Part shown: piece after piece, positions 1 to 27,595 of the stretch
Position numbering within the stretch: the first letter of the stretch is position 1
Layout: each line of letters begins with the position of its first letter
From: a virus
DNA length: 27,595 nucleotides
IMG/VR virus record: IMGVR_UViG_3300032311_000142
Location: 1-27,595 of that record
Direction: 5' to 3' (one strand)
Translations under genes and position numbers: made by a program
The notes under the pieces: generated by a model
Databases searched by the model: none
Told to the model about the DNA's origin: nothing
The model's input: only the letters and a program-made list of their open reading frames with translations

Positions 1-1038
1 CAAACATCTCAAACTAATAATCAATTAGACCCAACAATTAGGCCATTTGTTGAGTATGGTCTTAATGAGGCTCAAAACCTTTATCAAACTACAAATCCAG
101 AATATTATGGTGGTCAAACTTATATAAGCCCATCTGCACAAACAACAACAGCATTACAAGCTGCTCAAAATCGTGCATTAGGTGGCAATCCATTATTACC
201 TGCTGCTCAACAACAACAACAAGATGTAATTGGTGGACAATACTTACAAAACAATCCATACTTTAATCAGGCAGTAGCTGGTGCAGGTCAAGCTGCAACT
301 CAAACATATAACGATGCTATTATGGCTGCACAATCTGGTGCATCTAAAGCTGGTCGTTATGGCTCTGGTGTTTCTGCTGACATTCAAAATCGTGCTGCTA
401 ATACATTATCAAATACTTTAGCAAATAAATATGGTGATCTTGCTTATGCTAATTATGCTAATGAAAGAGCAATGCAAAATACTGCTGCTACTAATGCTCC
501 AGCACTTGCACAGGCTGACTATGCTGATATTCAACAACTTGCTAACGTAGGTAAGACACAAGAACAATATCAACAAACAGCACTACAAGCTGACATTGAT
601 CGCTTTAACTTTGAACAAAATAAACCATATCAAAAATTATCTGCTTATCTTGGTGCTGCTTATGGTGCTCCTACAGGTACTGTATCAACAACTCAATCAT
701 CTGGTGGCGGTAAAATTGTATGTACAGCAATGAATCAAGCATATGGTTTTGGATCATTCAGACAAGCTATCTGGTTACAACATTCATCATCCATGCCTAA
801 CGCTAAGACAATTGAAAAAGGATACCATGCATTATTCTTACCAGTAGTAGCATTTGCATTTAGCGATAAACAAACATTTACTCGTAAGATTGTTCGCAAA
901 GTTTCAGAACACATTGCTAGACATCGTACAGCTGACTTATGGAAAGAAATGCGTGGTAAACGCAGAGATCCATTAGGTCGTATCTATCGTGCAATCATTG
1001 AGCCAATCTGCTATGCAGTAGGCAAATTAAAGGGATAA
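1..1038 (+). CDS. Virion structural protein, 5'-truncated by the window edge
   Basis: The reading frame is open from base 1 without a start codon, so the N-terminus lies outside the window; 345 residues are visible. The first two thirds are rich in Ala, Gln, Asn and Tyr with repeated AAQ/NAA-type helices, typical of virion tail or internal proteins. The C-terminal ~110 residues are different: they begin after a Gly-rich hinge with KIVCTAMNQAYGFGSF, continue with a hydrophobic LFLPVVAFAF stretch, and end in a basic segment. I recall this C-terminal module from structural proteins of environmental phages but cannot give it a verified name. The stop is followed after 2 nt by the next gene, with an AAGGGA ribosome site inside this gene's end, so the two are co-transcribed. 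Virion role is inferred from composition and position. Confidence 0.6.
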   Translation, partial: QTSQTNNQLDPTIRPFVEYGLNEAQNLYQTTNPEYYGGQTYISPSAQTTTALQAAQNRALGGNPLLPAAQQQQQDVIGGQYLQNNPYFNQAVAGAGQAATQTYNDAIMAAQSGASKAGRYGSGVSADIQNRAANTLSNTLANKYGDLAYANYANERAMQNTAATNAPALAQADYADIQQLANVGKTQEQYQQTALQADIDRFNFEQNKPYQKLSAYLGAAYGAPTGTVSTTQSSGGGKIVCTAMNQAYGFGSFRQAIWLQHSSSMPNAKTIEKGYHALFLPVVAFAFSDKQTFTRKIVRKVSEHIARHRTADLWKEMRGKRRDPLGRIYRAIIEPICYAVGKLKG

Positions 1039-1040
1039 TT

Positions 1041-1772
1041 ATGCAACCAATGTTAATAGGTGCAGGCATTGGAGCTTTAAGCTCAGCTGCTATGGGTAAA
1101 AACCCATTCACAGGTGCATTACTTGGTGGTGCTACTGGCGGTGTTTTTGGTGGATCTGAAAGTTTGCTTGGTGGTAAATTTGCTGAGGCATTAGGTCAAG
1201 GTGCGGTAGGTGGTGTTTCTAATGGTATTAATTTAGCTGAGGCAGGCACAGGAGCATTTGGTGGGGGTGCAGGAATTAACATTGCACCATTTGTCAAAGA
1301 AGCTGGTACAGGATTTGCCTCTAATGCATTACCTGCTGCAACTACTACTACTGGTGCATATGCTGGTGGCATTAATTTAACACCAGATCAGTTGACTGGT
1401 ACACTTGGTGACACAGGTAGAATGTTTATGAATACACCATTATCAATGGGTGAAAAAATATCTAAGGCTGGATCAGATGCATACTCATGGGCTAAAAGTA
1501 ATCCAATGGATTCTTTAAGTTTAAGCATGAAAGGTATTGATTTAGCTAATCAACCACCTCCACCTGTAGACACATCTGGACAAAGACCTGTAAAGCAAGG
1601 TTCATATGAAGCTGGTGCTGGTATTAAAATGCCTACACCTGCAGCAACTGGTGTATCACCATTAATACTTCCAGTTAAGCCTAATAAGACAGGACAAATT
1701 GCACTTGATTCAGTAGTGCAAAAACATCCAGAACTTATTCAATTATATCCATCATTATTTGGGGGTCGTTAA
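1041..1772 (+). CDS. Glycine-rich putative ejection/internal virion protein (P22 gp7-like position)
   Basis: 243 residues. The first ~65 residues form a Gly/Ala-rich hydrophobic stretch with glycine-zipper spacing (GAGIGALSSA, GALLGGATGGVFGG), a pattern seen in proteins that insert into membranes during phage DNA ejection. The middle is also Gly-rich; the C-terminal 80 residues are Pro-rich and probably flexible. The start follows AAGGGA by 5 nt. It is the first of three consecutive genes of 243, 401 and 522 residues. This matches the order and relative sizes of the P22 ejection proteins gp7, gp20 and gp16, but I see no decisive sequence motif. Ejection function is inference from composition and gene order. 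Confidence 0.5.
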   Translation: MQPMLIGAGIGALSSAAMGKNPFTGALLGGATGGVFGGSESLLGGKFAEALGQGAVGGVSNGINLAEAGTGAFGGGAGINIAPFVKEAGTGFASNALPAATTTTGAYAGGINLTPDQLTGTLGDTGRMFMNTPLSMGEKISKAGSDAYSWAKSNPMDSLSLSMKGIDLANQPPPPVDTSGQRPVKQGSYEAGAGIKMPTPAATGVSPLILPVKPNKTGQIALDSVVQKHPELIQLYPSLFGGR

Positions 1773-1773
1773 T

Positions 1774-2979
1774 ATGGATTTGTTAAATAATTTGCCTAAT
1801 GTGTTCATGACACAGAAACCAGAATACTTACAAGGTTTATTAGGAAAAGATAAATATGATCAATTACAAAATCAATCAAATATATCTGGCCTATTAAATT
1901 CACTTGTAACTTATGCAGCTTTACCTAAAAATCAAGGATATGGTTCTGCTATACCTTACCTAGCTAAATCATATGTTGCTGGATCTACTGGTGCACAAAA
2001 TGTTTATGATACAAAAGCTAAAAATGTACTTGATGCTCTTACTGTTGCTAAGACTACTAAACAAATTGAAATGGAAGGAATGACTGAGTTAGATAAACTT
2101 ATCTATAATAGAGGAAAACTTGCTGAGTTAGATCCTCAAAGTCCATACCTTAAAGCATATGATGATAAAATTAGTAAAGAGTCTGGTGGATTTGGTGGAT
2201 TTGGTACTTCATTAGAAGGATCATCACTTAATCTATTAGCTCGTGGATCACAAAATAATTTAGAATCTGAAAAGATTAGATCAACTCCACAATATGCATT
2301 AGCATGGCGAGATGCTACACAAGCTAAGACTGTATTGCAAGATCGTATTAATCCAACAACTGGCCAAGTAACACAAGTTCCTGTTAAAATTCAACCAGCT
2401 CCATTGCCAGAAGGCATTCTTCCTCCAATTGGATATGGGTATGAAAAAACTAAATCTGCTGGTGGTGCTAATGTTGCTACAACTACAGATACAAGCAATA
2501 TTAAGGCAGCTCCAACTGCATTAACAGAAGGACAAGCTACTAAATATAAAGAAAAGATTGATGCAGGAAATCTTCTTAACTCAACACTTGATGCACTTAA
2601 AGCAGATATTCAAAAAAATGGTATGCAGCTTATGGGTCTTGGTGAAAGAGGTGCTTATCAAGCATCATTATATGAAGATGCATTAACACAAATTCGTATT
2701 AATGCTGAGCTTGGTGTTCTTAACGTTCAAGACTTACCACGAATTATGAAGTCATTACCAAGTCCAACTGAGTTTGCAACATACATTAAAGGTGGCGGTA
2801 GTCCAGATGCTATCATGGGTGCATTAGAACAACTTAAAGATCAAAATACAAGAAAAATTAATTACTTTACTCAAAGACTAAACCCAACACCAAGTAATAA
2901 GCCAGCAGGTGCAAATGGTGGATTAATGCTTGATCTTGATGCTATATCAAAAGAACTTAAACGAAGAAAAGGTGGGTAA
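1774..2979 (+). CDS. Putative ejection/internal virion protein (P22 gp20-like position)
   Basis: 401 residues from the ATG at 1774, which lies 8 nt after GGGGG and 1 nt after the previous stop. An in-frame TTG at 1759 would add five residues but would overlap the upstream gene and has no better ribosome site. The protein is largely helical and polar, with a Gly-rich patch (GGFGGFGTS) near residues 140-150 and a Lys/Arg-rich C-terminus ending KELKRRKGG. There is no signal peptide, membrane segment or catalytic motif. It sits between a glycine-zipper protein and a larger protein with an ejection-protein-like C-terminus, so a role inside the virion is likely but inferred. I do not recognise the family. 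Confidence 0.5.
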   Translation: MDLLNNLPNVFMTQKPEYLQGLLGKDKYDQLQNQSNISGLLNSLVTYAALPKNQGYGSAIPYLAKSYVAGSTGAQNVYDTKAKNVLDALTVAKTTKQIEMEGMTELDKLIYNRGKLAELDPQSPYLKAYDDKISKESGGFGGFGTSLEGSSLNLLARGSQNNLESEKIRSTPQYALAWRDATQAKTVLQDRINPTTGQVTQVPVKIQPAPLPEGILPPIGYGYEKTKSAGGANVATTTDTSNIKAAPTALTEGQATKYKEKIDAGNLLNSTLDALKADIQKNGMQLMGLGERGAYQASLYEDALTQIRINAELGVLNVQDLPRIMKSLPSPTEFATYIKGGGSPDAIMGALEQLKDQNTRKINYFTQRLNPTPSNKPAGANGGLMLDLDAISKELKRRKGG

Positions 2980-2981
2980 TA

Positions 2982-4550
2982 ATGGACTTTTCAAAGTTTT
3001 CTACTAAAGACTTAGAATACCTTAAAGCACAAAGTTTAGATAAAGTTTCTACAGATGGACTTAGTGAATTACAAAGACAGTTATCTGGTGTGCCAGCTAA
3101 CGTTACTGATCAAAGTGTTCCATATGATCTTTTAATTCCTCCAGAACAAAGAGTTAAGCCAACTGAACCTGCTATTAAAAAACCACAAACAACACTTGAT
3201 AGAATTCCTATTCTAAGAGAAGCTGTAGGTGCATTTGATGCTGCAGTAGGTGCAGTAAGTCCAATTGTAACTGCTCCAGTAGGTGCTTATTATGGGTTAG
3301 CTAGGCAAGGTATTGGTGGCATTACAGGTAATCAATATGCTCCAGATGCTGAACAAGCTATGTTAAAAGGAATGGATACAACTGCATATAGGCCATCAAC
3401 TGAAATTGGTCAAAAGGCAATGGAAGGCTTAGGTAATGTTTTAGAGGCATCTAAACTTGCTCCTACTCCAATGATGGGAGTTGTTCCTTCACAAATACCT
3501 GCTAAAACATTATTTGGTGCTAATCCAAAATCATTAGAATTTTCTGCTACACCAATTAAATTACCATTTACTAAAGCTCCATTATATGTTCCTACAGTTG
3601 CATCTAAATTATTTAAAGAATCAAAAGTAAATTTAGGTGCTATACCAGAGCAAGAGTTTTTCCAGCAACAAGCTACTAATCTTTTTAATCAAGCACAAAG
3701 TGAAGGCATTACATTAAAGAAAAATGTATTCCAAGCTAACATGAAAAACTTGCCATCAAGATTAAGACAAGAAGGATATACTCCTAGCGGTAACTTCCCA
3801 GACGTTAATGCTGCTATTAAAGAACTTACATCTGGAAAACAACCTGTAGACTTTACTGAAATTCAATCATTACGCACTATGATTAAGAATGGTCAAGCAT
3901 CTATTAATGCTAATGAAAGACGTATTGCTACAAGATTATTAGATGAGTTTGATGATTACATGGCCAATATGCCTGTAAGAGATATTAAGATTGGTAACAA
4001 AGAAGCACTTAAGACATGGCAAGAAGCTCGTGATAGTTATGCTAAATTTAAGAAGTCTGAAATATTTACAGATATGCTTGATGAGGCTCAACTTGATCGC
4101 ACTAAATATACACAAGCTGGCACAGAAAATTCATTAGCTAAACAAATGAGGCAGTTAGCTAAAAATGAAAAACGTATGCGTTTATTCTCTAAGGGTGAAC
4201 AAGATGCAATTATTGAAGCAGCAAAAGGTAGTGATTTACAACAAACACTTAAATTTGTAGGTAAATTTGCTCCAACCTCTACTGTATCTGCATTGCCAAC
4301 ACTAGCTATTGGTGCAGGTGATGCTGCATCTGGAGGTATGTTTGCTGCAAGTGCATTAGCTGGTCGCATGGGTGCTACTAAGATGCGTGAAGGTGCTATT
4401 AAAGACCTTGCTAAGTTTATGAGAAGTGGATTGCCTAATAGATATAATGTGCAACCTAGAAACTTAAATCTTATTAATACTGGTACAGGATATGGTATTC
4501 CACAAGGTCTATTAACAGATTATATGATTAATCCAGAGGAACAAAAGTAA
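2982..4550 (+). CDS. Putative DNA-ejection/internal virion protein (P22 gp16-like position)
   Basis: 522 residues, starting 2 nt after the previous stop. Residues ~75-115 hold a hydrophobic Gly/Ala segment (GAFDAAVGAVSP, GAYYGLARQGIGG). The middle is helical and charged. Around residues 415-470 the segment KFAPTSTVSALPT is followed by a Gly/Ala-rich stretch with GGMFAASALAGRMG. The combination 'LG(R/K)FAPT then an Ala/Gly-rich membrane-like helix near the C-terminus' is one I associate with phage DNA-transfer proteins that leave the virion and line a channel through the envelope. No lytic transglycosylase motif is evident. The stop overlaps the next start as TAATG. The role is inferred from these features and from the three-gene block it closes. 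Confidence 0.5.
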   Translation: MDFSKFSTKDLEYLKAQSLDKVSTDGLSELQRQLSGVPANVTDQSVPYDLLIPPEQRVKPTEPAIKKPQTTLDRIPILREAVGAFDAAVGAVSPIVTAPVGAYYGLARQGIGGITGNQYAPDAEQAMLKGMDTTAYRPSTEIGQKAMEGLGNVLEASKLAPTPMMGVVPSQIPAKTLFGANPKSLEFSATPIKLPFTKAPLYVPTVASKLFKESKVNLGAIPEQEFFQQQATNLFNQAQSEGITLKKNVFQANMKNLPSRLRQEGYTPSGNFPDVNAAIKELTSGKQPVDFTEIQSLRTMIKNGQASINANERRIATRLLDEFDDYMANMPVRDIKIGNKEALKTWQEARDSYAKFKKSEIFTDMLDEAQLDRTKYTQAGTENSLAKQMRQLAKNEKRMRLFSKGEQDAIIEAAKGSDLQQTLKFVGKFAPTSTVSALPTLAIGAGDAASGGMFAASALAGRMGATKMREGAIKDLAKFMRSGLPNRYNVQPRNLNLINTGTGYGIPQGLLTDYMINPEEQK

Positions 4551-4759
4551 TGTCTAACGAAATAGATCCAATACAATATGGCCAACTAATAGCACAGGTT
4601 AGAAATTTGCAAGACAAAGTAGACAGCATGGAAACAGATATAAAATCTCTTCTTGAATTAGCTAATAAATCAAAAGGTGGCTTTTGGGCTGGTATGGCCA
4701 TTGCCTCTGCTATTGGTGGTTTTATAACGTTTATTGTTAATCATTGGATGGGTAAATAA
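4550..4759 (+). CDS. Small coiled-coil plus single-TM protein, holin-like
   Basis: 69 residues. Residues 8-42 form an amphipathic heptad-like helix (QVRNLQDKVDSMETDIKSLL). This is followed by SKGGFWAGMAIASAIGGFITFIV, a single membrane helix at ~46-66, and a short basic tail. This arrangement is common in small proteins encoded near phage lysis genes and is sometimes annotated as a holin or holin partner. The start is coupled to the previous stop (TAATG), with AGAGGA upstream. A classical three-TM holin candidate lies 2.1 kb downstream (6892-7392), so this one may be a second holin, an antiholin or a virion-associated protein. Membrane topology is seen; lysis role is inference. Confidence 0.55.
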   Translation: MSNEIDPIQYGQLIAQVRNLQDKVDSMETDIKSLLELANKSKGGFWAGMAIASAIGGFITFIVNHWMGK

Positions 4760-4760
4760 T

Positions 4761-5255
4761 ATGAGAATATTATCATGGGTAACTATAATAATACTTGTAC
4801 TATTTTTAATTCATAATGCACACGCTGATACAACTACGATCAACTATAAAGGCCAACCTCCTCCTAGTGCTATTAGCCCTTCTATAAGTGCTTTTAGCCA
4901 AGACGTTTGCATTGTTCCTGTTAGTGGTTCTGTATCCAGTACATTATTTGGTGTAAGTGGTGGCTCTGGCTATAAAGATTTAAACTGTGAACGTATTAAA
5001 TTAGCTAAAACTCTTAATGACTTAGGTCTTAAAGTTGCAGCAGTATCTATTCTTTGTCAAGATGATAGAGTATTTGAAGCCATGATACAGTCAGGTTCAC
5101 CATGCCCTATCAATGGTTCTATTGGTGATGCTGCTAAACGTGGCTGGTATGAACGTAACCCTTCTATATTTAAGAAACTATATGGCGATACATACACGAT
5201 ACCGCTTGTTGCTGACGAGCCTATTACTACTTCTATCACTAACAAAGGCAAATAA
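4761..5255 (+). CDS. Exported Cys-containing protein of unknown function
   Basis: 164 residues from the ATG at 4761, one base after the previous stop; an in-frame codon at 4734 would overlap the TM gene and disrupt the signal peptide. Residues 1-22 are a signal peptide (MRILSWVTIIILVLFLIHNA, cleavage near HADT). The mature part has four cysteines (VCIVPV, DLNCERIKLAK, SILCQDDRVFEAM, GSPCPING) suited to two disulfides, and a conserved-looking core around NCERIKLAKTLNDLGLKVAA. I recall similar small periplasmic proteins in environmental phages near endolysin genes but know no function. Its last 74 nt also encode the start and signal peptide of the next gene in another frame. Confidence 0.65.
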   Translation: MRILSWVTIIILVLFLIHNAHADTTTINYKGQPPPSAISPSISAFSQDVCIVPVSGSVSSTLFGVSGGSGYKDLNCERIKLAKTLNDLGLKVAAVSILCQDDRVFEAMIQSGSPCPINGSIGDAAKRGWYERNPSIFKKLYGDTYTIPLVADEPITTSITNKGK

Positions 5256-6270
5256 TGCTTATGCTTGGTATTGCAACTATACTCCAACACCTGAAGGCTA
5301 TATGCTTCAAGGTTCTCTCGTATGTAATGGCATTGATCCAATCATTGCAATTAAAGATTATTGGTGCGTATCTTATAACCCAAGCGACCCAATATGTGGT
5401 GCGTATCAAGCTCCTACTTGCTCAGACTTGGTTGAAAATCAAACTACAGCTTGCACGTTACCTCACTATAGCGGTGCTATTAATCAAAGCAGGACTTTTA
5501 ATTGTACTGCAAACGCTTGGTCAGCTTGGACAGAAACTAGCAATAATTGCACACAAGATCCTCCAACGTGCCAAGCAAGTGTTGAAACTAGACAGTTAGC
5601 CTGTCAAGCAGACTATGTAGGGTCTATTACAGAAACAAGAATGTCATCTTGTCCAGATCCTTATAACCCATCTATATGGGGTACTTGGGTAGAAACATCT
5701 AATTCATGTGTTAAGTCTGCTACAAACGTTACTAACGTATCTTCACCAGTTAGTCCTAGCAGTCCACTTAACCCTGTAAATAATCCACCTCCTGTTGTTG
5801 CACAGCCACCTCCTGCTGCACCAGAGGTTAACCCATTGGCTTCGCCACCACCTCCTGATCCTCCTAAGGTAGAGTCAGCTCCTCCTAAGGTTGAACAACC
5901 AAAACAGGAAACTAAAAGTGAGCCAAAAGCAAAAGAAGATAGCCCAAAAGATACACCAAAAGCAGAACAAAAGAGTGAGAGCAAAGAGAATCCTAAACTT
6001 GACGTACCAAAAGGTAAAGAACTTGTGCATGGTTTTGGAATAGTCCTTTCACTAGAAATACTTAACAAACCTATTATAAACCAAATTGAACTAACAGACG
6101 CTTTTAAATTTGATCAGGAACTTAATAATGACTTTGGAAAAAACGAAAACTTTAAACTTGAGCTTTTCCAGCTCTCAACTCCTCAAGATGCTTTTATTGG
6201 TTCTGCCAATAGTAGCTGGAGGAGCTTACGCAGGGATAACTTTTTACAACAAGATGGTTACGGCAATTGA
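5182..6270 (+). CDS. Exported Cys-repeat and Pro-rich protein, possible periplasm-spanning
   Basis: 362 residues from the ATG at 5182, chosen because it gives a clean signal peptide (LLLTSLLLLLSLTKANNAYA, cleavage before WYC at ~28). Further upstream in-frame codons only add improbable residues. Two Cys-rich modules of a thrombospondin-like look follow at ~91-123 and ~141-176, sharing the pattern GxI...R...C...W..W.ETSN.C. Residues ~190-275 are a Pro-rich then Lys/Glu/Pro-rich linker of the TonB kind, able to cross the periplasm. The C-terminal ~85 residues look globular. Both ends overlap neighbours in other frames, by 74 nt at the 5' end and 143 nt at the 3' end. A surface-adhesion, envelope-spanning or lysis-related job is possible; none is demonstrated. 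Confidence 0.65.
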   Translation: MAIHTRYRLLLTSLLLLLSLTKANNAYAWYCNYTPTPEGYMLQGSLVCNGIDPIIAIKDYWCVSYNPSDPICGAYQAPTCSDLVENQTTACTLPHYSGAINQSRTFNCTANAWSAWTETSNNCTQDPPTCQASVETRQLACQADYVGSITETRMSSCPDPYNPSIWGTWVETSNSCVKSATNVTNVSSPVSPSSPLNPVNNPPPVVAQPPPAAPEVNPLASPPPPDPPKVESAPPKVEQPKQETKSEPKAKEDSPKDTPKAEQKSESKENPKLDVPKGKELVHGFGIVLSLEILNKPIINQIELTDAFKFDQELNNDFGKNENFKLELFQLSTPQDAFIGSANSSWRSLRRDNFLQQDGYGN

Positions 6271-6535
6271 AGCTGTAGACAGCTTAGACTTAGCTCCTAT
6301 AGAATCTAAAATTAGTGGTTTAGAAATACAAGTTAAATCCATTAACGAAAGACAATATCAAATATCAGAGTCTATTATGAAGGCTAGTGAAAAATCTTCA
6401 GATGCTATTGCTAACTCTCGTGAAACTGCAGCTATGGTAAGTGGCCTAAGAAAAGAATTAGAAGCTACTGTTAATGCTATGGATGATAAGTTAAATACAG
6501 TTAAACGTTCAACCATGAATCCATTGTCCAAATGA
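6128..6535 (+). CDS. Inner-membrane anchored coiled-coil protein, i-spanin-like topology
   Basis: 135 residues from the ATG at 6128, which has AGGAA 7 nt upstream; an in-frame codon at 6110 lacks a ribosome site. Residues ~22-42 form one membrane helix (LLKMLLLVLPIVAGGAYAGI) after a short Lys-containing N-terminus. This implies N-in topology with the rest in the periplasm. Residues ~60-130 are a long heptad-type helix. This resembles inner-membrane spanins (Rz), although it could also be a virion-associated or superinfection protein. The first 143 nt lie inside the preceding gene. The next gene starts in its stop codon (ATGA). Topology is seen; the spanin idea is inference. Confidence 0.6.
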   Translation: MTLEKTKTLNLSFSSSQLLKMLLLVLPIVAGGAYAGITFYNKMVTAIEAVDSLDLAPIESKISGLEIQVKSINERQYQISESIMKASEKSSDAIANSRETAAMVSGLRKELEATVNAMDDKLNTVKRSTMNPLSK

Positions 6536-6891
6536 CATTTATTACAGAGAACAATATAGCTAATCTATATTCAGCTCTGATAGAAATGCCTGTGTTTGAC
6601 GAATATAAATTACCACCAGCATCTAAAGTAGATTTTGTCATAATTAATGAGATAGATATATGTGGCCAGTATGAGCCACCAGAGTCAGGCGATCCTCATG
6701 TTATTACTATAAGCGTAGCAAGGCATTCTCATTTATATCCTGTTTTAATCACACTCTGCCATGAGATCATACATATGTGTGTTTATTTAGATTCACCTAA
6801 AACAGAACAGTATACAAGTCATAAAGGTTTGTTCTTAAAATTACAAAAGCGTGTAGCCAATACATTTGGCTTTGACCCAAAGGAGTTATAA
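6532..6891 (+). CDS. SprT-like zinc metalloprotease domain protein
   Basis: 119 residues. HEIIH at residues 77-81 is the HEXXH zinc-protease signature, with Glu78 the expected catalytic base. A candidate third ligand, His97, lies in TSHKGLFLKLQKRV, matching the 'HG..F' helix that follows HEXXH in SprT-like and related minimal gluzincins. There is no signal peptide, so it would act in the cytoplasm unless packaged. It overlaps the upstream gene by ATGA and ends directly before the holin-like gene, with AAGGAG in its own tail serving that gene. The target is unknown. Maturation of virion proteins or cleavage of a host protein are both possible. Confidence 0.7.
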   Translation: MTFITENNIANLYSALIEMPVFDEYKLPPASKVDFVIINEIDICGQYEPPESGDPHVITISVARHSHLYPVLITLCHEIIHMCVYLDSPKTEQYTSHKGLFLKLQKRVANTFGFDPKEL

Positions 6892-7392
6892 ATGTTTAGT
6901 ATTATTTCAGGTATATTAGGTTTTGCTACTAGTGGGCTTCCAAGTCTATTAGGATTCTTTCAGCAAAAAGGTGACCAAAAACATGAACGTGAAATGGCTC
7001 AATTACAGAATCAACAAGCATTACTTATGGCTGAAAAAGGTTTTGTATCACAAGAAAAGATTGCAGCTATTGAATTAGAAGGAACGTATGCAGAAACATA
7101 CGCACAAGAACGTGAAGCATTATATGCACATGACGCTAAACTTGTAGAAGGTGCATCACAATGGGTAAAGACTTTAAACGCTTGTGTAAGACCATTTGTA
7201 GCATTTACATTTGTAGGTTTACTTGTATTTGTAGACGTAGCAGGTTTTATATGGGCTGTTAAATCTACAGGTGGATTTACTCCAGAGGCTATGGATACTA
7301 TATTTTCTAGTGAAGAGATGTCAATTGTAGCATCTATTATTGGTTTTTATTTTGGCTCAAGAACTTGGGAAAAGAAACGTGAAAGCGTCTAA
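6892..7392 (+). CDS. Holin, three-TM family (GTA_holin_3TM-like)
   Basis: 166 residues. A weakly hydrophobic N-terminal helix (~1-23) is followed by an amphipathic, charged helix (~25-90). Two clear membrane segments come at ~100-122 (RPFVAFTFVGLLVFVDVAGF) and ~143-157 (SIVASIIGFYFGSRTWEK). The RPFVA entry and the FYFGSR-Trp exit are typical of the 'holin of 3TMs' family described from gene transfer agents. It would form the membrane lesion that releases the endolysin. It begins 6 nt after AAGGAG and its stop overlaps the GTG-started endolysin gene by 14 nt, the usual holin-endolysin order. Confidence 0.8.
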   Translation: MFSIISGILGFATSGLPSLLGFFQQKGDQKHEREMAQLQNQQALLMAEKGFVSQEKIAAIELEGTYAETYAQEREALYAHDAKLVEGASQWVKTLNACVRPFVAFTFVGLLVFVDVAGFIWAVKSTGGFTPEAMDTIFSSEEMSIVASIIGFYFGSRTWEKKRESV

Positions 7393-7828
7393 AGAGGCAA
7401 TACGTTTAATAAAACATCATGAAGGTGTAAGAAACAAACCATACCAGTGTCCCGCAAAACTGTGGACAGTAGGAATTGGTCATTTGATTGGTGATGGCAA
7501 AACATTACCGCCTGAATGGAACAAAATTTTTACTAATGAGGAAATAGATGGACTTCTTGCAGCAGACCTCAATCGCTTTGAGTTGGGAATATCTAAGATG
7601 TTACCTAACGTGCAACTTAAGCAGCATGAGTTTGATGCTCTTGTTAGTTTTTGTTTTAATCTTGGCTTGGGATGCTTTCAGCGTAGCACCATTCGTCAAG
7701 CATTATTACGAGGCGATAAAGAACAAGCTATGGAGTCGCTAATGAAATACTGTAGGGCTGGAGGAAAGATTTTGCGTGGCCTTGAGAACAGACGCAAAGA
7801 TGAAAAAAGGCTCTTTGAAGGGTTATAA
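7379..7828 (+). CDS. Endolysin, GH24 muramidase with E-C-T catalytic set
   Basis: 149 residues from the GTG at 7379 (preceded by GGGAAAAG), giving the usual MKASKEAI start; a TTG at 7340 would add 13 residues inside the holin gene. It is a T4/P21-type lysozyme that cleaves the N-acetylmuramic acid bond of peptidoglycan. The catalytic Glu15 (HHEG), Cys24 (QCPA) and Thr30 (WTVGIGH) have the family spacing E-8-D/C-5-T. Cys stands where T4 lysozyme has Asp20. Cys is tolerated at that position and occurs naturally in the family. FNLGLGCFQRST and GLENRRKDEKRLF match conserved helices of the C-terminal lobe. There is no signal-anchor segment, so export depends on the holin. Confidence 0.93.
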   Translation: MKASKEAIRLIKHHEGVRNKPYQCPAKLWTVGIGHLIGDGKTLPPEWNKIFTNEEIDGLLAADLNRFELGISKMLPNVQLKQHEFDALVSFCFNLGLGCFQRSTIRQALLRGDKEQAMESLMKYCRAGGKILRGLENRRKDEKRLFEGL

Positions 7829-7856
7829 TAAGTAATCTCAACACTAGAGAATACTT

Positions 7857-8594
7857 ATGAAAATACTTTTACTTGATATTGAATGTGCTCCTAACTTAGC
7901 AACTGTATGGGGTATATGGCAGCAGAACGTAGCCCTTAATCAATTGCTTGAATCATCGTACACGCTTTGCTATGCAGCCAAGTTTTATGGTGAGTCAAAG
8001 ATCATGTTTGATTCAATATATAAAACAGATCGTAAACATATGTTAAAAAGTATTCATGAGCTTATGGAAAAAGCTGATGTGATCGTACATTATAATGGCC
8101 TTAGGTTTGATATTCCTATGTTGAATAAAGAGTTCCTAGAGGCTGGAATGCCTCCTCCTAGCCCAGTAAAACACATTGACCTATTAAGAGTAGTAAAAAG
8201 TAATTTTAGATTTGTTTCTAATAAACTAGACTATGTATCTCAGCGATTGGGTTTAGGTAAAAAAACTGCACACGAAGGCCATGAGCTATGGTTGAAGGTT
8301 ATGAATAATGATCGTGCAGCATGGAAACGAATGGAAGAATACAATAAGAACGATGTCGTATTATTAGAAAAACTATACGATAGACTTAAAGGATGGATTA
8401 AAAATCATCCTAATCATAATGCGTATAATGAAGCTACTGTGTGTCCAAATTGCAGTTCAGGCAAATTACACAAGCGTGGTGAAGTAAGATCAAGAACATC
8501 TATATTCCAGCGTTACCAATGTCAAGGATGTGGTGCATGGTCTAGATCAAATACATCACATAAAGTAAGCAAAGAATCTCTTATTAACATTTAA
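7857..8594 (+). CDS. DnaQ-like 3'-5' exonuclease with C-terminal zinc ribbon
   Basis: 245 residues. The RNase H-fold exonuclease motifs are complete: Exo I LLDIE (Asp7, Glu9), Exo II HYNGLRFDIPML (Asp85) and Exo III YNKNDVVLLEKLY (Tyr162, Asp166). This is a DEDDy set like the proofreading domains of B-family polymerases and YprB-type nucleases. Residues ~196-225 add a zinc ribbon, CPNC...CQGCG, usually for nucleic-acid binding. It stands alone, not fused to a polymerase, between the endolysin and another large gene, with 28 nt upstream. DNA repair, end processing or host-DNA degradation are plausible; the substrate cannot be read from sequence. Confidence 0.82.
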   Translation: MKILLLDIECAPNLATVWGIWQQNVALNQLLESSYTLCYAAKFYGESKIMFDSIYKTDRKHMLKSIHELMEKADVIVHYNGLRFDIPMLNKEFLEAGMPPPSPVKHIDLLRVVKSNFRFVSNKLDYVSQRLGLGKKTAHEGHELWLKVMNNDRAAWKRMEEYNKNDVVLLEKLYDRLKGWIKNHPNHNAYNEATVCPNCSSGKLHKRGEVRSRTSIFQRYQCQGCGAWSRSNTSHKVSKESLINI

Positions 8595-8602
8595 GGACTC
8601 GT

Positions 8603-8776
8603 ATGTCTGGCGATATTCAAGCATTATGTAACAAAATTGTAGGAAAAACTATTGTCAGCTGTGAAGTAGATTTTGAATCTCAAACCATTTATCTTGAGTT
8701 TGATGATGCAAGTTTAGTGGAAATCTCTGGCGATAACTTAGATGTGTATACAGAATTTCAAGAACTAGATGACTAA
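8603..8776 (+). CDS. Small acidic protein, unknown
   Basis: 57 residues, from MSGDIQAL to FQELDD. It begins 8 nt after the exonuclease stop, with GGA upstream, and ends 8 nt before the next gene. It is strongly acidic, predicted as beta strands (KTIVSCEVDF, QTIYLEFDD, ASLVEISG) with two cysteines. No motif or family is recognised. It is called as a gene because it exactly fills the gap between two well supported genes on the same strand and has a sensible amino-acid composition. Confidence 0.6.
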   Translation: MSGDIQALCNKIVGKTIVSCEVDFESQTIYLEFDDASLVEISGDNLDVYTEFQELDD

Positions 8777-8784
8777 GGATTAAG

Positions 8785-10014
8785 ATGACGTTAGAAGATA
8801 TTTTATCTGGCAATATATATTTGCAAGATCCATCCAGAGGTGGGTTATCTGCAACCAATACTGTTACTCCAAGTTTTTCTATGGATACTCCTATTGAGCA
8901 AGCATATTCAAGATGGAAAAAATCAGATATACCATTTGCAAGACAATTGCGTGGCGAGCAAGTTAGTGTTAATGATTATGCTAAAGATTTAAATTATCAA
9001 CTTGAAGCATCACTAAAAGATCCTATGAATTTTTTAGGTACAACTAAATTAAAAGGCTTATCTAAAGGATTACTTGAAACTAAGATAGGTGAAAAAGGAT
9101 TTGATCCTCGTTTTGATCCTCGTGCTAAAGAACAATTAAAATTACAAAATCTTAAAACTATTGTTGAGCCTACTGGTAGACAAGATATTCCTAACGTATC
9201 ACTAGCAGACTTTGAAGGTAAGCCATTTATTACAAGTATGTCTGATAGAACTGCTGCTGGTAGTAGACTAGTGGGCATTAATGACACTATGCTTAATAGG
9301 CCTATTGATCTTAAGGGTGGCCAAGATTATATGTTTAATAATGCTGGTCAAATATGGGCATCTGGCCAAGCACCTGTCAAACAAATAATGAATAATGCTC
9401 AAACTATTAAACAGATTACTGGCCAAGATCCATTGTATATTCCTTGGAGGATGGCACCAAGTGGTGGTGATTTTGCACATATGACTGGTGAAACAATGCT
9501 GTCTTATGCTGACTCTTCATTAGGCAAATCAGATAAGAAGCAAATGGATAAACTTATTAATAAACTTATTCCATCTTGGAAGGGTGTAAGCAACCCAGAG
9601 TCTATTGATCAGTACAGGGCTGCTCCAGATGCTGTTAGAAAGCAATTAAAAGGCCTCCTAGACGTTGAATTTAGAGATAAGGGTGGTATTGGCTTAGGCG
9701 AAGCAAGATTATCTGTAGCTGATCCAAAACAACTAATAGCACCAGATGCTGGCATTATGAATATTGGTAAGATTTATGCTGATCAACCAGTCATTATGAA
9801 TTCTGGCCATCCATCATATCCTAGAGGTATTGCTGGTGAAGGTATTGGTAGATTAGAAAAACAACACAATATATTTGAATTATTACCACAAGTAGCACAA
9901 GACAGAAAAATACTAGACCCATTAAATCCATCTCAGACAGATATAAGGGCATTGCAAATGAAACCTTATGCTGGAATTATTACTTCAGATCTTCTTAAGA
10001 AACTTGGGTATTAA
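8785..10014 (+). CDS. Large phage protein of unknown function, virion-associated candidate
   Basis: 409 residues, starting 7 nt after AAGGA. The central region (~140-330) has the look of a folded domain, with conserved-looking stretches FITSMSDRTAAGS, PIDLKGGQDYMF, IWASGQAPVKQIM and DFAHMTGETMLSYA. I recall this type of sequence from large polyvalent proteins and virion-associated proteins of environmental phages, but not a function. The N-terminus (residues 1-80) is polar and unlike the rest. It is the last plus-strand gene of the left block and converges with the minus block, overlapping the first minus gene by 20 nt. No terminator separates them. Confidence 0.6.
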   Translation: MTLEDILSGNIYLQDPSRGGLSATNTVTPSFSMDTPIEQAYSRWKKSDIPFARQLRGEQVSVNDYAKDLNYQLEASLKDPMNFLGTTKLKGLSKGLLETKIGEKGFDPRFDPRAKEQLKLQNLKTIVEPTGRQDIPNVSLADFEGKPFITSMSDRTAAGSRLVGINDTMLNRPIDLKGGQDYMFNNAGQIWASGQAPVKQIMNNAQTIKQITGQDPLYIPWRMAPSGGDFAHMTGETMLSYADSSLGKSDKKQMDKLINKLIPSWKGVSNPESIDQYRAAPDAVRKQLKGLLDVEFRDKGGIGLGEARLSVADPKQLIAPDAGIMNIGKIYADQPVIMNSGHPSYPRGIAGEGIGRLEKQHNIFELLPQVAQDRKILDPLNPSQTDIRALQMKPYAGIITSDLLKKLGY

Positions 10015-10195
10015 ATAAATATTCAGAACTAAAATCATCTGACATATGTTGATCAAAATTATTTAATAGCCATTGACGCACTTCAGTTTCATTAACCTTT
10101 GTAATACTAGACATTACACAATATGTTTCATGTAATGTAAGAGCCTCAAGCATATGCTGAGGCATCTTAATTTCAGTATTTACAATAGGTGACAT
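9995..10195 (-). CDS. Small protein, unknown
   Basis: 66 residues with a plausible helical, mildly acidic composition (EVRQWLLNNFDQHMSDDF). Its start is fused to the stop of the upstream DUF3310 gene (TAATG), so translation is probably coupled. It is the last gene of the minus operon and overlaps the end of the plus-strand gene by 20 nt. No family is recognised. Support comes from tiling: nothing else covers 10015-10195. Confidence 0.5.
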   Translation of the reverse strand: MSPIVNTEIKMPQHMLEALTLHETYCVMSSITKVNETEVRQWLLNNFDQHMSDDFSSEYLFNTQVS

Positions 10196-10470
10196 TATTC
10201 GTCATCAAATCTTTGAAGCTGAGCTTCAACTTCAGGTGAATTAACAGCATCTACAGCCCTTATTACCTCAATCAACTTATTCTTAAACCATTCTGATTTA
10301 GCAAGATCTTCTTCTACGTTACCCTTAAATGGATAGCGTAAATCATACTTCATCTTACTACCTTTTAAATATCCTACAAACTCTTCATCAGTAAGTCTAG
10401 ATTCAATAATATCTATTGTTTCTAAACCTTTAATATTATAGTGTTTTGGGTGATTTACATTATCTGACAT
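10195..10470 (-). CDS. DUF3310 family protein
   Basis: 91 residues. The N-terminal NHPKHYN followed by GLETIDIIESRLTDEEFVGYLKGSKMKYDLRYPFKG, and the later DLAKSEWFKNKLIEVI, are the hallmark pattern of the phage DUF3310 family. Members are sometimes auto-annotated as nucleotide kinases without good evidence. The usual family length is 60-120 residues, so this is complete. An AGGAGC ribosome site lies at the end of the upstream 38-residue gene. The family is frequent in early or nucleotide-metabolism regions of tailed phages; its biochemical function is not known to me. Confidence 0.85.
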   Translation of the reverse strand: MSDNVNHPKHYNIKGLETIDIIESRLTDEEFVGYLKGSKMKYDLRYPFKGNVEEDLAKSEWFKNKLIEVIRAVDAVNSPEVEAQLQRFDDE

Positions 10471-10471
10471 A

Positions 10472-10588
10472 CTAGCTCCTTAAAAACATTAAATTAATCA
10501 TTTCATATGTACCATATACCATCCAAAATATGCTACCTATGACTAATGCCCATACTATCCAATCAATTACTTTTTCAATTAAACCCAT
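10472..10588 (-). CDS. Single-TM micropeptide
   Basis: 38 residues, MGLIEKVIDWIVWALVIGSI then FWMVYGTYEM and a short tail ending FLRS. It is one membrane helix with a Trp-rich N-terminal interface. It overlaps the upstream gene's stop by 10 nt and carries the AGGAGC ribosome site of the downstream DUF3310 gene in its own last codons, so it is read as part of the operon. Function unknown; phage membrane micropeptides of this size often act on host envelope functions, but nothing here shows that. Confidence 0.55.
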   Translation of the reverse strand: MGLIEKVIDWIVWALVIGSIFWMVYGTYEMINLMFLRS

Positions 10589-10827
10589 TTTCCATATTCC
10601 CTGCCAACCTTAACAGACACATAAACTCTATTTTTAAAGCGTTTATCTAATTCATTATTATAAGTCCACTTTGGTAATATAAAATAGCCTTGACTTTCTA
10701 AGTACTTCAGTCTAGTCCTATTAGTTGCACAGCCTTGAATAATGTCTTTTATGCTGCAATCTTTATTGTTTTGTATGTAATTGACAATAAACTTAGCCTG
10801 CCTTGCATCATCTAATTTGGTGTACAC
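10579..10827 (-). CDS. Small winged-helix-like protein, unknown
   Basis: 82 residues from a GTG start that lies 6 nt after AGGAG. The helix-turn-helix-like region CSIKDIIQGCATNRTRLKYLESQGYFILPKW suggests a winged helix used to bind DNA or as a small adaptor: a helix, a second helix for recognition, then a beta wing. The C-terminus is basic. It overlaps the FkbM gene by 16 nt. A role in regulation is possible, but no family is recognised. Confidence 0.5.
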   Translation of the reverse strand: MYTKLDDARQAKFIVNYIQNNKDCSIKDIIQGCATNRTRLKYLESQGYFILPKWTYNNELDKRFKNRVYVSVKVGREYGKWV

Positions 10828-11405
10828 AACTCACTCCTAATATATTTCAAAATACCATAATTATAACCACGCATTGTACACTCAATTAGCGTATAGTCAA
10901 GTAATAATTCATCTATACGTCTACGATTGTATGCACTATGAAACTCTATAAGAAAGACTATAGGAAAGTGCACTAAGTTTTCAAGTATCTCAATCTCTGC
11001 ACCCTCTGTATCAATCTTAATGATGTCACAAGCTGGAAGATGTTTGGCTGACATTACCTTTACTATCTCACCTTCTTTGGCCTGTTCTTCGCCTGCAAAC
11101 ATACTAGCTTCACCACAGTTATGAAGGCCATAATACATCTGACGTTCACCATCTTCTTTACCTATAGCAAAGTTCCTAATGGCTATATCAGTACCTGCTG
11201 TATTTTGTCTAAGCAAATTAAAGTTTTCTTTTATAGGCTCATAACAATCTATCTTTGGTCGTTCAAAGTACTCATGTGCCCAAACTGCAAATCCACCTAC
11301 GTTAGCACCAATATCTATAATGTATGGTTCTTTCATAGCACCAATAGCATATTCACCTTGAAATATTTTACCTACATGACTAATCATATTATTAGGAATA
11401 ATCAT
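10812..11405 (-). CDS. FkbM-family SAM-dependent methyltransferase
   Basis: 197 residues. The SAM-binding motif I is YIIDIGANVGGFAVWA (31-39 core), motif II has CYEPIKENFNLL with acidic Glu56, and the FkbM signature CDIIKIDTEGAEIEILENL lies at ~126-143. FkbM enzymes put methyl groups on sugar hydroxyls or other small acceptors. The family is usually 150-260 residues, so this is full length. It shares ATGA with the upstream oxygenase gene and sits in a cassette with two 2OG-Fe(II) oxygenases and a glycosyltransferase. This suggests modification of a glycan or of a glycosylated virion or envelope component. The acceptor is unknown. Confidence 0.88.
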   Translation of the reverse strand: MIIPNNMISHVGKIFQGEYAIGAMKEPYIIDIGANVGGFAVWAHEYFERPKIDCYEPIKENFNLLRQNTAGTDIAIRNFAIGKEDGERQMYYGLHNCGEASMFAGEEQAKEGEIVKVMSAKHLPACDIIKIDTEGAEIEILENLVHFPIVFLIEFHSAYNRRRIDELLLDYTLIECTMRGYNYGILKYIRSELCTPN

Positions 11406-11947
11406 ACATTATTATCAATAACAAAAATATAATTAACTACTCTTCTTATATTGTTACCTGTAGGAGGTGTTGCTCTATGTTCTATATTAGATCTAAATAA
11501 AATAGCATCACCTGCTGTAGGCTTATAACTTTTAATACCTTCATCTGTTTTAAATACAGTATCACCATCAGAGTCATCTACAAAGTAAAGTAAAGTATAA
11601 TAGTTATCAAACTTAGTATCAGTATGCCAACTTTTTTCTAAATCCTCTGGAGTATAGCTTTGTACTGGTAAAAAATTAGTTTTAATTCTATGAAGAAGTT
11701 TTATATCAGTACCTATTCTTTCATTTAATAATTTTATTAAATAGGTAAAAAAATGTATATATCTACAAATTACATGACCTTCTTGTATAGTTCCATGTGT
11801 AAATTGGTAAATATTATCTTCAGTATCATGTTCATAAGAACTATGTTTATTAAACCCCCAAGCAAAGTCATGTGAGTCTAAAAGTTCTTTTATTTTAATT
11901 TTAAACTCTTCAGAACCTAAATCTTTTAAATATATAAATTTATCCAT
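11402..11947 (-). CDS. 2-oxoglutarate/Fe(II)-dependent dioxygenase (prolyl-hydroxylase-like fold)
   Basis: 181 residues. The iron triad is His108 and Asp110 in SWHTDTKFD and His157 in NIEHRATPP. Arg168 or Arg169 (NIRRVVNYIFV) is in place to bind the 2-oxoglutarate carboxylate. GDAILFRSNIEHR is the typical strand before the distal His. Such enzymes hydroxylate a C-H bond using O2 and 2-oxoglutarate. Phage homologues are common in marine and freshwater viruses, with substrates mostly unknown. It starts 1 nt inside the upstream unknown gene's stop region and overlaps FkbM by ATGA. Local base composition is strikingly A+T-rich. Confidence 0.85.
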   Translation of the reverse strand: MDKFIYLKDLGSEEFKIKIKELLDSHDFAWGFNKHSSYEHDTEDNIYQFTHGTIQEGHVICRYIHFFTYLIKLLNERIGTDIKLLHRIKTNFLPVQSYTPEDLEKSWHTDTKFDNYYTLLYFVDDSDGDTVFKTDEGIKSYKPTAGDAILFRSNIEHRATPPTGNNIRRVVNYIFVIDNNV

Positions 11948-12681
11948 TATTTACTTCCAAATCCAAAAGGACATTTCTTTTTAGACTCTTGATCATCTAT
12001 TACTTTTTTATATTTATTATAGTTAAGACTAAAAGCAATTTGAGGTACTTTATTTTTATTCCATTCATTTATTGATATTACATGGTATTTAAATTCAATT
12101 TCTTTTTCTGTAAGAGGTATAAATTGAAGTATAGGACTATTAAATTTTAATATAGTTTCAAAGTTTTTTTCCATATCAACAAACATATTAACATTAGTAC
12201 CTGATTGGTATTTAAAATTAAGTATACCTTCTGGAATAAAAAAAGGTTCTTGAAGTTTAAAATTCCAAAAGGGTTTTTGAACTACCCAATTAATAGCTTC
12301 TTTTGTTTTTAACAACCAAGGTGAGTTTAATTTAATATGTTTATACTGTTTAGGATCAGCATAAGTTTTCCATTGTTCTTCTGGGTGTGGACTTACAGGA
12401 GTTTCCCTATCTGCAGGATAAGAAGTTAAATTTCCATTCTCTGCATTAATAATAAACTCTGTCCATAAAGGCATAATAAAACTATTTTTATATAGATCAA
12501 TAATGCCAGAACATTGTTTAATAGTTGACTCTTTTATAATACTATGGCCATAACTATTAGGTGTATTTTTAAACCACTCAGGCCAGTGTTTAGATGCTCG
12601 TTCTATTGGTGATAAATTAATATATTTTTCATCAGTAACAAAAGCATCTACTATTATTTTATTTCTTTTAAAGAAAAACAT
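11947..12681 (-). CDS. Unknown protein between two dioxygenase genes
   Basis: 244 residues, starting 6 nt after AGGAG. It is rich in aromatic residues and Lys/Asn. Recognisable segments are RASKHWPEWFKNTPNSYG near the N-terminus, IIDLYKNSFIMPLWTEFII at ~60-78 and FKYHVISINEWNKN near the C-terminus. I recall similar 220-260 residue proteins beside 2OG-Fe(II) oxygenase genes in cyanophage genomes (one such group is DUF6065), but the assignment is not secure. There is no Fe triad, Walker or SAM motif. It is probably a partner of the flanking enzymes, judged only by its position. G+C is very low. Confidence 0.6.
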   Translation of the reverse strand: MFFFKRNKIIVDAFVTDEKYINLSPIERASKHWPEWFKNTPNSYGHSIIKESTIKQCSGIIDLYKNSFIMPLWTEFIINAENGNLTSYPADRETPVSPHPEEQWKTYADPKQYKHIKLNSPWLLKTKEAINWVVQKPFWNFKLQEPFFIPEGILNFKYQSGTNVNMFVDMEKNFETILKFNSPILQFIPLTEKEIEFKYHVISINEWNKNKVPQIAFSLNYNKYKKVIDDQESKKKCPFGFGSK

Positions 12682-12683
12682 TA

Positions 12684-13346
12684 TTACTCCTTAAAGTATT
12701 TAGTAACATCAAATTCAAAGTTACCAGATACAGAGATTCTGTAATCATCAGATGTATAAAAAGGATATACTTGATGATTTAAATTAGCTGGAAATACTAT
12801 TAGTCTATTGTTCCATCTTTTATCTGCTGGTATTTGAAATGTTTCTATTTGGTTATTGGGACTATAAAATACAAACTGAAAATTAGCAGGGTAGCATGAA
12901 TTAGAATTTATACTAGAAGGTCTAGCCATTTCTTCATTTATATCATAAGGTATATTTATCCATAGTACAAAACTAAATGTACCACTATGTATATGAAGTG
13001 GATTAAACTCATGTTTTTTCATAAAGTTTACCCAAACTTTTGTAAGACTATAAGGAAAGAACTCTTTATTAATAGCAACATCATGAACAACTCCTACTCT
13101 TTCTTGAAGTTCTATAATATAAGGTTTAATAAGATTTGAAATATTTTTTTTAGAAACAGTTAATGTATATTCATTTTCTAAATTACCTGCTAAATCTTTA
13201 TGAAAAACAGCAGTTTCAAAATTTTCTTGTATTGTTTTTATTTCATTTTTAATTGGTTTTAGTTCTTCTTCAGTAAGTTCTACCTGTAAAAACCCTACAC
13301 GATTTCCTAAATTTCCTATGTTATAATTATGTATTTTAATAGTCAT
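12684..13346 (-). CDS. Putative 2OG-Fe(II) oxygenase (phage type)
   Basis: 220 residues. Candidate iron ligands are His118 and His120 in NPLHIHSGTFSFVLWI and the distal His191 in FPANLNHQVYPF. Arg203 in DDYRISVSGNFEF is the likely 2-oxoglutarate anchor. The pattern 'HxH-SG-...-FP..L.H.V.P....R.S.S.N' is that of the phage 2OG-FeII_Oxy_5 group, which departs from the classical HxD. The N-terminal 90 residues are a variable helical region. There is no Shine-Dalgarno sequence before the ATG, unlike its neighbours, and a 26-nt A+T-rich gap separates it from the upstream glycosyltransferase. Confidence 0.72.
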   Translation of the reverse strand: MTIKIHNYNIGNLGNRVGFLQVELTEEELKPIKNEIKTIQENFETAVFHKDLAGNLENEYTLTVSKKNISNLIKPYIIELQERVGVVHDVAINKEFFPYSLTKVWVNFMKKHEFNPLHIHSGTFSFVLWINIPYDINEEMARPSSINSNSCYPANFQFVFYSPNNQIETFQIPADKRWNNRLIVFPANLNHQVYPFYTSDDYRISVSGNFEFDVTKYFKE

Positions 13347-13372
13347 TTATTATTTTTTACATATAAAAATCA

Positions 13373-14104
13373 TTATACAAGTCTACCACTAAATTGATAA
13401 GTACCTGTGTGTCCTAGTTGAGCCCATGCTGCACCCCAAACTTTTATACCATTATCACGAGCTAATTTACAGAAATGATAATCTTCACTTAATAAATGAT
13501 TTTGCTCATCTATGCTAGTGGTAAAATATTCTGTAATCTTATCACCCATATTTGAATTGTCATTAACATCATTCATATTATGTTTATAAGATGGACATTT
13601 ATCTTTTAACTTTTCAAATACCTCACGTTTAATTAACATAAATCCAGTACCGCCATGTTTAATTTCAAATGGTTTATCTAATGGCACTAACTGTGACTTA
13701 ACATCGCCAACCATGTTTACTACATACTCACCTGTAAAATATTTTAGTTGATCCTGTGGCACTTTCTTTTCAATAGCATAAGCCACACCACCCCAGTTAA
13801 TTTCTTTTTTAGGGTACAGGCCACATATAATTTCTACGTCAGAATCAATCATCTTTAATAAATGCTGTGCTTCAAATTGAATGTCAGCATCAATAAACAT
13901 TAAGTGTGTAGCATCGCCCTTTAAGAAGTCATTCACCAAAGTATTGCGACCTCTAGTAATAAGGCTTTCATTATAAAGAAATGAAAAGTATGCCTCTATG
14001 TCTTTAGCATTTAGCCATGCTTGCAGTTTAAGCATAGATTCTAGATAAGTACCATAACATAATCCACCATACATAGGTGTTGCAATAAATAAATTTGTTT
14101 TCAT
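13373..14104 (-). CDS. Glycosyltransferase-like protein (GT-A fold)
   Basis: 243 residues. It begins TNLFIATPMYGGLCYGTY, has RGRNTLVNDFL at ~51-61 and the metal/nucleotide-sugar motif LMFIDADIQF with Asp72-x-Asp74. These are features of GT-A family transferases. The region IICGLYPKKEINW and the GFMLIKREVFEKL strand also fit. It would move a sugar from a nucleotide donor to an unknown acceptor. An AAGGAAG ribosome site and ATGA overlap link it to the upstream lipoprotein gene. With FkbM and the two oxygenases it forms a likely glycan or protein modification set. Confidence 0.75.
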   Translation of the reverse strand: MKTNLFIATPMYGGLCYGTYLESMLKLQAWLNAKDIEAYFSFLYNESLITRGRNTLVNDFLKGDATHLMFIDADIQFEAQHLLKMIDSDVEIICGLYPKKEINWGGVAYAIEKKVPQDQLKYFTGEYVVNMVGDVKSQLVPLDKPFEIKHGGTGFMLIKREVFEKLKDKCPSYKHNMNDVNDNSNMGDKITEYFTTSIDEQNHLLSEDYHFCKLARDNGIKVWGAAWAQLGHTGTYQFSGRLV

Positions 14105-14238
14105 TTAACTTCCTTTTGTTTTTCTTTATAAACGTCTATAGCTTTATTAGTAATAACAGTTGATGCAACATTTAACGCAATGTCTGCACATCCACTAATG
14201 CCCAATAGGATAAAGATTACTATTATATTTTTTAACAT
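14101..14238 (-). CDS. Small lipoprotein
   Basis: 45 residues. The N-terminus MLKNIIVIFILLGISGC is a lipoprotein signal ending in a lipobox (ISGC, lipidated Cys17). The mature part is only 29 residues (CADIALNVASTVITNKAIDV then a charged KEKQKEVK tail), forming one amphipathic helix. Size and topology resemble outer-membrane spanin subunits (Rz1), although Rz1 proteins are often Pro-rich and this is not. The gene overlaps the upstream 77-residue gene by 44 nt and shares ATGA with the glycosyltransferase. It is two genes downstream of a SleB-like wall hydrolase. Confidence 0.65.
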   Translation of the reverse strand: MLKNIIVIFILLGISGCADIALNVASTVITNKAIDVYKEKQKEVK

Positions 14239-14428
14239 TAGTTACCTTAATAATATTTTTTGTATCTGGAATTAATGGGATAATGGTTACATTATGTAAT
14301 TTAGATTTTAAATCTTTAAACCAAGACATTTCTGTTGGCTCTGAAGTCATCAGTCCAGACCATACAAGTGCACCTGTACTATCATATTCTTCCACTAAAA
14401 ATGCAATTGGCTTAGTCACAGAATACAA
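14195..14428 (-). CDS. Small protein, unknown
   Basis: 77 residues if read from the TTG at 14428, 74 from the GTG at 14419. AGGAAGG lies 1 nt from the TTG and 10 nt from the GTG, so the start is uncertain. It has a beta-rich pattern (KPIAFLVEEYDSTGALVWSG, NVTIIPLIP) and no motif I can name. It overlaps the SleB-like gene by 17 nt upstream and the lipoprotein gene by 44 nt downstream. Function unknown. Confidence 0.5.
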   Translation of the reverse strand: MYSVTKPIAFLVEEYDSTGALVWSGLMTSEPTEMSWFKDLKSKLHNVTIIPLIPDTKNIIKVTNVKKYNSNLYPIGH

Positions 14429-14783
14429 GCCTTCCTATTTTAATATTACAGTTTTTCCATCCAGTTGGTGTTGAAATACTATCATCATAAAAATGTAATT
14501 TTTTAGGTACAGGATTTTTATATTTATTAAATACAATGGCATCAACTGCTAATGATTTAATTTCAAGATAACGTTTCTTATCAACTTCATCATGAGATGT
14601 ATCTGTTATTCCTTGAAACTGTCCCTCAGCGTAAGAAACCTCACACGAGTCCTTTCCATACCCTGCCTTAATGCGTTGACGTATAATATTCATAACAGCA
14701 ATAATTTCTTGCTGAGTTCCTGCTTCATGGTATGCAGCGTGTGCATAACAACTCATGTACAAATCTAGTGTATTAATGTCCAT
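14412..14783 (-). CDS. SleB-like cell wall hydrolase (Hydrolase_2)
   Basis: 123 residues. The motif AAYHEAGTQQEIIAVMNIIRQR places catalytic Glu20 in the 'EA' motif of the SleB/CwlJ family. CEVSYAEGQFQGI (47-59) is the conserved 'CEVV...GQFS' element and KKLHFYDD (~95-101) the late 'YFH' strand. These enzymes are N-acetylmuramyl-glucosamine hydrolases or lytic transglycosylases, known from spore germination and also found in phages. There is no signal peptide, and the domain is short but complete. It lies on the early strand, away from the holin-endolysin pair, next to a small lipoprotein. It may be a second lysis enzyme or a wall-remodelling protein. Confidence 0.8.
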   Translation of the reverse strand: MDINTLDLYMSCYAHAAYHEAGTQQEIIAVMNIIRQRIKAGYGKDSCEVSYAEGQFQGITDTSHDEVDKKRYLEIKSLAVDAIVFNKYKNPVPKKLHFYDDSISTPTGWKNCNIKIGRLVFCD

Positions 14784-15057
14784 AATTAAGTTCTATAAAT
14801 TTAATAAGTTCTTTGTTCTTAACTTTATTAGCAATCATTTTTCTAACATAGTCTATATCATAATTTGAAAATATTAAACATAAATCTCTTAGCTGGTTTG
14901 ACTTGCACCATAAAAAAAATAATGCTGACTTTTGATCACTACCATAACCATTCATTGCATCATCTACAGCTTTAAGCAATATAGCGTGTAATAATCTTGA
15001 CTCTGGTGTAATAGATAATTCTTCATTAACAGATGTCTTTATGTCAAACTTATGCAT
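14773..15057 (-). CDS. Small protein, unknown
   Basis: 94 residues, mainly helical (ESRLLHAILLKAVDDAMNG, DIDYVRKMIANKVKNKELI), with an overall charge near neutral. It overlaps the SleB-like gene by 11 nt. It is the first gene of the minus-strand group 15057-9995 and no clear Shine-Dalgarno is seen upstream. The 97-nt gap to pqqA would hold its promoter. The ESRLLHAILLKAVDD stretch is familiar from phage early-region proteins, but I know no function. Confidence 0.55.
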   Translation of the reverse strand: MHKFDIKTSVNEELSITPESRLLHAILLKAVDDAMNGYGSDQKSALFFLWCKSNQLRDLCLIFSNYDIDYVRKMIANKVKNKELIKFIELNYGH

Positions 15058-15081
15058 AGCTATTTGTCATGATTTTCTCTA

Positions 15082-15110
15082 TTTATAGTCAACTAATACA
15101 AGAGTATAAT
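15082..15110 (+). promoter_or_regulatory. Sigma-70-like promoter for the PqqA gene
   Basis: TATAAT at 15105-15110 is a perfect -10 box. TTTATA at 15082-15087 is a 4/6 match to the -35 box at 17-nt spacing. Transcription would start near 15117, giving a ~38-nt leader before the ATG at 15155. The hexamers are seen; activity is inferred. Confidence 0.6.
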
Positions 15111-15154
15111 ACCACTTAATGGCATAAGCCAGAAAACTTTTAAGGATTAATATT

Positions 15155-15226
15155 ATGTGGACAACTCCAGCTGCTACTGAAATGCGTTTTGGCTTTGAAG
15201 TGACTATGTACGTCATGAACAAATAG
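15155..15226 (+). CDS. pqqA: PqqA, pyrroloquinoline quinone precursor peptide
   Basis: A 23-residue peptide, the standard length of PqqA. It begins MWTTPA, contains RFGFEVTMY at 11-19 and ends with Asn-Lys. Glu15 and Tyr19 are in the exact positions that host PqqE cross-links and that are later excised to become PQQ. The leading Met-Trp, Pro5, Arg11 and the G-(F/L)-E-V-T-(M/L)-Y core match bacterial PqqA. AGGA at 15143-15146 lies 8 nt before the ATG, and a TATAAT promoter lies ~45 nt upstream. It is alone on the plus strand between two minus-strand genes. No pqqB-F gene is in the window, so host enzymes would have to process it. PQQ serves methanol and other quinoprotein dehydrogenases in the periplasm. 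An increase in host PQQ supply during infection is inference. Confidence 0.93.
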   Translation: MWTTPAATEMRFGFEVTMYVMNK

Positions 15227-15238
15227 TGTATATGGGAA

Positions 15239-15258
15239 ATGCTCCTAAAAGGGAGCAT
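15239..15258. repeat. Perfect 7-bp inverted repeat at the pqqA/SSB-like convergence
   Basis: ATGCTCC and GGAGCAT flank a 6-nt loop, overlapping the stop of the minus-strand SSB-like gene and lying 13 nt after pqqA. It could fold in either transcript. No T-run follows on either strand, so it is not a classical intrinsic terminator; it may block 3' exonucleases. Confidence 0.6.
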
Positions 15259-15469
15259 CTTCCTCATTTGTAGCGTTAGATGTAGTTACTTCTTTTAACT
15301 GCACAGATCCAGAAATAAACTTACCCTTAGCACTTTCACGAATCCAGCCACTAACTCTAAACTCAATACCATCTACATTTAAATTACCTGTGTAGTCTGG
15401 TCGTTTAGGATTATCACCCTTATCGTTTTTAAATAGTGCAAAACTATTTGTGTTATCATACTCAGCCAT
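15245..15469 (-). CDS. Single-stranded DNA-binding-like protein
   Basis: 74 residues from an ATG with AGGAG 6 nt upstream. The start MAEYDNTNSFALFKNDKG, then RPDYTGNLNVDGIEFRVSGWIRES and KFISGSVQL, is a compact beta-barrel pattern (SGW near the middle) typical of small phage ssDNA-binding or DUF736-like proteins. The C-terminus is acidic and ends EEDAPF. This resembles the acidic, Phe-ended tail by which SSB proteins recruit partners. It is the last gene of the leftward recombination operon, 3 nt after the exonuclease gene. Coating ssDNA for the annealing protein upstream is the likely job. Confidence 0.65.
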   Translation of the reverse strand: MAEYDNTNSFALFKNDKGDNPKRPDYTGNLNVDGIEFRVSGWIRESAKGKFISGSVQLKEVTTSNATNEEDAPF

Positions 15470-15472
15470 ACG

Positions 15473-16021
15473 TTACTCCTTAACAAAAATTGGTTTCTTA
15501 GTCCAGCGTTTAGGCTCTATGTCATCTTCAACATATTTCATAAACTCTAGTGCTAATGGCATATACCATTCAAGCCATGACTTACTTCTTTTAACTATTT
15601 CTAGTTTTGTTTCGTTTGGTGTCCAGATATAAAAATATGCACTATCAACGTCACATACTTCCATCTGGAGCTGCATTTGAAAATAGTACCTGTCTGGTAT
15701 AGCTGGATATACTTCTTGCGTGTAAGGGCACTTAATTTCAATTACAGACCCATTATAATATCCATCTGGACTAGCACCAAAAGGCAGTTCCTTATGCATA
15801 ACAAATTTGTTACCAGCCTCCACTATATCATTAAGTTCTTTTTCTAGCGTACTTAATGCTATAGGTTCATTTAAGACACCCCACTCAGTCATTTCGTTAC
15901 CTTCAAATGGAGGCTCACGCAAAGTCATCTGCCTCCATAATTTCTGCCTCTCATATACTGCTGCATATGTATTACTAGCGGTAATGACGTTATGACGTCT
16001 GTTATCTTTTAAATGACTCAT
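15473..16021 (-). CDS. YqaJ/lambda-exonuclease-type recombination nuclease
   Basis: 182 residues. The nuclease core is GASPDGYYNGSVIEIKCPY, with Asp86 and the Glu95-x-Lys97 pair of the PD-(D/E)XK active site. It is followed by YYFQMQLQMEVCDVDSAYFYIW, the helix-strand with the conserved Gln typical of the YqaJ family. An upstream G-x3-E (GVLNEPIA, Glu52) also fits. Such enzymes resect double-stranded DNA ends 5'-3' to leave 3' tails for an annealing protein. It overlaps the annealing-protein gene by ATGA, the classic exonuclease-annealase pair. Slightly shorter than lambda exonuclease (226). Confidence 0.88.
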   Translation of the reverse strand: MSHLKDNRRHNVITASNTYAAVYERQKLWRQMTLREPPFEGNEMTEWGVLNEPIALSTLEKELNDIVEAGNKFVMHKELPFGASPDGYYNGSVIEIKCPYTQEVYPAIPDRYYFQMQLQMEVCDVDSAYFYIWTPNETKLEIVKRSKSWLEWYMPLALEFMKYVEDDIEPKRWTKKPIFVKE

Positions 16022-16548
16022 GCAACTTTCTTTAATTCATTAGCAAACTCACGAAGTCTTTCTTGCATCTGTGGGCTAAACTTAAAGAACTTTTCTTTTA
16101 GTTCACCAGCTTCTTTTGCTAATACAAGTTGGCCTTTAGCCACTTCAACATCATCATCTGTAATAGGCTCAACTTCTTTTACAGTAACATCTGGAGCTAT
16201 ATCTTCACCAGAATATATGTATAGGCCAATTCCATGTAATGCAATAGCTTTAGCTAAACAACGTTGCATAGCTGTATTAACTGCAAAAGCATCTGGATTA
16301 ATAATAGCTTTGTTACGATAATCCATTACAGGTAATTGTGCTGTCATTGTTTTGCCAAAGGCACTTACAGAACAAAACACCATAAGTGTTTCACCAAATT
16401 TTGCTGGCTCTTTATATTCCCATGTGGCTGCTGGATCTTGTTGCAATAATGTATCTACAGCCCATGCCCATGATAAATATGAAAGATTATTTTTCTTTTC
16501 AATATGTTCTGAAACATCAATCTTGCGTAGTTCTAAGTACTTGCTCAT
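16018..16548 (-). CDS. Single-strand annealing protein, DUF1071/Rad52-like (Sak-type)
   Basis: 176 residues. NNLSYLSWAWAVDTLLQQDP (20-39) and the core VMDYRNKAIINPDAFAVNTA then MQRCLAKAIALHGIGLYIY are the family signature of DUF1071 phage recombinases, which have a Rad52-like fold and form rings on ssDNA. The C-terminal 50 residues are acidic then helical and variable. It anneals the 3' tails made by the exonuclease encoded next, with ATGA overlap on both sides. An AGGAGC ribosome site lies in the end of the upstream small gene. Used in phage replication, concatemer formation and gene exchange. Confidence 0.88.
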   Translation of the reverse strand: MSKYLELRKIDVSEHIEKKNNLSYLSWAWAVDTLLQQDPAATWEYKEPAKFGETLMVFCSVSAFGKTMTAQLPVMDYRNKAIINPDAFAVNTAMQRCLAKAIALHGIGLYIYSGEDIAPDVTVKEVEPITDDDVEVAKGQLVLAKEAGELKEKFFKFSPQMQERLREFANELKKVA

Positions 16549-16703
16549 TCTCTTGCTCCTTCATCTGTTGTTGGTGTAATTCTGCCATCACTTGATCGTA
16601 AAACATTTGCTGATCCATTTTCTTTAGCCTCCGCCTTATCATTGTCAGCTTTAAGATCATCTGCTGATTCTTTTAATAATTTAATGATTTGATCTAAATC
16701 CAA
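16545..16703 (-). CDS. Small acidic helical protein, unknown
   Basis: 52 residues from a TTG at 16703, chosen because AGGAG lies 7 nt upstream; a longer frame beginning at 16739 lacks a ribosome site and would overlap the TM gene more. It consists of a helix (LDQIIKLLKESADDLKADND) and a polar tail, with no motif. It ends in ATGA with the annealing-protein gene and starts 10 nt inside the preceding gene. Possibly a small accessory of the recombination set; function unknown. Confidence 0.55.
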   Translation of the reverse strand: MDLDQIIKLLKESADDLKADNDKAEAKENGSANVLRSSDGRITPTTDEGARE

Positions 16704-16906
16704 TTTATAACTCCTGTATAACATAATGCAATTAAACATAATACTATAATAATTAACTTATGTGTAAATTTTTCTTCGTCATAAGCATAATTACCATCTT
16801 TGTTATAGTCAACACCATAACGTTCTTTGTATGATCTTGGGGTCTTAAAGTCCCATTGGTTATACCAAGTATGCTGTTTATCACGACTCCATTCAAACTT
16901 ATCCAT
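16694..16906 (-). CDS. Small protein with C-terminal TM helix
   Basis: 70 residues from the ATG at 16906, which has GGAG 9 nt upstream; an in-frame ATG at 16921 has none. The N-terminal 50 residues are polar and aromatic (DKFEWSRDKQHTWYNQWDF, YNKDGNYAYDEE). Residues ~50-68 are a membrane helix (LIIIVLCLIALCYTGVI). This predicts a tail-anchored inner-membrane protein with its N-terminus in the cytoplasm. The family is not recognised. It is part of the leftward early operon, between an unknown gene and the recombination genes. Confidence 0.55.
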   Translation of the reverse strand: MDKFEWSRDKQHTWYNQWDFKTPRSYKERYGVDYNKDGNYAYDEEKFTHKLIIIVLCLIALCYTGVINWI

Positions 16907-16907
16907 A

Positions 16908-17114
16908 TTAATATGCTCCATTATGAAAGTTATCTGGTGCTATAGAATTCCATATTTCATAGTTAGGGTCAAGTATTTTTTGACTATAAAGTAAAGTATT
17001 CCTAGCTTTAGTAGCACTTTCCCATGCCCTATGATCATCTGAATACTTATAGTACCAGTCAAAACCCTTAAGGCCATTAACATAAACTACTATATTTTCT
17101 ACTGTATTTTCCAT
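16908..17114 (-). CDS. Small protein, unknown, first gene of the leftward early operon
   Basis: 68 residues, aromatic-rich (GFDWYYKYSDDHRAWESA), with a start 9 nt after GGAG. It is the first gene downstream of the leftward promoter at 17148-17175, so it is likely made early. No domain is recognised. First-position early phage genes often encode host-takeover or anti-defence proteins; that is only a general expectation here. Confidence 0.55.
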   Translation of the reverse strand: MENTVENIVVYVNGLKGFDWYYKYSDDHRAWESATKARNTLLYSQKILDPNYEIWNSIAPDNFHNGAY

Positions 17115-17147
17115 CTTTTTAACTCCATAGTTATTGTTGATATGGTT

Positions 17148-17175
17148 ATATTATGCCTATTAAAAACAATGTCAA
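17148..17175 (-). promoter_or_regulatory. Leftward early promoter
   Basis: On the minus strand TTGACA (17175-17170, perfect -35) is followed after 16 nt by TAATAT (17153-17148, 4/6 -10). It lies 34 nt before the first leftward gene. The rest of the 149-nt divergent region 17115-17263 is very A+T-rich. A rightward promoter is not clear there; TATGAT at 17225-17230 is the best -10 candidate. Confidence 0.55.
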
Positions 17176-17263
17176 GTATTTATATACGATTTATATAAAA
17201 AATATATTGCAATTAGTTTTTACTTATGATACGCTTTTTTGGCAGTTTAACTATGGAGGATTT

Positions 17264-17671
17264 ATGAGAGTACGCAATTGGGGTAAGTTTCAGCATTTTA
17301 AGAACAAGGCATCTATGGTCTGGTTCAAGGTATATGGCAGGGATATTATTAACGATCCAGACTGGCATGAGTTAAGTTCAGATCAAAAGGCCACACTTTT
17401 TGAGCTTTGGTGTTTGGCTTCAGAAAAGAATGGTGAGCTTCCAGATCTTAAAAAACTATGCTTTAGACTGCATAAGGATAAAGAGTTTGTACAGGATATG
17501 TTAATCTCTCTAAACGCTTGGTTTGATGGCGATTCAGACAATTCTATATTCAACGAGTATACAGCCTATGCTAGAGAGAAGAGAAGAGAAGAAGATATGA
17601 GAGAAGATGATATGAGAAAAGAGAAGAAGATAGAAGAGAAGAAGAGATCTTTTATTCAGGACATATCATGA
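17264..17671 (+). CDS. Replication initiator/primosome-like winged-helix protein
   Basis: 135 residues from the ATG at 17264, directly after GGAGGA; the frame is open to 17153 but without a ribosome site. The N-terminal RVRNWGKFQHFKN, then WFKVYGRDIINDPDW, LSSDQKATLFELWCLASEKNGELPD and the following helices match the winged-helix N-domain of phage replication proteins of the O/DnaD type. The last ~30 residues are an extreme Arg/Lys/Glu/Asp helix (EKRREEDMREDD), probably extended and able to contact a partner such as the helicase. It is the first rightward gene and overlaps the primase zinc-domain gene by ATGA. Origin binding is inferred from the family. Confidence 0.65.
   Translation: MRVRNWGKFQHFKNKASMVWFKVYGRDIINDPDWHELSSDQKATLFELWCLASEKNGELPDLKKLCFRLHKDKEFVQDMLISLNAWFDGDSDNSIFNEYTAYAREKRREEDMREDDMRKEKKIEEKKRSFIQDIS
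17570..17648 (+). repeat. Purine-rich low-complexity tract inside the initiator gene
   Basis: An almost uninterrupted A/G tract built from GAGAAGA-type units with a repeated ATATGAGA. It codes for the charged C-terminal helix of the initiator-like protein (residues ~103-128). The strand asymmetry is strong, so it may be slippage-prone or easily opened. Confidence 0.75.
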
Positions 17672-18078
17672 ATATTTATGAATTCATAGGTCACTTTGAA
17701 AAATCTTACAAGTCTGGTAAAGATGAATACCAATGTTTATGCCCAGCTCATGACGATAGAACAGCCTCGCTAGGAGTTAAACAGATGCCAGATGGAAGAA
17801 TTCTTATAAATTGCTTTGCAGGCTGTGCAGCTAATGATATACTTGGTGCAGTTGGATTAACGTTTGATGATATTGTGCCTCAGCGTATAGGTGACTTCAA
17901 GCCAGTTTCAAAACCTTTTAATCCATACTCAATATTAAAATCTATTTCTAATGAAACATTGCTAGTGGCATTAGCAGCTATAGAGATTGGAAATGGGAAA
18001 GAACTCCCACTAGAAGATAAAGATAGATTGTTAATTGCAGCTGAAAGATTGAGAAAGGCTTACGATTTATGTCATTAG
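17668..18078 (+). CDS. CHC2-type primase zinc-finger domain, stand-alone
   Basis: 136 residues. The zinc site is YQCLCPAHDDRTASL (Cys25, His28, with Cys23 nearby) plus NCFAGCAANDIL (Cys49, Cys53), the DNA-recognition finger of DnaG-type primases. The rest is a short helical tail (LLVALAAIEIGNGKE...). There is no Toprim catalytic domain, so this protein cannot prime by itself. It overlaps the initiator gene by 4 nt and the helicase gene by 10 nt, and probably works with the helicase at the fork, with RNA polymerase activity coming from the host primase or a gene outside the window. Confidence 0.82.
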   Translation: MNIYEFIGHFEKSYKSGKDEYQCLCPAHDDRTASLGVKQMPDGRILINCFAGCAANDILGAVGLTFDDIVPQRIGDFKPVSKPFNPYSILKSISNETLLVALAAIEIGNGKELPLEDKDRLLIAAERLRKAYDLCH

Positions 18079-18980
18079 AAGAAAAAATGCAGAACCTCAT
18101 AATCAATGAGGATAAGATTAAGAACTATTTTTTTAAAAGGGATACAGATGAATATCGTAAAATTAAGAGTCCAGATACTTTTATTGAATCTACTATTGGA
18201 TATTTCTCTGGCGAGATTCAAAGTGGTGCGTATCTTCCGTTTGATAAGGCAGAAAATTTCAGACTTCGTTTAGGCGAAACGACTATTTGGTCTGGTTATA
18301 GTGGTCATGGGAAAAGTATGGTTCTCAGCTATATTACTCTTAAGCTCATAGAGAATTATAAAGTTCTTATATGTTCATTTGAAATGTCATGTCGTAGTAC
18401 ATTAGCTAGGTATATTCGTCAGTCAGTAGGTACTAGCGACCCAACTGAGTCAGCCATTACAGAGTTTTGTAACAACACTACAGGTCAACTGTTTTTGTAC
18501 GATCAATTAGGATCTACTAATCCAACGTCTGTATTATCAGTTATCTATTACGCAGCAGAGCAATTGGGTTGCCAGCATTTTGTGGTAGATTCATTAATGA
18601 AGTGTTCTATAAATGAAGATGATTATAATGGCCAGAAGAAATTTGTTGACCAGTTATGTATTGCAGCACGAGATCTAAATATTCACATTCATTTAGTGGC
18701 TCATAGTAGGAAAACAATAGACGAAACTTCACATACACCAAGTAAGTTTGACGTTGCAGGTTCTGCAACAATAACAAATCTTGCAGACAATTGTTGTAGT
18801 ATTTACAGAAATAAGAAAAAAGAAAAAGACATAATGGAAGGTAAACTTTCTATAGAAGATGCTAGAATAGTTCCAGATGGATTTATGGCTGTAAATAAAC
18901 AAAGGCATTTTGAGTGGGAAGGATCAGTACCATTATGGTTTGAACCAAAGTCATTAAGATACAGAGATAAGCCAATATGA
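18069..18980 (+). CDS. DnaB-like replicative helicase (RecA-fold ATPase)
   Basis: 303 residues. Walker A is GYSGHGKS (76-83), the catalytic Glu is in CSFEMSCRS (Glu105), Walker B is HFVVDSLMK (170-178) and the sensor strand is HIHLVAHSRK (206-215). FDVAGSATITNLADNCC is the DnaB-family region after the sensor. This is the C-terminal motor domain; the N-terminal domain of DnaB is replaced by ~65 unrelated residues, so it is closer to gp4/Twinkle-type motors. It would unwind DNA 5'-3' at the fork. It is embedded between the primase zinc domain (10-nt overlap) and a small gene (ATGA). Confidence 0.85.
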   Translation: MSLEEKMQNLIINEDKIKNYFFKRDTDEYRKIKSPDTFIESTIGYFSGEIQSGAYLPFDKAENFRLRLGETTIWSGYSGHGKSMVLSYITLKLIENYKVLICSFEMSCRSTLARYIRQSVGTSDPTESAITEFCNNTTGQLFLYDQLGSTNPTSVLSVIYYAAEQLGCQHFVVDSLMKCSINEDDYNGQKKFVDQLCIAARDLNIHIHLVAHSRKTIDETSHTPSKFDVAGSATITNLADNCCSIYRNKKKEKDIMEGKLSIEDARIVPDGFMAVNKQRHFEWEGSVPLWFEPKSLRYRDKPI

Positions 18981-19156
18981 AATATGAAACAACTGAATGG
19001 TTTAAATATTTTGATCTTGATGAAGAAGGAAAACCTTTATCTAAAACTGAATGGAAGGTAACATTAAAAAATGGAATGGTTTATAAATCTAGTAAATGGA
19101 GCAAAACGTATGAGGATAACAAAACACAACAAGGAAATGGCGATAGCAAAAATTAA
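18977..19156 (+). CDS. Small protein, unknown
   Basis: 59 residues, Lys/Glu/Trp-rich (EWFKYFDLDEEGKPLSKTEW), beginning in the helicase stop codon (ATGA) and overlapping the NinB-like gene by 47 nt. No motif. It is called because of the coupled start and because it fills the gap before the next good ribosome site. Confidence 0.5.
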   Translation: MKYETTEWFKYFDLDEEGKPLSKTEWKVTLKNGMVYKSSKWSKTYEDNKTQQGNGDSKN

Positions 19157-19475
19157 TAGCCATGACTTTCAAAAAGATGGTGATCTTGAATTAGATAAGT
19201 TTAAATCAAAAAGATCTAACTCACAGAATGATTTATACTGGGCAATGTTAAAAGAGATTGGTGACTATTGTGGTTACTCTGAAGAAGAGTTACATGATAT
19301 GTTTAGGTTTAAATATTTATCTACAAAAAAGACAGTTGCAGGGTCTGAAATATATGCTATAAAGAGTACAACGTCTTTAAATGTAGATGAGTTCAAAAAT
19401 TATATTCAAGACATTCAACGTTTCGCAATAGAGTTAGGATTTCATTTTGACAAAAGCAGAGAAGCAGCACTATGA
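19110..19475 (+). CDS. NinB/Orf-like recombination mediator
   Basis: 121 residues from the ATG at 19110 (GGAG 8 nt upstream); the frame extends to 19071 without a ribosome site. KSKRSNSQNDLYWAMLKEIGDYCGYSEEELHDMFRFKYL (33-70) is the characteristic block of NinB-like phage proteins: an 'RS..QN..YW' start followed by a helical bundle. Lambda NinB (Orf) binds ssDNA and supports Red recombination by standing in for RecFOR. The position after replication genes and just before nucleases is the lambda nin-region arrangement. The C-terminal 29 nt overlap the HNH gene. Confidence 0.72.
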   Translation: MRITKHNKEMAIAKINSHDFQKDGDLELDKFKSKRSNSQNDLYWAMLKEIGDYCGYSEEELHDMFRFKYLSTKKTVAGSEIYAIKSTTSLNVDEFKNYIQDIQRFAIELGFHFDKSREAAL

Positions 19476-19731
19476 TAAATTGTCACAGCTTGGATGCATT
19501 GTATGTTTAAGAGAGGGTTGGGGTCACTCACCTCCACACATACATCACATTCGTCATGGCATGGGAATGGGTATGCGTAATAATTTCATGAACGCTATTC
19601 CATTATGCCCAAACCATCACCAAAATGGTGGACATGGTATAGCATTGCACGCAGGCCAAGAAACATTTGAAAGTAAATTTGGTACAGAAGAAGAGTTGCT
19701 TGCTGATACGTTAGGTAGAATAAATGCTTAA
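19447..19731 (+). CDS. HNH nuclease, Ref-like (RecA-dependent nuclease family)
   Basis: 94 residues from a TTG start with AGGA 7 nt upstream. LGCIVCLREG (Cys17, Cys20), HIHHIRHGMGMG (His33, His34), IPLCPNHHQNG (Cys54, His57, His58) and GIALHAGQETFESKFGTEEELL form the HNH/zinc arrangement and C-terminal signature of the P1 Ref family. P1 Ref cuts DNA within RecA filaments. This is shorter than P1 Ref (186 residues), lacking its disordered N-terminal part. It sits in a nin-like cluster with NinB and two other nuclease-like genes. Confidence 0.82.
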   Translation: MTKAEKQHYDKLSQLGCIVCLREGWGHSPPHIHHIRHGMGMGMRNNFMNAIPLCPNHHQNGGHGIALHAGQETFESKFGTEEELLADTLGRINA

Positions 19732-19846
19732 ATTTATTGTAGGTATAATTGGATTTATGTTAGTGCCATTATTAATTCCATTTGTAGCAATTGAGGCTGC
19801 ATATAAATATATTAAAGTTCATATCATGGAGGATGATAATGGGTAA
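19724..19846 (+). CDS. Single-TM micropeptide
   Basis: 40 residues, almost all of them a membrane helix (KFIVGIIGFMLVPLLIPFVA) followed by a short polar tail. It overlaps the HNH gene by 8 nt and the next gene by 8 nt, and its tail holds the GGAGG site of that gene. Function unknown. Confidence 0.5.
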   Translation: MLKFIVGIIGFMLVPLLIPFVAIEAAYKYIKVHIMEDDNG

Positions 19847-20024
19847 AGGTTCTGGAAGAAGGCCACTATTAATTCCTGAGCAGGAGTTAGTTGATCGCTG
19901 GGATGCTATTTTTAAACAAAAACCACACGAAGGACAATTTGATGGCAATGTCACCAACGCAAGTAGCACTAGCAAAAATGAAGAAGGAAAATTACCCACT
20001 AGTACAGATAGTGGAAACATTTAA
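19839..20024 (+). CDS. Small phage protein, unknown
   Basis: 61 residues from the ATG at 19839 after GGAGG; the frame is open upstream to 19791 without support. The N-terminal MGKGSGRRPLLIPEQELVDRW is a recurring pattern in short phage proteins ('MGKGS..RP...') found among early genes. The C-terminal half is Ser/Thr/Asn-rich and lies within the next gene's coding sequence (83-nt overlap), where constraint from the other frame may shape it. No function known. Confidence 0.6.
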   Translation: MGKGSGRRPLLIPEQELVDRWDAIFKQKPHEGQFDGNVTNASSTSKNEEGKLPTSTDSGNI

Positions 20025-20262
20025 CTTCCACGCAGGTGTTCGCAAAGACCTATTTACGTTTATTGACATCCTTGCTATAACTGAAGAAGGTCAAGTAGTA
20101 GCGGTACAGGTTACATCAAAGAGTAACATGGGTGCACGCATAAAAAAGATAGCTGATAGTGAATCTGTTAAGTATGTACGCAAGGCAGGGTGGAAAATAC
20201 TTGTGTGGGGTACATACAAACAAAACAATCGTTGGCAAATAAAAGAAGTAGATGTGTCTTGA
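19942..20262 (+). CDS. PD-(D/E)XK-like nuclease, small
   Basis: 106 residues from the ATG at 19942 (AGGA 7 nt upstream). The core FHAGVRKDLFTFIDILAI (Arg34, Asp42) followed by VVAVQVTSKSN (Gln56, Lys60) and the late ILVWGTYKQNNRWQIKEVDV strand match a small family of phage restriction-endonuclease-fold proteins in which the acidic (D/E)XK residue is replaced by Gln. Holliday-junction or VRR-NUC-type cleavage are possibilities. Overlaps the preceding gene by 83 nt and the next by 4 nt (TTGA). Confidence 0.65.
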   Translation: MAMSPTQVALAKMKKENYPLVQIVETFNFHAGVRKDLFTFIDILAITEEGQVVAVQVTSKSNMGARIKKIADSESVKYVRKAGWKILVWGTYKQNNRWQIKEVDVS

Positions 20263-20726
20263 TTAATGAATTTAAAAGAAAATGTTATATTGAGGGCAGA
20301 GATGCAGAGCAAAGATTTGCAAGCAAACATTTATCCAATATACATTGGTCAACAAAACAGCAAGATATGTTTGAGCATTGGGATGTTGAAGGGGTGTTTA
20401 ATGGAAACAAATATAAGTTTGATGTAAAAACAACAAAAAGAAATACAGAAGATTCAACTTGGGTTGAAGGAACTAATGTTAATGGTGATCTTGGGTGGGT
20501 AAAAGGAATTGCTGATTACATAGTATTTGAAAGAATAGATAGTTGGCTTGTAGTTGATAGAAAACAATTATTAAATATGACAATGGAAAAATTAAAGCAA
20601 AACAATTTTCAAAAAGGAAAAGGTATTTATTTAATTTACCAAAGAAATAATAGAAAAGATAAAATTACTATAGTTCCATTTAACGACATGAAAGAATTTT
20701 GTACAACTTATGAACTCACAAAATAA
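20259..20726 (+). CDS. PD-(D/E)XK-like DNA-processing protein
   Basis: 155 residues from a TTG that overlaps the previous stop (TTGA). This start gives MINEFKRKCYIEGRDAEQRF, a sensible N-terminus. The motif YKFDVKTTKRN (Asp55, Lys57), with Asp42 or Glu44 in EHWDVEGVF as the upstream acid, followed by WVEGTNVNGDLGWVKGIADYIVFE, is the 'DVK..KR...WVE..N..G..GW..G..D' signature I associate with phage restriction-endonuclease-fold proteins. The target is unknown; Holliday-junction resolution or repair are likely roles next to NinB and Ref-like genes. The basic, Lys-rich C-terminal third probably holds DNA. Confidence 0.65.
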   Translation: MINEFKRKCYIEGRDAEQRFASKHLSNIHWSTKQQDMFEHWDVEGVFNGNKYKFDVKTTKRNTEDSTWVEGTNVNGDLGWVKGIADYIVFERIDSWLVVDRKQLLNMTMEKLKQNNFQKGKGIYLIYQRNNRKDKITIVPFNDMKEFCTTYELTK

Positions 20727-21114
20727 CGAAGCTAAATCTCAAAAAATATATAAGGTTAATGGTGAAGAAATTACCATTGCAAAATTAAGAGAATTAATTA
20801 TTGAAGCTGTAGGTGACGAAAGAATTTCATCTACTGAAATAGCTAGACGCATTAATGCTAACTACAAACAAATTGTAAGTGCTATTGCAAACATGGTGGC
20901 CTATCGTTATTTAAATGCTAGTGGATGTAAAAGCCATACATTGTATTTTAAAGACAGCCCATGTTTACTTCAAAATATACTTAGGCCATTACCTGCTGGC
21001 TATGAAAATATGTCTGGCACAGTTTACAAAGAAACACACACCAAACATAATTTAAGATCACACAATGGATCAGAGTCAAATAACGTTAGCTCAATATATT
21101 CTCTGGAGGATTAG
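20710..21114 (+). CDS. Winged-helix/HTH DNA-binding protein
   Basis: 134 residues. The central stretch ITIAKLRELIIEAVGDERISSTEIARRINANYKQIVSAIANMVAYRYLNASG is a helix-turn-helix with a following wing: 'SSTEIARRINANYKQIVSAI' gives the two HTH helices. The C-terminus (~90-134) is polar and probably unstructured. It overlaps the nuclease-like gene by 17 nt and ends just before the Q-like gene. Position and fold suggest a transcription regulator or replication accessory acting in the switch to late expression. Confidence 0.6.
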   Translation: MNSQNNEAKSQKIYKVNGEEITIAKLRELIIEAVGDERISSTEIARRINANYKQIVSAIANMVAYRYLNASGCKSHTLYFKDSPCLLQNILRPLPAGYENMSGTVYKETHTKHNLRSHNGSESNNVSSIYSLED

Positions 21115-21115
21115 T

Positions 21116-21439
21116 ATGACAATGGAAAGGCTGCAAGATCTATTAAAAGCATGGTCAAGAAATCTTAAGCATAATGGCAATAGTAAACTTGGTTTTCCTA
21201 GTCGCAGTTTAGGGATGAGTACTGGTGGCAATAGTACATCGTTTGATGAGATGTATGAGTCTATGCAAAATGATCACATTAAAACTATACAGGCTATTAT
21301 AGATTCACTTCCAGAACGTCAACAAAATGCTGTCTATCACAAGTACACAGGATCAAGGGCTGAGGTGTTGCAAGATTACCACATGAACATGGCCTACGAT
21401 AACCTATTAACTATATCAACACGCAGAATACCCAATTAG
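21116..21439 (+). CDS. Antitermination protein Q-like late regulator
   Basis: 107 residues from the ATG at 21116, right after GGAGGA; the frame is open upstream to 21065 but without support. The N-terminal MERLQDLLKAWSRNLKHNG, a Gly/Ser-rich linker (GFPSRSLGMSTGGNS), and the helical DEMYESMQNDHIKTIQAIIDSLPERQQNAVYHKYTG followed by a basic helix match phage antitermination Q/ArpU-like proteins ('W..W......GYPS.S' then 'D..I..L...q..a....Y'). Such proteins load on polymerase at a late promoter and let it read through terminators. Exactly that promoter and terminator follow within 4-111 nt, strongly supporting the call. Confidence 0.72.
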   Translation: MTMERLQDLLKAWSRNLKHNGNSKLGFPSRSLGMSTGGNSTSFDEMYESMQNDHIKTIQAIIDSLPERQQNAVYHKYTGSRAEVLQDYHMNMAYDNLLTISTRRIPN

Positions 21440-21442
21440 CAC

Positions 21443-21472
21443 TTGACAATGGCCATGTATGTATGATATAAT
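21443..21472 (+). promoter_or_regulatory. Strong late promoter, pR'-like
   Basis: TTGACA (21443-21448) and TATAAT (21467-21472) are both perfect sigma-70 hexamers, 18 nt apart, with a TGA extended -10 element immediately before the TATAAT. This is the best promoter in the window. It reads toward a terminator only ~50 nt downstream and then the packaging genes. The initial transcribed region would be the site for a sigma-dependent pause used by a Q-type protein. Confidence 0.85.
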
Positions 21473-21478
21473 CGCTGG

Positions 21479-21550
21479 TGCTGGGATAAGTGTATCTATC
21501 ACTTTCATAGCACTCCATAGTTAGCCTGTATAATAACAGGCTTTTTTTTT
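21479..21550 (+). ncRNA. ~72-nt structured leader RNA of the late operon
   Basis: Transcription from 21443-21472 would begin near 21479 and, without antitermination, end at the T-run near 21550. The RNA folds as a two-step hairpin: GTGCT/AGCAC (21478-21482 with 21509-21513) outside, AAGTG/CACTT (21488-21492 with 21500-21504) inside. A separate terminator hairpin follows. No start codon with a ribosome site lies inside. It is the counterpart of lambda 6S (pR'-tR') RNA by position; existence as a stable RNA is inferred. Confidence 0.6.
21523..21550 (+). terminator. Intrinsic terminator, tR'-like
   Basis: AGCCTGT and ACAGGCT form a perfect 7-bp stem around a 6-nt loop (ATAATA), followed by nine T. 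It lies between the late promoter and the first late gene, so late genes need antitermination or leak-through. Confidence 0.92.
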
Positions 21551-21562
21551 AGTTTGAATAAG

Positions 21563-21724
21563 ATGATCCAAGTACAAATATGTCAAGAGTGTGGCGAGCC
21601 ATACGATTCAGATGACACAGGATCTTCTATATGTCCAGACTGTAGAAACCTAACACATTTTAAATTAAGGAAACCAGATGAAGAAACCCACATCAAAAGC
21701 AGGCAAGTTAAAGAAGATTGGTAA
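21563..21724 (+). CDS. Small zinc-ribbon protein
   Basis: 53 residues with CQEC (Cys7, Cys10) and CPDC (Cys24, Cys27), a compact treble-clef or ribbon-type zinc site, followed by a charged tail. It is the first gene after the terminator. Its 3' 47 nt are also the 5' end of the next gene in another frame. It has no clear Shine-Dalgarno. Function unknown; nucleic-acid or protein binding is usual for such ribbons. Confidence 0.6.
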   Translation: MIQVQICQECGEPYDSDDTGSSICPDCRNLTHFKLRKPDEETHIKSRQVKEDW

Positions 21725-21851
21725 GGTAATGGGCGAATATAAATCTGGCACGCTTAATATTGGCAAATCAGATAAAATGGTTAAATCTCAAAAACAAGCT
21801 GTAGCCATTGCATTAAGTCAAGCTGGCATGGCTAAGAAAAAGAAAAAATAA
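21678..21851 (+). CDS. DUF6496-like small basic protein
   Basis: 57 residues: KVMGEYKSGTLNIGKSDKMV then KSQKQAVAIALSQAGMAKKKKK. The 'VM.E...GTL..G.......S.KQA.AIALS.AG' pattern is that of DUF6496, a small, basic protein found in phages and bacteria. AAGG lies 8 nt before the ATG. It overlaps the zinc-ribbon gene by 47 nt. Function unknown; the basic tail suggests nucleic-acid or capsid association. Confidence 0.75.
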   Translation: MKKPTSKAGKLKKIGKVMGEYKSGTLNIGKSDKMVKSQKQAVAIALSQAGMAKKKKK

Positions 21852-21860
21852 GGATCAATC

Positions 21861-22172
21861 ATGAAGGGTTTATTTGGATTATTAGGCGGATCTAATGGTA
21901 CATCACCTACAGGTACTATGACTGAGGCTGAATTAGCAGCATTAAAGTTTGCACAAATGAAAGCACAGATGGATGAAATGTCAAGGGCAAGCCAAATGGG
22001 TGATGTTTATACAAATGGCACACCAGACAATGTACAATTTTTAAGACAATGGAATCCACAAGCTAACACTATGCAAAACATTCCTCCTTATGCTGGCGGT
22101 ATGACTATGCAAAACACAATGCCTCCAAAAGGTTTAGATTTAAATTCATTACTAAGAATGCTAGGCAGATAA
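21861..22172 (+). CDS. Small virion-region protein, unknown
   Basis: 103 residues, Met-, Gln- and Asn-rich. The N-terminal LFGLLGGSNGTSPTG is Gly-rich, the middle is one helix (EAELAALKFAQMKAQMDEM), and the C-terminal PPKGLDLNSLLRMLGR may be a peptide-like tail. It starts 9 nt after the previous stop and shares the A of its stop with the next start (TAATG). It is typical in composition of small structural or assembly proteins just upstream of terminase genes. No family is recognised. Confidence 0.6.
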   Translation: MKGLFGLLGGSNGTSPTGTMTEAELAALKFAQMKAQMDEMSRASQMGDVYTNGTPDNVQFLRQWNPQANTMQNIPPYAGGMTMQNTMPPKGLDLNSLLRMLGR

Positions 22173-22642
22173 TGGCTAAAGAATGTCCTATAGCAACACA
22201 TGACATTAAAGTCAATTTAAAGAATCGTGATTGGGCATTTAAAAATGTAGGTTATGGTGCAGCTAATCCAGAACTTCCTAATGAAGAATTTTGGGCTAAG
22301 AAGGCTGACGAGTATCAATGCTCTGTAGAGGATGCTAAGACAATGAGATGCGGCAACTGTGCTGCTTTTATCCAGACACCAGAAATAATGGATTGTATTG
22401 TTAGCGGTATACAGAAAGAAGAATCAGATCAAGAAACATATGCTAATGAAGTAGTGGGTACTGCTGAGCTAGGTTACTGTGAACTGTTTGAATTTAAATG
22501 TGCTGCAGATAGAACTTGTAGTGCATGGCTAACAGGTGGATCTATTAAAGATAAGATGACTACTAAACAAAAACAAATGCTTATGATGGCTAAGTTTGAG
22601 TATGGCCAAAAAGAAGAATCAGATGATATGGAAAACGACTAA
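22172..22642 (+). CDS. Cysteine-rich phage protein, metal-site candidate
   Basis: 156 residues. The central block has Cys60 and Cys63 (MRCGNCAAF), Cys75 (MDCIV), Cys103 (LGYCELFEF), Cys110 (KCAADRTC) and Cys116. The 'RCGNC.AF ... GYC..F.FKC...RTC..W' pattern recurs in phage proteins near terminase genes and looks like an Fe-S or zinc-binding fold; resemblance to high-potential iron-sulfur proteins is worth testing. The N-terminal 55 residues and acidic C-terminus are variable. It is translated by TAATG coupling on both sides. Function unknown. Confidence 0.65.
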   Translation: MAKECPIATHDIKVNLKNRDWAFKNVGYGAANPELPNEEFWAKKADEYQCSVEDAKTMRCGNCAAFIQTPEIMDCIVSGIQKEESDQETYANEVVGTAELGYCELFEFKCAADRTCSAWLTGGSIKDKMTTKQKQMLMMAKFEYGQKEESDDMEND

Positions 22643-22791
22643 TGGCTAAACAAGGATTATATGCTAATATTCATGCTAAGCAAAAAAGAATTAAAGCAGG
22701 CTCAGGTGAAAAGATAAATAAAGTAGGTAGTAAGAATGCACCTACAGCTATGGCATTTAAACAATCAGCAAAGACAGCTAAAAAGAAATGA
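22642..22791 (+). CDS. Small basic phage protein, unknown
   Basis: 49 residues: MAKQGLYANIHAKQKRIKAG, then SGEKINKVGSKNAPTAMAF and a basic tail. The 'GLYANIHAK..RI..GSGEK...PG.K.APT..AF..SAKTAK' pattern is widespread in small proteins encoded upstream of phage terminases. Its start overlaps the previous stop, and its stop codon holds the ATG of the next gene (ATGA). It probably binds DNA or capsid by charge; function unknown. Confidence 0.72.
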   Translation: MAKQGLYANIHAKQKRIKAGSGEKINKVGSKNAPTAMAFKQSAKTAKKK

Positions 22792-23039
22792 TTAAAAAAG
22801 GTAAGGAAACATTCTCTGGTGTTAATAAACCTAAGAGAACTCCAGATCATCCTACTAAAAGCCATGCAGTATTGGCAAAGGTAGGCGATAAAGAAAAACT
22901 AATACGCTTTGGTCAGCAAGGTGTTAGTGGCGATAAAACAAATACAGCACGAGCTAAGTCATTTAAGGCAAGGCATTCTGATAATATAGCTAAAGGTAAG
23001 ATGAGTGCAGCTTACTGGGCTAACAAAGTAAAGTGGTAA
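22788..23039 (+). CDS. Small basic phage protein, unknown, pre-terminase
   Basis: 83 residues. The C-terminal KSFKARHSDNIAKGKMSAAYWANKVKW is a highly recognisable conserved ending of a phage protein family located just before terminase genes. The N-terminus carries KPKRTPDHPTKSHAVLAKVGD and LIRFGQQGVSGD. It is strongly basic, so DNA or capsid binding is plausible. The start lies within the previous stop codon. A 44-nt gap with a GGAG ribosome site separates it from the terminase small subunit. Confidence 0.72.
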   Translation: MIKKGKETFSGVNKPKRTPDHPTKSHAVLAKVGDKEKLIRFGQQGVSGDKTNTARAKSFKARHSDNIAKGKMSAAYWANKVKW

Positions 23040-23083
23040 ACATTTAATAACAAAGGTAATGACCCAGCAATGGAGTTACAATC

Positions 23084-23320
23084 ATGGCAGAAAGACTACG
23101 CAAAAGACATCAAGACGAGATAAGGACTAAGATACAAGCTAGTCAGCTTATAAATGTCCTTCAAGATCATGCACTTGGGTTAAGCCCAGATCTTCCACCA
23201 AGTAGAATTAAGGCCATTGAACTATTACTTAAGAAGAGTGTGCCAGATTTATCATCAACTGAGATAACAGGTGATCCAGACGCACCATTAGAGGTAAGAG
23301 TTGTCACAGGAATTGAATGA
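23084..23320 (+). CDS. Terminase small subunit-like protein
   Basis: 78 residues, shorter than typical TerS (130-190). The pattern IRTKIQASQLINVLQDHALG, then SRIKAIELLLKKSVPDLSSTEITGDP, is the helical oligomerisation/DNA-binding block seen in small terminase subunits from environmental podoviruses. It overlaps TerL by 20 nt, the expected order. It would recognise packaging DNA and hand it to TerL. The N-terminal HTH domain seems reduced, so it may be a minimal TerS. Confidence 0.7.
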   Translation: MAERLRKRHQDEIRTKIQASQLINVLQDHALGLSPDLPPSRIKAIELLLKKSVPDLSSTEITGDPDAPLEVRVVTGIE

Positions 23321-24575
23321 AGTTTTAGACACAGGCTATAGGCCTCGTGATCCACAGAAGTTGATTCACCAAATGGTGAAGGACAACAGGTTCACAGTAG
23401 TGGTAGCTCATAGACGTATGGGCAAGACTGTATCAGCCATAAATCAGTTGATACATTCATCGCTACTGTGTGATAAACCTAATCCAAGATTTGCATACAT
23501 TGCTCCAACGTATTCACAATGTAAACGTATTGCATGGGATTACTTACTTAACTACACAAGGCCACTAGGTGCTATTGCTAACGTAGCGGAGTTAAGAGTT
23601 GACTTCATGGGTAGACGTATCTCACTTTATGGTGCAGATAATCCAGATTCACTTCGTGGTATCTATTTAGATGGTGTAGTCATTGATGAGATTGGTGACG
23701 TAAATCCAAGTATATTTAGTGAAGTTGTACGACCAGCATTATCTGATCGTTTAGGTTACGCAATGTTTATTGGTACACCTAAGGGCAATAATCATTTTAA
23801 AGACTTAAGAGATCGTGCTGACAAAGGTGACGATCAATGGAAGCTATTAGAGTTTAAGGCTTCACAAACACAGTTGTTAGATGCAAATGAATTGGCCTCA
23901 GCTAAAAATGAAATGGGTGAGGATAAGTATAACCAAGAATTTGAATGCTCATTTAATGCAGCAGTAGAAGGTTCATACTATGGCCAAATCATTAATGACT
24001 TAGAAAAGAATAACAAGATAACATCTATACCTAGAGAAGAACTGGCAAAAACATATTGTGCTTGGGACTTAGGTATATCAGATAGCACAGCAATTTGGGT
24101 AGCACAGGTAGTAGGTAAAGAAATAAGACTTGTAGATTTCTATGAAAATCATGGACAAGGATTAGATACTTATGTTGCTTGGCTGCGTGATAATGGTTGG
24201 GTTAATGCTGTGCAGTTGTTACCTCATGATGTAGAGGTAAGAGAATTAGGCACAGGTAAATCTCGTAAAGAGATGTTACAAGATGCAGGACTAGAGATTA
24301 CAGTAGTAAAGAAACTACCAGTTGCAGATGGAATTCAAGCAGTACGCAGATTACTTCCTAGATGCTGGTTTGATAAAGACGTTAAGCAAGGTATAGATGC
24401 ATTACGAAACTATCGTAGAACATATGATGAGAAACGTAACGTATTCTTTGACACACCACTACATGATTGGTGCTCACATTCTGCTGACGCATTTAGATAT
24501 TTAGCGGTAGGATTAGATGAAAGTGGCTCTGATTGGGGTCAACCTCTCAACATTAATAATAAATGGATTGTATAG
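23301..24575 (+). CDS. Terminase large subunit
   Basis: 424 residues from a TTG with GAGG 6 nt upstream, inside the small-subunit gene. The ATPase domain has Walker A AHRRMGKT (36-43) and Walker B GVVIDE (125-130, Asp129-Glu130), and IGTPKGNNHF is the coupling motif. The RNase H-like nuclease domain has WDLGISD (Asp256, Asp261), LPHD (Asp310) and HDWCSHSADAFRYL (Asp396). Together they package DNA into the procapsid and cut it. The length is typical of headful-type terminases, but sequence alone does not fix the packaging mode. Confidence 0.95.
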   Translation: MSQELNEVLDTGYRPRDPQKLIHQMVKDNRFTVVVAHRRMGKTVSAINQLIHSSLLCDKPNPRFAYIAPTYSQCKRIAWDYLLNYTRPLGAIANVAELRVDFMGRRISLYGADNPDSLRGIYLDGVVIDEIGDVNPSIFSEVVRPALSDRLGYAMFIGTPKGNNHFKDLRDRADKGDDQWKLLEFKASQTQLLDANELASAKNEMGEDKYNQEFECSFNAAVEGSYYGQIINDLEKNNKITSIPREELAKTYCAWDLGISDSTAIWVAQVVGKEIRLVDFYENHGQGLDTYVAWLRDNGWVNAVQLLPHDVEVRELGTGKSRKEMLQDAGLEITVVKKLPVADGIQAVRRLLPRCWFDKDVKQGIDALRNYRRTYDEKRNVFFDTPLHDWCSHSADAFRYLAVGLDESGSDWGQPLNINNKWIV

Positions 24576-26669
24576 ATGATTGATATTAACAAATTAAAGA
24601 CGATTATTGAGGCTGAGATAGATGACTCATTAGGTTATCTAGAAACAGATACCACAGATGAACGTCAACAAGCCCTTGAGTATTATCTTCGTGAGCCATA
24701 TGGTAATGAAGTTGAGGGTAAGTCTACAATCGTTACAGGTGAAGTTGCTGAAGCAGTTGATGGTGCATTGCCACAACTCATTCGTGTATTTACTTCTAGC
24801 GATAACGTAGTTGAGTTTGCACCAGCTAAAGAAGGTGACGAAAAAAATGCTGAGCAGGCCACACAATTAGTTAATCATGTATTCTATAAAGATAATGAAG
24901 GCTTCTTAATTCTTCATAACTGGTTTAAAGATGCATTACTACAAAAGACAGGTGTAGTTAAGGCTTACTGGAATGATGAATTAGATGTTACTAAAGAAAA
25001 GTATGAAGGATTGTCAGATGATGAGCTAATGATGCTCATGCAAGATCCAGAAGTAGAATTAGCATCTCAAGAAATTATTGAAGAATCATCAGTTGATGAG
25101 ATGACTGGTGAAACAACATACAGTAAATCAAACAACGTTACATTAAGACGCACTAAGAACAAAGGTAAGATCATTGTAGAAAATGTTCCTCCAGAAGAGT
25201 TCTTAATATCTAAGCGTGCTAAAACAATTCAAGATTCACCATTCGTAGCACATCGTAGAATGCTAACTCGTTCTGAGCTAGTGGCAATGGGTTTTGATAA
25301 AGATATTGTAGAGTCATTAGAATCTGGCGATACATTAGAGTTTAGTCCAGAAAGAATTGCTCGTTATACTAGAGGTGAACAACCTAATAGCATGGGCACT
25401 CAAGATACTGCTATGGAATTAGTAGAAGTTTATGAGTGTTACATTCAAGTAGATTACAATGAAGATGGCATTGCAGAACTTAGACGCATTGTATATGCAT
25501 CTAATGAGATCCTAGAAGATGAAGAGTGTGATTATGTACCATTTCATTCTATATGCCCAATACCAATTCCACATAAATTCTATGGCCAATCATTAGCTGA
25601 TCGTACACTAGATATTCAATTAATTAAGTCTACTGTAACTCGTCAAATGTTAGATAACTTATACTTAACTAACAACTCACGCATTGCAGCAGTTGAAGGA
25701 CAAGTAAACTTAGATGACTTATTAACGTCTACAGCAGGTGGTGTTATTCGTGTTAAGAATGCAGGTGCAATTGTACCATTGACAGTACAGTCAAGTGCAG
25801 CACAATCATTCCCAATGCTAGAATACTTAGATTCAGTTCAAGCTAAACGTACAGGTGTTAGCGATGCTCAACAAGGATTAAATCCAGATGTATTGCAAAA
25901 TGTTACAGCTGCAGCAGTAGCTACAATGTCTAATGCATCTTATGGTAAGTTAGAATTGATTGCTCGTATCTTTGCAGAAACAGGTGTTAAATCACTATTT
26001 AAAGGTATCTTACAATTACTATGCAAGTATCAAGATACAGTAAGAACGCTTCGTATTAATGGTAAGTTTGTTCCTTTTGATCCTCGTGAATGGGATACAG
26101 AATACAATGTAACTATCAACGTAGGTTTAGGTACTGGATCACGTCAAGAACAACTTGCAACTATGCAAATGATCTTAGGTAAGCAAGAACAAATCTTACA
26201 GGCCTATGGTGTAAACAATCCACTCATCTCAATTAAACAATATAGAGATACATTGGCTAAGTTTGTACACATGGCTGGATTCAAAGATGCTACAGCATTC
26301 ATGAATGAGATTACTCCAGAAGTTGAACAGCAAGTTATGCAACAAGCATCACAACAACAACCAGATCCAAATACACAAGCTGCTCAAATATTGGCTCAGG
26401 TAGAACGTGAGAAGGCTCAACTAAGATCAGAAACAGATGCTGCTAAGATTCAATTAGATCGTGAACAAATGCAATTAGAAAATCAACGTAAATCTTTAGA
26501 GTTACAACAAAAAGAAATTATGCAAACAGCTGAGTTAGCGTTAAAAGAAATGCAACTTAAAATAGATGCAGCTAACATGACTGAAACAGCTAAGAACGCA
26601 CAAACTAAAACAGTAATGGATGCTATTAGTAAGATCAATGACATAACACAAGGTAACGTAAATGTCTGA
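24576..26669 (+). CDS. Portal protein, P22 type
   Basis: 697 residues, close to P22 gp1 (725). YYLREPYGNEVEGKSTIVTGEVAEAVDGALPQLIRVFTSSDNVVEF (~35-85) is the conserved N-terminal block. KNAEQATQLVNHVFYKDNEGFLILHNWFKDALLQKTGVVKAYW follows, both typical of P22-like portals. The middle (ECDYVPFHSICPIPIPHKFYG, LADRTLDIQLIKSTVTRQMLDN) is also characteristic. The last ~110 residues are Gln/Glu/Lys-rich coiled coil, like the P22 portal barrel. It forms the dodecameric DNA channel at the capsid vertex. It starts one base after the TerL stop and overlaps the next gene by 8 nt. Confidence 0.93.
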   Translation: MIDINKLKTIIEAEIDDSLGYLETDTTDERQQALEYYLREPYGNEVEGKSTIVTGEVAEAVDGALPQLIRVFTSSDNVVEFAPAKEGDEKNAEQATQLVNHVFYKDNEGFLILHNWFKDALLQKTGVVKAYWNDELDVTKEKYEGLSDDELMMLMQDPEVELASQEIIEESSVDEMTGETTYSKSNNVTLRRTKNKGKIIVENVPPEEFLISKRAKTIQDSPFVAHRRMLTRSELVAMGFDKDIVESLESGDTLEFSPERIARYTRGEQPNSMGTQDTAMELVEVYECYIQVDYNEDGIAELRRIVYASNEILEDEECDYVPFHSICPIPIPHKFYGQSLADRTLDIQLIKSTVTRQMLDNLYLTNNSRIAAVEGQVNLDDLLTSTAGGVIRVKNAGAIVPLTVQSSAAQSFPMLEYLDSVQAKRTGVSDAQQGLNPDVLQNVTAAAVATMSNASYGKLELIARIFAETGVKSLFKGILQLLCKYQDTVRTLRINGKFVPFDPREWDTEYNVTINVGLGTGSRQEQLATMQMILGKQEQILQAYGVNNPLISIKQYRDTLAKFVHMAGFKDATAFMNEITPEVEQQVMQQASQQQPDPNTQAAQILAQVEREKAQLRSETDAAKIQLDREQMQLENQRKSLELQQKEIMQTAELALKEMQLKIDAANMTETAKNAQTKTVMDAISKINDITQGNVNV

Positions 26670-26895
26670 TCAATCACAAGCCATTGCTAATATTTTAAAT
26701 GACGTGCATTTTCAAGATGCAGTCAAACAATTAGTGGACAACCAAATGCAACGCATCGTTTACTCTAATTCAGAACAAACAGAAGTAAGAGAACAGGCAT
26801 ATCAACGCATCTCTTGCTATAACGAACTCATGGCTCACTTTGAATCAATCGCTAAGACTAGCGAAATTAAAAGTAAAGCATGGAAGATATTTTAG
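26662..26895 (+). CDS. Small protein after the portal, unknown
   Basis: 77 residues, helical and charged (QAIANILNDVHFQDAVKQLVDNQM, QAYQRISCYNELMAHFESIA). The 8-nt overlap with the portal gene suggests coupled translation. Proteins of this size between portal and scaffold are common in related phages and may be assembly factors. No family is recognised. Confidence 0.55.
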   Translation: MSDQSQAIANILNDVHFQDAVKQLVDNQMQRIVYSNSEQTEVREQAYQRISCYNELMAHFESIAKTSEIKSKAWKIF

Positions 26896-26927
26896 AGATT
26901 TCTAAAATGGGTAACCACCCCTAGTGG
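26889..26927. repeat. Two adjacent hairpins before the scaffold-like gene
   Basis: ATTTTAGA/TCTAAAAT (8-bp perfect stem, 4-nt loop, 26889-26908) is followed by CCAC/GTGG (26915-26918 with 26924-26927). They fill the 49-nt gap before the next gene. No T-run follows, so they are not terminators; RNA processing is a possibility. Confidence 0.5.
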
Positions 26928-26944
26928 ATACATAGGAAAATTAA

Positions 26945-27595
26945 ATGAGTGAAACTACCATGACCCCAGATAATGGGAGTGGCGAGCTTACAGTAAGTAC
27001 AGCAGCCAATGCATTTGAAGGTTTAATGAATACACCAGCGAACTCTAAGGAGCAATCAGAAGGTGAAGTTCAAGAACAAGTAGAAGCAGAGGCTCAAGAA
27101 GCAGAGCCACAAACAGAAGAAACTGAAGAAGTTGAAGCTGAAGATGATTCTGAAGAACAAGAAGAAACTGAAACTGAAGAAGAGGAACAACCTCGCTACA
27201 AGGTAAAAGCTGCTGGCGAAGAAAAGGAAGTCACCCTTGATGAATTGGTTAAAGGTTATCAACTTGGTGCTGACTATACTAAAAAAACTACTGAGGTAGC
27301 AGAACAACGTAAGGCTGTTGAAGCTGAACGTCAAGCTATTGAAGAGGCCAAGTATGCTCGTGATACATATGCTCAACGCTTACAAGCAATTGAGGAATTT
27401 ATCGTAGCTCAATCACCACAAGAGGATTTAAATTCTCTTAAGGAAAACGACCCTATAGGCTATGCAGTTAAAGTTGCTGAACTTTCTGAAAAGAAAGAAC
27501 AACTCCAAGCTATAAGAGCAGAGCAGTACAGAATTGCACAAATGCAACAATCTGAACAAGCTCGTGCCATGTCTGAAAGAGTTGCACAGGAAGCA
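26945..27595 (+). CDS. Scaffold-like protein, cut by the window edge
   Basis: 217 codons are visible from the ATG at 26945 (AGGAAAA upstream); the frame runs off the window. The N-terminal third is Glu/Gln-rich and highly acidic. It is followed by YKVKAAGEEKEVTLDELVKGYQLGADYTKKT, a recurrent domain of phage scaffolding proteins, and a long charged coiled coil. Scaffold proteins guide coat assembly and leave or are degraded before packaging. The position after portal, with no coat gene seen yet, fits; the coat gene is expected just beyond the edge. Confidence 0.78.
   Translation, partial: MSETTMTPDNGSGELTVSTAANAFEGLMNTPANSKEQSEGEVQEQVEAEAQEAEPQTEETEEVEAEDDSEEQEETETEEEEQPRYKVKAAGEEKEVTLDELVKGYQLGADYTKKTTEVAEQRKAVEAERQAIEEAKYARDTYAQRLQAIEEFIVAQSPQEDLNSLKENDPIGYAVKVAELSEKKEQLQAIRAEQYRIAQMQQSEQARAMSERVAQEA

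Follow-up and report, generated by a model that had tools for sequence, protein, structure and literature searches.

What kind of system is formed by three consecutive phage genes that run into one another through out-of-frame overlaps encoding the targeting signals of the downstream products? The question is raised by a stretch of 27,595 nt (hereafter the window), whose gene content, including an SU10-type portal, is that of a tailed phage. The original prediction took the three products to be exported or membrane-anchored proteins that could together span the envelope, possibly as an unconventional spanin. We find that the genes belong to a module whose order is conserved in very distant phages, and we tentatively read it as a spanin-like device for the last step of lysis.

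Gene layout and dual coding

The reading frames of the three genes (A, B and C), their starts and both overlaps are as originally proposed. Together with their neighbours they are arranged as follows:

4550..4759, plus strand: P, 69 aa, coiled coil and C-terminal transmembrane (TM) helix in an XhlA-like layout (ORF, hydropathy)
4761..5255, plus strand: A, 164 aa, ATG at 4761, exported
5182..5255, plus strand: A/B overlap, 74 nt, with the B signal peptide out of frame with the A tail
5182..6270, plus strand: B, 362 aa, ATG at 5182, signal peptide
6128..6270, plus strand: B/C overlap, 143 nt, encoding the C N-terminus and TM helix
6128..6535, plus strand: C, 135 aa, ATG at 6128, N-in TM anchor and periplasmic coiled coil
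6532..6891, plus strand: S, weakly SprT-like (Pfam SprT-like, E 0.012, under the cut-off)
6892..7392, plus strand: H, holin-like (weak matches to GTA_holin_3TM and to the holin family phrog_3427)
7352..7828, plus strand: E, endolysin (Pfam Phage_lysozyme, 9.7e-36)

The gene for P, which has weak family matches only, immediately precedes the trio, and the order XhlA-like gene, trio, weak SprT-like gene, GTA_holin_3TM-like gene and phage lysozyme is that of the window's family; S adjoins C in these relatives, and the homologue of H in Mosig clears the Pfam cut-off. Judging from the local sequence, E more plausibly starts at GTG 7379, inside H, and its overlap with H would then be 14 nt instead of 41 nt; a TTG further 5' would lengthen it. 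This pair excepted, the remaining neighbour genes between 322 and 8594 overlap by 0-4 nt.

The overlaps of the trio are nearly constant in the window's family. In the measurable loci from two IMG/VR scans for relatives (80 loci each, many from the same contigs), the B/C overlap is always 143 nt, with the single exception of L079 (179 nt), and the A/B overlap is 65, 71 or 74 nt. Overlaps of 74 and 143 nt also occur in ctXG6705 from Manatee Spring, the closest relative with a name, whose A is 88% and B 65% identical to those of the window; A and C are both missing from the annotation of this phage. On synonymous recoding of 39 distinct sequences, the B tail stays open in 0.15% of trials when C is recoded, and the A tail in 12% when B is. 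At amino-acid-conserving positions of these sequences, the synonymous rate is 0.13 in the A tail, 0.10 in the B head, 0.09 in the B tail and 0.22 in the C head, against 0.31-0.51 in the non-overlapping parts of the three genes (codon-resampled p <= 0.0012 in each case); pS falls from 0.30-0.46 outside the overlaps to 0.13-0.23 inside them. The strong suppression of synonymous changes in both overlaps shows that both frames code and are maintained, and the overlaps do not arise by chance. Taken by itself, the B tail has a pN/pS near 1, a value that says little about B because the constraint from C limits its silent sites. A Shine-Dalgarno-like motif 5' of the C start (mostly AGGA or CGGAG) is conserved in the same 39 sequences.

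Elsewhere, the B/C overlap is mostly 8 nt in pelagiphages and absent in some marine members, and long versions are limited to the window's family and isolated cases such as the Maricaulis contig L243 (137 nt); A/B overlaps carrying the B signal recur in further lineages. The long overlaps are therefore lineage features and not the essence of the module, so the weight first placed on them does not carry over to the module at large. Absence of the overlaps together with unlinked proteins had been named as evidence against a joint function: the overlaps can indeed be absent, but the genes remain linked.

A conserved trio of envelope proteins

Signals on A and B and a TM helix in C bear out the expectation of three exported or anchored proteins. 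In A, an N-terminal hydrophobic export signal is followed by a four-cysteine helical domain (~residues 48-130; helical domain in the AF2 model at pLDDT ~85, residues 70-144) with the pattern C..D..C-x22-C..C, GxKVxA and LCQD that marks the A-domain family. This family spans at least 598 IMG/VR stretches and, in the genome collection, 23 loci that come almost entirely from metagenome assemblies. Its homologues, mostly over the cysteine domain, are encoded by the Pelagibacter phages HTVC115P, HTVC033P, HTVC023P, HTVC202P, Baldr and Mosig, the Roseobacter phages CRP-810 and CRP-207, a Votkovvirus and two Manatee Spring phages. Neither A1 nor A3 matched a solved structure by sequence, and the model of A returned no reliable fold (PDB Foldseek only at E > 1; VIA-align best Z 2.6); its BFVD matches are mostly unnamed or uncharacterised phage proteins. 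Achromobacter phage phiAxp-2 encodes a lone A-domain protein (L261 44598-45155, minus strand) that has neither B nor C as a neighbour; it adjoins an exported repeat-rich protein (45216-45710), away from the late genes.

B has a signal peptide ending in NNAYA before W, 12 Cys and 40 Pro, and comprises a Cys-rich beta domain (~80-180), a Pro/Lys/Glu linker and a conserved C-terminal segment from ~280. Its AF2 model is mostly of low confidence (N-domain pLDDT ~70-89; linker and C-terminus below 50), and a fold search with it gave no reliable match (VIA-align best Z 4.1 over 43 residues). Profile comparison detected no homology between the window B and the marine B, which are thus equivalent by place and layout only.

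C has a single TM helix from residue 21, with a net charge of +2 before and -2 after it, and a remainder of coiled-coil type as judged from sequence without a dedicated predictor. It weakly matches Rz-like spanins (phrog_312, E 0.025; phrog_739, E 0.09) and ends in NPLSK. This tail is almost invariant in relatives as NPL or NPM: an NPL-ending ORF lies downstream of A within 2.6 kb in 53 of 64 loci, and slightly farther in several more, as against 0 of 76 upstream of A and 1 of 64 antisense. In an alignment of 27 diverse C proteins only the N-P-L near the C-terminus is invariant; these proteins were chosen by that ending, and hence the weight of the motif rests on the control counts and not on the alignment.

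The same pattern, a domain-level A homologue, then an exported B, then a coiled-coil C of N-in topology, is kept in each of the Pelagibacter and Roseobacter phages listed above and in the Votkovvirus. It extends over podo-, sipho- and myo-like Pelagibacter phages, Roseobacter phages and hundreds of IMG/VR contigs, from both ocean and freshwater, where its parts are annotated mostly as hypothetical or under unrelated names (TonB, OmpA, lysozyme). In 67 distinct IMG/VR loci of the Roseobacter-type lineage, the exported B overlaps A in all 57 testable loci (38-182 nt, depending on the start), and C ends in NP[LMI] in 55 of 55. Conservation of the order in such distant phages sustains the idea that the three proteins belong together across the envelope. 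HTVC019P, which is without the trio (L254 38973-39547), and HTVC115P, which has it (L136 6995-7562), share an N-in coiled-coil protein that lacks the NPL tail and precedes a small protein hydrophobic at its N-terminus; the two are possibly another envelope pair.

A pattern scan found no lipobox in A or B of the window, and lipoproteins of two kinds bear on the comparison with relatives:

14101-14238, minus strand: the single lipobox ORF detected in the window, 45 aa (MLKNIIVIFILLGISGC...), 7.6 kb from the trio
L173 3314-3475, L186 501-662, L189 4756-4914 and others: lipoproteins of 51-69 aa (LSACSVGKKC...NC), directly beside A in other pelagiphage contigs

The former has no Pfam match and adjoins a possible cell-wall hydrolase gene (14412-14783, minus strand); ctXG6705 has a gene annotated as a lytic transglycosylase in its early region. 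In CRP-810, CRP-207 and ct7L0027, a small lipoprotein (<=86 aa) with the C-x22-C domain lies directly upstream of A (the CRP-810 version weakly matches phrog_20531, E 0.0069), and of the 63 Roseobacter-type loci that could be tested, at least 55 have an A-type C-x22-C lipoprotein directly 5' of A. Some pelagiphage A proteins carry a lipobox themselves. Small lipoproteins are modestly enriched near A (0.037 per kb, against 0.017 far from it on the same strand and 0.002 antisense). The simple pattern search recovers lambda Rz1, Bor and T7 18.7 and found no credible lipoprotein in the genomes of ctXG6705, HTVC202P and Baldr or in the trio-less control pelagiphages HTVC010P and HTVC019P, with false negatives possible as it missed the CRP-207 lipoprotein. 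We rejected the notion that the trio phages are simply those devoid of lipoproteins, as the controls lack them and some trio phages have them. Likewise, the absence of an ordinary spanin does not single out trio phages, given that HTVC010P and HTVC019P are without the trio and without lipoproteins alike.

Possible roles at the envelope

An envelope-spanning complex is suggested by the constant order, the anchor with its fixed tail, the exported partners and the A domain's recurrent occurrence in an outer-membrane form. A role in the outer-membrane step of lysis appears likeliest: in the window the trio is grouped with the holin-like gene and the endolysin gene, and many pelagiphage loci place a cell-wall hydrolase close to it (an amidase in phages of the HTVC033P type, an M15 peptidase in those of the HTVC023P type); holin-like genes also adjoin it in Mosig and the Votkovvirus. 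Hence, with a confidence somewhat short of even, we favour the reading that A, B and C form one spanin-like complex acting in the last step of lysis. C would sit in the inner membrane with its N-terminus in the cytoplasm, its coiled coil crossing the periplasm as an inner-membrane rod and its C-terminal NPL tail docking on a partner. A would be a small disulfide protein on the periplasmic or outer-membrane side, and in some relatives A or an adjacent paralogue is lipid-anchored in the outer membrane. The N-terminal domain of B would bind an envelope component, with the long extended linker acting as a bridge. After the action of the holin and endolysin, the complex may collapse and join the membranes. 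Counted against a lysis role are the distance of the endolysin from the trio in CRP-810, HTVC202P and HTVC115P, in keeping with an adjacency to holin and endolysin genes that is not universal among relatives, and the DNA polymerase gene near the trio in several loci. The lone A domain in phiAxp-2, the lack of a function-assigning fold match, the want of detectable homology between the window B and the marine B and the absence of a lipoprotein near the window trio also count against the spanin-like reading.

Part of the same evidence would suit a remodelling of the envelope during infection, whereby the trio alters the cell surface or the periplasm, by excluding superinfection, masking receptors or controlling holin timing from the periplasm as an antiholin would, and does not disrupt the outer membrane. 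Such a role would accord with the export of A and B, with a weak match of the marine B to the carbohydrate-binding family PF02018 (6 of 23 members, best E 0.0057), with trios placed near DNA polymerase and not lysis genes, and with the solitary phiAxp-2 domain away from the late genes. We consider it unlikely, given that the trio lies within the lysis or late-gene cluster in the window and several lineages and that a receptor mask would not be expected to include a coiled-coil, N-in anchor whose tail is invariant.

We give still less credence to adhesion or aggregation by A and B secreted to the surface or carried on progeny, as suggested by the long Ser/Thr/Asn-rich N-terminal stretches of the marine A proteins and the adhesive look of the cysteine repeats of the window B. 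C ties the set to the inner membrane, and cleavable signals are unusual for virion proteins. Curli secretion genes are known in HTVC023P-type and Pelagibacter myophages (PMC9599517), which would favour adhesion, but A, B and C match no curli or adhesin family in Pfam (E up to 1 for curli) or NCBIfam, with the caveat that phage CsgA/B are reported to be short and divergent (PMC9599517); a curli identity of A finds no support in these family searches. Just as improbable is genome compaction alone, with three independent exported proteins kept by operon structure and overlaps that save space: the restriction of the long B/C overlap to few lineages and the drift of spanin architecture elsewhere between overlapped and separated (Kongari et al., 2018; PMC6139136) would allow it, but the order holds in podo-, sipho- and myovirus-like genomes whose surrounding genes otherwise differ, and B is swapped for an apparently unrelated sequence with the same layout in the same place.

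The trio among known systems

Pfam, NCBIfam and PHROG assign no function to A, B or C beyond the weak Rz-like matches of C. None of the papers found by searching for pelagiphage or roseophage spanins gives a description of the module, and those on HMO-2011-type phages and CRP-810 name lysis genes and no spanin. The spanin-like reading bears on a question posed by Kongari et al. (2018; PMC6139136), in whose survey no spanin was recognisable in about 13% of the phage genomes: these authors ask how such phages disrupt the outer membrane, naming other anchors or topologies as a possibility. The trio, recurring in SAR11, Roseobacter and freshwater phages, is a concrete candidate. It is conceivable, if somewhat unlikely, that it represents a new spanin class, with which aquatic phages would disrupt the outer membrane by a machine of three or four parts; its outer partner would not have to be a lipoprotein, its inner-membrane anchor would dock by an invariant NPL tail, and some phages now counted as spanin-less would then have one. 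With the module named and its docking tail open to testing, culturable phages of Roseobacter or Pelagibacter allow this question to be approached directly.

Among described families, PHROG 20531 contains the A-type cysteine domain (the match of A, E 4.7e-11, covers only the C-terminal part of that family) and is itself unnamed, with no assigned role. The phage curli (type VIII secretion) genes likewise encode exported products and share some phage groups with the trio, but those of Pelagibacter phages are different genes by their description (PMC9599517). With unimolecular spanins of the T1 gp11 type the trio would share the bridging of both membranes; in contrast to these, no trio protein of the window combines a lipobox with a C-terminal TM helix, as A and B have neither at the threshold used.

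The closest parallels are with two-component spanins (PMC6139136). C, like an i-spanin, is a type II inner-membrane protein with a single N-in TM helix and a periplasmic coiled coil; as in Rz/Rz1, the gene of an exported partner is overlapped, here along >100 nt that also encode a targeting signal; and in the window and its family the trio occupies a lysis-cassette position, with H and E following C. There are also differences: the anchor gene lies downstream of its exported partners A and B, whereas the i-spanin comes first in Rz/Rz1 and 18.5/18.7, as seen in the lambda and T7 genomes; there are three proteins and not two; B has 362 aa with a folded domain of its own; and C bears the invariant NPL tail. 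With no lipoprotein nearby and the gene order reversed, the window trio is not a two-component spanin as defined, and the spanin membership originally suggested as a possibility, which the lack of a C-terminal TM helix in B further weakens, is not supported for the window; the trio may nevertheless work like a spanin. The linked outer-membrane lipoprotein that marks an o-spanin, missing from the window, is present in the Roseobacter-type relatives.

Follow-up and report, generated by a model that had tools for sequence, protein, structure and literature searches.

Cyanophage psbA replaces a host protein that turns over and thereby sustains energy metabolism in infection. In biosynthesis of the redox cofactor PQQ, the leader of the precursor peptide PqqA binds PqqD, and its Glu and Tyr are delivered to PqqE (PMC10906245). 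Methylophilaceae carry 3–12 pqqA copies, but the other pqq genes usually occur as a single set (PMC4109929). In OM43, transcripts of the methanol dehydrogenase gene xoxF outnumber all others (PMC5120137), and more pqqA or pqqAB leads to more PQQ in acetic acid bacteria (PMC7936290). On the viral side, phage PqqA has been proposed as an auxiliary metabolic gene (AMG) for Methylophilaceae methanol oxidation in the Lake Baikal T4-like phage populations VP_266 and VP_139 (Coutinho et al. 2020, PMC7678222), and reservoir-sediment viral contigs with pqqA, pqqD and pqqE have been reported, classed as phosphate-solubilisation genes (PMC13188868). These were the one analysis of phage-encoded PqqA and the one list of virus-assigned pqq genes found among open-access full texts; papers on the phages Venkman, Melnitz and MEP401 contain no mention of pqqA.

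The locus described here lies in a linear virus record of 27,595 nt (IMGVR_UViG_3300032311_000142, analysed at full length and hereafter called the window), whose genes include a terminase, a portal, a major-head-protein-like protein, Sak and YqaJ. Positions 15155–15226 (+) encode MWTTPAATEMRFGFEVTMYVMNK in 23 codons plus a stop, with Met1-Trp2, Pro5, Arg11, Glu15 and Tyr19 in register and the E-x-x-x-Y spacing of the cross-link partners (Glu15, Tyr19). The peptide exceeds the curated cut-offs of both PF08042 (PqqA; 38.1 bits against 21.1, E 8.5e-11) and the NCBIfam equivalog TIGR02107 (38.8 bits against 20, residues 2–22), and PF08042 matches this gene and nothing else in the whole record. 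Its size also fits the PqqA class, which consists of short open reading frames of ~20–30 codons with their own ribosome site. The PqqA hallmarks and standard 23-codon length claimed in the initial annotation, which had been made from the DNA letters, were thus borne out by translation and both profiles. Judged by its sequence, the product is a genuine PqqA, phage-borne and translatable.

The gene is the only one here on the + strand and occupies a gap flanked by genes that run leftward. It is preceded by a divergent neighbour encoding a 94-residue protein (14773–15057, –), an open reading frame for which the PHROG search gave no match, and followed by a convergent gene for a single-strand-DNA-binding-like protein (15245–15469, –; phrog_18154, phrog_7364), a YqaJ-type recombination exonuclease (15473–16021, –; PF09588) and a Sak single-strand annealing protein (16018–16548, –; PF06378), the last of which served as the query for relatives. 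An antisense frame spans pqqA at 15079–15267 (–); in the Manatee Spring phage (L003:2067–2195, –) and Melnitz-1 (L008:3961–4056, –), a hypothetical protein is annotated antisense over pqqA in place of the gene itself. Further upstream, 10812–14104 (–) encodes an FkbM-type methyltransferase, two 2OG-Fe(II) oxygenase-like proteins and two phage proteins without known function.

Expression signals were evaluated both in the window and across viral carriers. The ribosome-binding site already noted for the gene, TAAGGA at 15141–15146 (+), 8 nt ahead of the ATG, was upheld, its core being present in 120/120 distinct viral pqqA upstreams among the matches listed, against 4% at other upstream positions. 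The promoter noted at the same time fared less evenly. A candidate of the form TTTATA-17-TATAAT (15082–15110, +) matches the consensus, its TATAAT (15105–15110) is also kept in the relative L041, and (G.G or TG.)TATAAT is enriched upstream of pqqA across carriers (19%, a minority of carriers, versus 1% in shuffles); taken from the window alone, however, the match is weak, and the number of promoter-like sites near pqqA equals that in shuffled sequence (2 versus 2.0). Directly 3′ of pqqA, a stable hairpin (15234–15264, +; fold z-score –2.97) overlaps the 3′ end of the convergent gene and may act as a terminator; a terminator scan after pqqA found none.

Two lines of comparison bear on the host. 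Among terminases, those of the Manatee Spring phage and of the OM43 phage Venkman lie nearest to the window's, each at 72%, with pelagiphages next at 44–48%. The pqqA product matches the commonest Methylophilaceae PqqA at every residue (54/129 copies in the loci fetched), and the nearest host pqqA differs from the window gene at 4/72 nt. We infer a Methylophilaceae host, because of these terminase relatives and the identical peptide. Ala7 and the VMNK tail were at first taken for a possible mark of phage peptides, an idea dropped because hosts have the same peptide. Within this family, pqqA is present in 121/121 genomes, with a median of 4 copies (range 1–12) and at least two copies in 118, and PqqE scores above cut-off in 117/121. 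If the host is indeed a member of the family, PqqE would be available in the same cell as phage PqqA. The viral records themselves carry none of this machinery where it was sought: no pqqB–E gene lies near any of the 120 viral pqqA genes among the matches listed, and 28 records, among them the window and complete phage genomes, yielded no PqqE above cut-off.

To define the viral distribution, the peptide was searched by tblastn against 50,697 phage records, a comparison with viral genomes that the initial annotation had itself put forward. It returned 12 hits, comprising nine Methylophilales/Methylophilaceae phage records (P19250A, Venkman, MEP301, MEP401, MEP402 and four Melnitz), the Manatee Spring phage and two bacterial records labelled as Acinetobacter phage, and so placed pqqA in 10 other phage records. 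Pelagiphages are absent from the hits, though by TerL only the methylotroph phages are closer relatives; also absent are HIM624-A, MEP431–434 and Venkman EXVC038S, Methylophilales phages in NCBI that may not be in the collection. The gene is unannotated in P19250A, MEP301, Venkman, MEP401 and MEP402. In Venkman it lies antisense in a 211-nt gap beside the YqaJ and Sak genes, as in the window, and in MEP301 it adjoins the ERF and YqaJ genes.

IMG/VR was then searched by a DNA pattern for GFEVTMY, so that this core is forced in every match. The pattern occurs in at least 120 contigs, and every listed match is in the PqqA frame. A second pattern, with Val16 as GTG, added at least 114 contigs (114/114 new contigs in the PqqA frame); this codon appears in about 4–5% of the first set among the matches listed, and if that set is representative, pqqA contigs in IMG/VR would number in the low thousands. 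Linking viral loci by at least three common gene families gave components of 67, 19 and 13 loci and many small ones. The largest includes the window, P19250A, Venkman, MEP301 and the Manatee Spring phage; a phrog_371-like major head protein adjoins pqqA in a member of the 19-locus group, members of the 13-locus group encode a T4-type clamp loader and a DnaB-like helicase, and other carriers have terminases and portals from other families. The classification on file places MEP401 and MEP402 in Zobellviridae and Melnitz in Kyanoviridae. The gene therefore occurs in hundreds of viral contigs from several unrelated phage lineages and is no curiosity of the one phage that the initial annotation considered. 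Two carriers, L602 (221-kb contig) and L625 (268-kb contig), are possibly jumbo phages. Five loci (L034, L022, L037, L088 and L125) hold viral PqqA unlike the Methylophilaceae type, and such divergent types suggest hosts outside Methylophilaceae, among other PQQ-makers.

Linkage was assessed in the window's own lineage. Contigs longer than 20 kb with TerL at least 82% identical to that of the window carry pqqA in 6/6 cases. Where Sak matches end to end at ≥72%, all 7/7 readable loci, together with L479, have pqqA 870–1032 nt downstream in the same orientation. Forty loci of Sak relatives lack pqqA across at least 3.5 kb, mostly with a more distant or partial protein match, and for many distant Sak relatives with long records pqqA is missing from the entire record. 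At the syntenic position, 7/7 readable loci retain both Glu15 and Tyr19; the mutation of these residues in related phages, which the initial annotation had named as evidence against a functional peptide, was not seen.

On these grounds, we consider it likely that phage pqqA is a stand-alone AMG giving only substrate, with expression, conversion to PQQ and phage benefit as its predicted consequences. The phage would make PqqA during infection, host PqqD and PqqE would cross-link Glu15 to Tyr19 of the phage peptide, and host PqqB, PqqC and proteases would complete PQQ. The finished cofactor would load periplasmic methanol dehydrogenase, and methanol oxidation, hence energy and one-carbon flux, would be sustained should the host's own pqqA transcripts fall as infection proceeds. 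Because PqqA is consumed, the phage would carry the component that runs out, while the host keeps the reusable enzymes. Since several pqqA copies are already present in the host, we assume here that any benefit arises from what the phage supplies in the course of infection. By analogy with acetic acid bacteria, we infer that extra PqqA may raise PQQ in infected methylotrophs. The initial annotation's proposal, that the phage raises PQQ supply and with it the activity of methanol or other quinoprotein dehydrogenases, is supported in part.

The same peptide could in principle act against the pathway, as a decoy or inhibitor that occupies host PqqD and PqqE, slows PQQ synthesis and redirects host resources. 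Excess precursor could saturate both proteins, given that the leader binds PqqD (PMC10906245), but one would expect the reactive residues to be missing from a decoy, whereas the phage peptide matches the substrate made by the host over its full length, these residues among them. The retention of Glu15 and Tyr19 in the 7/7 readable syntenic loci points the same way, a comparison confined to those loci as the IMG/VR pattern search had forced both residues; overall, we regard a decoy as improbable. Still less probable is superinfection exclusion, whereby PQQ made from phage PqqA would leak out and block the surface receptor of competing phages. PQQ does block infection of E. coli by a phage using the PQQ importer PqqU (PMC12124388), but Methylophilaceae hosts already make their own PQQ.

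Whether viral pqqA is maintained as a gene in its own right was addressed by measuring selection on codons not forced by the GFEVTMY search pattern, in 116 distinct viral genes among the matches listed. Codons 2–12 gave pS 0.49, pN 0.15 and dN/dS 0.21, and all unforced codons (2–12 and 20–23) gave dN/dS 0.18, both as pairwise averages that ignore the tree. Trp2, Pro5 and Arg11, none of which is in the search pattern, are invariant in these genes. These estimates indicate that viral pqqA is under purifying selection, with dN/dS about 0.2.

Carriage also varies among close relatives. MEP401-like phages have pqqA in 3/4 close relatives with enough upstream DNA, and L373, a 91% relative of MEP401, lacks it at the expected place. 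When the Melnitz-like L392, L394, L395 and L449 are compared with L008, ~140 bp holding pqqA are cleanly absent, with a downstream flank 96–97% identical. On this alignment, the ~140-bp pqqA segment is a gain-or-loss polymorphism in Melnitz-like phages. Because the absence is clean and lies between well-matching flanks, pqqA appears dispensable in those phages, unless it is located elsewhere.

Such clean gain or loss, together with a peptide equal to that of the host gene, is what a neutral passenger or an attachment-site copy of the host gene might also produce. This reading is nevertheless hard to credit in view of the purifying selection and invariant residues, the ribosome site in 120/120 upstreams among the matches listed and the recurrence in unrelated lineages. 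An attachment-site origin in particular was rejected, the Phage_integrase profile having no match in the window or in 27 other records. Host contamination or an assembly chimera has next to no probability and was rejected for the window's lineage: some phage-labelled records are bacterial, but pqqA is present in complete cultured phage genomes, pqqBCDE is missing from all 120 viral loci among the matches listed, and independent contigs (L041/L470, which are one contig, and L472), collinear with window positions 14,226–17,200 at 93%, pqqA included, show that assembly did not create the locus. The two ‘Acinetobacter phage MD-2021a’ records (L009, CAKLQF020000010.1; L010, CAKLQH020000055.1) were discarded as phage carriers, since they look like bacterial chromosome with a pqqABCDE operon, one also holding ppk. 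The original placement of pqqA within phage DNA, next to terminase, portal, Sak and YqaJ genes, stands, and the chimera that the initial annotation had raised as a caveat finds no support in the collinear contigs.

The stand-alone supply of substrate by phage pqqA may have a broader counterpart, to which we give little better than even odds: that phages infecting methylotrophs are generally limited by how much of a consumable precursor peptide is available, that unrelated phages have repeatedly acquired the sacrificial substrate gene without any of the enzymes and retain it by selection, and that such genes form a ‘substrate-only’ AMG class overlooked by gene callers. OM43 and Methylopumilus are abundant aquatic methylotrophs; if the proposal is true, viral infection would directly tune methanol oxidation, and PQQ supply would be a testable bottleneck. 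Within a phage guild, genes of 23 codons that routine annotation misses can be some of the metabolic genes that recur most often. Cultured pairs make a test possible, with Venkman and Melnitz on H5P1 and MEP401 and MEP402 on FZCC0133.

Compared with known systems, the phage gene is nearest to Methylophilaceae PqqA (PF08042, TIGR02107), sharing the same 23 residues and the same kind of ribosome-binding site. The hosts likewise have pqqA copies away from pqqBCDE, similar to the lone phage gene; unlike them, it is phage-encoded and comes with no other PQQ biosynthesis gene detected in the phage. The initial annotation had raised the question whether a phage PqqA was already on record. Phage pqqA itself was already known (PMC7678222), while what appears to be new is that it stands alone, recurs in unrelated lineages and is so widely spread. 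The Baikal gene comes from a single large T4-like population with a methanol dehydrogenase gene of its own (PMC7678222), whereas here a lone gene is carried by small phages of several unrelated lineages. A Baikal-like pairing with a PQQ-dependent alcohol dehydrogenase was found in only one of the viral contigs tested, G063 (locus L052, 72-kb contig), where that gene occupies 34049–35731 in a pqqA carrier whose content resembles the Baikal report. The reservoir-sediment contigs likewise hold virus-assigned pqqA, and the accessible text of that report gives no lineage, peptide or selection analysis (PMC13188868). The likeness to cyanophage psbA would lie in the strategy, as in each case the phage supplies one fast-consumed host component. 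The two differ in the nature of what is supplied: PsbA is a working protein, whereas PqqA is a sacrificial peptide turned into a cofactor.
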